Assembly (NCBI RefSeq): GCF_000011385.1 | Contig: NC_005125.1 | Location: 3,286,001 to 3,350,000 of the forward strand | DNA from: Gloeobacter violaceus PCC 7421 | Lineage (GTDB): Bacteria; Cyanobacteriota; Cyanobacteriia; Gloeobacterales; Gloeobacteraceae | Direction: 5' to 3' | DNA length: 64,000 nucleotides | In this document: one piece after another, positions 1-64,000 of the stretch | How the letters are laid out: each line of letters opens with the position of its first letter | How positions within the stretch are numbered: the stretch's first letter is position 1 | The notes under the pieces: generated by a model | Seen by the model: the letters and a program-made list of their open reading frames with translations, nothing else | What the model was told of the DNA's origin: nothing | The model's database searches: none | Position numbers and translations under genes: made by a program

Positions 1-242
1 TCTTTTTCCCAGGAATAATCCAGGCGCACACCGTACTGCGAACCATCCTCGAAATGGCGGCTGATCTTCTCGCCTTTGTAGTGCAAGTTGGCCACGACCT
101 CATCAAAACCGTGGGTGCGGCACAGATCGAGCACGCGGGCCATCACGGGCCGGTTGAGCACCGGCACCAGCGGCTTGGGGATGTCGTCGGTGAAGGGCCG
201 CAGGCGGGTGCCCTTGCCGGCGGCGAGCACGAAGGCTTTCAT
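1..242 (-). CDS. Sugar-phosphate nucleotidyltransferase, 5' part only
   Basis: Only the first 80 codons are in the window; the gene runs off the left edge. The protein begins MKAFVLAAGKGTRLRPFTDD, the signature nucleotide-binding loop of the NTP-transferase family (mannose-1-phosphate guanylyltransferase, glucose-1-phosphate thymidylyl- or uridylyltransferase). It continues with the IPKPLVPV segment, in which the lysine contacts the phosphates. Such enzymes activate hexose-1-phosphates to nucleotide sugars for glycan synthesis. The ATG at 242-240 is well placed because the glycine-rich loop follows at once. The exact sugar and nucleotide cannot be told from this part. Confidence 0.85.
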   Translation of the reverse strand, partial: MKAFVLAAGKGTRLRPFTDDIPKPLVPVLNRPVMARVLDLCRTHGFDEVVANLHYKGEKISRHFEDGSQYGVRLDYSWEK

Positions 243-369
243 GGATGGTTCCTCGCACGAAGGTTGGCTGACAGGTGCAGCGAATAATGCAGCATTTCGA
301 CCTTATACATTTCGTTAATGCCGTTCATGTTCCTATGGGAACATCGTAAAGGCTCAGTTACCTTCTGTC

Positions 370-1596
370 CTACACCAAAAGCGTGAAGACTTCGTTGGAC
401 AGCAGCAGTCCCTCCGGGACGCTCAGCCGCAAGCGGCCGTCGTATAGTATCAACAGTCCCCGCTCCAGGGCGCTTTGCAACGCCTCGAGCTGGTGCGTGA
501 CTGCAAGGTGGCCGAAGCGCTGCACCAGCGCATTCACTTCCACCCCTTCGAGCAGCCGCAGGCCCAACAGCAGCGTATCGGCTAACTCTTCTTCGGGCAT
601 GACCGGTGCACCCGCCGGAAACTCGCCCCCCTCGACCCAGGCAAAATAATCGTGCAATCGGCGCGGTCTCTCGACGCGCGCCCCCCGGACATAACCGGTC
701 GCACCGTTGCCGATTCCGTAGTAGGGCCGGTTGTCCCAGTAAACCCGGTTGTGGCGGCAGCGAAAACCGGGCCGGGCAAAATTGGCAATCTCATACTGCC
801 GGTAGCCCTGCCCCTGCAACCGCTCGCAGGCGCGCAGGTACATCGCCACGGTGTCGTCGTCACCCGGCAGGGGCGCCTGACCCCCCAGGAACTCCCGGCC
901 AAAAGGGGTCTCTTCTTCGAGAATCAGGTCGTAGAGCGATAGATGGGTAGGCTCCAGCCGCAAAACTTCAGAGAGCGAAAACTCCCAATCGGCAAGGCTC
1001 TGGTGGGGCAGACCGAAGATGAGGTCGAGGTTGAAATTCTCGAAACCTGCCGCCCGCACCGTAGCCACGGAGGAGTAGACCTCCTCAAGTCCGTGGGAAC
1101 GGCCGCAAAGGGCCAGTAGGTGGGACTGAAAGGCCTGGACGCCGACGCTCAGGCGGTTGACCCCCAGCGAGCGGTAACCGGTGAGTTTCTTGCAATCAAA
1201 AGTGCCGGGGTTGGCCTCCAGCGAAATTTCGGCATCGGGGGCAAAACCGCCGAAGTGCTCCCGCAGAGCCGCCAGAACGCGGCCGAGTTGTTCGACCGAC
1301 AACAGCGACGGCGTGCCGCCTCCGAAGTAGACCGTGTCCAATCCCTGGCCCCCGCTCGGGGTCAAGGCGATCTCCGCGAGCAAAAAGCGCACGTACTTTT
1401 CGATCAGCCCTTCGGTGCCGACGGTGACGGCAAAGTCGCAGTAGCGGCAGCGCGTGCGACAAAACGGAATGTGCAGGTAGGCGGCGGTGGGCAGTTCACC
1501 GAAGCGCCCTGGGCAAGTTTGAGGAAGTGTTGCACAGGGAGGATGCGGGACGGTAGAGGCTATAATCTGTGTGTTCGCCTCGTCCTGTCGTTCCAT
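370..1596 (-). CDS. hemW: HemW-like radical SAM protein (coproporphyrinogen oxidase family)
   Basis: A 408-residue radical SAM protein. The segment AYLHIPFCRTRCRYCDF holds the CxxxCxxC motif that binds the 4Fe-4S cluster. It is followed by YFGGGTPS, which binds SAM, and by LSVGVQAF and NFNLDLIFGLPHQ, all typical of the HemN/HemW family. HemW proteins are heme-binding relatives of the oxygen-independent coproporphyrinogen oxidase and act in heme trafficking; they usually lack the first cysteine used by true HemN. About 36 residues precede the catalytic motif, more than usual, so translation may start further in. The ATG used lies 22 bp from the divergent PIN-TRAM gene, so the two share a promoter region. 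Confidence 0.85.
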   Translation of the reverse strand: MERQDEANTQIIASTVPHPPCATLPQTCPGRFGELPTAAYLHIPFCRTRCRYCDFAVTVGTEGLIEKYVRFLLAEIALTPSGGQGLDTVYFGGGTPSLLSVEQLGRVLAALREHFGGFAPDAEISLEANPGTFDCKKLTGYRSLGVNRLSVGVQAFQSHLLALCGRSHGLEEVYSSVATVRAAGFENFNLDLIFGLPHQSLADWEFSLSEVLRLEPTHLSLYDLILEEETPFGREFLGGQAPLPGDDDTVAMYLRACERLQGQGYRQYEIANFARPGFRCRHNRVYWDNRPYYGIGNGATGYVRGARVERPRRLHDYFAWVEGGEFPAGAPVMPEEELADTLLLGLRLLEGVEVNALVQRFGHLAVTHQLEALQSALERGLLILYDGRLRLSVPEGLLLSNEVFTLLV

Positions 1597-1617
1597 TCGC
1601 GAGCGGAATTGTTCCGG

Positions 1618-2700
1618 ATGTTAGATGTCGCCATCGTTTGCCTTTTCATCCTAGCAGGGGCAGGAATCGGCTTTAACAGCATCGCTTTTCTGCCTTCCTC
1701 CTGGACGGCAAACGCCGACATCAGCGGCGTGCGCTGGGTGACTTTGGGGTTCGGTTTTGTCTTCGGTGCCGCCCTTGGGGCCGTCGTGCGCTCCGCCTAC
1801 CGACGCCTGGAGCGCAACATCCGCGAGATGCCCACCGACGCCCTTTTGACCCGCTCGGTCGGTCTGGTGGGCGGTCTGTTGCTCGCGAACTTTCTGCTCG
1901 GTCCCATCTTTTTGTTTCCGTTTCCCGAGTCCCTCGCGTTCATCAAATTTCTCGCGTCGATTTTGGCGAGTTTGGTGTTTGCGTACCTGGGCATGACCCT
2001 CTCCGATGTGCACGGGCGCACGCTGCTCAGGCGCTTCAATCTCAACAGCCTCAATGCGGGCTCCGAGTCGGGGCAGTTCCGGGGGGACGCCCGCCCCAAA
2101 ATCGTCGACACCAGCTGCATCATCGACGGCAGGCTCGAAGAATTGCTGGGCACCGGATTTCTCGAAGGCTATCTGGTAGTGCCGCGCTTTGTGCTCGACG
2201 AATTGCAATTGCTCTCCGACAGCGCCGACGCCGACAGGCGCTCCAAGGGCCGCCGCGGCCTCGACATCCTCAGCCAGTTGCAGACGGGCTTCGGTGAGCG
2301 GCTCGTCCTGCACGAACTCGATTACCCGAAACTTGCCACCGTCGACGCCAAATTGGTGCGCCTCACCCAAGATCTCGAAGGGGCGCTTGTCACCAACGAT
2401 TTCAACCTCAACAAAGTGGCCAACCTGCAGGGGCTCACCGTCCTCAACGTCAATGACTTGGCCAGCGTGCTCAAGCCGCGCTTTCTGCCCGGGGATCTGT
2501 TGCAGGTGAAGGTGCTGCGCGAAGGCAAAGAACCCCATCAAGGCATCGCCTACCTCGAGGACGGCACGATGGTCGTCATCGAAGAAGGCAGCGGCCACAT
2601 CGGCGAGCAGGCGAGCGTTTCGGTGACCTCGGCTCTGCAGACCTCCGCCGGCCGCATGATCTTTGCCCGCCTACAAAACCGCCCTGTGCCCAAGGCTTGA
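1618..2700 (+). CDS. Membrane-anchored PIN-TRAM domain protein (YacL-like)
   Basis: A 360-residue protein. The first ~130 residues hold about four hydrophobic helices. A PIN nuclease-like domain follows (KIVDTSCIIDGRLEELL, with acidic residues again at VTNDFNLNKVA), then a C-terminal TRAM domain (~300-355, LLQVKVLREGKEPHQGIAYL). The order 4 TM-PIN-TRAM is that of the YacL family, conserved in Gram-positive bacteria and cyanobacteria. PIN domains cut single-stranded RNA and TRAM domains bind RNA, so a membrane-bound RNA-processing role is likely but unproven. The ATG at 1618 is chosen because the hydrophobic N-terminus starts there; the frame is open further upstream but overlaps the divergent hemW gene. 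Confidence 0.85.
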   Translation: MLDVAIVCLFILAGAGIGFNSIAFLPSSWTANADISGVRWVTLGFGFVFGAALGAVVRSAYRRLERNIREMPTDALLTRSVGLVGGLLLANFLLGPIFLFPFPESLAFIKFLASILASLVFAYLGMTLSDVHGRTLLRRFNLNSLNAGSESGQFRGDARPKIVDTSCIIDGRLEELLGTGFLEGYLVVPRFVLDELQLLSDSADADRRSKGRRGLDILSQLQTGFGERLVLHELDYPKLATVDAKLVRLTQDLEGALVTNDFNLNKVANLQGLTVLNVNDLASVLKPRFLPGDLLQVKVLREGKEPHQGIAYLEDGTMVVIEEGSGHIGEQASVSVTSALQTSAGRMIFARLQNRPVPKA

Positions 2701-2926
2701 ACCGGCAGCCGGCAGAGCGCGCGATCAATTGGCGCCAAGATTAATCTGTATCAAAAGTGACCAAGTTTGACTGACTTTGCGCGGACTGTTTCTCCCCTTG
2801 CGTTTGCGGGAAACCAGTCATAGAGTCGGTTGCTTGTGCGTGGGCAGTCCATACTTGATTGCAAGGATTGAGCGACATCCGTGCATACGGTATGAACTTT
2901 ATGGTTCAATTTCCATTGAAGTCGCG

Positions 2927-5900
2927 GTGAGCTTTACTTTGCTACCCAATTTTGCTGCCCAAAGATTCCGAACTACTGCCTTGCGTTTTCAGGCCATCGC
3001 CATGTCTCTGGCCGTCAGCCTGCCATTGACGACGTCCCCACTGTTGGCGGCAGAGCGCCTTCCTGTCGGTTTTCAAAAGAAAGTGCCGTTTGCCCAGACC
3101 CAAAATTTGCTGCGCTCCTCTGCCGGGCGGGGAGTGGTGCCCGCGGACTCTCAGGGCCGGGTGCGCGCGATCGTCCAGTTTGTCGAAAAACCGACGGTTC
3201 TAATGCGTCGGGGCGCCGACTTGCGCAGCGCCGAAGCCAGGGATTATGGCGAGCAGCTTGCCCGGCTGCGCGCTGCGCGGCTGGAGCAAATCGAGCGGCT
3301 CGGCGGTCGGGTGCAAAGTGTGCTGTCGAATGTACTCAACGCCGCCGTCGTCGAGGTGGCCCAAGAGCGCATTCCCCAGATTCGGCGACTGGCCGGGGTG
3401 AAATCGGTGCGTCCGGCGCGCGTCTACCGTCCCGATCAGAGCCCGCCTGGAAGCGTCGGCGAACTGATCGGCACCACAGCTTTGCAGCAGGCCGGGATCA
3501 CCGGCGAAGGGGTGGTGATCGCGGTGGTCGATTCGGGGGTCGATTACACCCACGCGGCCCTGGGAGGTACGGGCACCGTCGCCGCCTATCAGGCGGCAGT
3601 GAGCGGTTCGGCTCCGCTTGCCGTCGGTGATTCGCCGGATTTTCCGAACGCCAAGGTCATCGGTGGTTTTGATTATCTGGGCGAGACCTGGACCGGTAAT
3701 TCCGCCGATCCGGGCGGGCTTGCGGTCACCCCCGATCCGGATCCGGTCGACAACAAACAGACGGATACCGATTTTGCCGGTCACGGCACAGCAGTCTCTT
3801 CAGCCTCGGCGGGCCTGCCGCTGCCGCAAAGCGGGCTGGCGGGAGGAACCGCGCCCGGGGCCAAGGTGCTCGCCTACCGCGGCTGCAGCCGAATCAGCGC
3901 CAGTTGCGAAGGCAGCGCTTTGCTCAACTCAATCGAAGCGGCGGTCGCCTTCGATGTCTCGGGGGCCTTCCCCGGCTACCCGAACCCGGTGCGCAAGGTG
4001 ATCAACCTTTCGCTGGGGGCGGCCTTCTTCGACCCCTCCGTAGACGATCTATCGGAGGCGGTGCGCAACGCGGTGGAGGCGGGTGTGGTCGTCGTGGCCT
4101 CCGCCGGCAACAGCGGCGATCTTCCTTACGCCACGGGCACTCCCGGTTCGACGGAGACGGTGATCGGGGTGGCTGCGAGCCTGCCGCCGCTCAACATCGG
4201 ACCGGGATTGGAAGTGCCTACTCTGGGTGTCACCTATCAACTGGGCGTCGCCCAGTTCGGCCCGGCGCTGACGGAGCCTTTGACCACCACCTTCAAACTC
4301 GCGGGCAGCGCCGAGATCAACCTCGCCTGCAGCAATCCGCCCAACCAGAATCCGCCCGCTCCCGCCGAGCCGCCGATTGCCGATCTGAGCGGCAGCACCG
4401 GCATCGCCGATCGCGGCGATTGCGAATTTTCTGAAAAAGTCTACAACCTTCAGCAGGCAGGCGCGCTCGCCGGGCTCATCGTCAACAACGCCCCAGGTGT
4501 GCTCACCATGGCCCCGGGGGCGGCGGCTTCGCTGGTAACCATCCCGTCGTTCATCATCGACCAGGAGCAGGGCACCACCCTCAAAGCGGCCCTTGCGGGC
4601 GATCCTGGCCTGACGGCCACCTTTATCCCCCAGTTGTCGATTCCCAATCCCAACTTCGATCAAATTGCCGATTTTTCGTCGCGCGGCCCGAGCCCGGCGC
4701 TCAACCGGATCAAACCCGACATCACCGCCCCGACCAACACCTTTGAAGCGAACATCGGTACCGGCAACCTCGGAGCGGAATTTGGCGGCACCTCCAACTC
4801 CGCTCCGGTGACCTCCGGCGTTGCGGCGCTCGTTCTCTCCAAGTACCCCGCCTACACCCCCAACCAGGTCAAAACCGCTTTGATGAACAGTGCCAATCCA
4901 CAAGTTTTCGCCGACAAAGCGGCGGGGACGGTGGTGCCCATCGCCCGCCAGGGCGCAGGACGGGTGCAGGCGGACCGGGCCGCCAATTTGCAGACGCTTG
5001 CCTTCGACGCCGCCGATCCGGCCAGGCCGGCTTCGCTGTCGCTGGGTTACCGGGTCTTCCCAAAGTCCGAGACTCTGACGCGGACTGTCGCCGTTCAGAA
5101 CCTGTCCGGCAGTGCGAAAACTTATACCCTTTCAGTACAACCGCGCTACCCGGAGGATGCGGGCAAAGGGGTGAGTTTCCAGGTGCCCGACACGCTCAGC
5201 GTACCCGCAGGCCAGACGCGCACCTTTGCTGTCACCGTCAACGTGCGCAGCGACCTATTGCCGGCAGGCGGTCTCGACGCGGGTCTTGGAGGCAACGACA
5301 CCGCCGCCTTCAGCGCCTTTGAGCAGGACGGCTACATCACCATCGACGGCGGGGCCGACAATACGGTCTCGCTCCCTTACCTGCTCCTGCCGCGCAAAGG
5401 CTCCGAGGTCCAGGCCAGCAGCCAGGCAGGACCAAAAGCAGTCCTTGTCAACGCGGGTGTGGCCGCTACCACCGCCCAGGTCTTCAACCTCGCAGGCAGC
5501 GACCCGCAGGATCTACCCGGCCCTGAAGCAGGTGAGAACGCCATCAACACGGACATCAAAGAGGTGGGTTTGCGCTTTTTGCCCGCCACGGGCGACACCG
5601 CCGAGACGATCGAATTTGCAGTGAGCCTGTACCGGCCGTTCACCAACCCGCGCAATGCACCGGTGCAGATCGACGTCGATGTTACCGGCGACGGCATCGC
5701 CGATTACTTCGTCTTCAACTACGACCTGGAACTGTTGACCGGGGCGACCACCGGCCAGAATGTCACCTACATCCTGGAGGCGGCTACGGGGTTATTGATC
5801 GCGGACTTCTACACCCAGCTCAACTACAACGCCGGCCAGTTGGTGCTGCCGGTCCTGGCAGCTTCAATCGGGGCCACCGCTGAGACCCGGTTGCAGTTGC

Positions 5901-6166
5901 GAGCGGTCACCGGCTCGACAGCCCTGGGGTTTTTCGGGCAAACCGACCTCGCCCCCGACTCCGGGCTGTACGCCTTCACACCGGCCAAACGGGTGACGGC
6001 CGCCGCGGCCACCTCGGTGGCGGTGCCGGCCCTGGGTACGGCCAGTGTCGATTTCACCGTCGAGCGCACCAATGCCGGAGCCTCCCCCTCGGATGCGGGG
6101 CTGCTCTTTGTGTTGCCGGACAATCCGCTCGCCTCCCAGACCGACTCCCTGCGGATCGCCCGCTGA
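2927..6166 (+). CDS. Secreted subtilisin-like serine peptidase (S8) with PA insert
   Basis: About 1079 residues. A signal-like N-terminus (hydrophobic stretch ending near SPLLAAE) is followed by an inhibitor I9-like propeptide and an S8 catalytic domain. The triad is Asp in AVVDSGVDYTH (~residue 202), His in DFAGHGTAVSS (~286) and Ser in GGTSNSAPVTSG (~623). The long gap before the serine holds a PA domain (ADRGDCEFSEKVYNLQQAGA), as in lactocepin and plant subtilases. The last ~400 residues look like beta-sandwich domains. It is probably exported and degrades proteins outside the cell. The GTG at 2927 gives a basic N-region before the hydrophobic core; ATG at 3002 is the main alternative. The gene ends 6 bp from the convergent dehydrogenase gene. 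Confidence 0.88.
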   Translation: MSFTLLPNFAAQRFRTTALRFQAIAMSLAVSLPLTTSPLLAAERLPVGFQKKVPFAQTQNLLRSSAGRGVVPADSQGRVRAIVQFVEKPTVLMRRGADLRSAEARDYGEQLARLRAARLEQIERLGGRVQSVLSNVLNAAVVEVAQERIPQIRRLAGVKSVRPARVYRPDQSPPGSVGELIGTTALQQAGITGEGVVIAVVDSGVDYTHAALGGTGTVAAYQAAVSGSAPLAVGDSPDFPNAKVIGGFDYLGETWTGNSADPGGLAVTPDPDPVDNKQTDTDFAGHGTAVSSASAGLPLPQSGLAGGTAPGAKVLAYRGCSRISASCEGSALLNSIEAAVAFDVSGAFPGYPNPVRKVINLSLGAAFFDPSVDDLSEAVRNAVEAGVVVVASAGNSGDLPYATGTPGSTETVIGVAASLPPLNIGPGLEVPTLGVTYQLGVAQFGPALTEPLTTTFKLAGSAEINLACSNPPNQNPPAPAEPPIADLSGSTGIADRGDCEFSEKVYNLQQAGALAGLIVNNAPGVLTMAPGAAASLVTIPSFIIDQEQGTTLKAALAGDPGLTATFIPQLSIPNPNFDQIADFSSRGPSPALNRIKPDITAPTNTFEANIGTGNLGAEFGGTSNSAPVTSGVAALVLSKYPAYTPNQVKTALMNSANPQVFADKAAGTVVPIARQGAGRVQADRAANLQTLAFDAADPARPASLSLGYRVFPKSETLTRTVAVQNLSGSAKTYTLSVQPRYPEDAGKGVSFQVPDTLSVPAGQTRTFAVTVNVRSDLLPAGGLDAGLGGNDTAAFSAFEQDGYITIDGGADNTVSLPYLLLPRKGSEVQASSQAGPKAVLVNAGVAATTAQVFNLAGSDPQDLPGPEAGENAINTDIKEVGLRFLPATGDTAETIEFAVSLYRPFTNPRNAPVQIDVDVTGDGIADYFVFNYDLELLTGATTGQNVTYILEAATGLLIADFYTQLNYNAGQLVLPVLAASIGATAETRLQLRAVTGSTALGFFGQTDLAPDSGLYAFTPAKRVTAAAATSVAVPALGTASVDFTVERTNAGASPSDAGLLFVLPDNPLASQTDSLRIAR

Positions 6167-6172
6167 CCCTCC

Positions 6173-7252
6173 TCAGCCCGCTACCTTCTGGGCAATCGCC
6201 TCGGCCATCTGGCGGGTACCGGCGGGGGTCGCTCCCGCCGGGGCCAGGTCGTAGGTAACGCTGCGGCCTTCGGCGATCACGGCGGCCACGGCCTGCTCGA
6301 CGCGCACGGCGGCCTCCTGCTCGCCCAGGTGCCGAAGCAACAGCGCGCCGCTCAGGATGAGTGCCGAGGGATTGACCTTGTTCTGACCGGCGTAGCGCGG
6401 CGCCGAGCCGTGGATCGCTTCGAAGACGGCGCTGCGATCGCCGATATTGGCCCCCGGCGCCACCCCGAGACCGCCCACCAGCCCGGCGGTCAGATCCGAG
6501 ACGATATCGCCATAGAGGTTGGGCAGCACCAGGACGTCGTAGGATTCCGGCCTCTGGACGAGTTGCATGCAAAGGTTGTCCACGATCCGATCTTCAAACT
6601 CGACATCCGGATACTCCGAAGCCACCTGGCGGGCAGCCTCCAGAAACAGACCGTCGGTGTGCTTCAAGATATTCGCCTTGTGGACGGCGGTAACTTTGCG
6701 GCGGGCGTGGCGGCGGGCGTACTCGAAGGCGAAGCGGGCGATCCGCTCGCTCGCCTCGCTGGAGATTGGTTTGACCGCAAGGCCGGATCTTGGAAAGATT
6801 TTTTTGCCGCCCAGGCGCATGAGCATCTCGATTACTTCAAGAGCCTGGGGAGAATTTTTTTCAAACTCGATGCCGCTGTAGAGGTCCTCGGTATTTTCGC
6901 GCACGACCACCAGATCGATATTGTCGTAGCGCGAGTGCACCCCGGGCAGGGTGCGGGCCGGGCGCAGGTTGGCGTACAAGTCGAGGGCCCGACGCAAGGC
7001 GACGTTGACCGAACGGATGCCCGAACCTGCGGGGGTGGTGATCGGGCCTTTGATGGCGGCGTCGCTCGCGCGCACCGCTTCGATCACTGGGGCCGGAAGG
7101 GGTGTGCCGGACTTCTCCATCACCTCGGCGCCGGCATCGACCACGACCCACTCAAAGTCGATCCCGGTGGCGTCGAGCACGATCCGGGCTGCCTGCGTCA
7201 CTTCCGGGCCGATCCCATCGCCGCGGATCAGTGTGACACGATATGGGGACAC
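6173..7252 (-). CDS. Short-type isocitrate/isopropylmalate dehydrogenase family, likely isocitrate dehydrogenase
   Basis: A 359-residue beta-decarboxylating dehydrogenase. N-terminal [11 protein letters not shown] marks the family. [18 protein letters not shown] carries the Ser/Asn/Arg set that binds isocitrate, rather than the leucine-rich loop of isopropylmalate dehydrogenase. [15 protein letters not shown] and [16 protein letters not shown] (metal-binding aspartates) follow. It should convert isocitrate to 2-oxoglutarate in the cytoplasm. It has the short length of NAD-dependent IDHs, but the cofactor loop reads [16 protein letters not shown], close to the Lys-Tyr pattern of E. coli NADP-IDH. 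Cofactor choice is therefore open, and homoisocitrate dehydrogenase cannot be fully excluded. Confidence 0.8.
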
Positions 7253-7423
7253 GGACGAACTCCCGCAATTCTACAGAGTTAAGAACGCCCCCATACGATA
7301 CCGCTCCTGAAGATGACCCGGCAGTCCCAGGGGGCGGCATTTTTCAACCCCGGACGGGCGAAGGGAGGGAATCGGCGTTTTAAATTGAAATGTTGGCCGA
7401 TCACCCACACCTGCACCTGCACC

Positions 7424-8515
7424 ATGCCGCTTCCCGCCGCCGTCCTCACCACCCCCCATAGCGGCTACCACTGGCCGGGTTCGCTGCTGTCGCCCCGCAA
7501 TCGCCGCTTCTTCGAAGGCTGGTACTACCGGGTGAGCCTTGCTGAGGAGGGCGAATCGTTCGCCTTTATGTACGCAATCGAAGACCCGGCCGGGGGAGCG
7601 CCGACCAGCGGCGGTTTTGCCCAGGTGCTCGGTCCTGAAGACGGCCGCACCTACCAACTCTTTGGGGGCGTGGAGGGCTTCTGGGCCACCCCCGACCGCC
7701 TTGCCCTCGGCCACCGGCAAGATCCGCCCGGACCGGCGGGGTATCTGGAGCCGGAGGATTTTGAAGCGAAAGTGCGCCGGGGCTACCAGGCCACCGACAG
7801 CCTCAACCAGGGCTGTATCGAGGACGAGACAGGAGAGATCACCCGCTGGTGCTACCGGCTCCGGCCGGTGCACGGTTGGGGAGCACCGGGGCGACCGGTG
7901 GCGACGATGGGCTGGCTGTCGTACCTGCCGGTGTTCGAACCCGGCTGGCAAATCTTGATGGCCGACGGCCTGGCGGAGGGCTGGATCGAATGGCGAGGAC
8001 GGCGCTATACTTTCACCGGCGCCCCCGCCTACGGCGAAAAAAACTGGGGCGGAGCCTTTCCCACCCAGTGGTTCTGGGTGCAGGCCAACGCCTTCGAGGG
8101 TTCCCCGGGCGCGGCGCTGGTGGCGGGGGGCGGACGGCGCGGGGTGCTGTGGTGGGAAGAATCGGTGGCGATGGTCGGCTTCTACTGGGCCGGGCGATTC
8201 TACCGGTTTACGGCCGGGCAGGAAAAGCTCACCTGTACCGTCACGCCCTGGGGCCACTGGCACATCGAAGCGCTCTCGGAGCGCCACCGCATCGAAGTCA
8301 GCGGCACCGTCGCCCCGGAGGGCGGCATCGAGCTGTTGGCACCGACGGCGAACGGCTCGCGCTTCGTGTGCCGCGACACCCTCAAGGGGGAGGTGCGGGT
8401 GCGCCTGGAGCGGCGCTGGGGCGACCGGGCAGTATTGTTCGACGGACGGACACCTCTGGGAGGGCTGGAGACCGGCGGCGGTCCGTGGGACGGTGAGTGG
8501 CGTATTTCTTGTTAG
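7424..8515 (+). CDS. Tocopherol cyclase (VTE1 / slr1737 type)
   Basis: A 363-residue protein matching plant VTE1 and cyanobacterial tocopherol cyclases. It begins with TPHSGYHWPG and RRFFEGWYYRVSL, followed by many tryptophan-rich segments (YGEKNWGGAFPTQWFWVQAN). The enzyme closes the chromanol ring of 2,3-dimethyl-6-phytyl-1,4-benzoquinol to give gamma-tocopherol. The ATG at 7424 gives the usual ~360 residues and puts the conserved start of the domain about 10 residues in; the frame stays open upstream to 7313 without family similarity. It is the first gene of a tocopherol operon, and the next gene starts just after, or overlaps, its stop. Confidence 0.9.
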   Translation: MPLPAAVLTTPHSGYHWPGSLLSPRNRRFFEGWYYRVSLAEEGESFAFMYAIEDPAGGAPTSGGFAQVLGPEDGRTYQLFGGVEGFWATPDRLALGHRQDPPGPAGYLEPEDFEAKVRRGYQATDSLNQGCIEDETGEITRWCYRLRPVHGWGAPGRPVATMGWLSYLPVFEPGWQILMADGLAEGWIEWRGRRYTFTGAPAYGEKNWGGAFPTQWFWVQANAFEGSPGAALVAGGGRRGVLWWEESVAMVGFYWAGRFYRFTAGQEKLTCTVTPWGHWHIEALSERHRIEVSGTVAPEGGIELLAPTANGSRFVCRDTLKGEVRVRLERRWGDRAVLFDGRTPLGGLETGGGPWDGEWRISC

Positions 8516-8526
8516 ATGAGGCGGCA

Positions 8527-9372
8527 ATGGGCGAGCGAACGGTTCTCAACGAAAATATCCGGCGGTTCTACGACGCGTCCTCCGGGTTGTGGGAGGAGGT
8601 CTGGGGCGAGCACATGCACCACGGCCACTGGGAAGTGGGGGAAGCGGACAAAGATCGCCGCGTCGCCCAGGTGGATTTGGTCGTCAGGCTCCTCGACTGG
8701 GCGGGGATCGACCGGGCCGAGTCGATCGTCGATGTCGGCTGCGGCATCGGCGGCAGCAGTCTGTTTCTGGCGGAGCGCTTCGGCGCCCGGGTGGAGGGGA
8801 TCACCCTCAGCCCCGTGCAGTGTAAGCGCGCCGCCGAGCGCGCCCGCGAGCACCATCTGGACGGGCGCGCGCACTTTCAGGTGGCCGACGCCCACCGGAT
8901 GCCCTTCGCCGACGGCCGGTTCGACCTGGTCTGGTCGCTCGAAAGCGGTGAGCACATGGCCGACAAGGCCCAATTTTTGCGCGAATGCCACCGGGTGCTC
9001 AGGCCCGGCGGCCGCTTCGTGTTTGTGACTTGGTGCTGTCGCCACGGCGCCTTGGACGCGCGGGATCAAAAATGGCTCGGGGCGATCTACCGGATCTACC
9101 ACCTGCCCTACATCCTCTCGATCGAGAGCTACACGCAGTTGCTTGGTGAGACGGGGTTCTCGGGCATTCGGACCACCGACTGGTCCGATCGGGTGGCCCG
9201 CTTCTGGTCGCTGGTCATCGATTCGGCCCTCGAACCGGCGGTGCTGTGGAAGGTGATCGCCCAGGGACCGACGGTAATCAAAGGCGCGCTCGCCATGCAG
9301 TTGATGCGGCGCAGCTACGCGCGGGGGCTGGTGCGCTTCGGCGTGTTCGCGGCCCAAAAGGCGGAGGGATAA
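8527..9372 (+). CDS. Gamma-tocopherol methyltransferase (VTE4 type)
   Basis: A 281-residue class I SAM methyltransferase. The N-terminus NENIRRFYDASSGLWEEVWG and the HMHHGHW segment are hallmarks of gamma-tocopherol C-methyltransferases (Synechocystis slr0089). SIVDVGCGIGGSS is SAM motif I and VWSLESGEHM is the later motif. It methylates gamma- to alpha-tocopherol. ATG 8527 lies 11 bp after the cyclase stop; an in-frame ATG at 8497 would overlap the cyclase and add ten residues. Its stop overlaps the next start (TAATG), so translation is probably coupled. A methylphytylbenzoquinol methyltransferase is the main alternative, but the N-terminal motif favours VTE4. Confidence 0.88.
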   Translation: MGERTVLNENIRRFYDASSGLWEEVWGEHMHHGHWEVGEADKDRRVAQVDLVVRLLDWAGIDRAESIVDVGCGIGGSSLFLAERFGARVEGITLSPVQCKRAAERAREHHLDGRAHFQVADAHRMPFADGRFDLVWSLESGEHMADKAQFLRECHRVLRPGGRFVFVTWCCRHGALDARDQKWLGAIYRIYHLPYILSIESYTQLLGETGFSGIRTTDWSDRVARFWSLVIDSALEPAVLWKVIAQGPTVIKGALAMQLMRRSYARGLVRFGVFAAQKAEG

Positions 9373-10406
9373 TGCTGCTGGGGTTCGCCTGGATGGAGTT
9401 GTTCGTCGAGTCGGCACAGGCGAGCGCCAATCGCCTCTGCGCCCAGATGGGCTTTACCCCGGTGGGCTGCTTCGAGGATTGTAATACTTTTAGTCTTGCG
9501 ATACGCAATGGCGGTGCGCTGCTGGTGGTGAGCGAGGCGCTTGGAGCGACCGGTCCGGTGCAGCGGTACCTCGATGGCCACCCCCAGGGGATCGCCGATG
9601 TCGCTTTTTGGACGGAAGCGTTTCCGGGTGGCCCCGGCGCTCTCCCCGGTCGCCTGCCCGCCACCGGACAAATCGTGGGGCCGGCGGGGATCACCCATAC
9701 GTTCGCGCCTCCCCAGCCGGGCGATCTGCCGCCGGGTTTTCTTCCCCTGCCGGGCGCCGCGCTGCGCCGCGAGCTGGCTGGGATCGACCACGTCGTGCTC
9801 AACCTCGGCACCGAAGCCTTCGAGCCTGCCATCCACTGGTACCGGCAGGTGCTTGGGCTCGAAGCGAGCCGCTACTTTGAAATTTCCACCCCCCACTCGG
9901 CCCTCAAAAGCTGGGTACTCACCGACTCTGCCCATCGCGTGCGCCTGCCGCTGAATGCCCCGCTGACTGCCAACTCCCAGGTGAGCGAATTTCTGGAGGC
10001 CAACGGTGGCCCGGGAGTGCAGCATATTGCCCTACGCACGACGAATATTGCCCACACGGTCGACCACCTGCGCACCCTGGGGGTGGAATTTCTCGACGCC
10101 CCGGCTACCTACTTCGAGCGCCTTGGAGATCGCGTCGATCTGGCCGGTCTGGACATGGAGACCTTGCGCCGATTGCACATCCTCGTCGACCAGGACGAAA
10201 GCGAAGGACGAATCTTGCAAATATTTACCCGACCGCTGTTCGCGGAGCCGACCTTGTTCTTCGAATTTATCGAGCGCCAGGGAACAGCCCTCGGCTTCGG
10301 CGAAGGTAACTTTCAGTCGCTTTTTGAAGCAATCGAACGGGAGCAGCAGTCGCGCGGCACCCTGGAGGCAGAGCGCAAACCCGCCTTCGTGCAGGACGCG
10401 CTATAG
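9372..10406 (+). CDS. hppD: 4-hydroxyphenylpyruvate dioxygenase
   Basis: A 344-residue protein with two vicinal-oxygen-chelate halves. The iron ligands are the His in IDHVVLNLG, the His in GVQHIALRT and the Glu in LFFEFIERQG. The closing GFGEGNFQSLFEAIEREQ is the HPPD C-terminal signature. It converts 4-hydroxyphenylpyruvate to homogentisate, the head group for tocopherol and plastoquinone in many phototrophs. The ATG at 9372 shares bases with the stop of the methyltransferase. About a dozen extra residues follow the usual C-terminus, where the reading frame runs into a VapC remnant in another frame. Confidence 0.92.
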   Translation: MLLGFAWMELFVESAQASANRLCAQMGFTPVGCFEDCNTFSLAIRNGGALLVVSEALGATGPVQRYLDGHPQGIADVAFWTEAFPGGPGALPGRLPATGQIVGPAGITHTFAPPQPGDLPPGFLPLPGAALRRELAGIDHVVLNLGTEAFEPAIHWYRQVLGLEASRYFEISTPHSALKSWVLTDSAHRVRLPLNAPLTANSQVSEFLEANGGPGVQHIALRTTNIAHTVDHLRTLGVEFLDAPATYFERLGDRVDLAGLDMETLRRLHILVDQDESEGRILQIFTRPLFAEPTLFFEFIERQGTALGFGEGNFQSLFEAIEREQQSRGTLEAERKPAFVQDAL

Positions 10407-10588
10407 AAATCTGGGGTAAGAGTGTCGCTGCCGCTACACAAGCTGAAATCACTGTGCCGACGGTCGACGGCTTGATCACCGCAACAGCCGCCCGCCACGG
10501 TCTGGCGGTTGCTACGCGCAATCTGCGCCACTTTCAGATGTTCGGAGCAAGGGTGGTAAACCCCTGGGAAGGACAGAAGATCCAGTAG
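10403..10588 (+). pseudogene. Remnant of a VapC-type PIN toxin (C-terminal part)
   Basis: A frame overlapping the end of hppD and running to the TAG at 10586-10588 reads IEIWGKSVAAATQAE, then VPTVDGLITATAARHGLAVATRN, then FGARVVNPWEG. This is the C-terminal third of VapC/FitB toxins, including the conserved Asp in VDGLI, the TRN motif and the NPW ending. No start codon, N-terminal PIN half or antitoxin gene is present upstream; hppD occupies that space. It appears to be a decayed toxin-antitoxin locus brought next to, or truncated by, the tocopherol operon. Upstream in the same frame there is a stop at 10325. Confidence 0.75.
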
Positions 10589-11353
10589 ATGCGGATAGCG
10601 CGGCGGCTCTGCTCACGTGGCGGTGCGATCGGGTTCTGCTATTCATAAGGTCTTGAAAACCGGCTCCGTCCGGTCTGCTGTGAACATGGCGATTTCTAGC
10701 GAGACAGGAGCCAAACGGTTTCCAGCTATGTTTGTGAATCCCACGTACTTGGAGTTATTTCTGCCGACAGATGCGATGGCCTGCGCAGGAGCCTAGATTA
10801 AAACTACTATCGACAATCACAAAAGTAGATTTCAATCAAACAAAAACGGATTTCAATCATCTTTGCTACCTGTTTGCCCTGGGAGTTCGGGGGCTAGAGT
10901 GTCGTGCGCGACGTATTGAACAGGATTAGACATTGAATCGGAGATATACCCTGAGCAAGATTTCCATCGGTTTTGCGGTATTTGGCCTGTTTCCGGCTCT
11001 CCACAATACGCCTTCGCTTAGCAATCAAATAGTCCTTTCTTGGGCAGTGAGGCAATACCTTCGGCAGCTCCAGCCCTGGTGCCGCACCGACCCGGACTCC
11101 CAGAACCGAGGCCGACAATCAAGAATGCGCAAGGTAGGATGCCCTGGCCCGAGAAGGGCGCAATCTGCCCTGTTGCAAAACCCAAAGTAAGGGAGGCCGC
11201 TGTCTGGATCCACGGCCTTGACCTGAGTAAAAAGTTTAAATAACTGGCTCCGCCACCGCTTGAGGTGGTAGATCCGTTCCGACAAGCAGATAGATCTTGC
11301 CATCTGGGCAACACCTTCAACGAAACACATTGAGATCACAAAGGAACTTGATT
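10589..11353. other. Long non-coding, AT-richer stretch
   Basis: No convincing gene is seen on either strand. Short open frames here lack ribosome-binding sites and protein-like composition. The stretch holds a pair of 11-bp direct repeats (10828-10859), a small inverted repeat (CCACC/GGTGG, 11253-11268) and a purine-rich ribosome-binding site (AAGGAAC) just before the gene at 11354. Base composition is visibly less GC-rich than the flanking core genes, which fits decayed accessory DNA. Confidence 0.6.
10828..10859. repeat. Two 11-bp direct repeats, 21 bp apart
   Basis: GATTTCAATCA occurs at 10828-10838 and again at 10849-10859. The start-to-start distance of 21 bp is two helical turns, so both copies face the same side of the DNA. 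A partial third copy (CAATCA) lies at 10814-10819. This could be a binding site for a regulator, or simply part of the degenerate intergenic DNA. Confidence 0.5.
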
Positions 11354-11731
11354 ATGTCTCACTTGAGCACTTTACCGACCAAATTGAATAACGTCCAACT
11401 TTTGATCGCGTCTTTGCAAGACCTGGGTGTGCAGGTCAAAATCGACGCCGAAGCCCGCGGTGGTTGTGGTCGAAATTTTCGTGCCGACGTGGTAGCCGTT
11501 CTTGCCGGTGAATACGATCTCGGTTGGGCTCTAAACGCCGAAGGCAATCTCGACCTGGTGGGAGATCTTCAGGGCGTAGCCCGCTACCACAATCCGACTG
11601 AATTCATCGATGCCGTCAACCAGAAGTATGCGCTAAAAAAAGCACTCCATCAGATTCAGACTTCCGGCTACACGGTGCTTGCTCAGCAAGTCGGTGTGCA
11701 CGGTACCCATCGCTTAAGTGTCGGCCGTTGA
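11354..11731 (+). CDS. DUF1257 / Ycf35-like protein
   Basis: A 125-residue protein starting MSHLSTLPTKLNNVQLLIAS, followed by LQDLGVQVKID. This matches the Ycf35 (DUF1257) family of plastids and cyanobacteria, whose members start MSHF-x-x-I-K-T. The family's function is unknown. In other cyanobacteria it often sits beside a small DUF2997 protein and an AAA+ ATPase; neither is seen here. Instead it is followed by three small unknown genes on the same strand. A ribosome-binding site (AAGGAAC) lies 6-7 bp before the ATG. Confidence 0.8.
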   Translation: MSHLSTLPTKLNNVQLLIASLQDLGVQVKIDAEARGGCGRNFRADVVAVLAGEYDLGWALNAEGNLDLVGDLQGVARYHNPTEFIDAVNQKYALKKALHQIQTSGYTVLAQQVGVHGTHRLSVGR

Positions 11732-11756
11732 TCTGTCATTTGGGAGGGAATTATTT

Positions 11757-12032
11757 ATGGACGGACAAATGTGTTGGTTGAGGGTCAGCAATTCGCCCGA
11801 TCCCAGAAAAATCCTTCATCTGCGCATGCTTCCAAGCCAGCCCTGGACACCCTACACAGAGTGGCAACACTTGATGGTTCCCGACTATCGCGAACCGGGG
11901 GGTGCCAAAGGGTGGGCGACTTATCAAAAGCTTATCCGGGTGGGTTGGAAAGTCGAAAAGAGCACAGAAAACTCTCCCAGAGAACATCTTGTCAGGAGCA
12001 ATCCATCCTTTTCGATTGCCGATGGGCGCTAA
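11757..12032 (+). CDS. Unknown 91-residue protein
   Basis: I do not recognise this family. The protein begins MDGQMCWLRVSNSPDPRK, has no membrane segment or signal peptide and is rich in Trp and Pro. The ATG at 11757 follows a strong ribosome-binding site (GGGAGGGA), which supports real translation; an upstream start would overlap the Ycf35-like gene. It lies 25 bp after that gene, so the two are probably co-transcribed. Confidence 0.6.
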   Translation: MDGQMCWLRVSNSPDPRKILHLRMLPSQPWTPYTEWQHLMVPDYREPGGAKGWATYQKLIRVGWKVEKSTENSPREHLVRSNPSFSIADGR

Positions 12033-12062
12033 CAATCAAAAAAGTGGGTATGGAGCCTAACG

Positions 12063-12320
12063 ATGAAGGACAATGAGTCGCTTGAAGCGACACTTTTTCT
12101 CAACACATTGCAAAAGGGAGTCTGGGCGCTAGGGATCGTCGGGTGGTGCTTTGGGCTATGCGAAAGGACAACCGTCGCGCTGTCCGATGGTTATCTTTCG
12201 GCAATCGACTTGGTCCTCCTATTTACGGCTTGCTTTTTCTTTGTTTGCTGGTTGTTGTTGAAACCCTCAAAAGCAAACCCAAAGGGCGCGATCCAGCATT
12301 CAAGTAGCTTGCTTGAATAG
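12063..12320 (+). CDS. Unknown 85-residue membrane protein
   Basis: Two hydrophobic helices are visible: roughly residues 18-36 (GVWALGIVGWCFGLC) and 45-67 (LVLLFTACFFFVCWLLL). They are joined by a short loop and followed by a lysine-containing tail. No family is recognised. It lies 30 bp after the 91-residue gene and 13 bp before the next, in the small-gene cluster that starts with the Ycf35-like gene. Confidence 0.6.
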   Translation: MKDNESLEATLFLNTLQKGVWALGIVGWCFGLCERTTVALSDGYLSAIDLVLLFTACFFFVCWLLLKPSKANPKGAIQHSSSLLE

Positions 12321-12333
12321 TTGAGGTGAATCG

Positions 12334-12549
12334 ATGACGGAAAATTCGGCTTTAATACCTCCCAGGTATCAGGAAAATCAGTCCGTCTCCTTCCTTGGAG
12401 GAGCAGGACGAATTAGAGATTGCCACTTCATCAAAGGCACCTGGGACTATATTGTCGAAATGGAATTCGGCCAGGCCGACCGGGGCCGTCTGGGCGATGA
12501 AACTGCGGTCCTCTTACCCGAGAGCGAATTGGAGCCTCGGATCTGCTGA
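12334..12549 (+). CDS. Unknown 71-residue soluble protein
   Basis: The protein reads MTENSALIPPRYQENQSVSF and continues with a compact pattern (GGAGRIRDCHFIKGTWDYIVEM, then ETAVLLPESEL). This looks like a small beta-barrel of the SH3/KOW kind: a glycine turn, a basic strand and a W-Y-x-V-E strand. That is inference from pattern only. It is the last gene of the Ycf35-like small-gene cluster and is preceded by TTGAGGTGA as ribosome-binding site. Confidence 0.6.
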   Translation: MTENSALIPPRYQENQSVSFLGGAGRIRDCHFIKGTWDYIVEMEFGQADRGRLGDETAVLLPESELEPRIC

Positions 12550-12666
12550 AGCGAGTACTGCAAAGCGTCCAATGGTCCGGCTTGCTTTGGGCTGTTCGGC
12601 ATCCAACTCGTCCGCACCCTGACAGGCTTTGTGCAAGTCGCCAGGGTGCGTGGAGCGTGCCTCCGC

Positions 12667-13029
12667 TCAACGCATCCGACCGCTCTCTTCTTTGGAGGAA
12701 GTGAGTGGCACGCGGGGTTCGCAGGCGTTGAAAATCACTTCTGCCTTGCTCAATCTTTCGAGCGTTTCGCGCGCGTCGATGAGGCGCTTGAGGAGCACCT
12801 GGGCAATGCCCTGGACGGCGGGGTTGGTGGTTTGCTCGGTGCGCTTCACTTCGACCATCACCACCGCTTCTTCAGTCCGGTAGAGCCAGAAAGTCTCTCC
12901 CTGCTCGATGATCCCCAGGTTGATGCGCTCAAGCTGGGGTTTGCGCCGCTGCACCAGATCATCCCAAACCCCTGCGCTATCCCACACGCGGCCAACTCTC
13001 CACCCTTCAGCCAAAAAAAAGTACTTCAT
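12667..13029 (-). CDS. Unknown 120-residue protein
   Basis: Not assigned to a family. It starts MKYFFLAEGWRVGRVWDSAG and has the middle FWLYRTEEAVVMVEVKRTEQ, a two-strand beta pattern, followed by a long helix (VQGIAQVLLKRLIDARETLERL). The ATG at 13029 is preferred over a TTG two codons earlier. It is on the opposite strand to the small-gene cluster and upstream, on the same strand, of the Ctp-argF operon end, but is separated from it by its own promoter region. Confidence 0.55.
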   Translation of the reverse strand: MKYFFLAEGWRVGRVWDSAGVWDDLVQRRKPQLERINLGIIEQGETFWLYRTEEAVVMVEVKRTEQTTNPAVQGIAQVLLKRLIDARETLERLSKAEVIFNACEPRVPLTSSKEESGRMR

Positions 13030-13104
13030 AGACAAACAATCCGATGAATCTTGCGTGGCATTGCATCTATGCCCAACTTTACATGGGTCGCCGCGAAAAA
13101 TCCG

Positions 13105-14199
13105 TCAACGGCCGGCGGAAGATTGAGGTTGTCCTAGAGTTGGAACGTACAATCCGGCGATCCCGTGGGCAATGGGCGACGGGTTGGCTTGCGCCAGATT
13201 GGTGAGGACGATGACGGTGAGTTTGTCGTCGACGTAGCGGGCGATGTGGGCGGTAAATCCCTGCCACTGCCCTGCGTGCTCGATGAGGCGGCGCCCGGCC
13301 ACCGATCCGAGCGCCCATCCAAAGCCATAAGGGTACGTCTTGCCGTCGTTGAGCGTCACCGGCGTCCACATCCGCTCGAGGCTGGACTTTTTGAGTAGTT
13401 TTTCGGTGTAGAGGGCTGCGTCCCACTTGACCATGTCGAGCACCGTCAGATAGAGCGAGCCGTCGGCGGTCCGATTGAGCGACGGGGAAACATACGCTTG
13501 ATTTTTGAGGGCGTCGTTCTCCAGGCGGTAGCCGGCGGCGCGGTTGGCAACGATGTCCGCCTCGGTGATCACCCGGGTGGCCTGCATGCCGAGGGGTTTG
13601 AAGACCCGTTCGTCGAGCAAATCCCCATAGAACTGTCCCGAGGCATTTTTGACAATGATCCCCAGTAGTACATAGCCGGTGTTGCTGTACTTCCACTTTT
13701 CACCCGGGGCAAAATCGAGGGGCATGGCGGCGGCCCGGGCGACCAGTTCTTCGTCGGTGTAGTCGCGGCGAAAATCGATGGCCGGTCCGTTCTCGCCCTC
13801 GTAATCTCTGATGCCCGAGGTGTGGGTGAGCAGATGACAAACGGTGATCCCCCGCCAGGCGGACGGCGCTCCCGCCAGATAACGGCCGATCTTGTCGTCG
13901 AGATTGATTTTGCCTTCTTCCACCAGCAGCATCACCGCGGTGGCCGTGAACTGCTTGCCCACCGAGCCCGACTGAAAGACACTCTCGGGAGCGACCGGGA
14001 CGTTCAATTCGACGTTGGCCAGGCCGTACCCTTTGGCCTTGACGAGGCGGTCGTTCTGCACGATCGCCAGCGACAAACCAGGAATGCGCTGCTCGCGCAT
14101 CTGGTTCTGGACATAATCGTCGATCGCATCGGCCCGGCCAGGAATGGTCATTGTGCAGAGCAGCAGCAATGTCAGCAGAACGGGCAGCCATTTTTTCAT
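13105..14199 (-). CDS. Exported SxxK serine hydrolase (class C beta-lactamase / DD-peptidase family)
   Basis: A 364-residue protein with a signal peptide ([17 protein letters not shown], cleavage near GRADA). It has the three active-site motifs of the penicillin-binding/class C fold: SxxK in [10 protein letters not shown], YxN in [11 protein letters not shown] and HxG in IEHAGQWQG. The family includes D-aminopeptidases, D-Ala-D-Ala carboxypeptidases and esterases, so a periplasmic role on D-amino-acid peptides is plausible but the substrate cannot be read. The start overlaps the stop of the upstream epimerase-like gene (ATGA). It is the last gene of the ctp-argF-dgcN-dgcA operon. Confidence 0.85.
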
Positions 14200-15266
14200 G
14201 ACAATAATTGAACGCCCAGACCGGGCGCTTCGCGGGTGGATAGGTAACCGTCTTTGAGCACAAAACCGCCCGTCACCACGTCGCGGGCTAGATCCAGGCT
14301 GCCGTCGAGGTCGAGATAGCGGGTGGCGGGGCAGGCGAGGGCGGCGTGGAGCGCCGCGGTGATGCTGACGATGCTCTCGTCCATGCAGCCCCACATCAAC
14401 TCGATCCCGGCGATTTCCGCCAGGCCCGCGATGGCTAGAGCCGGGCGGATGCCGCCGCACTTCATCAGTTTGATGTTGAAGATGCCGCAGGCTGGGGAGG
14501 GAGTCAGCAGCTTCAGCGCGTCCCGTTCATCCAGCAAGCTCTCGTCGGCGGCGATGCGGAGGCGGATGTCGGGGGGCAAGGCGCGCAGGGCGGCGATGTC
14601 CCCGGCGGGGATGGGCTGCTCCAGAAATTCGAGAAATAGATGCGCCGTGCGGCGCACGAACTGCTCCACCTCGGCGATGCTGTAGCCCTGGTTAGGATCG
14701 ACGCGCAGGTGAACGGCGTCGCCCACCTGTTCACGCAGGCGGGCAAGCCGCTCGATGTCCCCTTCGAGATCGAGGCCGGTCTTCACTTTGAGGATACGAA
14801 AACCCCGCCCGAGATACTCCCTGGCCTCGGCGAGCGTCTCGTCGAGGGGTTTGATGCCGATGGTGATCGAGGTGGGCAGGCCGGTGTGGACGCGGCCCAG
14901 CATCGCCACCAGCGGCACCCCCAGGTGCTGGGCCAACAGGTCGTGCAGGGCGATATCGACCGCCGCCCGCGCGGCGGGCCTGCCTGCCATCCGCTCGCCC
15001 AGCCGCCGGCAGAGCTTCGGCAATTCTCGGATGTCCTCGCCCACCAGCCAGCCGATCGCTCCGCCCAATAGCGCTTCGCGGCAGGCTTGATCGCTCTCGC
15101 CGGTCACGTCCGCAGCCGCAGAAGCCGCCCCCAGACCGATCAGCCCCGATGCGGTCTGCAATTGCACGATCACGTTCTCGACGGTGCCGACGTGCCGCAG
15201 GGCGATGGTATAGGGCCGCACCAGAGCGAACGCCTCCACCCGGGCGGTGGCCTGGGCGATTTTCAC
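14196..15266 (-). CDS. Enolase-superfamily epimerase (dipeptide epimerase / DgcA-like)
   Basis: A 356-residue enolase-superfamily enzyme. The catalytic KxK is in RILKVKTG, the metal ligands are in [15 protein letters not shown] and AADESL, and a second lysine is in NIKLMKCGG. These fit the L-Ala-D/L-Glu epimerase group. The gene follows a DUF1611 gene with a 4-base overlap. That pair is known in other bacteria as DgcN-DgcA, where DgcA racemises N-acetyl-D-glutamate to N-acetyl-L-glutamate; this function is likely here but rests on context. A dipeptide epimerase for peptidoglycan peptides is the alternative. Confidence 0.82.
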
Positions 15267-16342
15267 CGGGCCGTCTCCGCACGGAGGAATGCCCGGATCG
15301 GTTCCACCAGGGCGCCTATACCTTCTTCGAGGGGGCGCACCACCGGCAAGGCCAGCTGCTCCACCAGTTGCTTCTGAGCGCGGATAAGTTCGTCGCCCGT
15401 CAGTGCTTCGCCGTTGAGTGTGACTGCCAGAACCCGGGCTCCCAACAGCTCGATGAGGGCGATCTCCTCAGCGATGGGCGGGATGCGGATGCCTTGCGCC
15501 TCGAAGCCGCTGAAACAGAGCCTTCCCGGCGCGTGCTGGAGGATAACGCCGCGCGCTCCGCCTGAGAGGATAAATTCGGACCCGCAGGGACCGGCGGGGT
15601 TGCGCAGGGCCGACTGGCCTTCGAGCAAGATGAGTTGCGGGGCAAAGCGCTCGGCGCAGCTCAAGATGGCGTGTTCGATTTCGCCGCTCACAAAATCGTT
15701 GACCACCGAATCGAGCACGAAACCGCAGGGAGCACCCTGCATCCAGCCGGTCTGGCCGGTGAAGATCAATTGGGTGCGGATCCCCGCTTTGGTGCAAGCG
15801 TCCAGCAAAAAGCGGCTGGTGGTGCGTTTTCCCAGGGCGCAGTCGGTGCCCAGCACGGCGATGCGGGGGGTCAAAAGCGCCTCGATTTTGCCGGTCCAGA
15901 AGTGGAATTGATCTTTAGGTTTGGGCTTGCGGATGTCGGTAATCGTGAGGCCCAGGCGCTTGGCAGTCCCAGCCAGGGTCGCGTCGTCAGAAGCGTACTC
16001 GTGCAGGCCGCTCACGATGTGCATCCCGGCTTCGAGCGCCTCGCGCAGCTGAGCGCGCAGGCTGAGGGTGAGCTTGCCGCCATTGGTGGCGATGCCGACC
16101 ACGGCGTAATCGGGGCGTACCGGGAGCTGTGCAAGGGCCTGGGCGATCGTGGCGTAAATCGGAATATTGCGGTGGCGGTCGTCGAGCGCCTGCCCGGCAT
16201 CCTGCCCGGCGGTCGGCTCGTCGATCACCGCCAGAATTTTGTACCGCTCGCCCTCGCGCACCAGGCCGTGGGCCGTCTTGCCGCTGCCGGTGGCATAGAG
16301 GCCGTCGCAAATGACAATCGCCGTGCCGTCCACATCACTCAT
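15263..16342 (-). CDS. DUF1611 protein, likely D-glutamate N-acetyltransferase (DgcN-like)
   Basis: A 359-residue DUF1611 protein. The N-terminal half has a Rossmann-like domain (IVICDGLYATGSGKTAHGL, YAVVGIATNGGKL). The C-terminal half is P-loop-like, with GTDCALGKRTTSRFLL, TGQTGWMQGAPCGFVLD and LLEGQSAL. Members were recently shown to acetylate D-glutamate (DgcN), working with the neighbouring epimerase DgcA. It overlaps that gene by four bases and lies 14 bp downstream of argF. The N-acetylated product, after racemisation, is an arginine-pathway intermediate, which gives the argF neighbourhood a possible metabolic sense. Acetyltransferase activity is inferred from family and context. Confidence 0.8.
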   Translation of the reverse strand: MSDVDGTAIVICDGLYATGSGKTAHGLVREGERYKILAVIDEPTAGQDAGQALDDRHRNIPIYATIAQALAQLPVRPDYAVVGIATNGGKLTLSLRAQLREALEAGMHIVSGLHEYASDDATLAGTAKRLGLTITDIRKPKPKDQFHFWTGKIEALLTPRIAVLGTDCALGKRTTSRFLLDACTKAGIRTQLIFTGQTGWMQGAPCGFVLDSVVNDFVSGEIEHAILSCAERFAPQLILLEGQSALRNPAGPCGSEFILSGGARGVILQHAPGRLCFSGFEAQGIRIPPIAEEIALIELLGARVLAVTLNGEALTGDELIRAQKQLVEQLALPVVRPLEEGIGALVEPIRAFLRAETAR

Positions 16343-16356
16343 CCGCTTGCCTGCAA

Positions 16357-17298
16357 CTACCGGCCGCCCATCAGCGCTGCGAGTACCGCCTTCTGGGCGT
16401 GCAGCCGGTTTTCGGCCTCATCCCAGATGCGCGAGCGGGGGCCTTCCATGACTTCGTCGGTGATCTCCTCACCCCGGTGGGCAGGCAGGCAGTGCAGCAC
16501 GATCGCCTCCGCTGCGGCGCAGTTCAGCAGCGCCGCGTTGATCTGGTATTGCTCGAATAATTGCAACCGGTGCTGGGTCTCGGCCTCCTGGCCCATACTC
16601 GTCCAGACGTCGGTATAGAGGATGTGCGCCCCCCGGGCCGCCTCGAACGGGTCGCGCAGGATCTGCACCTCGGCACCGGTGCGCCCAGCAATTTCACTGG
16701 CGCGCGCACTCACGGCCGGGTCAGGGGTAAAACCCTCGGGAGTGGCGACCGCGATCGACATGCCCACCTTGGCGCAACCCAACAGCAGCGAGTGGGCGAC
16801 ATTGTTGCCGTCGCCCACGTAGGCGAGCTTGAGCCCGGCAAGCCGCCCAAAATTCTCGCGGATAGTGAGCAGGTCCGCCACGACCTGGCAGGGGTGCTCG
16901 TGGTCGGTGAGGGCGTTGATGACCGGGATCCCCGCGTAGTGGGCGTACTCCTCCAGTTCCGTCTGGGCGAAGGTGCGAATGGCGAGACCGTCGACATAGC
17001 GGCCCAGGACGCGGGCGGTGTCGCGCACCGGTTCGCCCCGGCCCACCTGGGTGTTGCTGGGACTGAGGTCGATCACCTGGCCACCCAACTGGTACATCGC
17101 GACCGTAAACGAGACGCGGGTGCGGGTGGAGGCTTTGAGAAACACCAACCCCAGCACTTTGCCGTGCAGGTTCGCCACCCGCTCGCCGCGCTTGAGCTGG
17201 TGGGCGAGGGTCAGAAGCGCGTGCAATTGCGCTTCGTCGAGGTCGTCGAGACTCAGCAGATCCGGCCTGAAGCGCGTCGCACCCAGACTCGCGCTCAT
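16357..17298 (-). CDS. argF: Ornithine carbamoyltransferase
   Basis: A 313-residue enzyme with all family motifs: KASTRTRVSF binds carbamoyl phosphate, DHEHPCQVVADLLT completes the site and HCLPAHRGEE binds ornithine. It makes citrulline from ornithine and carbamoyl phosphate in the arginine pathway. The start overlaps the end of the ctp gene by four bases and the dgcN-like gene begins 14 bp after its stop, so all are probably on one transcript. Length is normal for the family. Confidence 0.95.
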   Translation of the reverse strand: MSASLGATRFRPDLLSLDDLDEAQLHALLTLAHQLKRGERVANLHGKVLGLVFLKASTRTRVSFTVAMYQLGGQVIDLSPSNTQVGRGEPVRDTARVLGRYVDGLAIRTFAQTELEEYAHYAGIPVINALTDHEHPCQVVADLLTIRENFGRLAGLKLAYVGDGNNVAHSLLLGCAKVGMSIAVATPEGFTPDPAVSARASEIAGRTGAEVQILRDPFEAARGAHILYTDVWTSMGQEAETQHRLQLFEQYQINAALLNCAAAEAIVLHCLPAHRGEEITDEVMEGPRSRIWDEAENRLHAQKAVLAALMGGR

Positions 17299-18632
17299 GG
17301 CGTCGCCACCGGCGTCTGGTTCTCGGCGGCCACCGGCTGGCGCTCGGCAGGGAAAGGTTTGCCGGCCGCCGCCACCACCTGCTCGACGGGCATCCCGGCG
17401 ATTTGCTGGCCGAGCACATCGACGGCGCGGGCGTACTGCGGGTCGGCGAGGGTGGCCACCTGGTCGGCCTTGAGGTTCTTGGCCATCTCTTTGGTGAGCT
17501 CGACTTTGATGTCCGGGTCGATGCCTTTTTTGTTGATGTCCCGGCCGGAGGGTGTCTGGTAGTGGGCGATGGTCACCGCCACCCCCGAACCGTCCGAGAG
17601 CGAATGCACCGACTGCACCAACCCCTTGCCGTAGGTGCGCGTGCCCACCAGCACCGCCCGGTGATGGTCCTGCAGCGCGCCGCCCAAAATTTCACTGGCC
17701 GAGGCGGAAGCACCGTCCACCAGTACCACCAAGGGTTTGCTGGTCATGGCGGGGCGGCTCACGGTGATGCTCTCGCGCTGGCCGTCGCGATCCACCGTCG
17801 AGACGATCGTGCCCTCGGAGAGCCACAGCCGGGCGATGTCGGCGCTGGCGTAGAGAAGCCCGCCGGGGTTGCTGCGCAGATCGAGGATGAAGCCGTCGGC
17901 CTGCTCGCGGGTGAGTTTCGCCACGGCGTTGCCCATATCCTTGGCGGCGTAGGCGTTGAACTGCGACAGACGAATATAACCGACGCGCCGGTCGCCCTCG
18001 GTGCGCAGCGAATATTTGACGGGTTTGAGTTCGATGCGGGTGCGCACCAGCGACAGGGTGAGCGGTTTGCCTTCGCGGCGAAATTTGAGCGCGACGCTGG
18101 TGCCCGCCTGGCCGCGAATAAAATTGACCGCCTGATCGATATCCATGCCCTTGGTGGAACGGCCGTCGATCGAAAGGAGCACGTCTTTGGGTTTGACCCC
18201 GGCAGTAAACGCAGGCGTGTCCTCGATGGGTGAGACTACTGTCAGTTCGTGGGTCTTCTCATCGAGGCCCAGCTGGATACCCACCCCCTGGTAGTCGCCG
18301 CTGGTCTCGACTTTCATGCTCTCGTACTGCTTGGGGTCCATAAAGCGCGTGTACGGATCGCCCAGGCCCTTAAGCATCTCGCGCGTGCTCTTGTAAGCGT
18401 CCTCGCGGCTTTTATAGTCTTTGGCCAGGTACTTGCGGCGGGTCTCCTGCCAGTTCTGGTTGTTAAAGGTGGGATCGACGTACTCGCGGTTGACCACCTG
18501 CCAGACTTCGTCGATGATCTCCTTCGGCGCGTCTTTAAAGTTGGCCCAACTGGGCATATTAAACGCGCTCAACAAACTCAGAACGGTCGCGCAGGCAAGG
18601 CCGACCGGCAGCAAAAACTTAGGCGTCTTCAT
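17295..18632 (-). CDS. Carboxyl-terminal processing protease (S41, Ctp family)
   Basis: A 445-residue exported S41 peptidase. It has an N-terminal signal/anchor (LLPVGLACATVLSLLSAF), a PDZ domain (~95-190, GVGIQLGLDEKTHELTVVSPI) and a catalytic domain with LRSNPGGLLYASADIARLWL. The nucleophile Ser is in DGASASASEILGGAL and the general base Lys in GTRTYGKGLVQ. In cyanobacteria and plastids CtpA trims the C-terminal extension of D1, and this window also encodes a D1 with that 16-residue extension. The paralogues CtpB and CtpC cannot be excluded. It is the first gene of a five-gene operon. Confidence 0.9.
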   Translation of the reverse strand: MKTPKFLLPVGLACATVLSLLSAFNMPSWANFKDAPKEIIDEVWQVVNREYVDPTFNNQNWQETRRKYLAKDYKSREDAYKSTREMLKGLGDPYTRFMDPKQYESMKVETSGDYQGVGIQLGLDEKTHELTVVSPIEDTPAFTAGVKPKDVLLSIDGRSTKGMDIDQAVNFIRGQAGTSVALKFRREGKPLTLSLVRTRIELKPVKYSLRTEGDRRVGYIRLSQFNAYAAKDMGNAVAKLTREQADGFILDLRSNPGGLLYASADIARLWLSEGTIVSTVDRDGQRESITVSRPAMTSKPLVVLVDGASASASEILGGALQDHHRAVLVGTRTYGKGLVQSVHSLSDGSGVAVTIAHYQTPSGRDINKKGIDPDIKVELTKEMAKNLKADQVATLADPQYARAVDVLGQQIAGMPVEQVVAAAGKPFPAERQPVAAENQTPVATP

Positions 18633-18728
18633 AGGTAGCTATTCTCGGCGGCAACGGCGGTGGAGGCGGTGCTTCAATTGGGTAGGGACACTTTAGCACG
18701 CACTACCGCCTGCACTGAACTGGACGCC

Positions 18729-18743
18729 CGCCAAATATTGGCG
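18729..18743. promoter_or_regulatory. Perfect 15-bp palindrome CGCCAAATATTGGCG
   Basis: The sequence is a perfect inverted repeat (CGCCAA-ATA-TTGGCG), extended outward by imperfect GACGCC/GGCGTC pairing. It sits 97 bp upstream of the ctp start, in the only sizeable gap before the operon. No U-run follows on either strand, so a terminator is unlikely. It looks like an operator for a dimeric regulator of the ctp-argF-dgc operon; the regulator is unknown. Confidence 0.4.
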
Positions 18744-18829
18744 TCTTCGTCCGGCCTTGTCCTCTACCTTTGGCAGGGTTTTAGGGAGGTGCCAACCGCT
18801 GTTTCACTCGGCAGCAGCCTTGAACCAGC

Positions 18830-19189
18830 CTAACCAGCCGCCTGTGGCAGCCGTTGCCCAGCAAGGTCATGGTGCCAGTTGCGGTTGAGTTGTGGATCCG
18901 GTGACCAGGAACCGAGGGAGACAGGCAAGTCAATCTCCTCGCCCGTCGCCACTTGCCCCACAATCTGAGCGATTGCCCTTGAGATGTTCGGTCCTGTCAG
19001 GAAGGTTCGCTCGAAGACGTGTTCGCCGTGGATGAGCTGCAGATCGTGTCCGCCCACAGGCACTGTCTTGACGGTGAAGCGGAATTGGAAAATATCCATG
19101 CCAATCTTAAGGAAGAGAAGGAATGCTCCCGGCGTATCTGTGGGCCGGATGTCAAGCAGCTGTACGTTCAGCAATGGCACGGTTTTCAC
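18830..19189 (-). CDS. Unknown 119-residue protein, possible immunity partner
   Basis: The GTG at 19189 overlaps the TGA that would end the unbroken upstream peptidase gene (GTGA), so the two formed an operon with coupled translation. The protein begins with V/MKTVPLLNVQLLDIRPTD and has beta-rich segments (GAFLLFLKIGMDIFQFRF) with no signal peptide. No family is recognised. A short protein coupled to a papain-like peptidase that lacks a signal sequence resembles the immunity partner of a polymorphic-toxin cassette, but this is inference. An in-frame ATG ten codons upstream is an alternative start. Confidence 0.6.
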   Translation of the reverse strand: MKTVPLLNVQLLDIRPTDTPGAFLLFLKIGMDIFQFRFTVKTVPVGGHDLQLIHGEHVFERTFLTGPNISRAIAQIVGQVATGEEIDLPVSLGSWSPDPQLNRNWHHDLAGQRLPQAAG

Positions 19190-19715
19190 CTCTGGAAAAG
19201 GGCTCCCCGACTCCAACATTCTAGGAAGTCTTGCCAGGTCATGGCATAGGTGGTTCCGGGTGGCCAGGGGTCACGGATTGCCAAGCGCTCCTCTGTCAGT
19301 CCGTCAATAACTACTAGTCAATAACTACTAAATGACTGATGCGTTGGCCTGGTTGCCACAGCAATGCGGCCCAGGAGCCAGCGGCACTCAGCGTTTGTAA
19401 TAGTTGCTGGTCAGTAGCACCGGGTAGGCGGACGACACCACCGACGAACCACTTCCCCAACGAAGGGAGAACGAGCTGGTTGACAGCCATTGCCAGATCA
19501 ACCAAAGCAACCGGTACACCGCAAACGGTGGCGATGGCGGCCTGGTCAATGTTCAAAAAGCCACGATCGCGCAAGAGCATCGTGGCACAAGCTGGTCCAC
19601 AGTGCAGGGCGTCTGCCTGGCAAACAACAGACGGATTGGGCCGCTCGTTCTGGCGCGGCCAATCTCCCCCGGCCCCACCGATGGGCAATTCTGTATCCAC
19701 CCGCTCCGGCTCCAC
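19186..19715 (-). pseudogene. Papain-like (C39-type) cysteine peptidase or toxin, frameshifted
   Basis: The first part, from a GTG at 19715, reads QADALHCGPACATMLLRDRG, with the CGPAC nucleophile motif of C39/papain-like folds. It then reaches the histidine strand ISHLVVID and stops at TAG 19316-19314. Removing one copy of a 14-bp tandem repeat (19303-19330) restores the frame: the protein would go on GLTEERLAIRDPWPPG and end at 19186. The restored part holds the third catalytic residue (Asp of RDPW). The break therefore falls between His and Asp and should abolish activity. The N-terminus lacks a signal peptide, and a polymorphic-toxin warhead or a peptide-processing peptidase are both possible. 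Confidence 0.75.
19303..19330. repeat. 14-bp perfect tandem duplication inside the peptidase gene
   Basis: GTCAATAACTACTA occurs twice head to tail at 19303-19316 and 19317-19330. Because 14 is not a multiple of three, it shifts the minus-strand reading frame and creates an immediate stop. With one copy the peptidase frame continues for 38 codons to a stop that overlaps the next gene's start. This points to a recent slippage-type duplication. Confidence 0.9.
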
Positions 19716-19740
19716 GCCTCGTGCTTTTCAAGCATTACAC

Positions 19741-21810
19741 CTAAAAGCTGGTCTGCAGTCCGACGCGGTAGGTCAGACCGGGCGAGTAGAACGTGTTGAC
19801 CCGCTCGTACTGCACATCCGCCAGGTTGGCCAGGTAGACCGTCAGCGCCAAAGCCCGGTTGATCGGGATGGCGGCGCGCAGGTCGATCGTGGCGAAGGGG
19901 GTGGTGTAGGAGGTGAGCGCATTGGTGCGCGCCGCACCGCTGTTGTAGTTGACGAACACGTTCACCTGCAGGCCCTGGTTGTCGTAGCCCACGCCCACCT
20001 GCCCCACCGACTCGGGCAAAAAACGCAACAGGCCCAGGGAGCGGCCCTCCTCGATTTTGATCTTGGTGTAGGTGTAGCTCAGATAGCTCGACCACTGCGG
20101 ATCGATCTGCCATTTGATCCCCGCCTCGACGCCGTTGGTGCCGACCGCGCCGATGTTGGTGCGCTGGGTGAGGGTCGGGTCGGCCGGCAGCGGTCCGTTG
20201 CCGATGCGATCCTGGATAAGGCTGCCGAAGTAGGTGACCTCGCCCCGGAGATTGTCGGCGAAGCGCAGGTCAAAACCGGCGTTGTAGACCGAGCCGCGCT
20301 CCGGCTTCAAGTCGGGATTGGGCAAAAATCCTTCCGCCGCGTCGGGCAAGAACAAAAAGTCCGGTCCGGGGTTGCGCTGCACCGAAGCGTAGCTGGCGCG
20401 CAGGGCTACCTCCGGGATAATCTGCCAGCGCAACCCGGCGCTCGGGTTGAGGTAGCTGCCGAACTTGCTGTCAAAGGTCTGGCGCAGGCCCAGATCCAGC
20501 TGCAACCCTTCCACGATCTGCCAGGTATCGAGGGCGAAGATGCCGGTGTTGGTGATCGCCGTGTCGGTGGTGCCGCCCAGCCCAAAAAAGATCGGGTCGG
20601 GGCTGGTGTTGTTCTGGGTGCTGAGCAGCGTGTTGTGCCTGGTGTCCACCCCCCAGCGCAGCGTGTTGCCCGGGCTGGTGCGCCAGGTGTGGTCGATGCG
20701 GGCCTGGTAGAACTTGGAGGCCAGTTGCACGGCCTTGAAGTAGTCGGTCTGGACCGGGCCGTAGGTGCTGAAAAAATCGTCAACGTAGCCCAGGGTGGTG
20801 ACCAGCACCGAGTCGTTGCCCTCCCCAAGCAGTGTCCGCCAGGTGAGGCCGACATTGAGACCGTCGCGATCGAGCCGGTCTTTGGAGTTGCCGATAATCA
20901 GGCCCTTGCGGCTCAGGTTCTTGAATAAATCAAACGTCAGGTTGTTGCGCCGATCAAAGGTATAGGTGGCACTGCCCTGGTAGCTCGCGGTGTACATGTC
21001 GGCGTTCATCAGCCGCCCATCCTCTCCCCGGTTGGTGGAACCCACCGGCACCGGAAAGTTGTTGGTGGCCCCGTAGCTCTGATAGCCGAAGTTGTATTTG
21101 AGCCGTTCGCTGGTACCGCCGTAGGAGGTGCGGTAGATCGATTCGCCGTAGGAGCCGTACTCGGCGCTGCCGGAAAACGTCGGGACTGCCGGTCCCTCCT
21201 CGGTGATGATGTTGATGACGCCGCCGATCACATCCGAACCGTAGAGGGTTGTGCCGGCACCGGGACCGAGCAGCTCGATGCGCTTGATCCCTTCCACCGG
21301 GATGCTGTTGTAGTCGGTGGCGCCGTGGTTGGAGTTGAGGCCGGTTTTGATCTGGCGGCCGTTGATGAGCAGCGCCGACTGGTTGACCGTCGCCCCCCGG
21401 TAGTACGAGCCGTTGTGAAAATCCGCACCGCGCCCGGCGTCGTTAATGGCAAAACCCGGTACCCCCCGCAGCGCGTCCGCCAGATTCACCGCCGCCTTCT
21501 TTTGAATGTCCTCTCTGGTGATCGTGAACACCGGCGTCGATCGCCTGGGGGCGAGCCTTCCCTCCACCAGGGTTTCATCCAGAGTGGTTGCCCCGTCCGG
21601 ATCGGCGGCGTCCGGTTGGGGAGTCGAAGGCACCTGGGCGATTGGCCCTACAGTCGGAGCAGCAAGCAGATCGCGGGCTGCCTGGGAAGGTTTGGCAAGG
21701 CTGTCGCGGGTAGGAATGATCTGGGCGGACGCAAGCCCGCCGACAAGCTGAAAGCCCGCCAGCACAAACAATGCATATGTACCAATCTTTGTTCGAATGC
21801 GTACCGACAT
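19741..21810 (-). CDS. TonB-dependent outer-membrane receptor
   Basis: A 689-residue protein. A signal peptide (YALFVLAGFQLVGGLASA) is followed by a plug domain (~90-200: VFTITREDIQKKAAVNLADAL, LINGRQIKTG, GTTLYGSDVIGGVINIIT). A 22-strand-type barrel ends in the outer-membrane signature LTYRVGLQTSF with terminal Phe. The substrate is probably an iron chelate, cobalamin or another large nutrient imported with TonB energy. The start at MSVRIRTK is chosen because the signal peptide begins there; the frame is open to 22086 but without family similarity. It is divergent from an ABC exporter operon, with a Fur-like palindrome in the shared upstream region. Confidence 0.92.
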   Translation of the reverse strand: MSVRIRTKIGTYALFVLAGFQLVGGLASAQIIPTRDSLAKPSQAARDLLAAPTVGPIAQVPSTPQPDAADPDGATTLDETLVEGRLAPRRSTPVFTITREDIQKKAAVNLADALRGVPGFAINDAGRGADFHNGSYYRGATVNQSALLINGRQIKTGLNSNHGATDYNSIPVEGIKRIELLGPGAGTTLYGSDVIGGVINIITEEGPAVPTFSGSAEYGSYGESIYRTSYGGTSERLKYNFGYQSYGATNNFPVPVGSTNRGEDGRLMNADMYTASYQGSATYTFDRRNNLTFDLFKNLSRKGLIIGNSKDRLDRDGLNVGLTWRTLLGEGNDSVLVTTLGYVDDFFSTYGPVQTDYFKAVQLASKFYQARIDHTWRTSPGNTLRWGVDTRHNTLLSTQNNTSPDPIFFGLGGTTDTAITNTGIFALDTWQIVEGLQLDLGLRQTFDSKFGSYLNPSAGLRWQIIPEVALRASYASVQRNPGPDFLFLPDAAEGFLPNPDLKPERGSVYNAGFDLRFADNLRGEVTYFGSLIQDRIGNGPLPADPTLTQRTNIGAVGTNGVEAGIKWQIDPQWSSYLSYTYTKIKIEEGRSLGLLRFLPESVGQVGVGYDNQGLQVNVFVNYNSGAARTNALTSYTTPFATIDLRAAIPINRALALTVYLANLADVQYERVNTFYSPGLTYRVGLQTSF

Positions 21811-21996
21811 AGAAATTAAAACTTTTCTAATGTGCCCACGGAGATTGTGCCCCTTCCCCCTACTTTGGGGATATACCCCCCCGGGGGACAGACTTTTTGC
21901 GCGCAGAGGCTTAGTCTTGTTGGGCCTGTGGCTTTTGCACAGCAGGACGTTTCTGAAAAGCTGGCCGCACCCGCCAAAACTATCCGGTTCTTTGAC

Positions 21997-22009
21997 AACG
22001 ATTCTCGTT
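21997..22009. promoter_or_regulatory. Fur-like palindrome between receptor and exporter genes
   Basis: AACGATTCTCGTT is a perfect 5-3-5 inverted repeat. Read on the minus strand with its flank, it gives GAGAATCGTTGTC, which resembles the GATAAT-GATTATC layout of Fur boxes. It lies 52 bp before the exporter ATG and 187 bp before the receptor ATG. Iron control is an inference. A GC palindrome (CCCCCGGGGG near 21886) is also present in this gap. Confidence 0.35.
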
Positions 22010-22060
22010 CTTGAGTAGATTGCAAGCAAATCACAGCAACCGTTGTCCAGGGGAGCCTCC

Positions 22061-22804
22061 ATGCTCGAAGCCGTCGACTTGACCAAGAACTACGGCACGG
22101 CCGTCCCGTCCCTCGATGGACTCAATCTGCGCATCGAGGCGGGCGAAGTCTTCTGTCTGCTCGGACCCAATGGTGCCGGCAAGACGACGACCATCAGTCT
22201 GTTTTTGGGCTTCATTGCGCCGAGCGCCGGCACGGCTCGAATCAAAAGTCTCGATGTGCAGCGCCACCCGCTGGAGACCAAGCGCTTTGTGGCCTACATT
22301 CCCGAGCAGGTGATGCTCTACCGCAACCTGAGCGGTCTGGAAAATCTCGAATATTTCAGTGCTCTGGCAGGTCAGGATCGCTATACGCGCCCGGAGCTGC
22401 TGGCTTTTTTCGAGCAAGTCGGGTTACCGGCGGAGTCGGCCGGGCGGCGGGTAGGCACCTACTCAAAGGGCATGCGCCAAAAAGTCGGTATCGCCATCGC
22501 CATCGCCAAAAAGGCTGAAGCGCTCCTGTTGGACGAGCCGACCTCGGGTCTCGATCCAAAGGCGAGCAACGAGTTTTCGGAGTTGCTGGGGCGACTGAGC
22601 CGGCAGGGGGTGGCGGTGCTGATGGCCACCCACGACCTGTTTCGGGCCAAAGAAGCGGGGACGCGCGTCGGAATTATGAATGCCGGTCGGCTGGTGACGA
22701 CCGCCCGTACCGAAGATCTCAGCTACGAGCAACTGGAGCGGCTGTATCTGGAGAGCATGGTGGGCGCCTCGGCAGGTGGCGGGGTGCGGGAGGTGCGGCG
22801 GTGA
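22061..22804 (+). CDS. ABC-2 type transporter, ATP-binding subunit
   Basis: A 247-residue ATPase with Walker A GPNGAGKTTT, signature YSKGMRQKVGIA and Walker B ALLLDEPTSGLD, followed by the H-loop ATHD. The layout is that of the exporter-type (CcmA/NosF-like) ATPases. The ATG at 22061 follows CAGGGGAG. Its stop overlaps the GTG of the next gene (GTGA), so it is coupled to two permease genes. It presumably powers export or membrane-protein assembly by the two following subunits. Confidence 0.9.
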   Translation: MLEAVDLTKNYGTAVPSLDGLNLRIEAGEVFCLLGPNGAGKTTTISLFLGFIAPSAGTARIKSLDVQRHPLETKRFVAYIPEQVMLYRNLSGLENLEYFSALAGQDRYTRPELLAFFEQVGLPAESAGRRVGTYSKGMRQKVGIAIAIAKKAEALLLDEPTSGLDPKASNEFSELLGRLSRQGVAVLMATHDLFRAKEAGTRVGIMNAGRLVTTARTEDLSYEQLERLYLESMVGASAGGGVREVRR

Positions 22805-24216
22805 TCTGGCGCATTGCCCGCAAAGAGTACCTGGAGATGGTGCGCGACGGACGCTTCCGGGCCGGGGCGACCGTTGTATTGGGGCTGCTCGTGGTCTCGC
22901 TGCTAATGGGTTGGAAGCACTACAGCGACGTGAGCGCCCAGCACGCAGCCGCCCAGCGGGCCACCCGAACGCAGTGGCTCGCCCAGGAGCCTAAAAATCC
23001 CCACTCCGCCGCCCACTACGGGGTCTACGCCTTCAAGCCCAAATTGCCGCTGTCGTTTGTCGATCAGGGTGTGGACGACTATGTGGGAGTGGCAGTGTGG
23101 CTCGAAGCGCACAAACAAAACGATTTTCGCTACCGCCCTGCCCAGGATGCGACGGCGGTACAGCGCTTCGGCGAGTTGACCGCCGCCACGGTGTTGCAAC
23201 TGCTGCTGCCGCTGGTGATTATTCTGCTCGGGTTCGGGGCGTTTGCCGGTGAGCGCGAGCAGGGAACGTTGCGGCAACTGTTGAGCCTCGGGGTTCCCGC
23301 CCCGACGCTCGCCCTGGGCAAAGCCCTCGGCATGCTCGTGGCCCTCGGCCTGTTGCTGGTGCCCGCCACGATCCTGGGGGTCGGTGCCCTGGCCCTGGCC
23401 GCTGGGCCGGGGGGGCTCGCGGCCAGCCTGCCCCGCTTGGCGCTGTTGAGTGCCGCCTATCTGGGGTACTACTTGCTGTTTGTGGGGGTCTGCCTCGCGG
23501 TCTCCGCCTGGGCCAAATCGGCCAGGCTGGCGCTGGTGGCGCTTTTGGGCTTCTGGATCGTGCAGGGTCTGGTCGCTCCGCGCCTGGTCACCGACCTGGC
23601 CCGCGGGCTGTACCCGGTCCCTTCCGCCCTGACCTTCACCGAGACGGTCGCCACCGATATGGCGGGCGGCATCGACGGCCACAACAGCCAGGATGCCCGC
23701 CGCGCCGCCCTCGAAAAGCGCGTGCTCCAGCAGTACGCTGCCAGCCGGGTTGAAGATTTGCCCGTCAATTTTGCGGGTATCGCCCTGCAGGAGGGCGAAG
23801 AGTACGGCTACCGGGTCTACGACCGCCGCTTCGGTGAACTGTGGCGGCGCTTCGAAGAGCAGAACGCCGTGCACCAACTGGGCGGGTTCGTAGCGCCGCT
23901 ACTGGCGGTGCGCTCGCTCTCGATGGGATTGTCCGGCACCGACTTTGCCCAGCACCGCCACTTTGCCACCGCCGCCGAGCAGTATCGCCGAGGGCTCATC
24001 AAGACGATGAACGAAGCGATGACCCGCAACAAAGACGACGGCTACCGGGCTACGGCTGCAGACTACCGCTCGGTTTCCGACTTTCAGTACACCACCCCGC
24101 CCCTGGGCTGGGTGCTGGCCCAACAGAGCTTGAGCCTTTTGGGCCTGGGATTCTGGATCGTCCTGGCCGCCGCCGCGGCTGTTTTTGCTGCCGCCCGCCT
24201 GCGGGTGACCGGCTGA
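22801..24216 (+). CDS. ABC-2 type permease (DUF3526-like), subunit 1
   Basis: A 471-residue membrane protein. The first helix (ATVVLGLLVVSLLMGW) is followed by a large ~120-residue extracytoplasmic domain, then a block of about four to five helices (VLQLLLPLVIILLGFGAFAGEREQGTLRQLLSLGV). The phrase GEREQGTLRQLL is the coupling segment of ABC-2 permeases. A second soluble domain and a last C-terminal helix follow. It is coupled to the ATPase by a GTGA overlap and to the second permease by TGATG. The substrate is unknown. Confidence 0.85.
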   Translation: MIWRIARKEYLEMVRDGRFRAGATVVLGLLVVSLLMGWKHYSDVSAQHAAAQRATRTQWLAQEPKNPHSAAHYGVYAFKPKLPLSFVDQGVDDYVGVAVWLEAHKQNDFRYRPAQDATAVQRFGELTAATVLQLLLPLVIILLGFGAFAGEREQGTLRQLLSLGVPAPTLALGKALGMLVALGLLLVPATILGVGALALAAGPGGLAASLPRLALLSAAYLGYYLLFVGVCLAVSAWAKSARLALVALLGFWIVQGLVAPRLVTDLARGLYPVPSALTFTETVATDMAGGIDGHNSQDARRAALEKRVLQQYAASRVEDLPVNFAGIALQEGEEYGYRVYDRRFGELWRRFEEQNAVHQLGGFVAPLLAVRSLSMGLSGTDFAQHRHFATAAEQYRRGLIKTMNEAMTRNKDDGYRATAADYRSVSDFQYTTPPLGWVLAQQSLSLLGLGFWIVLAAAAAVFAAARLRVTG

Positions 24217-25661
24217 TGCTCGCTTCCATCCTCAAGCACGAATGGCGCAACCTGATGGCCGAGCGGGTCATCTGGGCAGTGGGGGGGCTATTTGCCCTAC
24301 TGGTGGCCTACGGCCTCATCAACGGCACCGGCTGGGTGCAATTTCAGCGGCAGACCCTGGCACAAGCCCAGCAGGAAGAAATCACCCGCCTGGACACGCT
24401 GCAATCGGCCATCGCCGACATCGAATCGGGCAAGGTTCGATTTACGGGCGACGCCTTCGCCGATCCGCGCCAGCCGCGCACCGTCGGCAACAACAAAGGC
24501 ACCCGCTACGCGACTTTGACGCCGGGACCGCTCGCCCCCCTCGCCGTCGGCCAGAGCGATCTCTACCCTTACTATTTCAAAGTCAGCACCCTCAACAAAC
24601 AGACATTCATCCAGAACAACGAACTGGAGAATCCTACCAATCTGCTGGCGGGCCGCTTTGATCTGGCCTTTGTGATTGTCTATCTCTTGCCGCTGTTCAT
24701 CCTGGCGCTGGGCTACAACCTGCTTTCCGGCGAGCGCGACGAGGGTACCCTGGCGATGCTGCTCTCCCAGCCGGTGGGCCTGCCGATGCTCGTGCTGGGC
24801 AAGGTGCTGGTGCGCGGCGGGATTGTGATTGCCCTCGCGGCGGTTCTATCGCTGGCGGGGGCCGTCCTGGGCGGCGCGGATCCAGCCGAGCCCGGCGTCC
24901 GGCTGCGTCTGGGGCTGTGGGTGCTCGTGGTCATCCTGTACGGCATGTTCTGGTTCGCCCTGGCCGTCGCCGTCAACGCTGCGGGGGGCCGCACCCCCAC
25001 CAACGCCGTCGTCCTGGTGGGGCTGTGGCTGCTGTTGGTCGTGATCGTCCCGGCGGTGGTCAATGTGGCGGTGAGCACTGCAAGCCCGGTACCTTCGCGC
25101 GTCGAACTCATCCAGGCCGTCCGCGAGGCCACCAATGCCGCCAACGCCCAGGGCAGCCGCCTGCTGGCGCGCTACTACGAAGATCACCCCGAACTGGCCC
25201 CCAAGGATAGCCGGGTCGATCCGGGCAGTTTTGCCCTGCGCAGTACTGCCGTGCGCGAAACGGTCGACAAGGCGATTGCTCCGGTTCTGGAGCGCTACGA
25301 CCGGCAGTTGCTTGCCCAGCAGGCCCTGGTGGAGCGCTACCGCTATCTTTCACCCGCCATCGTCGCCCAGGAAGTCTTCAACGACTTGGCCGGCACCGGC
25401 CTTGGCCGCTACCGCCACTTCCAAGCGCAAGTCGATCGCTACCACCGCACCTGGCAGGGGTACTTCGTGCCGCGCATCTTCCGGCAGCAGACCGTCACTG
25501 CCGCCGAGATCGGCCGCCTGCCGAAGTTTCGCTTCGAGGAAGAATTGACGGGCGATGTCGCAGGCCGCGTGCTGCCGGGACTGGTCGGGCTGGCCGCACC
25601 GCTGCTGGTCCTAGTGGGCCTTACCCTGCCGGGCTTGCGCCGCTACCCGGTTGCGGCTTGA
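24216..25661 (+). CDS. ABC-2 type permease, subunit 2
   Basis: A 481-residue paralogue of the preceding permease with the same plan: an N-terminal helix (WAVGGLFALLVAYGLI), a large soluble loop, then a helix block around FVIVYLLPLFILALGY and the coupling segment SGERDEGTLAMLLSQPVG. It ends with a final helix. The ATG overlaps the upstream stop, so the ATPase and both permeases form one unit, probably a heterodimeric exporter. Divergence from a TonB receptor gene suggests a shared role, for example metal or siderophore handling, but that is not shown by the sequence. Confidence 0.85.
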   Translation: MLASILKHEWRNLMAERVIWAVGGLFALLVAYGLINGTGWVQFQRQTLAQAQQEEITRLDTLQSAIADIESGKVRFTGDAFADPRQPRTVGNNKGTRYATLTPGPLAPLAVGQSDLYPYYFKVSTLNKQTFIQNNELENPTNLLAGRFDLAFVIVYLLPLFILALGYNLLSGERDEGTLAMLLSQPVGLPMLVLGKVLVRGGIVIALAAVLSLAGAVLGGADPAEPGVRLRLGLWVLVVILYGMFWFALAVAVNAAGGRTPTNAVVLVGLWLLLVVIVPAVVNVAVSTASPVPSRVELIQAVREATNAANAQGSRLLARYYEDHPELAPKDSRVDPGSFALRSTAVRETVDKAIAPVLERYDRQLLAQQALVERYRYLSPAIVAQEVFNDLAGTGLGRYRHFQAQVDRYHRTWQGYFVPRIFRQQTVTAAEIGRLPKFRFEEELTGDVAGRVLPGLVGLAAPLLVLVGLTLPGLRRYPVAA

Positions 25662-25726
25662 TGGCGCCTGGAGACAGCGGCCGGTCGGCAATCCCGCTGG
25701 ACGACCATTTAACACTGACCCCTGCT

Positions 25727-26692
25727 CTAGGGTTTGAGCGCCCTGACGAACTTGTCCTCAAAGAGCACGGCGGTGTCCGGTTTGGTTTTGGCAAGGCCCG
25801 ATTTGACCAAAAAGTCGGCGATGATCTTCGACTGGTAGCGCAGGTTGATCGGGTCTTTGGTCTCGGGAGCGAAAGTGACGAGGTTCTGCTCCAGGTTGAA
25901 GATGCGCGTGCCGCTGTCGTAGGACTTGTACTCTGCCACGCTCGTACCCGCCTGCTTGGCCATGATCTGAAGCGACTCTTCGGGGTTCTTCTTGATGTAG
26001 TCGAGGGTGTCAAACCAGGTCTTGACGATTTTCTCGATCTCGCCCGGACGGGCTTTGACCACCTCCTCGCGCAGCACCAGATGATCGGAGATGGCGCCAG
26101 GAAATTCCTTGGAGCTGAAGAGTACTTTTCCCTTGCCGGTGCTCAGGGCCTTGGTGGTAAAGGGGGCAAATACCCCTACCCCGTCGAGGCGACCGGCGGC
26201 GAAGGCAGCGGCGGCGGCACCGGTTTCGATGGGCGTAAATTGAATGTCCTTTTGGGTGAGTCCTTCTTTTTGCAGACCTAACAGCAACAGATAGTGGTCC
26301 ACCGTGCCCAGTTCGGCGCCGAGCTTTTTGCCCTTGAGATCTTTGATGGAGGCGATTTCTTTTTTGACGATGATCTGATCGTTGCCCGCGGAGTTGTCGT
26401 TGGTGAGGACGACTTTGAGTTTGGCCCCGGCGGCGGCGGGGGCGATCGTGTCGTTGAGCGTCTGGCAGTTGGCGTCCAGCTTGCCCGCTACCAGGGCGGT
26501 AATCGAGTCGGCGTACCCCTCGAACCAGACCATCTGCACCTCGACGCCGTTTTTCTTAAACAGGCCCTTTGCTTCGGCCACCTTCCAGGGGAACCAGCCT
26601 GGCCAGGCGCTGTAGCCGATTTTGAGCGGGGCGGCAAAGGCCGGGGTGGCCAAGCCCATCCAGAGCAAAGCGGCGACGACAATCCTGCGCAT
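25727..26692 (-). CDS. ABC transporter substrate-binding protein (NitT/TauT, NMT1-like)
   Basis: A 321-residue periplasmic binding protein. The signal peptide is MRRIVVAALLWMGLATPAFA. The mature part starts LKIGYSAWPGWFPWKVAEAK and has KKNGVEVQMVWFEGYAD, the NMT1/SsuA fold used for aliphatic sulfonates, taurine, nitrate or thiamine precursors. No permease or ATPase of this class lies nearby, so it is an orphan component or serves a transporter elsewhere. It is convergent with the ABC exporter operon. Confidence 0.87.
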   Translation of the reverse strand: MRRIVVAALLWMGLATPAFAAPLKIGYSAWPGWFPWKVAEAKGLFKKNGVEVQMVWFEGYADSITALVAGKLDANCQTLNDTIAPAAAGAKLKVVLTNDNSAGNDQIIVKKEIASIKDLKGKKLGAELGTVDHYLLLLGLQKEGLTQKDIQFTPIETGAAAAAFAAGRLDGVGVFAPFTTKALSTGKGKVLFSSKEFPGAISDHLVLREEVVKARPGEIEKIVKTWFDTLDYIKKNPEESLQIMAKQAGTSVAEYKSYDSGTRIFNLEQNLVTFAPETKDPINLRYQSKIIADFLVKSGLAKTKPDTAVLFEDKFVRALKP

Positions 26693-26825
26693 TTAGGCAT
26701 CCTCCTTGGCGGGGCGGGGCGTGTGGCGCCATTGACCCACCCCGGCGGCAGGGAGTCCGTATTCGTTGCTACTGTACTTGCCGGAGGACTTTGCCATTAG
26801 TGATGAAACGCTCACAATATTCGCC

Positions 26826-27080
26826 ATGCCGATCCACGCCGACCTGACGCGCCACTTCGAAGAAACGTTTTTGCCTTCGCTGCCGGAGCCGCACCGCGAC
26901 GCCGCCCGCATCCTGCACGCCCAAATGCGCAAGCTCGACGCGCTGCGGGAGCGTTCGACCGGTTGGTTCACAGCCGGGCAGGAGACCGCTCGCGCCGAGT
27001 GCGCCAAAGAACTGGTGGATGTGGCCACGGAGATCCGCGAAGCTTACAAGATTGTCTTGAAGCTCGCCCAGCCGCAATGA
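26826..27080 (+). CDS. Unknown 84-residue helical protein
   Basis: The protein starts MPIHADLTRHFEETFLPSLP and is almost entirely amphipathic helix, with charged heptad-like stretches (ARAECAKELVDVATEIREAY). No family is recognised. The frame is open to an earlier ATG at 26766, but the start at 26826 gives a compact helical domain. It is divergent from the substrate-binding protein gene. Confidence 0.6.
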   Translation: MPIHADLTRHFEETFLPSLPEPHRDAARILHAQMRKLDALRERSTGWFTAGQETARAECAKELVDVATEIREAYKIVLKLAQPQ

Positions 27081-27131
27081 TGTTCAGCCCAAGATTCCAT
27101 GGGCCTACGCCCCAGAACCAGGCAGCCGCCG

Positions 27132-27506
27132 TCACAAAGCGCGAATTGTCGGGTAACCGGCTGTTTTCCAGGCCGCCAGGCCGCCTTTGAGGTCGTAGGC
27201 CGTGTAGCCCTGTTTGGCCAACCGGTAAGCAGCCACCAGGCTTCGCCCGCCCAGCCAACTCACGCACACCACCGGCACACCCTTGTTGGGATTGTTGATT
27301 TCGAAGTTGCGCGCATCGAAGGGTACCGCGCCCGCAATCGTCATCAGCCGCCGCTCGGAGGCACTGCGACAATCGACGATGCGCACGCGGTTGCCGGCTT
27401 CAAGCACTGCCTGGGGATCGAGGCGGACCACCCGGTTGGGTCCGACAGGCGGCAGACCCGGGGGGATCTGCCTCGGAGTCTGGGAAGTTCGCTTGTTTTT
27501 TGCCAT
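27132..27506 (-). CDS. Rhodanese-like domain protein
   Basis: A 124-residue single rhodanese domain. VRIVDCRSASERR is the N-terminal CH2A-like motif. The active loop VVCVSWLGGRS places a Cys after the central strand, followed by AYRLAKQGYTAYDLKGGLAAW, the typical helix-strand-GG-x-x-x-W ending. The active-site loop starts with Cys and ends GRS as in sulfurtransferases. It may carry persulfide sulfur or act in signalling; the substrate is unknown. No signal peptide is seen, so it should be cytoplasmic. Confidence 0.85.
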   Translation of the reverse strand: MAKNKRTSQTPRQIPPGLPPVGPNRVVRLDPQAVLEAGNRVRIVDCRSASERRLMTIAGAVPFDARNFEINNPNKGVPVVCVSWLGGRSLVAAYRLAKQGYTAYDLKGGLAAWKTAGYPTIRAL

Positions 27507-27781
27507 GTCTACATCTTGCCTGCAGTTGCCTCACCGGGATCATCCGGACTCTGCCGCAATGAAGAGGACAGCCGCCGAAGCCAGAGTCTATCGTGAAAAT
27601 AGCAATATATTGTATGGATATTCTTAAGTCCGCTTACCCCTGTTTGATGGGCAGTTGATTTGCGATAATAAAAGAAGAGAGGTGCGGTAATTTATTGCGT
27701 TTCAGCGCCCCTCGATGTTGTCTTCTCGTCGTAAAAAACGCCGTAGGTTCGCACCTATTTTTTCTGGACAGGTATTTTCAA

Positions 27782-28255
27782 ATGGCAAAAGAAGAAATCC
27801 TGGAATCGCCAACGGAACCGACAAGCGAAGCGAGGGACAGATCGCAGAAACTTCCCGCGCGCACCAAAAAAGCCCGGATCCTGGAATGGTTCGACTCCGG
27901 CCTGCGCGATCCTGTCGAGATCGCCGCCCACACCGAGGCCCGTCCCTCCTACGTGGCCCAGGTGCTCGCCCAGGCGGGATTGCTGGAGGGTTACTTCGAC
28001 CTGTACACCACGACCGCCAAGGACCAGAACGCCTACTCGCCCTACTTCCGGGGTGTGCTGTCTTTTAAAGATCTCGAAGCGGCCCGCGCTTCGGTGGCCA
28101 AGATCGATGCGCTCTACCGGCACTTCGAAGCGATCGGTGACCGCGCCGGGCAGCACCAGGCGATGGTGATTGCCCTGACCGGCCAGAATCGGGCGCGCTG
28201 GATCGGCAAGCAGCGCGAGGCTGCGATCTTCCACGCCTGGCTCTGTACCCACTAA
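27782..28255 (+). CDS. Unknown 157-residue protein with predicted HTH-like region
   Basis: The N-terminal 25 residues are charged and probably disordered. The next block, KKARILEWFDSGLRDPVEIA followed by ARPSYVAQVLAQAGLL, resembles a helix-turn-helix of the kind that decides whether a cell walks through a sequence of contexts. The rest (YFDLYTTTAKDQNAYSPYF) is a conserved-looking soluble domain. A cyanobacterial transcription- or replication-linked role is possible but not shown. The ATG at 27782 is preferred because an AT-rich promoter-like stretch precedes it (TTGATTTGCGATAATAA at 27656-27672). Confidence 0.6.
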   Translation: MAKEEILESPTEPTSEARDRSQKLPARTKKARILEWFDSGLRDPVEIAAHTEARPSYVAQVLAQAGLLEGYFDLYTTTAKDQNAYSPYFRGVLSFKDLEAARASVAKIDALYRHFEAIGDRAGQHQAMVIALTGQNRARWIGKQREAAIFHAWLCTH

Positions 28256-28341
28256 TCCTGTCCGCAGACCACGGCGATTTGGGCGCAGACAGCCCCGGCA
28301 CTCAACGCACCCGGCCGGCAAGTGCGTCGCGGTGCTCGAGT

Positions 28342-29058
28342 TCAGTAAGAGCAGAATCGCTCCGTGCGCAGGTGGGCCGGGTCGAAGCCCTGCTCCAGAA
28401 GTGCCCGTTTAATTTCGTCCACCCGGTCTTCGACGGCGCAAATATCGACCTGGAGCGCCTCGGGGCGTTTGATAAAGGCGGCCACGGCCTCCTCGGCGCT
28501 GCCCGGCTCGAATTCTTCGCCGGCCCCGGTGCGTACCGTCGGAATATAGCGAAACTTGAGATTGTGGGCAGCCAGATCCTTCCAGAGCGCATGGTAGGCA
28601 ATCTCCCCCGGGTCGTTGCCGCCATAAAAAAGCCAGACGTTGGGCGGGTTTTCCTGCGCAAACAGCCACTCGATATGGGATTTGATGGGTGCGATCCCCG
28701 AGCCCTCGGCGACGTAGACCACATCGCGCTCGGGCACCGATTCGAGGGTCATCATGCCGTAGGGACCGCGCAACTCGATCGTATCGCCGGGTTTGAGCCG
28801 ACACATAAAATTGGAGGCCCAGCCCACCCGGGAGATGCACAGTTCAATCTCCGGCACCAGCGCGGGACTGGAGGCAATCGAATAAATCTTGGTGAAGATG
28901 CGGCCCTCGCGCTCGAAGCGCGGCCAGACCGCCTGACCGGGCAAGAACCGAAAGGACGTTTCTCCTTCGAGCGCCAGATAAATCGACCAGATGGTCGGGG
29001 TCATCTGCAGGGTGCAGAGCACGTTGGCCCGGTAGTCGGCGGGTGCAATGGTGATCAT
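28342..29058 (-). CDS. FAD/NAD(P)-binding oxidoreductase (ferredoxin reductase-like)
   Basis: A 238-residue flavoprotein reductase. FTKIYSIASSP is the FAD-binding RxYS-type motif with Lys in place of Arg. ELRGPYGMMTL follows, then GSGIAPIKSHIEWL, which binds the nicotinamide nucleotide, and FYGGNDPGEI. The C-terminus ends in an aromatic residue (RFCSY) as in plant-type reductases. It lacks a 2Fe-2S domain, so it must pass electrons to a separate partner. ATG at 29058 gives a complete N-terminal beta-barrel. It is convergent with the 157-residue gene. Confidence 0.85.
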   Translation of the reverse strand: MITIAPADYRANVLCTLQMTPTIWSIYLALEGETSFRFLPGQAVWPRFEREGRIFTKIYSIASSPALVPEIELCISRVGWASNFMCRLKPGDTIELRGPYGMMTLESVPERDVVYVAEGSGIAPIKSHIEWLFAQENPPNVWLFYGGNDPGEIAYHALWKDLAAHNLKFRYIPTVRTGAGEEFEPGSAEEAVAAFIKRPEALQVDICAVEDRVDEIKRALLEQGFDPAHLRTERFCSY

Positions 29059-29130
29059 CGGGCAGAAGCGGGTGGGAGTTGGACGTTGACGGCCCATTGG
29101 CGTCTGTGTAAATATGGAAAATGCACGTCT

Positions 29131-29203
29131 GGGGCTATAGCTCAGCTGGTAGAGCGCCGCAATGGCATTGCGGAGGTCAGCGGTTCGAGCCCGCTTAGCT
29201 CCA
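29131..29203 (+). tRNA. tRNA-Ala (anticodon GGC)
   Basis: The cloverleaf is complete. The acceptor stem is GGGGCTA/TAGCTCC with a G-T pair and discriminator A. The D arm contains AGCTCAGCTGGTAGAGC. The anticodon stem CCGCA/TGCGG encloses the loop ATGGCAT, anticodon GGC, which reads GCC and GCT alanine codons. The T arm is AGCGG/CCGCT with TTCGAGC. CCA is not encoded after the discriminator (the following bases are TTG). It lies alone on the plus strand between two minus-strand genes. Confidence 0.95.
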
Positions 29204-29224
29204 TTGTCCACTCCCAATTGGCTT

Positions 29225-30211
29225 TCAGGCGACCGGCGTTTTGGCCAAGAGCTTGATGGCCGCGGCGGCAACCGTCTCGACCGGGATGCGCTCGACTTTG
29301 TCGCGCTCGGGTGAAACGAGGGCGACGTACTTAGGCTCCTCCGGCAGCAGCTTGGTGGGCAGGGTAGGGCCAAACAGAGCGACCAGGGGAGTGCCGGTGG
29401 CCACCGCCAGGTGCATCGGTGCCGAGTCGACGCACAACAGCAGGCGCGAGCGCTCGATGAGGGCGGTGAGCTTCCCCACGTCCGGGGGCTGGACAAAGCG
29501 GGCCTGATCCGCCAGTTCCCCCTTGATGGCCGTCACCAGTTCGCTGTCCTCCGGCCCCTGGACGACGAAAAACGGCAGGTCCGCTTCTTTGACGAGCAGT
29601 TTCTGCACCACCTGCGCCCATTGGGCGGCGGGGTAGAGCTTGCGGATGCCCTTCAGTTCGGCGAGCTTGCTGGCCCCCGGGTGCAGCAACAGGGGCTTGC
29701 GCCCGCCCAGCGAGGCAAGGGCCTGGGTGGCCCAGCGCTCGTCCTCGGAGTAGACCGCAGCCTGGGGCGGGGTGAAGGCGCGCTGGATGCCAAAACCCTG
29801 CAGCAGGTCGTGGTACATCTGCGCTGCGTACTGATCGCGGTTCAGCGGCACCGAGTCGGTCAAAAACCGTTCGGTGATCCAGGCGCTGTAGCCTACCCGC
29901 TTCGGGATGCCGGTCATCCACAACAGCAGAGCGACGAGGCTGGAGCTGCCCACCGAGAGCACGGCGTCGTAGCGCCGGTCGCGCAGGATGCCAATCAGAT
30001 TCATCCAGTCCGCCAGACTCGGGTCGCCCTTAAAGTCGAAGGTCAGCGTTTCGTTGACACTCGGGCATACCCGGTAGGCGCCCTGCGAACGGGGTTCGAC
30101 GACAACCTCGATGCGCGACTGGGCGAAGCGCTCGCGCAGTCCCCGCAGGGTGGGAAAAAAGAGCACCTGGTCCCCGATGCCGCCGGGATTGAGAGCAAGG
30201 ATGCGGGTCAT
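29225..30211 (-). CDS. Glycosyltransferase family 9 (heptosyltransferase-like)
   Basis: A 328-residue protein with the GT9 layout: RILALNPGGIGDQVLFFPTL at the start, a central LLLHPGASK that binds the nucleotide sugar phosphate, and SRLLLCVDSAPMHLAVATGT with LVALFGPT near the end. GT9 enzymes add sugars such as heptose to the lipopolysaccharide core on the inner face of the membrane. The natural donor is not known, since most cyanobacteria lack heptose. It lies 21 bp from the tRNA-Ala gene and heads a short minus-strand arrangement. Confidence 0.88.
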   Translation of the reverse strand: MTRILALNPGGIGDQVLFFPTLRGLRERFAQSRIEVVVEPRSQGAYRVCPSVNETLTFDFKGDPSLADWMNLIGILRDRRYDAVLSVGSSSLVALLLWMTGIPKRVGYSAWITERFLTDSVPLNRDQYAAQMYHDLLQGFGIQRAFTPPQAAVYSEDERWATQALASLGGRKPLLLHPGASKLAELKGIRKLYPAAQWAQVVQKLLVKEADLPFFVVQGPEDSELVTAIKGELADQARFVQPPDVGKLTALIERSRLLLCVDSAPMHLAVATGTPLVALFGPTLPTKLLPEEPKYVALVSPERDKVERIPVETVAAAAIKLLAKTPVA

Positions 30212-30260
30212 GGGTGTTGCGAAGCCTCGTTAACCAAGACCCATTCTAAGGCGGCAATCT

Positions 30261-30503
30261 TCAAGTCTCGCTGTAGCGGGCAATTCCGAAGACGTAGATG
30301 CCGTGGGCCACCAGGGCGAGCGCCCAAAATCCCAGGAGCCACCCCTGCCAGGGCCACTCGGCACTGTAAAAGCGCGCGAAAAACGCCACCCCCGAGTTGA
30401 CGGCGGCAAAGATGCCCACGTGCAGGGCAAAGTTGATCTTGTCGCGCAGGGCGCGGTAGACGGGCGAGCGGGGATCCGGGGGCGAGGAGAGCTTGGGAGG
30501 CAT
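30261..30503 (-). CDS. Small 2TM-domain protein
   Basis: An 80-residue protein with two hydrophobic helices, NFALHVGIFAAVNSGVAFFA and GWLLGFWALALVAHGIYVFG, joined by a tight loop (YSAEWPWQ). The PWQGWLLGFW motif is typical of the 2TM family often fused to histidine kinases. It begins 3 bp after the DnaJ gene ends, so the two are co-transcribed. Function unknown. Confidence 0.75.
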   Translation of the reverse strand: MPPKLSSPPDPRSPVYRALRDKINFALHVGIFAAVNSGVAFFARFYSAEWPWQGWLLGFWALALVAHGIYVFGIARYSET

Positions 30504-30506
30504 GGC

Positions 30507-31448
30507 TTACTGGCTGTCGAAGCGGGCGCGGGGACGAAAGGACTCGGTGCGGGAGAGCTTCTCGTACAGGTCGCGCTCCTCCGAGGACAGTGCCGTCGGC
30601 ACCTCGATGCGGATTTTGACCAACTGGTCGCCCCGGCCGCCCCCCCGGCGCGGCAGACCGCGGCCCGCGAGGCGCAGTGTGCGGCCGGTGGAGGTGCCGG
30701 CCGGGATCGTCACCCGCACGCGGCCGGTGAGGGTCGGCACTTCGACTTTGGTGCCGAGGGCCGCCTCGGCGGGGGTCAGGGGCACTTCACAGAGCAAATC
30801 GTCGCCATCGACCGCAAAAAACGGGTGGGTCTTGAGCTTGACGACCAGAAACAAATCGCCCCGGCCGCTGCCCTCGCCCGCCACCCGCACCTTGGTGCCT
30901 TCGTGGACCCCGGCGGGGATGTTGACCTCGACCACTTTGCCCGTGGCGGTGCGCACGCGCTTTTTGGTGCCGTTCAGCGCTTCTTCGAGCGTCAGTTCGA
31001 GGGACATCTCGACGTCTTCGCTGCGGCCCGGGCGCTGGGTGGTGCGCACGTTCGCCCGAGCCGCGCGCTCGCCGCCGCTCCCGCGCAGATTGCCCATCAG
31101 CGAGTCGATAAATTCGTCGAAGCTGCCGAAGCGGCTAAAGTCAAAGTCGAATCCCTCGAAGCCCCCCACGCCTGCCCCGGCCGGGGCGGCACCACCCGCC
31201 GGGGTGCCGCCGGAGCGGCCCGCCTGTTGCCAGTAGCGACCGTATTGATCGTAGCGGCTGCGCTTGCTCGGGTCGGAGAGCACCTCGTAGGCTTCGGAGA
31301 TCGTCTTGAATTTTTCTTCCGCCTGCTTGTCGCCCGGATTGAGGTCGGGATGGAACTGCCGAGCCAGTTTGCGGTAGGTGCTTTTGATCTGCTGCTCATC
31401 GGCAGACTTAGGAACACCCAGTATCTCGTAGTAGTCCCGATATTCCAT
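30507..31448 (-). CDS. DnaJ-type chaperone without zinc finger (CbpA-like)
   Basis: A 313-residue type B J-protein. The J domain is [20 protein letters not shown] with the HPD motif in QFHPDLNPG, then a Gly-rich linker (~residues 70-110). Two C-terminal substrate-binding beta domains follow, with [21 protein letters not shown] and [20 protein letters not shown]. The CxxCxGxG zinc repeats of DnaJ itself are absent, as in CbpA. It should stimulate DnaK. The small 2TM gene follows directly. Confidence 0.92.
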
Positions 31449-31517
31449 AGCGTTTCGATGTAATCGAGCGGATCTATTCCATCATAGGCGGTGGCTGCCC
31501 ACCCCCGAAGCGCCGCC

Positions 31518-31673
31518 CTAGTGCGCTCGGCCGCGGCGACAGCGTTCGGAGCAGTACTTCACCTCGTCCCAACAGTCGGCCCACTTGCGCCGCCATTCAA
31601 AAGGCAAACCGCAGACCGCACAGATCTTGCTGGGCAGGTTGGACTTGGTATAGCGCACCCGCCGCTCAGCCAT
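31518..31673 (-). CDS. DUF2256 small cysteine-rich protein
   Basis: A 51-residue protein with two Cys pairs, SKICAVCGLPFEWRRKW and KYCSERCRRGR, the DUF2256 pattern of a small zinc-binding domain. The last residues are basic. It overlaps the end of the aminotransferase gene by 8 bases, which suggests coupled translation. The function of the family is unknown. The frame is open further upstream but the ATG at 31673 gives the normal family length. Confidence 0.85.
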   Translation of the reverse strand: MAERRVRYTKSNLPSKICAVCGLPFEWRRKWADCWDEVKYCSERCRRGRAH

Positions 31674-32844
31674 GGCCGCTCCAGCGATCGAGCCGTTCGA
31701 CGGCGGCGGCCAGGGTCTCGTCGCTCTTGGCATAGCAAAAGCGCAAATTGCAGTTGGGATGACCCGGCGGCAAAAAACAATCCCCGGGCACCGCCGCGAT
31801 CCCCGCTTCGACGGCGAGGCGTCCGGCCGCCGCCAGGGCGTTTTTGGCCCCGAGCACCCCGGCATCGGTCCAGACATAATAAGCCCCAGCCGGTCGTACC
31901 GGCTCAAACCCGCTGCGGTACAGCGCCGTCACCAACCGGTCGCGCTTGGCCTGGTAGAGGCGGCGCAAATCGGCGTAGTAGTCGGCAGGCGCTTCGAGGG
32001 CAGCGACTGCGGCATGCTGCATCGGTGCCGGAGCGCAGATGGTCAAAAAGTCGTGCAGCCTGCGGATGGCGGCGGTCAGGGGTTCTGAGGCGATCACATA
32101 ACCCAGTCGCCAGCCGGTCACACAAAAAGTCTTCGACAGCCCGCTGACTGTCACCGTGCGCTCGGCCATCCCCGCGAGCGAGGCCAGCGAGATATGCTCC
32201 GCCCCGTCGTAGAGGATGTACTCGTAAATCTCGTCGGTGATCGCGTAGGCGTCATGGCGCTCGCAGTAGCGGGCCACCAGTTCCAGTTCCTGACGCGACC
32301 AGACTTTGCCGGTCGGATTGGCGGGGTTGTTGACAATCACTGCCCGGGGCGCGGTACCGGCAAAGGCCCGTTCGAGCACCGCCTCATCGACACGCCAGTC
32401 CGGGGCACTGAGCGGCACGTAGCGGGGCTTTGCCTCGACTGTGGCCAGATTCGGCCGGTAGTTCTCGTAAAAAGGCGAGAAGACCACGACTTCGTCGCCC
32501 GGGTCGAGCAATGCCATCAGCGCCAGATTGATCCCCTCGGTCGCTCCGCAACAGACCGTCACCTGCGTGGCCGGATCGACTGCCAGAGCGTTGTCCCTGG
32601 TGCACTTGGCGGCGATGGCCTCGCGCAACTGCGCCAGTCCCCATGGGTCACAGTACTGGTTGCGGTCGGCGGCGATCGCCCGCTGGGCCGCCTCCTTCAA
32701 AAAGGCGGGAGCCGCAAAATCCGGCAATCCCTGGGCCAAATTCAGCGCCCCGAGTTCGTCGCAGTAGCGCGAGGCGTCGCGAATCAGCGAGGGAACAACC
32801 GCGAGGGCGCGCTCCGACAGACGATGCTTGACAGGTGGAACCAC
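31666..32844 (-). CDS. PLP-dependent aminotransferase, class I/II
   Basis: A 392-residue fold-type I enzyme. LNLAQGLPDFAAP is the typical start, and VCCGATEGINLAL and NNPANPTGKVW line the cofactor pocket. AITDEIYEYILYDG follows, and the PLP lysine is in VSGLSKTFCVTGWRLGY. The sequence resembles kynurenine/glutamine transaminases and methionine aminotransferase; the substrate cannot be fixed. The DUF2256 gene overlaps its end. Confidence 0.9.
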   Translation of the reverse strand: MVPPVKHRLSERALAVVPSLIRDASRYCDELGALNLAQGLPDFAAPAFLKEAAQRAIAADRNQYCDPWGLAQLREAIAAKCTRDNALAVDPATQVTVCCGATEGINLALMALLDPGDEVVVFSPFYENYRPNLATVEAKPRYVPLSAPDWRVDEAVLERAFAGTAPRAVIVNNPANPTGKVWSRQELELVARYCERHDAYAITDEIYEYILYDGAEHISLASLAGMAERTVTVSGLSKTFCVTGWRLGYVIASEPLTAAIRRLHDFLTICAPAPMQHAAVAALEAPADYYADLRRLYQAKRDRLVTALYRSGFEPVRPAGAYYVWTDAGVLGAKNALAAAGRLAVEAGIAAVPGDCFLPPGHPNCNLRFCYAKSDETLAAAVERLDRWSGHG

Positions 32845-32874
32845 GAATAATGCCCAATCTCGACTGTAGGCATT

Positions 32875-33096
32875 CTAGTCGTTGGCCCATTCCTCGCGGC
32901 CCAGCAACTCGGCCAGGGGATCGCAAAGCCGTACATCGAGCAATTCCAGCTCCTCGCACATCGCCTGCCATTCGGCGGGCGCATAAAAAGCGCCGAGCGC
33001 CGAGACCGGCTGGGAACGCAGCACCTTGCCAGCCTCGAGCCGGTGGCGCACTTCGCCGCGGATGTAGTCAATAGAGAATCGGACAGCCTGTGCCAT
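32875..33096 (-). CDS. DUF4327 family protein
   Basis: A 73-residue protein with the DUF4327 pattern: VRFSIDYIRGEVRHRLEAGK, then SQPVSAL, the AEWQAMCEELE segment and a C-terminus ending in LGREEWAND. The family is small, soluble and almost confined to cyanobacteria; its role is unknown. It lies 30 bp upstream of the aminotransferase gene on the same strand. Confidence 0.82.
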   Translation of the reverse strand: MAQAVRFSIDYIRGEVRHRLEAGKVLRSQPVSALGAFYAPAEWQAMCEELELLDVRLCDPLAELLGREEWAND

Positions 33097-33384
33097 ATAC
33101 CTCGAACCCGTCGAACCTGTTAAAACGGTCTTCTGTGCTGTAGTGAATTATACATTCTATTCAGTGGCAGCGGACCACCCCCCTGCGGTTCCCCGTCGGC
33201 CCACAGCGCTTGCAAGCCTTGTCATGCCACTATTGCAGCGTCGGGAGAACATTTTTCCGGCCTGGCGCGGGGGGTGATCTATCGGGGGAATGCCATGGCC
33301 TGGAGGAGGGGGCACCGATGAACGCGGGCAAAAAATGTAAGTTTTGTATGCGCCAGGATACGCTGCCGACTCGAAACGAGTCCT

Positions 33385-34350
33385 TTAGGCAGCCGGTCCG
33401 CGGTCCGGCTGCAGACCGAGCGAGCGCAATTGCACCTTCAGCCGCTCCATCTCCTCGCGCAACTGCTCGGCCTCTTGCTCGGCCTGCTCGGCTCGATGCC
33501 GCTGCTCCTCCTCGGGAGTCGCGATCCATTGGCCCCGCTCGTCAAACCAGCGCAACCAAGGCCGTTCGAGCTTGAGCCAGAAGCCCCGCCACAGACCAAT
33601 CCCAATCCCCAACTCCTCAAACCAGAAGCGGGGCTCAGCGAGCGTCACCTCCTGATAACGGATGCCAAGCAGTTGAAATAGCCGCATTCGACCGACATCC
33701 CCGTCAAAGACGATGTAGTAGGGCACCCGCAGGATGCGCTCGTAGACCTGCCACTTGGTCGGCGGTTCGTCCGCCCCGCAGCTCGACCGGCCAAGATCCT
33801 CCGCTTCTGTACTTGGTGAAAGAAACTCAATGACAACCGTTGGGGCTATCCCTTCTTGCCATAACACGTAGCTGCGCCGCAGTTCCCGCTCTTCGTAAAG
33901 GCTGGGCACACCGATCACCGCAAACCAGTCCGGGCGTTTGTACCAGAGCAGGTGGCGCAGGTCGTAGTAGAAATTCAGATCGCCGGCGGTGAAAATTTCT
34001 TCCTGTGGGCAGGCCGTCGGCCGAAAGGTCGCCGAGAGCAGTTGCGGTTGGAGAATATGAAATTCGTCAGGCAAGCCTGGCTCCTCCAGCGCTTCGCTCG
34101 GTAGGTCGTACATGGTGGGTAAGTGGTCTTTTGGCGAGGGTGGCGGTGCCGATTGAGTCATTAGGCTGGCTCCCCTTGTTTGTCTTTGCAATGATTCGAA
34201 CATGATGGATGCGAAGGTCGATTTTGAGGTAAAGTAGCGCTCATCGAACACTTCTGGGCACCATTGACGAAGATCATGCTCGAACTGTTCGCCTGTGACC
34301 TCGGCGAAGTACTTCTCAATAATGGCTTTGGCCTCGCTGGGATCGATCAT
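33385..34350 (-). CDS. Uma2-family (DUF820) protein with N-terminal extension
   Basis: The Uma2 part (restriction-endonuclease-like fold, from ~residue 64) has PDWFAVIGVPSLYEERELRR, APTVVIEFLSPSTEAEDLG and KWQVYERILRVPYYIVFDGD. A Glu/Arg-rich coiled coil follows (EQAEQEAEQLREEMERLKVQ). Family members are numerous in cyanobacteria and of unproven function. The frame opens 63 residues earlier with EAKAIIEKYFAEVTGEQFEH, then CPEVF, which resembles a separate small cyanobacterial protein. Either this is a fusion or the real start is ATG 34161 (MTQSAPPPS). It lies upstream of no obvious partner. Confidence 0.75.
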   Translation of the reverse strand: MIDPSEAKAIIEKYFAEVTGEQFEHDLRQWCPEVFDERYFTSKSTFASIMFESLQRQTRGASLMTQSAPPPSPKDHLPTMYDLPSEALEEPGLPDEFHILQPQLLSATFRPTACPQEEIFTAGDLNFYYDLRHLLWYKRPDWFAVIGVPSLYEERELRRSYVLWQEGIAPTVVIEFLSPSTEAEDLGRSSCGADEPPTKWQVYERILRVPYYIVFDGDVGRMRLFQLLGIRYQEVTLAEPRFWFEELGIGIGLWRGFWLKLERPWLRWFDERGQWIATPEEEQRHRAEQAEQEAEQLREEMERLKVQLRSLGLQPDRGPAA

Positions 34351-34385
34351 CGCCGGGATCTTCAGGGTCTTTCTATTTTGACCGG

Positions 34386-35516
34386 TCAGTTGCGCCCGTG
34401 CGCGGAGTCAATGCTGTCCAGCAGACTGACCTGCTCGAAGCGCTGGGGCGGCGCATAGCCCAAGTGGCGGTAGGCGGCGGGGGAGGCCATCCGGCCGCGG
34501 GCGGTGCGCAGCAGGTAGCCGATTTGCATCAGATAGGGCTCGTAGACCTCTTCGATGGTCTGGGTGTCTTCGCCGGTGGCGGCGGCAAGGGACTCGACGC
34601 CCACCGGGCCGCCGTTGTAGTGCTCGATGAGGGTGGCAAGCAGGCGGCGATCGGTCCAGTCGAGCCCGCGCGGGTCCACTTCGAATAATTCCAGCGCCGC
34701 ACAGGCGACCGGCTCGGTGATCCGCCCGTCCCCTTCGACCTGGGCGTAGTCGCGCACGCGCTTGAGCAGCCGGTTGGCGATGCGCGGGGTGCCCCGGGCG
34801 CGGCGGGCGATCTCAGCTGCTCCAGGCTCATCGATCGAAATGTTCAGTAAGGCAGCGTTGCGGACAATGATCCCCGCGAGTTCTTCGACATCGTAAAAGC
34901 GCAAACGCTGAATCAGGCCGAAGCGGTCGCGCAGCGGCGAACTGAGGGCACCGACGCGGGTGGTGGCCCCGATGAGCGTGAAGCGCGGCAGCGGCACGCT
35001 GGTAATCCGGGCGTTTTGTCCCTTGCCGATCGTGATGTCGAGGCGATAGTCCTCCATGGCCGGGTAGAGAATCTCCTCGGTGAGCCGGGGCAGGCGGTGA
35101 ATTTCGTCGATGAACAAAATATCGCCGCGCCGGAGTTTGACGAGCAGACCCGCGATGTCGCGGGGACGCTCGAGGGCAGGGGCGGTGGTGAGGTGAATCT
35201 GCACGTTCATCTCGCGCGCCAGAATCAGCGAAATGCTCGTCTTGCCCAGTCCCGGCGGTCCATAAAACAGCAGGTGATCGAGCGATTCGCCCCGACTTTT
35301 GGCGGCGGCCACGGCGATGCCCAGGACGGCTTTGAGATCTTTTTGACCGGCGTAGTCGACAAGGTTCTTGGGCCTGAGGCTCTCCTCGTGCTGGTCCTCG
35401 TGGGCGCGCTCGGACTGCACCGCCGTGCGGGAGCGTTGGGCGGGTTCGGCGGGGGCGGTGCGCGATTTGGCCGGTTCGCCCTCAGCTCCGGAAGGACGGG
35501 AGGAGATGATCGCCAT
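34386..35516 (-). CDS. ruvB: Holliday junction branch-migration helicase RuvB
   Basis: A 376-residue AAA+ ATPase. Walker A is [12 protein letters not shown], Walker [12 protein letters not shown], and the sensor region includes [20 protein letters not shown]. The C-terminal winged-helix domain ([20 protein letters not shown]) binds DNA. It drives branch migration with RuvA during recombination repair. The N-terminus carries a ~45-residue acidic/basic extension before the conserved [13 protein letters not shown] 35516 is chosen; the frame is open to 35558. Confidence 0.95.
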
Positions 35517-35667
35517 GGTCAACCTGCCGCGAGTGGTGAACGCTTGTCCCGATCGCAATTACGATAACACATCCCGGCGCCCACGGCGCACAGGGCTCCT
35601 GTGGGTCGCCGCCAACGTAAAGTACGATGACAGGTGACAGCTTCCGCAACAGGCGCAAACTCTGCCC

Positions 35668-37209
35668 ATGAACATCGATCTGGCCGCACTCAACGCCGGG
35701 ACACTCTGGCCCGAATACATCGTCACCATCACCCTGATTGTGGTGTTGCTGGTGGATTTGATCTCGGGCCGCAAGGCTTCCTGGTCGCTTCCTTATCTGG
35801 CACTTTTGGGGTTGGGAATTGCCACCGCCACGCTGCTGCCGATGTGGATTCTCGAAAATCCGGTGAGTTTTCTGGGCAGCTTCACCGCCGATCCGCTGAG
35901 CGTCGTTTTTCGCGCCTTTATTTTGATCTCGGCCGCCCTCACGGTGCTGATGTCGGTGCGCTACATCAACCAATCGAGTCTGGCGACGGCCGAATTTTAT
36001 GTGCTGCTATTGGGGGCGACCCTCGGGGCGATGCTGCTGTCGGGCTCCTCGGAGATGGCGATGATCTTCGTGGCTCTGGAGTTGCTCAGTATCACCAGTT
36101 ATCTGCTCTCGGGCTACGCCAAGCTCGACAAGCGCTCTAACGAAGCTTCGCTCAAGTATTTGCTCATCGGTGCGGCCAGTTCCGGTATCTTCCTGTACGG
36201 CATGTCGCTGCTGTATGGGTTTTCCGGCGGCCAGACGCAGCTGACCGAGATCGCCCCGCGCATCGTGAATCTGGGTTTTCCGGCCTTGCTGTCGCTGGTC
36301 CTGGTGGCGGCGGGCATCTGCTTCAAGCTCTCGGCAGTGCCCTTCCACCAGTGGACCCCCGACGTTTACGAAGGATCGCCCACGCCGGTGGTCGCTTTTT
36401 TGTCGGTCGGTTCGAAAGCCGCCGGTTTCGCCCTGGCCATCCGCTTTATGACCTCGGCCTACCCGGGCTTTTCTGAGCAGTGGCAGACGCTCTTTGTGCT
36501 TCTGGCCATCCTCAGTATGGTGCTGGGCAACGTGGTGGCCATCGCCCAGACCAGCATGAAGCGCATGCTCGCCTACTCGTCGATCGCCCAGGCCGGTTAT
36601 GTGATGATCGGCCTTGCCATCGGCACCCAGGAAGGCTACAGCAGCATGATCCTCTACATCGGCACCTACTTGTTTATGAACCTGGGGGCGTTCATGGCGG
36701 TGGTGCTCTTCAGCCTGCGCACCGGCACCGACGAGATCACCGCCTACAGCGGCCTCTACCAGAAAGATCCGTTCCTGACGCTGGTGCTCAGTTTGTGCCT
36801 GCTTTCCTTGGCGGGCATTCCGCCGCTCGCGGGCTTTTTCGGCAAGTTGTACCTGTTTTGGGCGGCGGTGCAGTCCCAGGCCTATACACTCGTTTTCTTC
36901 GGCCTGGTCACCTCGGTGGCATCGATTTATTACTACGTGCGCGTCGTCAAGCTGATGCTGGTCAAAGAACCGTCTCCCCAGGTGCTCGCTTATTCCGAGG
37001 CGGGCGATCAAGACGGCATCCAGACCCTCAAAGCCGGCATGTTGATTACGACGGTGGCGACCGTCGTGCTGGGAATCTTGTTCCCGCCGCTGATCAGCCT
37101 CGCCGACACCTCGCTGCGGGCAACCCCTTCGCTGCAGCAGGTGCGGACCGCAACGCCCGTCTCCCGAGTGAGCACCGGTGCCCAAGCGCCTGCTGATCAC
37201 GGGCGCTAG
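35668..37209 (+). CDS. ndhB: NAD(P)H-quinone oxidoreductase subunit 2
   Basis: A 513-residue membrane protein with about fourteen helices. Conserved stretches include [39 protein letters not shown] and [19 protein letters not shown], which carry the proton-channel lysines and the key glutamate of the antiporter-like subunits. It belongs to the NDH-1 complex, which pumps protons and supports respiration and cyclic electron flow. The gene overlaps the next by 32 bases and is divergent from ruvB. Confidence 0.96.
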
Positions 37210-38065
37210 CGGCCTGCTCGGTTTTCAGGTCGCCTCCCGGGCACTGCAAAGCGGTTGGGAAGTGGTGGGTACGGTAAGCCGTCATCGCTGCCCGCTCCCT
37301 ATCGAGCAACCGCAGTTGGACCTGGCCTTGGAGGATCTTTCGGAGCTTGAAGCTTTTGTCGGACGGTACCGCCCCGACGCCCTCGTCCATTGCGCGGCGA
37401 TTAGCGAAGCGGCCCAGTGCGAAGCCAATCCCACCGTGGCGTTGCGCGTCAATGTCGCAGCGACCGAAGCGCTCGCCCGCACGGCCGGCCGCACAGGCTG
37501 CCGCTTCGTGTTCGTCTCCACCGACCTGGTCTTCGACGGCCGGGAGGCTCCCTACTGCGAGGAAAGCCTCCCCAGCCCACTCGGCTGCTACGGCCGCACC
37601 AAGATGGCGGCTGAGCAGCGAGTGCTGGAACTGGGGGACGGGGGGGCGTTGGTCGTTCGCACTTCGCTGCTTTTGGGACCAAGCCCGTCGGGCGCGCGCA
37701 GCGTCGAGGAGCGCCTGGGAGCCCAACTGGCCGCCGGAAAACGGGCGAACTTGTTCACAGACGAATTTCGCTCGCCGGTGTACGCCCCGGATCTGGCTGC
37801 GGCCCTGCTCGAACTGGTGGAGGCGGGACAATCCGGGCTGCTGCACCTGGGCGGGCCTGAGCGCCTATCGCGCCACGCCCTGGGGATACTGCTGGCGGGC
37901 CACTTCGGCTGGGACACGCGTTTGATCCTGGCCGCCTCGGGTAGAGACTATCCTTCGACCCCGCCCCGGCCGACCGATGTCAGCCTCGATTCGCGGCGGG
38001 CCTACGCGCTGCTCTCTTCTCCCCCCCGGCCCCTTGGCCGGGTGTTTGCTCCCCGAAACCAATAA
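37178..38065 (+). CDS. Sugar-nucleotide reductase (RmlD-like, SDR family)
   Basis: A 295-residue extended short-chain dehydrogenase. [17 protein letters not shown] binds NAD(P), followed by [19 protein letters not shown] and [10 protein letters not shown]. The active-site YxxxK is in [10 protein letters not shown] and the C-terminal [13 protein letters not shown] is like dTDP-4-dehydrorhamnose reductase (RmlD). The substrate may be a different dTDP- or other sugar. GTG 37178 lies inside the end of ndhB; a later start is possible, but the Rossmann loop needs this one. Confidence 0.83.
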
Positions 38066-38069
38066 GCGA

Positions 38070-39146
38070 TCACTTCGCGGCCGGTAACGTCACCGTGAAG
38101 GTACTGCCTTTGCCGGGAGCACTGGTGAGACTGAGGGTGCCGCCGTGGGCTTCGACAATCTGGCGGCTCAAATGCAGACCCATGCCGCTGCCTTCTTTGT
38201 TGTGGCGGCCCTGGGCAAAACGGCGAAACAGATACGCCTGTTCCTCCGCGGCGATCCCCGGTCCGGTATCGCAAAAATCGAGGTGGACGCAGCCGCCGTC
38301 CTCTAGGCGGCTGCGCACGGTGACGCCGCCCTGGTCGGTGAATTTGAGGGCGTTGCCGAGCAAATTGGTCAGCACCCGCCGCAGTTCCAGACGGTCGGCC
38401 GGCACCTTGGGGGCCGCCTCCAGTTGGGCACACAACTCCAGATGCTTCTCAGCCGCGAGCGGAGCCAGTTCGTCGCACACCTGCCGCATCAATTCGATGA
38501 CATCGACCGGCTGAAAATGCAGCTTTTTGGCCCCGGCCTCGTAGCGGTAGACATCCAGCAACGTGCGCACCAGTGCCAGCAGGTTGCTGTTGGAGCGGGC
38601 CATGATGTCTACCGTCTCGGCCATCGAGGGCGGCATCGGTCCGAGCGCTCCCTGACCCAGCAGGTTGAACATGCGGTCGGCGGCCACCAGGGGGGTGCGC
38701 AGGTCGTGGGCGAGGCGGGCCACAAAATCTTCGCGCTGGCGGGCGATGTTGTCGCGTTCGCTGATCGACCGCTTGAGGCGCAGCAGTGAACGCACCCGGG
38801 CGAGCAATTCGTCCGGCTCGATCGGCTTGCGGATAAACTCGTCCGCCCCAGCGTCGAGACCCAGGACCGCACTTGGGCGGTCAGAGGCAGTCACCAGCAA
38901 AATCGGCAAAAAGGGCAGATGCCCGTCGCTCTTCAGGCGACGGGTGACTTCGTAGCCGTCCATCCCGGGCATCATCACGTCAAGCAGCAGCAGATCCGGG
39001 GAATTTTTGTAAACCCGAGCAAGGCACTCCGCACCGGAACTTGCCGTTTCGATTTCGTAACCCTCGCTCGCCAGCAGAAATTGGACCAGGGCGATGTTGT
39101 CAGGCAGGTCGTCAACGACCAAGATGCGTTCGGCAGACTGGATCAT
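38070..39146 (-). CDS. Response regulator-histidine kinase hybrid (REC-HisKA-HATPase)
   Basis: A 358-residue cytoplasmic protein with an N-terminal receiver domain (RILVVDDLPDNIALVQFLL; phospho-acceptor Asp in LLLLDVMMPGMDG; Lys in FIRKPIEPDEL). A histidine kinase follows, with H-box FVARLAHDLRTPLVAADR and HATPase boxes LLGNALKF, DTGPGI and GSGMGLHLSRQIVEAHGG. It has no sensor or membrane part, so its input is probably phosphorylation of its own receiver by another kinase. No cognate regulator lies next to it. It is convergent with the RmlD-like gene, with 4 bp between stops. Confidence 0.92.
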   Translation of the reverse strand: MIQSAERILVVDDLPDNIALVQFLLASEGYEIETASSGAECLARVYKNSPDLLLLDVMMPGMDGYEVTRRLKSDGHLPFLPILLVTASDRPSAVLGLDAGADEFIRKPIEPDELLARVRSLLRLKRSISERDNIARQREDFVARLAHDLRTPLVAADRMFNLLGQGALGPMPPSMAETVDIMARSNSNLLALVRTLLDVYRYEAGAKKLHFQPVDVIELMRQVCDELAPLAAEKHLELCAQLEAAPKVPADRLELRRVLTNLLGNALKFTDQGGVTVRSRLEDGGCVHLDFCDTGPGIAAEEQAYLFRRFAQGRHNKEGSGMGLHLSRQIVEAHGGTLSLTSAPGKGSTFTVTLPAAK

Positions 39147-39282
39147 AGGAGGGCAGGAGGCGGCGCCAGACAGGGTGCACCGTCACTAATACACATACGT
39201 GCGCCACCCCCGTGAAGAAGCGGGCACCCCCATTAGATTACAGAGACTGTCTCCGTCGCCATCTAACCTGGGGAGCACTTTG

Positions 39283-39933
39283 TTAATGCTCGAAGACGCT
39301 GCTGTAACCCAGAAGATCCAAATCCACCTGGGTCTCGAGGTGCGCGAAACAGCGCCGGGCAAGCTCGAAGCGCCCCTCGCGTCTAAGCATCGTCTCCAGC
39401 TTGCGCCAGGCGGGGATCAAATAGCGCACGTCGTTGGCGGCGTAGCGCAACTGTTCCTCGGACAATTCCAGCACCGCCCCCCAGTCCGAACTCTGGGCGG
39501 ATTTGTCCAGTTCCACTCCCACCGTCTCCAGAACCAGATCCTTCAGGCCGTGTCTGGGGCTGTAGGTGCGCGCCAGCTTGCTCGCCACCTTGGTGCAGAC
39601 GATAGGCTGCACGCGGATACCCAGGTGGTGGCGCAGCATGGCGACATCGAAGCGGGCGTAATGAAACAGCTTGATCACCGCGGGCGCTTCGAGCACTTTT
39701 TGCAACTGCGAAGCCTGGGTCAGACCGGCACTCAGGCGCACCAGACTCACCAGACCCGCCTCGTCGCACAGTTGCACCAGGCACAGCCGATCGCGGTGGG
39801 GCAACAGCCCCATCGCCTCGGAGTCTACCGCCAGAAGCCCACTTTGCAAGTACGTACCGGCCACCTCCGGCGAGAGGTCGTCGGTAAAAATCTGTGCCTG
39901 CTCGCTCACATCGTCTCCCCGGCCGTCGCTCAA
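39283..39933 (-). CDS. RNase D-like 3'-5' exonuclease
   Basis: A 216-residue DnaQ-fold exonuclease. The acidic residues are in LLAVDSEAMGLLP (Exo I), FHYARFDVAMLRHH (Exo II) and YAANDVRYLIPAW (Exo III, Tyr-x3-Asp). Two-metal chemistry is therefore expected. The HRDC domain of E. coli RNase D is missing, so it is a short, catalytic-domain-only form that may trim tRNA or other RNA ends. It is divergent from the AarF kinase gene. Confidence 0.85.
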   Translation of the reverse strand: MSDGRGDDVSEQAQIFTDDLSPEVAGTYLQSGLLAVDSEAMGLLPHRDRLCLVQLCDEAGLVSLVRLSAGLTQASQLQKVLEAPAVIKLFHYARFDVAMLRHHLGIRVQPIVCTKVASKLARTYSPRHGLKDLVLETVGVELDKSAQSSDWGAVLELSEEQLRYAANDVRYLIPAWRKLETMLRREGRFELARRCFAHLETQVDLDLLGYSSVFEH

Positions 39934-39990
39934 CTGTATCTGTTCCCCAGGCAGTAGAGAAAGTCCCGCCGAAATGTTAACCTTTATTAC

Positions 39991-41841
39991 ATGCGAGCCC
40001 TTAACGAGTCAACCGTCGAACCGCGCTTCGAGAGCGCCGCGCTGACCCGCCCGGGGGCCGGCCTCCCCAGCGCTGCCGCCCCCGACTTGCCCTTCAAGTC
40101 CTACGACCCGGACCTGATTGCCCGCTATGCCGAGCGGCGCTTCGGCCGGGTGTTGTGGCGCTTTTTTCAGACATTGCTGCCTTTTGTCGGTTTTGCGCTG
40201 CAGGTGCAGTGGGATCGCCTCACCGGTACGGTCGCCCGCCATCAGCTAAAGCGGGCGGTGCGCCTGCGCGAGATCCTCACCCGCCTGGGGCCGACCTATA
40301 TCAAGATTGGTCAGGCGCTTTCGACCCGGCCCGATCTGGTGCCGCCGGTCTACCTTGACGAGTTGACGCTGTTGCAGGACCGCCTGCCGCCGGTGCCCAA
40401 CGCAGAAGCCTACGCGCTCATCCGCGCCGGGCTCGGGCGCGATCCCCACGAAATCTACGCCGAATTCGACGAGGTGCCCATCGCCGCCGCTTCCTTGGGT
40501 CAGGTCTACCGCGCCAGGCTCACCACCGGCGAGCGGGTAGCCGTCAAGGTACAGCGCCCCAATTTGATTCCGCTGGTGAGCCTGGATCTTTATTTGCAGC
40601 GGGGATTGCTCGGCTGGGTCGAGCGCAACGTCCCTCAGGTCAAAAGCGATCTGCAGGCCATCCTCGACGAATTCGGCCGCAAGCTCTTCGAGGAGATGGA
40701 CTACGTCCAGGAGGGCAAGAACGCCGAGCGCTTCGCCGCCTGTTTCACCGAGATGCCCGAAGTTTATGTGCCGCGCATCTACTGGGATTACACCTGCCGC
40801 CAAGTGCTGACCATGGAGTGGATCGACGGCCTCAAGCTCACTCGCCTGGAGGATATCCAGCGGGCGGGCCTCAATGCCCGCAAGGTGATCGAAAACGGTG
40901 TGCAGTGCTCGCTGAGGCAGCTGCTGGAGCACGGCTTCTTCCACGCCGATCCCCACCCGGGCAATTTGCTGGTGATGGCCGACGGCAGGCTCGCCTATCT
41001 CGACTTCGGGATGATGAGCGAGGTGGAACCCGCCCAGCGCTACGGCCTGATCGAGGCCATCGTCCACATGGTCAATCGCGACTTCGACGGGCTGGCGCGC
41101 GATTACGTCAAACTCGGTTTTCTCAAACCCGATCAAGACCTGAAGCCCATCGTACCGGTGCTGGCGGTAGTTTTTGGCCAGGCTCTGGGCTCTAGCGTCG
41201 GCAGCCTCAACATCAAGAGCATCACCGACAACATGTCCTCGATGATGTACGACCTGCCGTTTCGGGTGCCCGCCTTTTTTGCGCTGATCATTCGTTCACT
41301 GGTGACCCTCGAAGGGATCGCCATCTCGGTGGACCCGGACTTCAAGGTGCTCGAAGTCGCCTACCCCTACGTGGCCCGCCGCCTGCTCACCGACAACGCC
41401 CCCGAACTGCGCGCTTCGCTGAGCGAATTGTTGTTCAAGGACGGCTCCTTTCGCTGGAACCGCCTCGAGAATCTTGTGCGCAACGCCAGAAGCGCCAGGG
41501 ACTACGACATCAACCGTGCCCTCGACCAGGCGGCCGAATTTTTGCTCTCCGAGCGGGGCGCTTCGATCCGCGAGAAGCTCATCGACGAACTGACCTCCGC
41601 GAGCACCGTCAACCCCAACGTCCCGGGCGGCAAAGCGAGCGGTCTACAGAATCTCGAAAGGCTCTGGTCCTTGCTGCGTGAGGATCCCAAGCTCGACTTG
41701 CGCAAATCGGTCTCGATTTTGGGCAAGCTCATCCTCAAGCCCGAGGGCCGCGACTTGAGCCGCCGGGTTGCAGGCCGCCTCCTGGAGCGCGAACTGGCTC
41801 GCCTGCTGCGCCGCACGCTTCTGCCCGCAACGCTCGCCTGA
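39991..41841 (+). CDS. AarF/UbiB-family (ABC1K) protein kinase-like
   Basis: A 616-residue ABC1 kinase-like protein. LGPTYIKIGQALSTRPDLVP is the KxGQ signature, followed by AAASLGQVYRARLTTGERVA and the conserved VAVKVQRPNL lysine. HADPHPGNLL supplies the catalytic Asp/Asn and LAYLDFGMMSEV the metal-binding DFG. The C-terminal ~150 residues are basic and membrane-associated. In phototrophs these proteins regulate quinone and tocopherol metabolism; the tocopherol operon in this window is at a distance, so no direct link is shown. Confidence 0.92.
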   Translation: MRALNESTVEPRFESAALTRPGAGLPSAAAPDLPFKSYDPDLIARYAERRFGRVLWRFFQTLLPFVGFALQVQWDRLTGTVARHQLKRAVRLREILTRLGPTYIKIGQALSTRPDLVPPVYLDELTLLQDRLPPVPNAEAYALIRAGLGRDPHEIYAEFDEVPIAAASLGQVYRARLTTGERVAVKVQRPNLIPLVSLDLYLQRGLLGWVERNVPQVKSDLQAILDEFGRKLFEEMDYVQEGKNAERFAACFTEMPEVYVPRIYWDYTCRQVLTMEWIDGLKLTRLEDIQRAGLNARKVIENGVQCSLRQLLEHGFFHADPHPGNLLVMADGRLAYLDFGMMSEVEPAQRYGLIEAIVHMVNRDFDGLARDYVKLGFLKPDQDLKPIVPVLAVVFGQALGSSVGSLNIKSITDNMSSMMYDLPFRVPAFFALIIRSLVTLEGIAISVDPDFKVLEVAYPYVARRLLTDNAPELRASLSELLFKDGSFRWNRLENLVRNARSARDYDINRALDQAAEFLLSERGASIREKLIDELTSASTVNPNVPGGKASGLQNLERLWSLLREDPKLDLRKSVSILGKLILKPEGRDLSRRVAGRLLERELARLLRRTLLPATLA

Positions 41842-41940
41842 CTTTGGCCGGGGCCTTACATCTCCACAGAATAGGGCAGATTTTCCAGCGATCTTTCCCT
41901 TACAATCTGGGGTATCCACACACCACCAATTACCGAACCC

Positions 41941-43320
41941 ATGGGAATCGAGCCTTCCCTGCCCCAGTCGAGTCCTGCCCCAGCGAAACTAACGGACCCG
42001 TATTTACAGATTGAGGGAGGCTACCGATTAAGTGGCGAGGTCACCATCAGCGGGGCCAAGAACTCTTCCTTGGCGCTGATGGCCGCCTCACTGCTGACCA
42101 TGGAGCCCTGCCGGCTGCACAACGTGCCGAAGCTGGCGGACATCCGCATGATGAGCGCGATTCTCGAATCGCTGGGGGTGCGCGTCAAGCCGGTCGCCGC
42201 CAATACCCTCGATATCGATCCGCGCTTTTTGAGCGTGCACCGCGCCCCCTACGAACTGGTCAACAGCCTGCGCGCCAGCTTTTTTATTCTGGGGCCGATC
42301 CTGGCCCGGCTTGGGATGGCGCGCATTCCGCTGCCGGGCGGTTGCGCCATCGGAGCGCGGCCGGTGGACTTGCACGTGCGGGGTCTGCAGGCGCTCGGCG
42401 CCCAGGTGCGCATCGAGCATGGCATCGTCGAAGCGCGCGCGCGCAAATTGCGCGGGGGGCGCATCTATCTCGATTACCCGAGCGTGGGAGCCACCGAAAC
42501 GATCATGATGGCGGCCACCCTCGCCGAGGGCGAGACCGTGATCGAGAACGCCGCCCAGGAGCCCGAGGTGGTGGACCTCGCCAACTTCTGCCGCTCGATG
42601 GGCGCCCACATCCGCGGGGCGGGCAGCAAAACCATCGTGATCAGCGGTGTGCCCCGCCTGCACGGCAGCGAGTACCACGTCATTCCCGACCGCATCGAGA
42701 CGGGCACGTTTATGGCCGCCGCCGCCATCACCCGTTCGACCCTGCGCATCGGGCCGGTCTTCCCCGAGCACCTCGCGGCGGTGCTTGCCAAGTTGCGGGA
42801 GATGGGTTCGGTGGTCAATCTGGTCGGACCGGGCACACTGGAGGTGAGCCCCGGCCGGGTGATGGCCGCCACCGACATCGAGACGTTGCCGTTTCCGGGT
42901 TTTCCCACCGACATGCAGGCGCAGTTTATGAGCGTGCTGGCGGTGAGCGAGGGCACCAGCATCATCTCGGAGACCGTCTTTGAGAACCGCCTGATGCACG
43001 TCCCCGAACTCAATCGTTTGGGGGCCGACATCCGGGTGCGCTCGGGCCATGCCATCGTGCGCGGGGTGCTCAAGCTGTCGGGAGCGCCGGTGGTGGCCAC
43101 GGATTTGCGCGCCTCGGCGGCGCTGGTAATCGCGGGGCTCGCCGCCCACGGCACGACGACGATTGCCGGACTGCACCACCTCGATCGCGGCTATGAGAGC
43201 ATCGAACGGAAGTTGCAGGCGCTGGGAGCGCGCATCGAAAGGCACCTCCCGAGCGCCCCGCCCAGCGAGGTCAGCAGTGCTGTGGCGGCCGGTCCGGACG
43301 CCGCCGCTGCTCCTGTTTGA
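41941..43320 (+). CDS. murA: UDP-N-acetylglucosamine 1-carboxyvinyltransferase
   Basis: A 459-residue enzyme. [17 protein letters not shown] carries the UDP-sugar Lys-Asn. [16 protein letters not shown] contains the catalytic Cys that is alkylated by fosfomycin, with the following Arg. [20 protein letters not shown] is the active-site loop region. It transfers enolpyruvate from PEP to UDP-GlcNAc, the first step of peptidoglycan synthesis. ATG 41941 gives a 20-residue lead before the fold; an alternative start lies near 42001. The gene follows the kinase by 100 bp. Confidence 0.95.
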
Positions 43321-43397
43321 CTTTGCAGTGGAGGCGCAGCCGGCCACCGACAGCACAACCTCCCCTAAGCCACCCTCCTTAGAAATACTGCCGCCCT

Positions 43398-44864
43398 TTA
43401 GGGCTGGCCCGGCGGATTCGTGGCAGCTTCGACCACGAAGACGGTGCTGGTGGTGGCCTGCTGGTCGTCGGGGTTGAGAAGCCGGATGCGGCCTGTGGTG
43501 GCACCTAGTGGGACGCGCGCCTGCACCTGAGTATCGCTGACAGAAAGTACCGCGAGGTCCACTGTGCCGATTTGTAAGCGGACGCCTGGCTGAAAGTTCT
43601 GCCCCGAAAGGGTGACCACCGTTCCTGCCGGACCGCGTACGGGGGTAAGCCGCGTCAGGCGCGGAGCGATGCCCACGATGCGCACGGTGGCCGTGGCGCG
43701 CACGACGTTCGCGGCCACTGTCAGCGCGTAGTCCCCCAGATTGGCGTCCGAGGGCGCCTGTACCCGCAGTTGAGAGCGGGTATTCTGGCCATCTAGAAAA
43801 TCGGGGGTGTACTGGGCGTTCCAGTCGTCGGGCAACCCTCCCAATTCGAGATCGACGAGGCTGTCCAGGCGACCGGTAATGCCCACGGCGAAGACCGCTT
43901 CCTGGCCCGGACGCACGGCGACAACCGCCGGGTTGACTATCAGTTTGAACGTGGGAACGACGAAATCGGCGGCGCTGGTGGCGTTGCCCGCCGGGGTGGA
44001 AGCGACGATGCGGCCGGTGGCGGCTCCGGCAGGCACTACAACACTCAATTGGGTGGCCGAAAGCACCGTGAAATTGGCCCGCCGGCCGCCGATGGTGAGG
44101 GCGGTGGTACCGGTGAGGCGCGTGCCGCGCACGGTCACGGCCGTGCCGGGGAGACCGCCGGGCGGGCTGAAACCGGTGATCTCGGGCGGCGGCGGCTGGA
44201 CGATCAGATTGATAGTGGCCGATTGCTGGTAAGGGGGACTGACTGCGGAGATATTCAGCGGATAGGTGCCGGGGGCGGCTGTCGCTTCGGCTGCGACCAC
44301 GAAGTTGACCGGCCCGCCGGTACTCGCCAGTTGCGGCGGCTCGAAGGCGGCCACCACACCCGCCGGTGGGGCGGTGAGCAAGTTGAAACCGATGGGGGAA
44401 GTGACCTGCGGCGCTTCGCCCACCACCTGCAGCGGCAGACTGGCGGTGCGCCCCTGCAACACCGTCAGATTGCCCACGGCCGGTTCGAGCCGGTAACCGC
44501 GGCCCGCCACGGCGAAGGTGAAGGTGCGCGTGGCGGTGAGCCCGGCACTGTCGGTGGTTTGAACGGTAAAAGTGTTGTTGATATTGGTGGTGTTGGGGGT
44601 GCCCACGAGCTGACCGCTATTGCTGTCGAGGGTCAGGCCGTTGGGCAGTGACCCGCCAATTACCGACCAGGTATAGGGAGCCGTGCCGCCCACCACCCGC
44701 AGGGTGTAGCGGTACTCCTGCTCCAGATTGCCGCTGGGAAGCGCCGTGTCGATGAGGACAGGAACCCCCTGGGCATCGACGGTGCGACATGGCCAAAAAA
44801 TCAGGGCGGCCCCCGCCAGCATCGCGACTATCGTGCTTTTGAATCGTCGCTGCATGGGGAGCAC
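43398..44864 (-). CDS. Exported protein with Ig-like and IPT/TIG domains
   Basis: A 488-residue protein with a signal peptide (IVAMLAGAALIFWPCRTVDA). The first part is a putative Ig domain (LPSGNLEQEYRYTLRVVGGT, then NGLTLDSNSGQLVGTP). Further repeats follow: the first IPT/TIG domain starts PPEITGFSPPGGLPGTAVTV and the second APRLTRLTPVRGPAGTVVTL. Both TIG blocks end with a phrase like ATTGRI(R/V). It is a secreted or surface adhesion-like protein; no catalytic site is visible. It faces murA convergently. Confidence 0.8.
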   Translation of the reverse strand: MLPMQRRFKSTIVAMLAGAALIFWPCRTVDAQGVPVLIDTALPSGNLEQEYRYTLRVVGGTAPYTWSVIGGSLPNGLTLDSNSGQLVGTPNTTNINNTFTVQTTDSAGLTATRTFTFAVAGRGYRLEPAVGNLTVLQGRTASLPLQVVGEAPQVTSPIGFNLLTAPPAGVVAAFEPPQLASTGGPVNFVVAAEATAAPGTYPLNISAVSPPYQQSATINLIVQPPPPEITGFSPPGGLPGTAVTVRGTRLTGTTALTIGGRRANFTVLSATQLSVVVPAGAATGRIVASTPAGNATSAADFVVPTFKLIVNPAVVAVRPGQEAVFAVGITGRLDSLVDLELGGLPDDWNAQYTPDFLDGQNTRSQLRVQAPSDANLGDYALTVAANVVRATATVRIVGIAPRLTRLTPVRGPAGTVVTLSGQNFQPGVRLQIGTVDLAVLSVSDTQVQARVPLGATTGRIRLLNPDDQQATTSTVFVVEAATNPPGQP

Positions 44865-44893
44865 CGCCAGAAAAAAGGTGCCGTAGAAAGAAC

Positions 44894-45049
44894 CTAGGGG
44901 GCCTGGGCGCCGGTGTCGTTGTCCTCGAAGCCGCCGGGACCGGCGGAACGCCGCCCGTAGCGGCCGGTGACCTGTTTTTTGCGATATTTGCGTGCGTTGG
45001 CCCGGTTGCGTAGGGCTTTTTCTTTCTTCTGGTTGCGGCGCTTCGCCAT
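44894..45049 (-). CDS. Small very basic protein, conserved-looking
   Basis: A 51-residue protein beginning MAKRRNQKKEKALRNRANAR and continuing KYRKKQVTGRYG; about half of the first 30 residues are Lys or Arg. The lysine/arginine run resembles small ribosome- or RNA-associated proteins. It ends in a short acidic tail (FEDNDTGAQAP). ATG 45049 is chosen because the basic block begins there; an earlier ATG at 45121 would add a leader. I do not recognise a named family. Confidence 0.7.
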   Translation of the reverse strand: MAKRRNQKKEKALRNRANARKYRKKQVTGRYGRRSAGPGGFEDNDTGAQAP

Positions 45050-45219
45050 TCGTTGTTGACCTCCAGCGTGATAAACGCTTCTACAGGCTATTGTCCGAGC
45101 CTGCAGGGCGTTGCCCACCACTCCCGGACCTTTGACTTGTTACGATGCTTTCCCATCCTAGCACCGAGGGCAAGGGGTCACGGTGCGCGATAAGATTGTT
45201 CAGGTACTTCGATACTCCT

Positions 45220-46236
45220 ATGCAGCAGCAACTCGACGCGCTCCAGCTCGAAGCCCTCAAAGCGATCCGCGAAGCGGCGGATCTGACCATCCTGGAGCGC
45301 ATCCGCGTCGACTTTTTGGGCAAAAAAGGCAAGCTTTCGGCGCTTCTGGGCGGCATGGCCAGGCTACCCGCCGAGGAGCGGCCGGTCGTGGGCGCCCTGG
45401 TCAACCAGGTGAAAGCCCGGGTCGAGGAGGCGCTCGCTGCCCAGCAGACCCACCTGCAAGACCAGCTTATCGAGCTGCGTCTCGTCGCCGAGGCCCTCGA
45501 TGTGACGATGCCCGGCCGCTTCGTGCCCCCCGGCCGCCTGCATCCGCTCACCGCCACCACCGACCGGATCGTCGATGTGTTCGTGGGTCTCGGGTTCACC
45601 GTCGCCTCCGGACCGCAGATCGAGACCGAGTACTACAACTTCGAGGCCCTCAACACCCCTGCCGATCACCCCGCCCGCGACATGCAGGACACGTTTTACC
45701 TGAGCGACGGGCTGGTCCTGCGCACCCAGACTTCCTCGGTGCAAATTCGCTACATGGAAGAGAACGACCCGCCCGTGCGCATCTGCGTGCCCGGCCGCGT
45801 CTACCGCCGCGATCAGGTGACCAACCGCCACTCGCCGGTCTTCCACCAGCTGGAGCTGCTGGCGGTGGACGAGGAGATCACCTTCGGAGACCTCAAGGGC
45901 ACCCTCACCTTCTTTACCCAGGAAATGTTCGGCGACCGGCCGGTGCGCTTTCGGCCGAGTTTCTTTCCGTTCACCGAACCTTCGGCGGAGGTGGACGTGC
46001 AGTGCCGCTTCTGCGACGGCAAGGGTTGCCGCACCTGCTCCCACACCGGCTGGCTGGAGATCGCGGGCTGCGGCATGGTGGACCCGAACGTCTTTCAGGC
46101 GGTGGGCTACAACCCCGAGAAGGTCCAGGGCTTTGCGGCGGGCATGGGCATCGAGCGCATCGCCATGCTGCTGTACGACATCAACGACATTCGCCTGTTC
46201 TATACCAACGACCTGCGCTTCTTGCGGCAGTTTTAA
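45220..46236 (+). CDS. pheS: Phenylalanine-tRNA ligase alpha subunit
   Basis: A 338-residue class II aminoacyl-tRNA synthetase subunit. It has an N-terminal coiled coil (~1-85), then [39 protein letters not shown] (motif 2) and [19 protein letters not shown]. The [20 protein letters not shown] insert and C-terminal [18 protein letters not shown] (motif 3) follow. Together with PheT, not seen here, it charges tRNA-Phe. The ATG at 45220 gives the expected coiled coil; fbp starts 3 bp after its stop. Confidence 0.95.
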
Positions 46237-46239
46237 CCG

Positions 46240-47286
46240 ATGGACACCACGCCCCTCACCCCGCTCACCAAGGGCATCACCCTCTACCAGCACATCCTTT
46301 CCCAGCAGGCGCTCAATCCCGACGCCACCGGCGAATTTAGCGGCCTGATGGTGCAGATCAGCCTGGCGGCCAAACTGATTTCGCGTCAGCTCGCCCAGGC
46401 GGGCCTGGTCGAAAACGTGCTGGGCTTTACCGGCGAGACGAACGTCCAGGGCGAAGCGGTCCGTCACCTCGACCAGTACGCCAACGAGACGTTTATTCGC
46501 GTCTTCCAGAACACAAATCTGGTCTGCCTGCTGGTCTCCGAAGAACTCGAAGACCCCCTGCCGCTCTCCAACCAGTGCCCGATCGGTTCCTACGCTCTGG
46601 TCATCGATCCGGTGGACGGCTCCAGCAACATCGATGTGAACGTCTCGGTGGCCTCGATTTTCTCGGTGCAGCGGCGCAACCCGCGCGCCACCGACGAGAC
46701 AAGCAGCCTGCTGCAAAAAGGCACCGGGCAGGTGGCGGCGGGCTACGTGCTCTACGGCCCCAACACGATGTTCGTCTACACCAGCAGCCAGGGGGTGCAC
46801 GGTTTTACCCTCGACGCCGGTCTGGGGGAATTCGTCCTCTCCCACCCGAATATCCGCATCCCCGAGCGCGGCGATTACTACAGCATCAACGACGCCTACT
46901 CGGCCGAATGGCAGCCGGGCACGCGCGCCTTTATCGACTACCTCAAGCAGGCCAAAAGCCGGGGCGAAAAAGCCTACTCCGCCCGCTACATCGGCTCGCT
47001 GGCCGCCGATGTGCACCGCACGCTGCTCACCGGGGGCATCTTTCTCTACCCGGGCACCGTCGCCAAGCCCAAGGGCAAGCTGCGGCTGCTCTACGAAGCC
47101 CAGCCCCTCGCGCTCATCGCCGAGCAGGCGGGGGGCAAGGCGAGCACCGGCACCGAGCGTATCCTCGATATCGAGCCCAAGACACTCCACCAGCGGGTGC
47201 CACTCGTCATCGGCAGTCCCTACGAAGTGGATCTGGCGGTGGCCTTCGCTCGGGGCGAAAAACAAACCGTGGTTGCCGGTTCGTAA
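46240..47286 (+). CDS. fbp: Fructose-1,6-bisphosphatase class 1
   Basis: A 348-residue phosphatase. [20 protein letters not shown] holds the metal-binding DPxDGSSN motif, and [11 protein letters not shown] gives acidic ligands. [20 protein letters not shown] and [20 protein letters not shown] bind the sugar phosphates. It removes the 1-phosphate in the Calvin cycle and gluconeogenesis. Cyanobacteria often have both this type and the dual FBP/SBP enzyme; this is the class I form. It starts right after pheS. Confidence 0.95.
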
Positions 47287-47311
47287 CCTCTACTCTGCAA
47301 AGATACTTCGC

Positions 47312-48112
47312 TCATACCAGTTCGTCCGGCAGCGCGTTCGGATCCAAACCCATCCGGCGCAGGCGCTCCTCCAGAATGGCCGTGCGCAGTTCGGCTTGCT
47401 CCCTGGCGGTGCGCTCTTGCCGGGCTTCGACTTCGGCCTGTTCGGCGCGCCGTTCCGCCCCTTGTGCCCTTTCCTGGCCGGTGGGCAGCAGATTGCCCGC
47501 CGCATCCCACCACCGCAGCCAGGGCAGTTCCATGTCCAGATAGCGGCCCGGCCAGATGCCCAACTCCACCCCCAACGGCTCGATCGCAAAGTGCCCCCGT
47601 TCGTTGGGGCGCATCCGGCGGTAGTGCCCCACCACCAGTTCGTATACTTCGACACTCGCCTTGCGCACCTCGTAGATGCCGTAGTAGGCAGGTCGGATCA
47701 CCCGCTCGTAAATCCAGAACTTGCCGCGCCTGGGGGTTCTATCGCGTTCTTCGCTTCCGTCGCCGCTGGCAAACTCCAGCACGACCAGGGGTGGGATGTG
47801 CTCCTGCCACAGCACGTAGGAGCGGCGCACCTGGCCGCCCAGGGTCGGGGGCACCTCCGGCACATAGAACCAGTCGGGAGCTTCCGCCCCGCGCTCGGGC
47901 GGTTCGGGCGGGGTGGGCACCCGCCAATAGATGCCGCAGTCCTGGCCGATGCAGTACTGCCCGTCGGGGTGAATCGCTTGCAGCACCGGCTCCAGCGCGT
48001 CGGTCAACAGGATGCTCTGGGGATGCTCTTGAAAATTCTTCACAAACGTCCCATCCGACTCTGGAAGCTGGGTGTGATCCGGCAGAAGCGGATATTCCGG
48101 CTGGGAGATCAT
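47312..48112 (-). CDS. Uma2-family (DUF820) protein with C-terminal coiled coil
   Basis: A 266-residue Uma2 protein. Motifs are PDWFYVPEVPPTLGGQVRR, the SYVLWQEHIPPLVVLEFASG strand pair and IYERVIRPAYYGIYEVRKAS. LPWLRWWDAAGNLLPTG precedes a long Glu/Arg-rich coiled coil (AERRAEQAEVEARQERTARE). Its middle closely parallels the first Uma2 gene of this window (RRSYVLWQE; PWLRW), so the two are paralogues. The family has a PD-(D/E)xK nuclease-like fold; cellular function is unknown. It is convergent with fbp and 117 bp from the toxin-antitoxin gene. Confidence 0.85.
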   Translation of the reverse strand: MISQPEYPLLPDHTQLPESDGTFVKNFQEHPQSILLTDALEPVLQAIHPDGQYCIGQDCGIYWRVPTPPEPPERGAEAPDWFYVPEVPPTLGGQVRRSYVLWQEHIPPLVVLEFASGDGSEERDRTPRRGKFWIYERVIRPAYYGIYEVRKASVEVYELVVGHYRRMRPNERGHFAIEPLGVELGIWPGRYLDMELPWLRWWDAAGNLLPTGQERAQGAERRAEQAEVEARQERTAREQAELRTAILEERLRRMGLDPNALPDELV

Positions 48113-48197
48113 CGGCGTCTTGCCTCGACTTGTAATTCCTATAGTAGATGGCCCTTCGATGCCAAAAGCTGTTCACCGCAGGGCTATACTCGGTATC

Positions 48198-48216
48198 TGT
48201 ACAGCGCTCCTGTACA
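48198..48216. promoter_or_regulatory. Paired TGTACA operator boxes before the toxin-antitoxin pair
   Basis: TGTACA occurs at 48198-48203 and 48211-48216, 13 bp start to start, just upstream of the antitoxin ATG at 48230. Repeated TGTACA cores are known operator elements of yefM-yoeB operons, where the antitoxin binds them and the toxin acts as corepressor. The position fits autoregulation. Confidence 0.75.
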
Positions 48217-48229
48217 ACAAGTGGAAACG

Positions 48230-48517
48230 ATGACCCTTGAGACGACTTATACCCAGGCCCGGGCCAATTTCGCCCAACTGTGCGATGAGGTGATCGCCAA
48301 TCGGACGGCGGTGATCATTACCCGCCGCGGCGGGGCAAACGTTGCTTTGATCGCGGCGGACGAGCTTGCAAGCCTCGTAGAAACGGCGCACCTGCTGCGC
48401 TCGCCCCGCAACGCCCAGCGCCTGCTGGAAGCTCTGCAGGAAGCGGACGCCGGAAGTGTGAAACCGCAAACGGTCGAACAGTTGCAGCGGGAATTGGGGT
48501 TTGGCGAAGAAACATAA
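48230..48517 (+). CDS. yefM: YefM/Phd-family antitoxin
   Basis: A 95-residue protein. The N-terminal ETTYTQARANFAQLCDEVIA is the DNA-binding fold of Phd/YefM, followed by AVIITRRGGANVALIAADEL, the conserved strand pair. The acidic/helical C-terminal part (NAQRLLEALQEADAGS) would bind and neutralise the toxin. It is the first gene of a pair, and paired TGTACA boxes precede it. The next gene starts 17 bases before its stop. Confidence 0.88.
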   Translation: MTLETTYTQARANFAQLCDEVIANRTAVIITRRGGANVALIAADELASLVETAHLLRSPRNAQRLLEALQEADAGSVKPQTVEQLQRELGFGEET

Positions 48518-48845
48518 ACCTTCGCGCGGGTCCGATGAGCCGCGCAAGTCGGACGAAGCTTCTGAAACCTCTGCTGAACGCATTGAGCGGGTCGCCGTCT
48601 TTACCACGGCCTTTCGCGAAGATCTTGCCTACTGGATAGCCAACGAACCGAAAACGGCGCTAAGAGCCCTCGAGCTGGTCAAAGACGTCATGCGCGATCC
48701 TTTTCGGGGGCTGGGAAAACCGGAGCCGCTCAAGTACATTGCCAGTAACACCTGGTCCCGGCGCCTCACCGCCGAGCATCGGCTGGTCTACCGTGTCGCA
48801 GGCGAGCAGATCGATTTTCTGCAGGCCAGGTACCACTACGATTAA
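48501..48845 (+). CDS. yoeB: YoeB-type ribosome-dependent mRNA endonuclease toxin
   Basis: A 114-residue protein whose last ~85 residues are a full YoeB: TTAFREDLAYWIANEPKTAL, DPFRGLGKPEPLKYIA, TWSRRLTAEHRLVYRVAG and the ending ARYHYD. The catalytic Glu, Arg and C-terminal His-Tyr are all present. The N-terminal ~28 residues are a charged extension (KKHKPSRGSDEPRKSDEASE) not seen in E. coli YoeB. The start is TTG 48501 inside the antitoxin gene. A shorter product starting inside the extension is possible. Confidence 0.87.
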   Translation: MAKKHKPSRGSDEPRKSDEASETSAERIERVAVFTTAFREDLAYWIANEPKTALRALELVKDVMRDPFRGLGKPEPLKYIASNTWSRRLTAEHRLVYRVAGEQIDFLQARYHYD

Positions 48846-48985
48846 TTTTTATGGCTGCTCGGAAAACCAATAGCCCTACTGCAGGCGTATTGGTAGACAA
48901 AGCCATGCAACGACCAGAGGAGAGAGGGGGTCGCACCCCCAGCAAGCGATAATACAACCTGCACCATCCGACCGGGAGGATTGCC

Positions 48986-51064
48986 GTGCACTTAGCCGAT
49001 CGATTGCGCACAGAACGCCATCGCCGCTTTGTCGGCCGATTGACCGAACGCGACCTTTTTCGCGCGGCCCTCCAGGAGCCGGATCCGCCCTTCTGCGTGC
49101 TGTGGATCCATGGGCCGGGAGGGGTGGGCAAGACGACACTCCTCAAAGAGTTCCTCAACCTGGCCACCGAGGCCGAATGCCGGGCGCTCTATCTCGATGC
49201 CAAGACCTTCGACCCGACACCCGAAGCGTTCAGCGAAGCGCTCGGCCGCGCGATGGGCGAGGAGGGGCGCGATTCACCCATCTGCCGGTTGGCGGCTTCT
49301 ACCGAGCGGCGGGTGTTGCTCATCGACACCGGTGAAGAACTCAACGGTCTCGATCCCTGGTTGCGCGAGACGTTTTTGCCGCAGTTGCCCGACTGTGTGC
49401 TCACGGCAATCGCCAGCCGCCTGCCCCCCGGCCGCGAGTGGCGCACCGACCCCGGCTGGCAGAGTCTGCTGCGCGTGGTGTCGCTGCGCAACCTCAGCCC
49501 GGAAGAAAGCTGCGCCTACCTGGCGGCGCGCCGGGTGAGCGCCGAACATCACCAGAGCGTGCTCGAATTTACCCACGGCCATCCGCTGGCCCTGTCGCTG
49601 GTAGCCGATGTCTACGCCCAGGGGCACACGGGAAATTTTCATGCCGAGAACGAACCGGATGTGATCCGGGTGCTTCTGGAGTGCTTCCTGGCCGAACTCC
49701 CCGGTCCGCAGCACCGCCAGGCGCTCGAAGTCTGCGCGCTGGTGCACCTCACAACCGAGGCGCTGCTGGGCGAGTTGCTCGCAGTGGCGGACCCGCGGCC
49801 GTTGTTCGAGTGGCTGCGGGGGCTGTCGTTTATCGAGTCGGGGGCGGCGGGGCTTTTTCCCCACGACCTGGCCCGCGAGGTGCTCACCGCCGACTTGCGC
49901 TGGCGCAACCTGGATCGCTACGGCACTCTGCACGAGCGCGCCCGGCGCTACTACGGCAGCCGACTGCAACAGGGCAGCGCCTCCCAGCAGCAGGAGGTAC
50001 TGTTCGACTACATTTACTTGCACCGCGACAACCCGATTGTCAAACCCTGTTTCGAGTGGCGTCGGCACGCCCGCGTCCTGGCGGGCGGTCTGTGGCCGCA
50101 GCAGGACGCGGGCGTGCTGCTTGCCATGGTCGAGCGCCACGAGGGTTCCGAGTCGGCGGCCCTGGCCGGCCACTGGCTGGAGCGCCAACCGCAAAGCGCG
50201 CTGGTCTTTCGCGACCACCAGGGGGAAGCGCTGGGATTTTTGCTCTCGGTGGCCCTGGAGGAGACTACCGAAGCCGAACGCGAGGTGGACCCGGCGGTGC
50301 GGCTTGCCTGGCGCTTTTTGCAGTCGCGCGCGCCGCTGCGCTCAGGGGAAAAGGCGACCCACTTTCGCTTCTGGATGGGAGCTGAAACTTACCATGCGGT
50401 CTCGCCGGTGCAGAGCATGATTCTCACCAGCGTCGTGCGCCACTACCTGAGCACCCCCGGCCTGGCCTTCACCTTCTTCCCGGTGCGCCGTCCGGAACTG
50501 TGGAGCCAGATGCTGGTCTACGCCGATCTGATGCGCCTCGCCGAGGCCGACTTTACCGTGGAGGGCGTCACCTACGGCGTCTTCGGCCACGACTGGCGCA
50601 CGACGCCGCCCGCCGCCTGGCTGGCGCTGTTGGCCGAGCGCGAAACCGCCACCGCCCCCCAGGTGGCTCCCGCCCCCCGACCGGCGCTGTTGGTCCTGAG
50701 CCCGGAGGACTTTACCACCGCCGTGCGTCAGGCGCTGCGCGATTTTGCCCGGACCGACCAGTTGGTGCGCAATCCGCTGGTGCGCTCGCGGCTGGTGGCC
50801 GAGCGGCTCGCAGCCGAAGCGGGCGATCCCGCCACATTATTGCAGCAGCAGATCCAGGAGGCGGCGACGATGCTGCGCGATTCGCCGCGCGACCGCAAGG
50901 CGTACCTTGCCCTGTTGCACACCTACTTGCAGCCGGCTGCGAGCCAGGAAGCGGCGGCGGAGATGCTCGATTTGCCCTTCAGCACCTACCGCCGCCACCT
51001 GACCACCGCCGTCGCCCGCGTGCGCGACTTGCTCTGGCAGCGCGAACTGCACGGACTCACCTGA
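48986..51064 (+). CDS. STAND-type ATPase with C-terminal HTH-like domain
   Basis: A 692-residue protein. The N-terminal P-loop is WIHGPGGVGKTTLLKEF, with Walker B RRVLLIDTGEELN and a later sensor/Arg region (VLTAIASRLPPG), so it is a STAND/AAA-like ATPase. The next ~150 residues are helical (winged-helix-like). A central block (GVFGHDWRTTPPAAWLALLA) resembles part of a GNAT-like fold. The C-terminus DLPFSTYRRHLTTAVARVRD looks like a helix-turn-helix of sigma-factor type. It follows the toxin-antitoxin pair by 140 bp; GTG 48986 follows GGGAGGATTGCC. It could be a signal-dependent transcription regulator or a defence-type ATPase. Confidence 0.7.
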   Translation: MHLADRLRTERHRRFVGRLTERDLFRAALQEPDPPFCVLWIHGPGGVGKTTLLKEFLNLATEAECRALYLDAKTFDPTPEAFSEALGRAMGEEGRDSPICRLAASTERRVLLIDTGEELNGLDPWLRETFLPQLPDCVLTAIASRLPPGREWRTDPGWQSLLRVVSLRNLSPEESCAYLAARRVSAEHHQSVLEFTHGHPLALSLVADVYAQGHTGNFHAENEPDVIRVLLECFLAELPGPQHRQALEVCALVHLTTEALLGELLAVADPRPLFEWLRGLSFIESGAAGLFPHDLAREVLTADLRWRNLDRYGTLHERARRYYGSRLQQGSASQQQEVLFDYIYLHRDNPIVKPCFEWRRHARVLAGGLWPQQDAGVLLAMVERHEGSESAALAGHWLERQPQSALVFRDHQGEALGFLLSVALEETTEAEREVDPAVRLAWRFLQSRAPLRSGEKATHFRFWMGAETYHAVSPVQSMILTSVVRHYLSTPGLAFTFFPVRRPELWSQMLVYADLMRLAEADFTVEGVTYGVFGHDWRTTPPAAWLALLAERETATAPQVAPAPRPALLVLSPEDFTTAVRQALRDFARTDQLVRNPLVRSRLVAERLAAEAGDPATLLQQQIQEAATMLRDSPRDRKAYLALLHTYLQPAASQEAAAEMLDLPFSTYRRHLTTAVARVRDLLWQRELHGLT

Positions 51065-51088
51065 TGCCGCGGAGAACCTGCCGCTTTG

Positions 51089-51124
51089 AAAAACGAGGGC
51101 TCCAGCCCTGGGCCTCGCGTTTTT
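51089..51124. terminator. Bidirectional intrinsic terminator
   Basis: The sequence AAAAACGAGG (51089-51098) pairs with CCTCG and TTTTT at 51113-51124, leaving a short GC bulge, and the inner GGGCT-GCCC can also pair. With A-rich and T-rich arms on both sides it can terminate in either direction. It lies between the stop of the STAND ATPase gene (plus) and the stop of the methyltransferase gene (minus), exactly where two convergent units end. Confidence 0.8.
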
Positions 51125-51149
51125 CGACAACCGGCAACTGAGTCGAGCC

Positions 51150-52523
51150 CTACGACCGCTCCAGCGTCGCCACGCACTCGACGTGGTGGGTCTGGGCAAA
51201 CAGGTCCACCGGCTGCACGCCCACCAGGCAATAGCCTCCTGCCACCAGCCGCTTCAGGTCGCGGGCGAGCGTGGCGGGATTGCAACTGACGTAGACCACC
51301 CGCATCGGCACCGCGTGCAGGATGGCTTCGAGCACTTCCGGATCGCAACCCTTGCGCGGCGGATCGACGACGACGATGTCGGCCCGCAGATCCGGCAGCA
51401 GCGCCTCGACGGTTCCAGCCAGAAACCGACAATTTTCGATGCCGTTGATCCGGGCATTCTGCCTGGCCTGTTCCACAGAACGGACGTGGCTTTCGATACC
51501 CACCACGGCGCGGGCGGCGCGCGCCAGGGGCAGGCTCAGCGTGCCGATGCCGCAGTAGGCGTCGACGACGGTCTGCTCGGCAGTAGCGTCCGCTCCCCGG
51601 GCCACCAGGCGGGCGAGGATTTCCGCCTGGGAGGTGCAGATCTGAAAAAACGTCGTGGGCTCGATGCGAAAGCGAAAGCCGTCCAGCACCTCTTCGATAA
51701 AGTCCTGGCCCGCCAGGCAGCGGGTCTGGGGACCAAAGATCGTATTGCCGCGCTCGGTGTGGGTATTGAGGCAGACCCCCACCAGGTCGGCAAAGCGGTC
51801 CATGAGCGCCTGGGCGGCGGGCTTGATCCCCGAGAGGGTCTGGCCGTTCACCACAAAGGTGAGCAGTCTCTGGCCCGTGCGCTCGCCGATGCGCAGGCCC
51901 AGATGGCGCAGGGCGCCGCGGTGGTGTTTTTCGTCGTAGATGCTCCAGCCCTGGGTGCGGATCAATTCGCGCGCCGCCGCCAGCAACGGGTCAAGGCGGC
52001 TATCCTGCACCGGACAAGCATCGAGAGGCACGATCCGGTGCGAATCTTTCTGGTAGTAGCCGATGACGGGTTCACCGCGGGCATCCCGGCCGATCGGGAA
52101 AGTCGATTTGTTGCGGTAGCCAAAAGGGCGCGGCTGGGCAATGACCGGCTCCACCGGCGGCTCTGCGAACCCGCCCAGGTGTTCGAGCGCCTCGCGCACC
52201 TGCCGCTGCTTGGCCTCCAGTTGAAACGGGTAATCGATCCATTGCCACTGGCAACTGCCGCAGCGTTCTGCCACCGGGCAAGGGGCTTCGATGCGGTGGG
52301 GCGAGGCTTGCACAATCTGCAGGATCTTGCCGAAGCCGTGGTCCTTTTTGAGATGTACCAGCCGCGCTTCGACGGTGTCACCGGGTACCGCCCCTGCCAC
52401 AAAGAGCACCCTGCCGTCGGTGAGCCGGGCGATCCCGTCGCCCCCCGCAGCCAGGGCCGTGATGGGGACAGTTACGGTTTGCCCCTGCAGGAGGGCACCG
52501 GGTTCTACTGGGCGCCCCACCAT
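51150..52523 (-). CDS. RNA uracil-5-methyltransferase (TrmA/RlmD family)
   Basis: A 457-residue enzyme. It has an N-terminal TRAM domain (GQTVTVPITALAAGGDGIAR) and an iron-sulfur motif in CPVAERCGSCQWQWIDYP with a further Cys in LDACPVQDS. The methyltransferase domain includes VVDAYCGIGTLSLPLARAA, VVDPPRKGCDPEVLEAIL and the nucleophilic Cys in VYVSCNPATLARDL. It makes 5-methyluridine in 23S rRNA or tRNA using SAM; which site cannot be told from sequence alone. The DUF2839 gene overlaps its start. Confidence 0.92.
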   Translation of the reverse strand: MVGRPVEPGALLQGQTVTVPITALAAGGDGIARLTDGRVLFVAGAVPGDTVEARLVHLKKDHGFGKILQIVQASPHRIEAPCPVAERCGSCQWQWIDYPFQLEAKQRQVREALEHLGGFAEPPVEPVIAQPRPFGYRNKSTFPIGRDARGEPVIGYYQKDSHRIVPLDACPVQDSRLDPLLAAARELIRTQGWSIYDEKHHRGALRHLGLRIGERTGQRLLTFVVNGQTLSGIKPAAQALMDRFADLVGVCLNTHTERGNTIFGPQTRCLAGQDFIEEVLDGFRFRIEPTTFFQICTSQAEILARLVARGADATAEQTVVDAYCGIGTLSLPLARAARAVVGIESHVRSVEQARQNARINGIENCRFLAGTVEALLPDLRADIVVVDPPRKGCDPEVLEAILHAVPMRVVYVSCNPATLARDLKRLVAGGYCLVGVQPVDLFAQTHHVECVATLERS

Positions 52524-52720
52524 TTCATATAGTGGCCAAAGTTGACGACCACCCAGATAAGCGCGATCACCCCGATGCAGATCCAGGTGCCGGTGACGGT
52601 GAATTTGTACCAGTAGCGGCTCTGCTCCTTGGTGATCGGCAGGCCCGGGATGAGGTACTCTTTGTCGGGATTGCCGTAGAGCGCACCCATCTGGTCTTTG
52701 CGCCGCTTGCTCTCGCCCAT
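52505..52720 (-). CDS. DUF2839 membrane protein
   Basis: A 71-residue protein beginning MGESKRRKDQMGALYGNPDK, the typical basic start of the cyanobacterial DUF2839 family. It has one C-terminal transmembrane helix (WICIGVIALIWVVVNFGHY). ATG 52720 is used; the ORF opens six residues earlier. Its stop overlaps the methyltransferase start by about 19 bases, so the two are co-transcribed. The function is unknown. Confidence 0.85.
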   Translation of the reverse strand: MGESKRRKDQMGALYGNPDKEYLIPGLPITKEQSRYWYKFTVTGTWICIGVIALIWVVVNFGHYMKWWGAQ

Positions 52721-52822
52721 CGCTTGTCCTCGGTGCACCTTCTCAGTGTAATTCCGGCCCTTTGGATATCAGGTCGCCCGTGTGCCTCTTTATAATCGAA
52801 ATCGAAGCGCCCAACTGAACTG

Positions 52823-53524
52823 ATGACCGCAACTTCTCCTTCGCAGTTGTCCGCCGGTTTGCCCCCTTTGCGGCGGTGGCACCGGGCCGGCTGGCAGGAT
52901 TATGTTGCCCTGCGCGACGCGCCCATTCGCGAGCGGATGAAGTTGGCCTTCGATCGCGGCTGGCTGTGGGTGGATATGGGTGGAGAAGGGATCAACCATG
53001 CGGGTGTGAGCGATTTGTTTACCAGTCTGCTCTTTCTCTGGGCTCTTCAACACCCGGAGCGACCGTTTAGCTCCCTGGGTCGTTGCCTGCTGGAAAAACC
53101 CGAGACCCAGGCCTGCGCGCCGGATCTGGTGCTCTACGTCGGCGAAGATTTTCCCCGATGGCAACCGGGAGAGCCGCGCCGGGTCGACCTGACGCGAACG
53201 CGCGTGCCGGATCTGGTGGGCGAAATCTCCGATACCACCCTCGCAAGCGACTTAGACGAACAGAAGCATCTGTACGCCGCTTTGGGCGTTCCCGAATACT
53301 GGGTGGTGGATGTACAAGGGGGGCGGGTATTTGCCTTTGAATTGGCCGAAAACGGGCAGTACCGGGTTTGCAGCACATCGCGCGCCCTGGCGGGTTTGCC
53401 GATGACTTTGCTGGAAGAAACCTTGCAGCGATTGGCTGAGGGAACCAATACCGGTGCCGCTGCCTGGTTCACCCAGCAAATTGCCCAATTACCGCGCCCC
53501 CAAGATGACAGCGCCGCCAATTGA
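52823..53524 (+). CDS. Uma2-family (DUF820) protein
   Basis: A 233-residue protein with Uma2 core motifs: APDLVLYVGEDFPRWQPGEP, VPDLVGEISDTTLASDLDEQ with K-H-L-Y and the closing ALGVPEYWVVDVQGG. The PD-(D/E)xK-like residues (D in APDLV, E in GEISD) are in the usual places, so nuclease activity is conceivable though unproven for the family. Unlike the other two copies it has no long coiled coil. It is divergent from the DUF2839 gene. Confidence 0.85.
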   Translation: MTATSPSQLSAGLPPLRRWHRAGWQDYVALRDAPIRERMKLAFDRGWLWVDMGGEGINHAGVSDLFTSLLFLWALQHPERPFSSLGRCLLEKPETQACAPDLVLYVGEDFPRWQPGEPRRVDLTRTRVPDLVGEISDTTLASDLDEQKHLYAALGVPEYWVVDVQGGRVFAFELAENGQYRVCSTSRALAGLPMTLLEETLQRLAEGTNTGAAAWFTQQIAQLPRPQDDSAAN

Positions 53525-53546
53525 GCATCGAGAATCGGACCCTTGG

Positions 53547-53684
53547 CTAGAGGGGCCGATCACAGGCGGCCAGTAAAAACACAAGGAGCGCCAGTGCCAG
53601 AGCCTGCAGGCGTACAGCGAGCGACGGGGGAATCGTCGGCAGGCTCCTTGTGGACAACAACGGCTCGACGCAAGAACATTTCAT
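53547..53684 (-). CDS. Tiny peptide with one hydrophobic helix
   Basis: A 45-residue frame from ATG 53684 to TAG 53547: MKCSCVEPLLSTRSLPTIPP, then a hydrophobic stretch (LQALALALLVFLLAA) ending in CDRPL. No strong ribosome-binding site precedes it and the family is unknown. It shares the SLPT-x-x-P phrase with the neighbouring peptide gene, which raises the chance that both are real. Low confidence. Confidence 0.3.
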   Translation of the reverse strand: MKCSCVEPLLSTRSLPTIPPSLAVRLQALALALLVFLLAACDRPL

Positions 53685-53728
53685 GACGAACTCGCTTACA
53701 AGTGGAAAGCTTTGGAGACTGCCGACTT

Positions 53729-53884
53729 TCAGGCTTTGGAGACAGCGCTCAGGCTGCGCACGACGGTGGTGGATTCGGTGGGTGCGACAGTCGGCAGCGA
53801 CAGCACCGAGGCGGTCACCGTCAAAAGGACGATGCCCAACAGCACCAAATGCACGAAGACATCGAACGGGGCTTCTTTCAACAT
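53729..53884 (-). CDS. Small single-helix membrane peptide
   Basis: A 51-residue frame starting MLKEAPFDVFVHLVLLGIVL, with a hydrophobic helix (HLVLLGIVLLTVTASVL) and a Ser/Thr-rich tail (SLPTVAPTESTT). A GGAG ribosome-binding site lies about 10 bp before ATG 53884, so translation is plausible. It lies divergent from the histidine kinase gene at 54069. No family is recognised. Confidence 0.45.
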   Translation of the reverse strand: MLKEAPFDVFVHLVLLGIVLLTVTASVLSLPTVAPTESTTVVRSLSAVSKA

Positions 53885-54068
53885 GGATAGGTACTCCGGT
53901 GTCGACAGCTTCACTTTAATAGGAGTGCAATTCCTGGTCGCGCAACGCTTGTAGCCCGCTTATGAAGTTGTGCGAGAGGCCGAATGCAACCGCTCATCGC
54001 GACTCATAAAATCTCACATCTGGAGTGGGATCGATGGGTTATCCTGACGACTAACGGGATCCACACCG

Positions 54069-55817
54069 ATGAGCAAGATCACTTCTGCAATCGAAAAGCG
54101 TTTTTATGCGGCCATCCAATGGAGCCTCAAACACCAGTTGAAGGCGATGGCGATTATTTTGCTGGGGGTGATCGTCCCCATCGGCACGCTCAATGTGCTG
54201 CAGTATCAATCGATGGTCCAGTACGAGCAACAGGGAACCCGAGCCCTGCAAGAGCAGATGCAGAGCCTGCTCGGCCGTATGGCGCTGAGAATTTATACCG
54301 ACACCTATCGGGGATTTCACGACACTTTTCATTCGGTAGATCGCGAACACAACGAGCTATTTAGCGGCAAACCCAGGATCGCAAGCACGCTCGTGGGTGC
54401 GATCCAGAACACCAGCAACAGCTACACGGCAAAGAAAAAAAAGCCACAGCAGGCGCTGTTTATCTTTGCAAAAGAACCCGACGGCACCTGGAAATCCTAT
54501 TTTGGCCGCAGCAACAGCGACAATCCGGCGCGGCGCGCGGCAGCGGCCCGCGCCCGAGAATACTTTTTCACCTTGCCGCCGGAGCGGCAGGACACCGGCC
54601 ATCAGTACTACTACGACGCCGAAAGCGAAATGCTGGTGCTGCTGCACACGATGTCCCCGGCCCAAATCGTCTATTCCGACACCCCCCCCCTGCGTCCGAT
54701 CAAAGCGGTCATGGGTGTCACTTTGACCAAGAAAGATTTCAAGGACGACTTCAAATACCAGACCCAGACCGGAGCGATCAGCCGCTTCGATACCACGCCC
54801 CTCGATTCGCAACTGGCCGGCACGACCTACTACTACCAGGTCAAAGACGAAAAGGGGCAGGTGCTCTACAAAGATCCCGGTTGGGATAAAAACGTCGGTT
54901 GCAACGACTTTATCCGCGCCGATTTTCGGATCACCCCTGAGCAGCGCTTTTTGACCGATTGGGAGCTTTCGGCGATCACCCGCAGCAACTTCAAGCAGGC
55001 CACCGAGCGCAGCCTCACCCAGATGTTCTGGGCGAGCGGCATCGTCGCAGTGCTGTTGGGGATGTTGCTGGTGGTCCTCTTTCGGGCCGGGCTGGTGGCG
55101 GTCAAAGTCTCCGAGTTGCAGACCGACATCGTGGCGGGGGTCTCCCACGACCTGAAGACGCCGCTGGCCGGAATCATCGCCTCCGCCCAGCTGATCGCCT
55201 CGGGACGCGCGAGCGGCGTTCAGGAAACCAAACAATTTTCCGGCTACATCCTGGCCGAAGCGCGGCGGCTCACCGCGGTGGTCGAGAAGGTACTGACGAT
55301 GGCCAAGCTCGAATCGCGCCAGTTGCTGATGAAACCTTCGCCCCTCAGTGTTGCGGAACTGATTGACCACGCCATCGGTCTGTCGCAGGCGGCCTACCCG
55401 CAGGCAATTATCGCCAAGGGTGAAGTGGCCACCGGCCAGGTCACAGGCGACGCCAACGCCCTCACTACGGTGCTGATGAATCTGATCGACAATGCCGTGC
55501 GCTACTCAGGCGACGCCCAGCCCTGGGTGCGGGTGCAGTCCTACTGGAGCGGCTTTGGTGAGAAGCGGATATTGCATCTGTTGGTCGAGGACCGGGGTGT
55601 GGGTATCCCGGCCGAGGAGCAGGCGTTTATCTTTCAGAAATTTTACCGGGTGCGCAACGGCCTGGTAAGCGATACCGAGGGGACCGGGCTGGGGCTGGCC
55701 ATCGCTTCGCAGATCGTCAATGCCCACCGCGGCCAGATACTGGTCGAAAGCCGCGTCGGTATCGGCAGCACATTCACCGTGAAGATTCCCCATGAACAAC
55801 CCCATTTTGGTCGTTGA
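54069..55817 (+). CDS. Membrane-bound sensor histidine kinase
   Basis: A 582-residue sensor. TM1 is ~residues 25-45 (AMAIILLGVIVPIGTLNVLQ) and TM2 ~320-345 (ASGIVAVLLGMLLVVLFRAG), bracketing a ~270-residue extracytoplasmic domain. The cytoplasmic part has an H-box (IVAGVSHDLKTPLAGIIAS), an N-box with DNAVRYSG, then EDRGVGIP and GTGLGLAIASQIVNAHRG. No known sensor family is seen in the periplasmic domain. It overlaps its response regulator by 26 bases. Confidence 0.93.
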   Translation: MSKITSAIEKRFYAAIQWSLKHQLKAMAIILLGVIVPIGTLNVLQYQSMVQYEQQGTRALQEQMQSLLGRMALRIYTDTYRGFHDTFHSVDREHNELFSGKPRIASTLVGAIQNTSNSYTAKKKKPQQALFIFAKEPDGTWKSYFGRSNSDNPARRAAAARAREYFFTLPPERQDTGHQYYYDAESEMLVLLHTMSPAQIVYSDTPPLRPIKAVMGVTLTKKDFKDDFKYQTQTGAISRFDTTPLDSQLAGTTYYYQVKDEKGQVLYKDPGWDKNVGCNDFIRADFRITPEQRFLTDWELSAITRSNFKQATERSLTQMFWASGIVAVLLGMLLVVLFRAGLVAVKVSELQTDIVAGVSHDLKTPLAGIIASAQLIASGRASGVQETKQFSGYILAEARRLTAVVEKVLTMAKLESRQLLMKPSPLSVAELIDHAIGLSQAAYPQAIIAKGEVATGQVTGDANALTTVLMNLIDNAVRYSGDAQPWVRVQSYWSGFGEKRILHLLVEDRGVGIPAEEQAFIFQKFYRVRNGLVSDTEGTGLGLAIASQIVNAHRGQILVESRVGIGSTFTVKIPHEQPHFGR

Positions 55818-56481
55818 GGACGACGAGACCCTGGCGCAGGTGCTGCGCAAGACCCTCGAATCGGAAGGCTACACGGTGACGCTCGCCCGCGACGGCCGCG
55901 CTGCTTTGGAGTTGGGCCGCGAGCCGGGATTGCAGCTCATCATTCTCGACTTGATGCTGCCGCGCATGAGCGGGCTGGAAGTTTGCCAACGCCTGCGCTC
56001 CGAGAACGTCGTCACACCGATCATCATGCTGACTGCCCGCGGCCTGGATACCGACAAGGTCTTCGGCCTGCGGCTCGGGGCGGACGATTACCTCAGCAAA
56101 CCTTTTAACATCGATGAATTGCTGGCCCGCATTGAGGCGGTCCTGCGCCGCACCCACCAGAGCAAACCTTCCCAACACGTGAGCGTAGGGGACCTGGAGA
56201 TCGATTTTCAGCGCCTGAGCGTCTGCAAAAACCGCCAAAAGCTCGATCTCTCCTCGCGGGAATTCCAGGTGCTCGAGTGTCTGTTTCGCAGCGCCGGACA
56301 GACGGTGGACCGCGAAAAGATTTACCAGGAAGTCTGGGGCTACGACACCGCCGTCACCAACCGCACCATCGACTTTCACATCGCCCGGCTGCGCTCCAAG
56401 CTCGAAGACAACCCCAAAGAACCGCGCTATATCCTCACGGTGCATGGCTCCGGGTACCGGTTCGTGGTGCCGGAGGTGTGA
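55792..56481 (+). CDS. OmpR/PhoB-type response regulator
   Basis: A 229-residue regulator. Receiver: ILVVEDDETLAQVLRKTLES, phospho-Asp in LIILDLMLPRMSGLEV, Lys in YLSKPFNIDELLAR. The C-terminal winged helix includes LDLSSREFQVLECLFRSAGQ and TIDFHIARLRSKLEDNPKEP with the recognition helix and YILTVHGSGYRFV. It is co-translated with the preceding kinase and should control promoters, possibly that of the two following unknown genes. Confidence 0.94.
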   Translation: MNNPILVVEDDETLAQVLRKTLESEGYTVTLARDGRAALELGREPGLQLIILDLMLPRMSGLEVCQRLRSENVVTPIIMLTARGLDTDKVFGLRLGADDYLSKPFNIDELLARIEAVLRRTHQSKPSQHVSVGDLEIDFQRLSVCKNRQKLDLSSREFQVLECLFRSAGQTVDREKIYQEVWGYDTAVTNRTIDFHIARLRSKLEDNPKEPRYILTVHGSGYRFVVPEV

Positions 56482-56565
56482 GTGCTCTCACCTCTTTCTT
56501 TTTCCCGATGACGGCACGGCCGCCGTTCCGTAGGATGCACGGGTAAGCTTCAGCGGGAGCAACCT

Positions 56566-56808
56566 ATGGCAATTGCAATCTGTGCAGCAGGTGCGGCGGC
56601 GGTCGAAATCCCGTTTCCCAAGCCGCAACCCATTCCTGGCCCGGCGGTTCCCGAGCCCGAACCGCCATCACCCGGCCCATCTTTGCCCAAACCTGGGCCT
56701 TTCCCGACACCCGCACCGTTGCCGCCGGAGCCTGTGCCCCCGGACTTGCCCACCCCCACCCCCGCTCCCGGGCGCCCCGAACCGGTGCCGGAGGAGACGC
56801 CGCTCTAA
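56566..56808 (+). CDS. Proline-rich 80-residue protein
   Basis: After MAIAICAAGAAAVEIPFPKP the protein is almost half proline, in P-x and P-x-P repeats (PSPGPSLPKPGPFPTPAPLP, PTPTPAPG) with scattered Glu and Lys. The sequence is not a known domain. Such PXP chains form extended rods and often span a periplasm or cell wall, as in TonB; no TM helix is present except a short hydrophobic start. GCGGGAGCAACCT is the ribosome-binding site. It follows the two-component system by 84 bp. Confidence 0.6.
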   Translation: MAIAICAAGAAAVEIPFPKPQPIPGPAVPEPEPPSPGPSLPKPGPFPTPAPLPPEPVPPDLPTPTPAPGRPEPVPEETPL

Positions 56809-56918
56809 ATCGCCCGACTTCCTGTCGGCGGACTTGTCCTTAGCGCTTTGAAAGCGTGGAGCGATACAGAGCACAATGAGGCTCATTTTTGCTTCCTTCT
56901 CCCTAGAGGCTGGCGTCC

Positions 56919-57635
56919 ATGGAAGCAATAGGGAGCGAAGCGATGGAAAGTCCAGAGTCTGTTGGGTTGGAAGCTGGCCACGAAGTCGAGAACGCTGTGG
57001 CGATGGAAGAGCAGCCGGGAACGATCCTGGGCTCGGAGATGGCCGGGGCTGAAGGTTTTCTGGCGGCGGGTGATGAAAATGGCTCACAGGAAGGTTTCTC
57101 GTTTATGGGCCTCGATATCGACCAAGAAAACATTGGCCAGTTCGCCGATGCGATGAGCGGTTTCGCCCTCGCCAACGCGATGATGGACCTGAGCGAGATG
57201 TTCTCGCAGGATGAGCAGGAGATCAACCCTGAAATGCTCGCCAATCCGGAAACCAACCTCAGTGAGTTGGTGGCAGGCGGCGAAATCTCCGAGGAGGACC
57301 GCGCCCAGGCTCTGCTCGATGAAGCGCGCGGACGCTTGGACAGCGACGCAGAACAGCAACAGGAGCAACAGGGGCTCTCCGGCGGCCTCGGGGATATGTT
57401 CGCGAGCATGGGGCTCGATAATCTGGCCGAGCGCTTCGGCTTTGGTGGGGAGAACGAAGCGACGAACAACAACAATGCCGAGGGCGAGCTGTTCAGCCAG
57501 GCCTCGACCGGTATGGAACTGGGCGAGGAGAACAACTTTGATCTTGCCGAGATCTTCATGCCTGGCGAAGCGGCGGAAGAAGAATCGTTCGGATTTACCT
57601 ACAATGACGAAGGCGACGATTCGGTTCTGATGTAG
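56919..57635 (+). CDS. Very acidic unknown 238-residue protein
   Basis: The protein is strongly acidic, with many Glu, Asp, Asn and Gln and few Lys/Arg. Recurrent segments are GLDIDQENIGQFADAMSGFA, ALANAMMDLSEMFSQDEQEI and DMFASMGLDNLAERFGFGGE, which look like short helix repeats separated by acidic linkers; a run of Asn follows (NNNNAEG). No family is recognised and no signal peptide is visible. It may be a binding or calcium-related protein, but this is only a guess. It lies downstream of the two-component system and proline-rich gene and is convergent with ftsH. Confidence 0.6.
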   Translation: MEAIGSEAMESPESVGLEAGHEVENAVAMEEQPGTILGSEMAGAEGFLAAGDENGSQEGFSFMGLDIDQENIGQFADAMSGFALANAMMDLSEMFSQDEQEINPEMLANPETNLSELVAGGEISEEDRAQALLDEARGRLDSDAEQQQEQQGLSGGLGDMFASMGLDNLAERFGFGGENEATNNNNAEGELFSQASTGMELGEENNFDLAEIFMPGEAAEEESFGFTYNDEGDDSVLM

Positions 57636-57642
57636 GTGGGCC

Positions 57643-59523
57643 TTAAGGGGCACTTTCCGCGCACAGTGCCGTCCGCGGCTGCGCAAGCGACACCGCCCGC
57701 TCCAACAGCGCGCGCAACTGCGGGCCCTCGAGCACCTCCTGCACCAGCAACAGCCGGGCCATCTCCTCCAAGAGCGGCCCGTTGGCCCGCAACAGGCCGA
57801 GGGCGTGGGCGTAGGCGCTTTCGAGCACAGCGCGCACTTCGCGATCGATTTGCTCGGCGACCGCTTCGCTCACAGGGCGCCGCAGCGCCGTCCCGCCCAA
57901 AAATTCCGACTGCGGTTTTTCAAAGGCGACCGGACCGAGGTCCGCACCCATGCCGTAGAGGGTGATCATCCGCTGCGCCAGATCGGTGGCCTGCTGCAAG
58001 TCGTCCGCGGCTCCGGTCGAAAGTTCGCCAAAGATAATATGCTCCGCCGCCCGGCCGCCCATCAGCACCGCCAGCCGCCCGCGCATCTCGGGCTCGCTCA
58101 TCAAGAAGCGATCCTCCTCCGGCAGTTGCAGCGTGTAGCCGAGGGCAGCCATCCCCCGGGGGACGATCGAGATTTTCTCGACCCGGCCGGTGCAGGGCAC
58201 CAGGCGGGCGACGATCGCGTGTCCGGACTCGTGGTGGGCGACCGTGGCGCGCTCCTCGTCCCCCAGCACGCGCGAGCGCTTCTCCAGGCCCGCCACCACC
58301 CGCTCGAGCGCCTCGGCCAGATCAGCCATGGTCACGGCCGCTTTGCCCTGGCGGGCCGCGAGCAACGCCGCCTCGTTGATCAAATTGGCCAGGTCCGCCC
58401 CGGCAAATCCGGCGGTCCGACCCGCCATCGCCACCAGATCGACATCGGGGGCCAGTTTCACCGGTCGGGCGTGCACCTGCAAAATGGCGAGGCGGCCGGT
58501 TTTATCGGGCCGATCCACCAGCACCCGCCGATCGAAGCGCCCCGGCCTGAGCAACGCCGGATCGAGGCTCTCCGGCCGGTTGGTGGCCGCCAGCAAGATA
58601 ACGCCGGTGTTGGGGGCAAAGCCGTCCATCTCGGCCAATAGCTGGTTGAGGGTCTGCTCGCGCTCGTCGTTGCCCCCGGCCATGGGCGAGCCGACCCGCG
58701 ACTTGCCGATGGCATCCAGTTCGTCGATGAAGATGATACACGGAGCCTGCTGCTTGGCCTGCTCGAACAGGTCGCGCACCCGCGCCGCCCCGACACCGAC
58801 GAACAGTTCGACAAATTCGGATCCCGAAATCGAAAAGAACGGCACCCCCGCCTCACCGGCGACGGCCTTGGCCAGCAGCGTCTTGCCGGTGCCGGGGGGA
58901 CCGACCAACAGCACCCCCTTGGGAATCTTGGCACCGATGCGGGTGTAGCGCTCGGGCTGCTTGAGAAACTGGACAATCTCCTGCAGTTCGCCCTTGGCCT
59001 CGTCGACGCCGGCCACATCGCCGAAGGCGACTCCGGTCGAACCCTGGGCGTAGATGCGTGCCCGCGAACGGCTCATCGTGAGTGTCTGCGGCCCCTGCGC
59101 TCCACCTCGGCCCAATAGCCACCAGAAACCCAACACCGCCAGAGGCAGCATCAACCACCCAAGCACCCCCGGCAGCCAGTCAGCACCGCGGGAAGGCGCC
59201 GCCGTATATTCGACTTTGTGTCGGCGCAGAAGCCCGGCCAGTTGCGGATCGGTGGGCAGGGGCACCGTCCGGTGGCGTTTTTTCTCGCCCGCCAGTTCGT
59301 ATTCGATGCGGTCGCCCGCCACCAGCGCGCGGGCAACCTTGCCCTGCTCGAGTTGTTCGATAAACCGGCTGTAGGGTTCGCTCGGGCCGGATGCGGACAT
59401 CAACACCGCGGGCAACACCAGCAGGTTCACCGCCACCAGCACCAGCACCAGCACGGCAATGTAGTCCCAGCCCCGTCCGGATTTGGGGGTGTTCGTCCGC
59501 TCGCCGCCGGATTGTTCGCCCAT
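57643..59523 (-). CDS. ftsH: ATP-dependent zinc metalloprotease FtsH
   Basis: A 626-residue membrane AAA+ protease. Two TM helices lie near the N-terminus ([20 protein letters not shown] and [16 protein letters not shown]) with a short periplasmic domain. The AAA domain has Walker [17 protein letters not shown], Walker [13 protein letters not shown] and second region of homology [20 protein letters not shown]. The zinc motif is [12 protein letters not shown]. It degrades membrane and some soluble proteins; in cyanobacteria FtsH paralogues remove damaged D1. Confidence 0.96.
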
Positions 59524-59921
59524 TGCTCGGCCTCCCCACGGGCGGCCTTTGTCCCGGCGACCCGTGTTGCGCTCTTAATTCGGTTGTAGGCAGAGATGGT
59601 GAATAATTAGAGAAGAACGCGCCGCCCCTTCAACCGCTTGCGGCAGTACGGATAGAGGGCAATTGCTTGAGCGCCTGCACCTTAGCGCCCCCCAAATGCC
59701 AGATCTGGCTGGCTCGATTGCTGAAAATGAGTTTCATCGCCCGCTCCTGGCGCTGCACGAGGCGCTCGGTACGTAGATCGACGGTTCGAGCATCGGATCG
59801 GTGGTGTCGATGTTGACCTGGCCCCAGTTAGGCAAGGGATGTGTCAAGCGCCTTACACCGGTGCGGCCGTTGGCGGCGGTACAATTGGCGAGAAAATTGT
59901 ACAACCAAGGAATGATCTGCG
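59524..59921. other. 398-bp region without a convincing gene
   Basis: Only short open frames are present. A minus-strand frame at 59630-59737 could give a 35-residue peptide (MKLIFSNRASQIWHLGGAKV...), and an adjoining frame continues upstream without a good start, so decayed coding DNA is possible. No family is recognised. The right end holds an inverted repeat before the GNAT gene. Confidence 0.5.
59879..59902. promoter_or_regulatory. Inverted repeat upstream of the GNAT gene
   Basis: GTACAATT and AATTGTAC form a perfect 8-bp inverted repeat with an 8-bp spacer, ending 19 bp before the ATG at 59922. The position suits an operator for a dimeric repressor. No T-run follows, so it is not a terminator. 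The regulator is unknown; autoregulation by a nearby gene is not suggested. Confidence 0.5.
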
Positions 59922-60407
59922 ATGATCCGGCTGCGCCCCTACGAACCCGGCGACGCGCCTGCGCTCGTTGATTTATTTCGAGATACCGTTCGCCGCATCA
60001 ACGTTCGGGATTACTCGCCCGGGCAAGTGGCGGCCTGGGCACCGGAGGACATCGACTCCCGGGACTGGGCTGGGCAGTTGACCGACCGCTTTGCCGTCGT
60101 GGCGCAGATTGGCGAAGCGGTCGTCGGATTCACCGATTTCGAGAGCGACGGCCACCTCGATCGCTTCTATGTCCACGCCGACTATCAGGGCCGGGGCGTG
60201 GGCGGGGCGATGCTTGCCGCCGTCGAGGCCGAGGCGAGGCGCCTTGGCCTCGACCGGGTGTTCACCGAGGCGAGCATCACGGCGCGGCCTTTTTTCGAGC
60301 GGCGCGGCTTTCGGGTGTTGCAGGCACAGACTGTTGTCCGGCGCGGGGAGGAACTGGTCAACTATCGGATGGAGAAGCGGCTCGGGTCTATCGAATTGTC
60401 GAACTGA
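59922..60407 (+). CDS. GNAT family N-acetyltransferase
   Basis: A 161-residue GNAT. The fold starts IRLRPYEPGDAPALVDLFRD; the acetyl-CoA pyrophosphate loop is DYQGRGVGGAMLAAVEAEAR, preceded by the strand RFYVHA, and ends with ASITARPFFERRGFRVLQAQ. The substrate is unknown, although the late sequence (GFRVLQAQTVVRRGEELVNY) resembles YafP-like N-acetyltransferases. Its 3' end overlaps the 3' end of the convergent M2 peptidase gene by 20 bases. An operator-like repeat lies upstream. Confidence 0.85.
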   Translation: MIRLRPYEPGDAPALVDLFRDTVRRINVRDYSPGQVAAWAPEDIDSRDWAGQLTDRFAVVAQIGEAVVGFTDFESDGHLDRFYVHADYQGRGVGGAMLAAVEAEARRLGLDRVFTEASITARPFFERRGFRVLQAQTVVRRGEELVNYRMEKRLGSIELSN

Positions 60408-62250
60408 CCGATCCGGCGCTCTCCCAGCCGACTTTGACGCCTTTGTTTTGTTCGTCGAGCCAGGATTTGAGGGGTGCAAAGTAGTCGAGCATGGCGGTCG
60501 CGTCCATCTGTCGCTCGCCGGTCATCGCGGAGAGCACCTCCGGCCAGGGACGGCTCTGCCCGGCTTCGAGCATCAACGCAAGCTTCGCCCCCGCCGCTTT
60601 GTTGCCGTAGACCGAACAGCGGTGCAAGGGGCCGGTATAACCCGCTTCCCGGCACAGCGCCCGGTGGAACTGGAACTGCAGCACCCGCGCCAGGAAATAG
60701 CGGGTGTAGGGGGTGTTGGCCGGTACGTGGAACTTGGCGCCGGGGTCGAAGTCGGCCTCCGAGCGCGGCAGGGGGGCCGAGACGCCCTGGTAGCGCTCGC
60801 GCAGTGCCCACCAGGCTTTGTTGTAGTCTTTGGGCTGGACGGCGCCCGAGTAGACTTTCCAGCGCCATTGGTCGATGAGCAGCCCGAAGGGCAAAAAGGC
60901 AACTTTGTCGAGCGCCTGCCGCAGCAGGATGCCGGTGTCGGCTTCGGGACCGGGGATGGTGCCCATCAGTCCGACTTTGACCAGGTACTCCGGTGTCACC
61001 GAGAGGGCGATCGTGTCGCCCACCGCCTCGTGAAAGCCGTCGTTGGCGCTGTTTCGAAACAGCGGCGGCTGCTTTTTGTAGGCGCGCTGGTAGAAGTTGT
61101 GGCCCAGTTCGTGGTGGACAGTGACAAAATCCTCGCCCGTCACCTCGGTGCACATCTTGATGCGGATATCGTCGGGATTGTCGATTTCCCAGGCGCTCGC
61201 GTGGCAGACCACCTCGCGATCTTTGGGTTTGACGAGCATCGAACGTTCCCAAAAAGTTTTGGGCAGAGAATCAAATCCGAGCGAGGTGAAAAAGCGCTCG
61301 CCGTATCCGAACATGCCTCGCTCATCGACGTTTTTGGCCTTGAGCAGCTGGGTGAGGTCGTAACTGGGAACCACCCCCGCCGGGGCGACTAGCGGATAGA
61401 TATTGCCCCACTCCTGTGCCCACATGTTGCCGAGCAGGTGGGCGGGGATGGGTCGATTCGCCGGTACCAGTTTGGTGCCGTACTGCTCGCCCAACTTGGT
61501 GCGCACGTAGGCGTGCAGCGAGACGTACAGAGGCTGGACCTGCCCCCAGAGCCGCTCGACTTCAGCGGCAAAGGCGTCCGGTTCCATGTCGTAGTTGGAG
61601 CGCCACATCGCCCCGGTATCGGCAAAGCCCAGTTCGCTCGCCCCCTTGTTCGCCAACTGCACAAAGCGCTCGTAGCGGGGCCGCAGGGGCACGGCAATTT
61701 TGTGCCAGCCCTGCCAAACATCGAGCAGTTCCTGCGGATCGCGGCTGGTGGCGAGGATGCGCGAAAGCTCGTTGATCTGCAGACAAGTTTCTTTGCCGTC
61801 TGCCCCCGGCCGGCAGTAGGTGCCCCGGCCGTACTCGCTCTCCATACCGACGGTGATCTTGGTCAATTCGACCTGTGCATTGGGATCGCCCGGGGGCGGA
61901 GCCGCCAGGCTCAACTTGAGCAGTTTGAATTTGCGCGCCAGTTCCGGTGGCAGGGGCGCGTTGTCGAAACGCTTCGCAGCCATGGCCAGCCGCTGGGTGG
62001 CCGCGGCCAAATTTTTCTGGGCTTCCGCCGCCAATGCCTCGGTGTCCCCGGTGATATACGTGGCGTTGACCCAACTGGCCCGGTTGGACTGCACCCCCAG
62101 CGCCGCCAATTCGCCCTCGGCTTTTTGCATGAAGGCTTGCGCCTCGGCAATATTTTTAGTCGTGGCCACGCGCGGGGGAGGCGGCTCGGCGGCGACGGCA
62201 TGGGCACCCAGGCTCAACAACAGCCCGGCCAGGCAGAAATGGCGTTTCAC
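60388..62250 (-). CDS. M2 family zinc dipeptidyl carboxypeptidase (ACE-like)
   Basis: A 620-residue peptidase. The signal peptide is FCLAGLLLSLGAHAVA (from GTG 62250; GAGGAG lies upstream). The zinc motif is FVTVHHELGHNFYQRAYKKQ, with the third ligand in DGFHEAVGDTIALS. TWNMEPDAFAAEVERLWGQV-like and WVNATYITGDTEALAAEAQK segments match the M2 (angiotensin-converting enzyme) family, which removes C-terminal dipeptides. Bacterial members are uncommon but known. It is probably periplasmic or outer-membrane located. Upstream ATG 62283 is the alternative start. It is the last gene before the psbA terminator. Confidence 0.88.
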   Translation of the reverse strand: MKRHFCLAGLLLSLGAHAVAAEPPPPRVATTKNIAEAQAFMQKAEGELAALGVQSNRASWVNATYITGDTEALAAEAQKNLAAATQRLAMAAKRFDNAPLPPELARKFKLLKLSLAAPPPGDPNAQVELTKITVGMESEYGRGTYCRPGADGKETCLQINELSRILATSRDPQELLDVWQGWHKIAVPLRPRYERFVQLANKGASELGFADTGAMWRSNYDMEPDAFAAEVERLWGQVQPLYVSLHAYVRTKLGEQYGTKLVPANRPIPAHLLGNMWAQEWGNIYPLVAPAGVVPSYDLTQLLKAKNVDERGMFGYGERFFTSLGFDSLPKTFWERSMLVKPKDREVVCHASAWEIDNPDDIRIKMCTEVTGEDFVTVHHELGHNFYQRAYKKQPPLFRNSANDGFHEAVGDTIALSVTPEYLVKVGLMGTIPGPEADTGILLRQALDKVAFLPFGLLIDQWRWKVYSGAVQPKDYNKAWWALRERYQGVSAPLPRSEADFDPGAKFHVPANTPYTRYFLARVLQFQFHRALCREAGYTGPLHRCSVYGNKAAGAKLALMLEAGQSRPWPEVLSAMTGERQMDATAMLDYFAPLKSWLDEQNKGVKVGWESAGSVSSTIR

Positions 62251-62331
62251 AGCAGATGCTCCTCTTTTGACCGTTTCGACCATAGCATTTGGAATTACCA
62301 GAGCCAGGCTCGAAAGCTACACGGTCGTTAC

Positions 62332-62358
62332 CAAAAAAAAAGGCCCCCGAAGGGGCCT
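62332..62358 (-). terminator. Intrinsic terminator of psbA
   Basis: On the minus strand, AGGCCCC-TTCG-GGGGCCT forms a perfect 7-bp stem with a stable tetraloop, and a run of nine T follows. It lies 24 bp after the psbA stop, so psbA is transcribed alone and is insulated from the M2 peptidase gene. Confidence 0.92.
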
Positions 62359-62382
62359 GCATTCACAGATCGAGAGAGAAAG

Positions 62383-63465
62383 TTAGCCGTTGAGGTCGGC
62401 GTTGCCCACCGCCACCGGAGCCGACTCCGTTCCAGCCAAATCCAAGGGGAAGTTGTGAGCATTGCGCTCGTGCATCACTTCCATTCCCAAATTCGCTCGG
62501 TTGACGATGTCCGCCCACGTGTATATCGCACGACCCTGAGAATCCACGATGCTGCTGTTGAAGTTGAAGCCGTTCAGGTTGAACGCCATCACACTGATGC
62601 CCAGCGCCGTGAACCAAATCCCAATCACCGGCCACGCTGCCAAGAAAAAGTGCAAACTGCGGCTGTTGTTGAAGCTGGCGTACTGGAAAATCAAACGGCC
62701 AAAGTAACCATGCGCCGCAATGATGTTGTACGTCTCCTCTTCCTGGCCAAACTTGTATCCGTAGTTCTGGGACTCTTCCATCGACGTCTCACGAATCAAT
62801 GAAGAAGTCACCAGCGAACCGTGCATCGCACTGAACAGCGAACCGCCGAACACACCCGCCACCCCCAGCATGTGGAAGGGATGGTTCAGAATGTTGTGCT
62901 CCGCCTGAAAAACAAACATGAAGTTGAACGTGCCCGAAATACCCAACGGCATACCGTCACTGAAGCTGCCCTGGCCAATCGGGTAAATCAAGAAGACCGC
63001 CGCCGCCGCCGCCACAGGAGCACTGTAGGCGATGCAGATCCACGGACGCAGGCCCAAACGGTAGCTGAGCTCCCACTCGCGGCCCAGGTAGCAAAACACC
63101 CCAATGAGAAAATGGAAGACCACCAGCTGGTAGGGGCCGCCGTTGTAGAGCCACTCGTCCATCGAAGCCGCTTCCCAAATTGGGTAGAAGTGCAGGCCGA
63201 TGGCGTTGGAAGACGGGATCACCGCCCCGGTGATGATGTTGTTGCCGTACAGCAGCGAACCGGAAATCGGCTCGCGGATGCCGTCCATGTCCACCGGCGG
63301 GGCGGCGACAAAAGCGACGACGAAGCAAATCGTCGCAGAAAGCAGGGTGGGGATCATCAGGACGCCGAACCAACCAACGTAGAAGCGGTTGTTGGTGGAG
63401 GTCACCCAATCGGCGAAGCGGTCCCACAGCCCTTGTGAAGAACGACGCTCGAGTGTTGCAGTCAT
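62383..63465 (-). CDS. psbA: Photosystem II D1 protein
   Basis: A 360-residue D1 with five helices. It contains the plastoquinone and manganese-cluster regions ([20 protein letters not shown]) and the C-terminal [14 protein letters not shown], whose His332, Glu333, His337, Asp342 and Ala344 bind the Mn4CaO5 cluster. The 16 residues after Ala344 ([16 protein letters not shown]) are cut off by the Ctp protease; a Ctp gene is in this window. Position 130 is Glu ([10 protein letters not shown]), the variant linked to high-light D1 forms. It is a stand-alone gene with its own terminator. Confidence 0.98.
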
Positions 63466-63519
63466 GATTGGAAAAATCCGGTAAAGGAACTGTCTATGTA
63501 AAAGAATGTAACAAACATT

Positions 63520-63545
63520 AAGAAGGGCGGCACAGGCCGCCCTTC
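63520..63545 (-). terminator. Intrinsic terminator downstream of acyl-ACP reductase
   Basis: AGAAGGGCGGC-CTGT-GCCGCCCTTCT is an 11-bp perfect inverted repeat with a four-base loop. On the minus strand it is followed by a weak T-rich stretch (TTAATGTTTGTT). It lies 30 bp after the acyl-ACP reductase stop and before the psbA promoter region, so it should separate the two genes. Confidence 0.8.
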
Positions 63546-63575
63546 TATGTTTCTGATGTGGGCGATGAGCTTTGC

Positions 63576-64000
63576 TTATCCGTGTACGAGTTCGCCGCTG
63601 CGCTGACTGGGTTCAAGCAGGGGACGAAAGCCATGTTTTTTAGACAGCGAGCCGATCTGGGCCATCTTCTCGACGGTGATGTGGTTGCGGCCCCAGGAAA
63701 AATTGAAGTGAAGCCCTTCGAATTCCAGCAGCATCGACTCGGCGAAGCAGGCGAAGAACTGGCGGGCGGGGTTGGGCACATTTAGAAACGACATGATCTG
63801 CCAGTCGATGTCGAGCGAGTGCTCGACCATGCCGCCGTCGAGGATATGGATGCCCGGGCGCTGCAGGGTGCCGGCCATGTTCTTGGGGTAGCCGCCGTCG
63901 ATGAGCAGGCAGGGGGTGCGCAGGCCGGCGGGGTCGATGGCCATGCCCTGGTTCATCGAGGCGACCCAGACGACGATGTCGGCTTTGGGAAGTGCTTCTT
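63576..64000 (-). CDS. aar: Long-chain acyl-ACP reductase, 3' part only
   Basis: The 141 C-terminal residues of cyanobacterial acyl-acyl carrier protein reductase: [14 protein letters not shown], then [57 protein letters not shown] and [20 protein letters not shown], all hallmark phrases of the family. The enzyme reduces acyl-ACP to fatty aldehyde, the first step of alkane formation. Its partner, aldehyde-deformylating oxygenase, is not in the window and may lie beyond the right edge. The 5' part is cut off. A strong terminator follows. Confidence 0.95.

Follow-up and report, generated by a model that had tools for sequence, protein, structure and literature searches.

What does a Ycf35-like (DUF1257) gene do when it stands beside three small genes rather than beside the partners usually named for its family? 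The question was raised by an initial annotation of the window, i.e., the whole stretch of 64,000 nucleotides analysed here (bases 3286001–3350000 of the single-contig genome of Gloeobacter violaceus PCC 7421, 4,659,019 bases), in which a DUF1257/Ycf35 gene followed by genes of 91, 85, and 71 residues was read as a possible variant of an uncharacterised cyanobacterial system.

The four genes and the extra stretch that holds them

The four genes lie on the plus strand, all start with ATG, and are separated by gaps of 25, 30, and 13 bp. They encode P0001 (11354–11731; 125 aa, DUF1257 family), P0002 (11757–12032; 91 aa, unnamed cyanobacterial family), P0003 (12063–12320; 85 aa, small membrane protein), and P0004 (12334–12549; 71 aa, unnamed family with a predicted SH3-like small barrel). 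The best Shine-Dalgarno sequences were, in gene order, AAGGA, GGAGG, GGAG, and GAGGTGA at spacings of 8, 9, 7, and 4, and the gene order, good ribosome-binding sites, and little spacing described at the outset were thereby borne out (gaps of 13–30 bp). Dinucleotide shuffling of the stretch also produced a chain of at least four close ORFs in 4 of 300 cases, and by itself the chain is weak evidence for genes. That the small genes at 11757–12549 are real was concluded from the relatives which all three have in other cyanobacteria: at E ≤ 0.01, matches were found in 51 (P0002), 30 (P0003), and 10 (P0004) of 292 genomes, each count taking in the strain's genome itself and a small number of weak matches, and a scan of a collection of 84,980 species confirmed 85 relatives of P0004, so that small genes without homologues anywhere are ruled out. 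When invariant columns were counted in alignments of the relatives alone (window protein excluded), 9 of 9 were kept in P0002 (30 relatives), 12 of 12 in P0003 (19 relatives), and 15 of 16 in P0004 (19 relatives). Searches of these three proteins against Pfam, NCBIfam, PHROGs, and PADLOC gave no credible match (best E 0.073). As judged from sequence, the cassette is a DUF1257 paralogue joined by three undescribed, conserved small families in an operon-like arrangement. Promoter and terminator scans yielded no more sites than shuffles did. A known anti-phage defence system is unsupported, with no PADLOC model matched by any of the four proteins up to E 1; absence from that library in itself excludes nothing. 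An RNA element was likewise rejected (Rfam models matched nothing in 10400–12800 up to E 1).

These genes fill a strain-specific stretch of about 2.04 kb (approximate borders 10672–12714) that is missing at the same locus in two genomes of the same genus, G292 and G294. Collinearity with both stops at about 10594–10671 and restarts at about 12714–12724, and just 62 and 11 bp separate the matching blocks in these genomes. Identity to them is 92–96% up to about 10406 and about 80% over the last 200 bases on the left side, and 93–95% on the right side. The area is AT-richer, as had been noted, and foreign in composition, with 51.7% GC in the stretch compared with 62.6% in the whole window, and third-position GC is 0.55–0.59 in the four genes versus 0.745–0.86 in three upstream genes. 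G292 and G294 have the same empty junction and are 96.8% (right) and 91.9% (left) identical to each other, so that one deletion in their common ancestor may have emptied the locus. A gain of the stretch is the simpler reading, as none of the 8 further genomes examined from the genus, family, and order (several of them 93–95% complete) has P0004, and the extra Ycf35-paralogue cassette was probably acquired laterally. The 10672–12714 stretch is not mentioned in the accessible sections of a study that treats transferred genes in Gloeobacter relatives (PMC13237429).

On the left, the stretch is flanked by the 3′-end remnant of a VapC-like (PIN toxin) gene (10413–10588, plus strand), which was recognised in alignments, the VapC and antitoxin names being assigned by eye; the gene is longer in G294 (L067), with an antitoxin-like gene ahead of it. 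On the right, a convergent gene (12667–13035, minus strand; from the ORF list and alignments) is common to G292, G294, and G293, and its last ~48 bases lie inside the extra stretch. Further left, at 7313–10406, three plus-strand genes were assigned by Pfam to the tocopherol cyclase (5.5e-136), methyltransferase, and glyoxalase/dioxygenase families, and this trio reads by eye as a tocopherol pathway run. Inspection of the ORFs by eye revealed no gene for an integrase, a transposase, or a phage structural protein, and a search of 10550–12800 for a pair of inverted repeats was negative. Two candidate explanations were discarded, a repeated genomic element (10600–11360 is single-copy in the genome) and a close relative on a plasmid (plasmid searches gave no match at the DNA level).

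A divergent DUF1257 paralogue outside the three usual contexts

P0001 matched PF06868 at 2.1e-24 (86.2 bits against a curated cut-off of 22.2; profile positions 1–102 of 103) and is hence a member of the family. Its search returned matches in 141 of the 292 genomes of the phylum, and the own genome has five DUF1257 genes, one of them in the window. Among the loci read, cyanobacterial DUF1257 genes stand in three contexts, namely DUF2997–DUF1257–ferredoxin, AAA+–DUF1257 without DUF2997, and AAA+–DUF1257–DUF2997, and a few copies are solitary (e.g., L088, L090, and L123). An AAA+ gene lies directly upstream of a DUF1257 gene without DUF2997 in 10 of 10 loci (L078–L087) and in further relatives. 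The own genome has each context once (L001, L003, and L002, in the order given above; DUF2997, ferredoxin, and AAA domains confirmed by Pfam), and the AAA+ ATPase of the L003-type pair is presumably Ycf46-like. DUF2997 and an AAA+ ATPase, which had been named as the usual partners, do both occur with DUF1257, but this description needs refining into three separate contexts.

P0001 is 51% identical to the DUF1257 protein of L003, compared with 84–93% for those of L078–L087. In the tree, it fell within that part of the AAA+-partnered clade which consists of its own order (modest support, 93/84), beside a solitary DUF1257 of G299 (weak support, 89/88) and on a long branch (0.74). Where the AAA+-partnered type shows 95% conservation or more (77 positions), P0001 agrees with it at 52, and 17 of the 19 positions common to all three types are retained. 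By tree and residue comparison, P0001 is thus classed as a divergent yet intact paralogue of the AAA+-partnered DUF1257. No AAA+ gene lies directly upstream of it, between 10406 and 11354, and the sole AAA+ match that the window contains lies ~46 kb off (58294–59001, 32–36% identical). A tblastn search of the window with two DUF2997 queries gave no match, and P0002–P0004 had no DUF2997 or ferredoxin family match in profile searches; the small genes do differ from the DUF2997/AAA+ partners, as had been proposed. A replacement of the usual partners was rejected, with all three ordinary contexts kept in the genome; since the AAA+–DUF1257 pair is still present elsewhere, the P0001 locus is read as an extra cassette instead.

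With the DUF2997–ycf35–fed7 cluster (“cluster g” in the accessible part of a review of Synechocystis ferredoxins, PMC4284462), the locus shares the DUF1257 family but neither the DUF2997 nor the ferredoxin gene, and the genome has that cluster at L001. To the AAA+–DUF1257 pair it is linked through P0001 as a divergent relative of the DUF1257 protein, but it differs by the long branch and by the missing AAA+ neighbour, and the ordinary pair remains at L003. At L003 itself (1291–1330), the AAA+ gene seems to end in residues that resemble the start of DUF2997 (VAEYQRMEF), which may be the vestige of a DUF2997 gene since lost. A separate DUF1257 paralogue with a long C-terminal extension occurs in the own genome (L005, 1438–2082) and in G294 (L124, 1180–1812), and no usual partner was recognised in the short loci read around it.

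According to the portions of the sources available, Ycf35/DUF1257 is kept in algal plastids (PMC5940233), expression of Synechocystis ycf35 is SigD-dependent under standard, high-temperature, and high-light conditions (PMC8875361), and Ycf35 protein is up under copper/iron deduction (PMC8141849). Ycf35, DUF1257, DUF2997, and Ycf46 receive passing mentions only in the accessible text of the literature found, which gives no function of Ycf35/DUF1257, and nothing to the point was found there on a stress cluster of these genes. Sequence searches of solved structures with P0001, the P0002 and P0004 profiles, and a ~310-aa protein described below returned nothing credible.

The small families and their neighbours in other genomes

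P0002 belongs to a family with the consensus M-CWL...KILHLR...PW.PY...SKGWATYQKL...GW, and a second copy is encoded elsewhere in the own genome. Its structural model (pLDDT 74.2) had no fold match at E ≤ 0.001 (best E 0.38). Relatives of P0002 occur on nine Nodularia phage records, several of which are duplicates of one phage, and on two large viral contigs of one metagenome (L313 and L314, 5001–5421; IMG/VR 3300042503_002860 and _001836), where the P0002-family gene overlaps nblA by about 20 bases. Viral scans gave no phage or viral match for P0003 and P0004. Prochlorococcus phage P-SSM2 (L311, 4802–5710) carries a DUF2997–DUF1257–DUF6561 run, i.e., the ordinary DUF2997–DUF1257 pair is also phage-borne, and P0001 is 32–34% identical to the DUF1257 of this phage.

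A second P0003 copy, too, is found elsewhere in the own genome. P0003 had been described as a two-helix membrane protein; Kyte-Doolittle hydropathy predicts one clear membrane segment at about residues 42–70, and the first hydrophobic stretch is short, so that the second helix is plausible only. The P0003 domain also forms the N-terminal part of ~310-aa proteins (~270–330 aa; L168 2018–3019, L183 7149–8117, L187 8346–9164), which lie near a small CxxC membrane protein and for which the L168 member, when tested, had no Pfam match and no solved relative. A member of this family stands next to DUF1257 in L168 and, without the P0003 part, in L187; in the window, by contrast, the P0003 domain is a stand-alone gene.

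The P0004 model (pLDDT 77.6) is a small barrel, the strand order of which fits a five-strand SH3-like barrel. The best Foldseek match was the MRG15 chromo domain (E 0.0092), and VIA gave Z 8.0 (rmsd 2.2, 58 residues aligned; scores in this range are common). Among the folds matched were also a Lon specificity factor (5ycq; Z 7.2, rmsd 2.2, 55 aligned) and NdhS (6khi_S; Z 7.3, rmsd 1.7, 52 aligned). The matches are generic, and the last two, as ties in a common fold, are not taken as evidence.

Neighbours were counted at E ≤ 1e-5 in up to 6 kb around 80 P0004 loci, which were kept from the 85 confirmed relatives (5 left out). P0002-family genes were found in 8 of these, P0003-family genes in 7, the ~310-aa family in 7, and DUF1257 in 2, with at least one of them in 14 of the 80. 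The 8 loci with P0002 come from several genera and compare with 0.1–0.4 expected (assuming 1–3 copies per 6.5-Mb genome), for which the Poisson probability is at most about 1e-8, a figure that makes the excess look too strong, as some loci are related (e.g., L140 and L144). For DUF1257, the 2 of 80 compare with 0.39 expected (three copies per genome), and the two genes are sisters in the tree. All four families are present in L168 (Leptolyngbya sp. FACHB-321), where P0003 is represented by the N-terminal part of the 310-aa protein, a weak match (E 1e-4), and the P0002 copy seems to be broken; in L187 (FACHB-471) the order is P0004, fatty-acid desaturase, NblA, DUF1257, and a 310-aa family protein. 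The P0002, P0003, and P0004 families are found together in L183 (Rhizonema), L202 (FACHB-63), and L135 (FACHB-502), with P0003 as a part of the 310-aa protein in L183 and L135. P0003 directly precedes P0004 on a Calothrix plasmid, in Plectonema, and in Rivularia; P0003 and P0002 lie side by side in G185 and G289, and G296, from another genus of the family, has P0002 followed by P0003 as in the window.

None of the other three families was found within ~6 kb in 40 P0002-centred and 40 P0003-centred loci, which were drawn from 60 and 48 matches, respectively, the rest being left out or counted apart (e.g., L070–L072, L076, and the G185/G289 pairs). The same held for 9 P0004 loci of the 292-genome draw within 1.5 kb, and for 20 DUF1257 control loci (160 kb, a weak control). 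Most copies of the P0002 and P0003 families hence stand alone; the small families are linked to each other far more often than chance would allow, though only in a minority of loci, and their tie to DUF1257 is near chance and only suggestive. The proposal of a variant of an uncharacterised system held in part: homologues of the small genes neighbour each other in some loci, and DUF1257 in 2 of 80, but the four-gene order is not conserved and was found in exact form in no other locus read.

Other neighbours in P0004 loci were genes for a CheB-type methylesterase, NACHT NTPases, a fatty-acid desaturase, DUF1830, a carotenoid-synthesis protein, FtsH (L202), HLIP (4 of 80, phmmer), and NblA (2 of 80, L187 and L132). 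Measured against a rate that we guessed for such genomes, the NblA and HLIP counts are only mildly higher. NblA directly precedes DUF1257 in L187, and neither NblA nor HLIP was found in the 40 P0002 and 40 P0003 loci or in the 20 DUF1257 control loci. In the NblA-bearing loci, NblA thus lies near family genes of DUF1257 and P0004 (L187), of P0004 (L132), or of P0002 (viral L313 and L314), whereas no nblA match was found anywhere in the window. With low confidence, we favour a function in which the photosynthetic apparatus is acclimated or turned over, in view of the NblA, HLIP, FtsH, and desaturase neighbours, the viral overlap with nblA, the SigD and copper/iron response of ycf35, and the adjoining tocopherol cyclase gene.

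Possible roles of the cassette

Tentatively, we infer that the stretch was gained and that the cassette is an accessory module by which the photosynthetic apparatus (subunits of the phycobilisome or of a photosystem) is adjusted or turned over under stress. In such a module, P0003 would hold a complex at the membrane, P0004 (with its predicted SH3-like barrel) and P0002 would serve as binding or adaptor subunits, and P0001 would take the place of the housekeeping DUF1257 subunit or rival it, with the AAA+ ATPase encoded elsewhere in the genome perhaps still acting in trans as its motor. A reasonable possibility, on the other hand, is that the stretch merely travelled as a passenger, i.e., that its genes have separate functions, were neighbours in a donor, and arrived in one transfer, with cooperation at most between P0002 and P0003 or between P0003 and P0004 and with the DUF1257 copy incidental. 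The 40 P0002 and 40 P0003 loci of other genomes in which no second member was seen fit such a transfer, as do the exact order being found here only, the DUF1257 association being confined to this locus and two sister genes, and the low overall and third-position GC, which suits a transferred block; the 9 P0004 loci without the other families slightly raise its odds and slightly lower those of a module. The tight same-strand spacing with ribosome-binding sites speaks against it, as do the 8 of 80 P0004 loci, from several genera, with P0002 within 6 kb where 0.1–0.4 were expected, and, beyond Gloeobacter, the loci L168 and L187, where DUF1257 and P0004 come together with the 310-aa family of P0003 type.

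Two further accounts concern where P0001 works and where the stretch came from. P0001 could be an alternative subunit for the AAA+ ATPase of the L003 locus, with the small genes encoding regulated adaptors and photosynthesis not specifically involved. Its place with the AAA+-partnered type (93/84, modest), the conserved positions that it keeps (52 of 77 and 17 of 19), and the AAA+ gene directly upstream in all ten loci L078–L087 are consistent with such a subunit, which we nevertheless regard as unlikely: P0001 is just 51% identical to its own paralogue, where 84–93% is seen for the DUF1257s of L078–L087, and with 25 of the 77 conserved positions changed, the interface may have been lost. That the stretch is a phage or plasmid remnant appears improbable. 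The presence of P0002 relatives in Nodularia phages and on large viral contigs, P0003–P0004 on the Calothrix plasmid, DUF1257 on P-SSM2, and the decayed VapC-like gene at the flank point in this direction; opposed to them are the want of an integrase, transposase, or phage structural gene by eye, of an inverted repeat pair, and of a plasmid DNA match, the lack of phage or viral matches for P0003 and P0004, and the 32–34% identity of P0001 to the phage DUF1257. Returning to the accessory module, its most far-reaching form is speculative and doubtful: an AAA+-less Ycf35 module, transferable, in which a DUF1257 paralogue and three undescribed small families would steer phycobilisome or photosystem turnover, and parts of which would have been captured by cyanophages beside nblA as a means of seizing control of that turnover.

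Many cyanobacteria have Ycf35/DUF1257, and algal plastids have kept it, yet it is without a function in the literature found, as far as the accessible parts of these sources go. Three conserved small families beside a Ycf35 paralogue offer concrete handles on DUF1257 function, and the viral P0002 copy that overlaps nblA is a hint that the P0002 family may touch phycobilisome handling.
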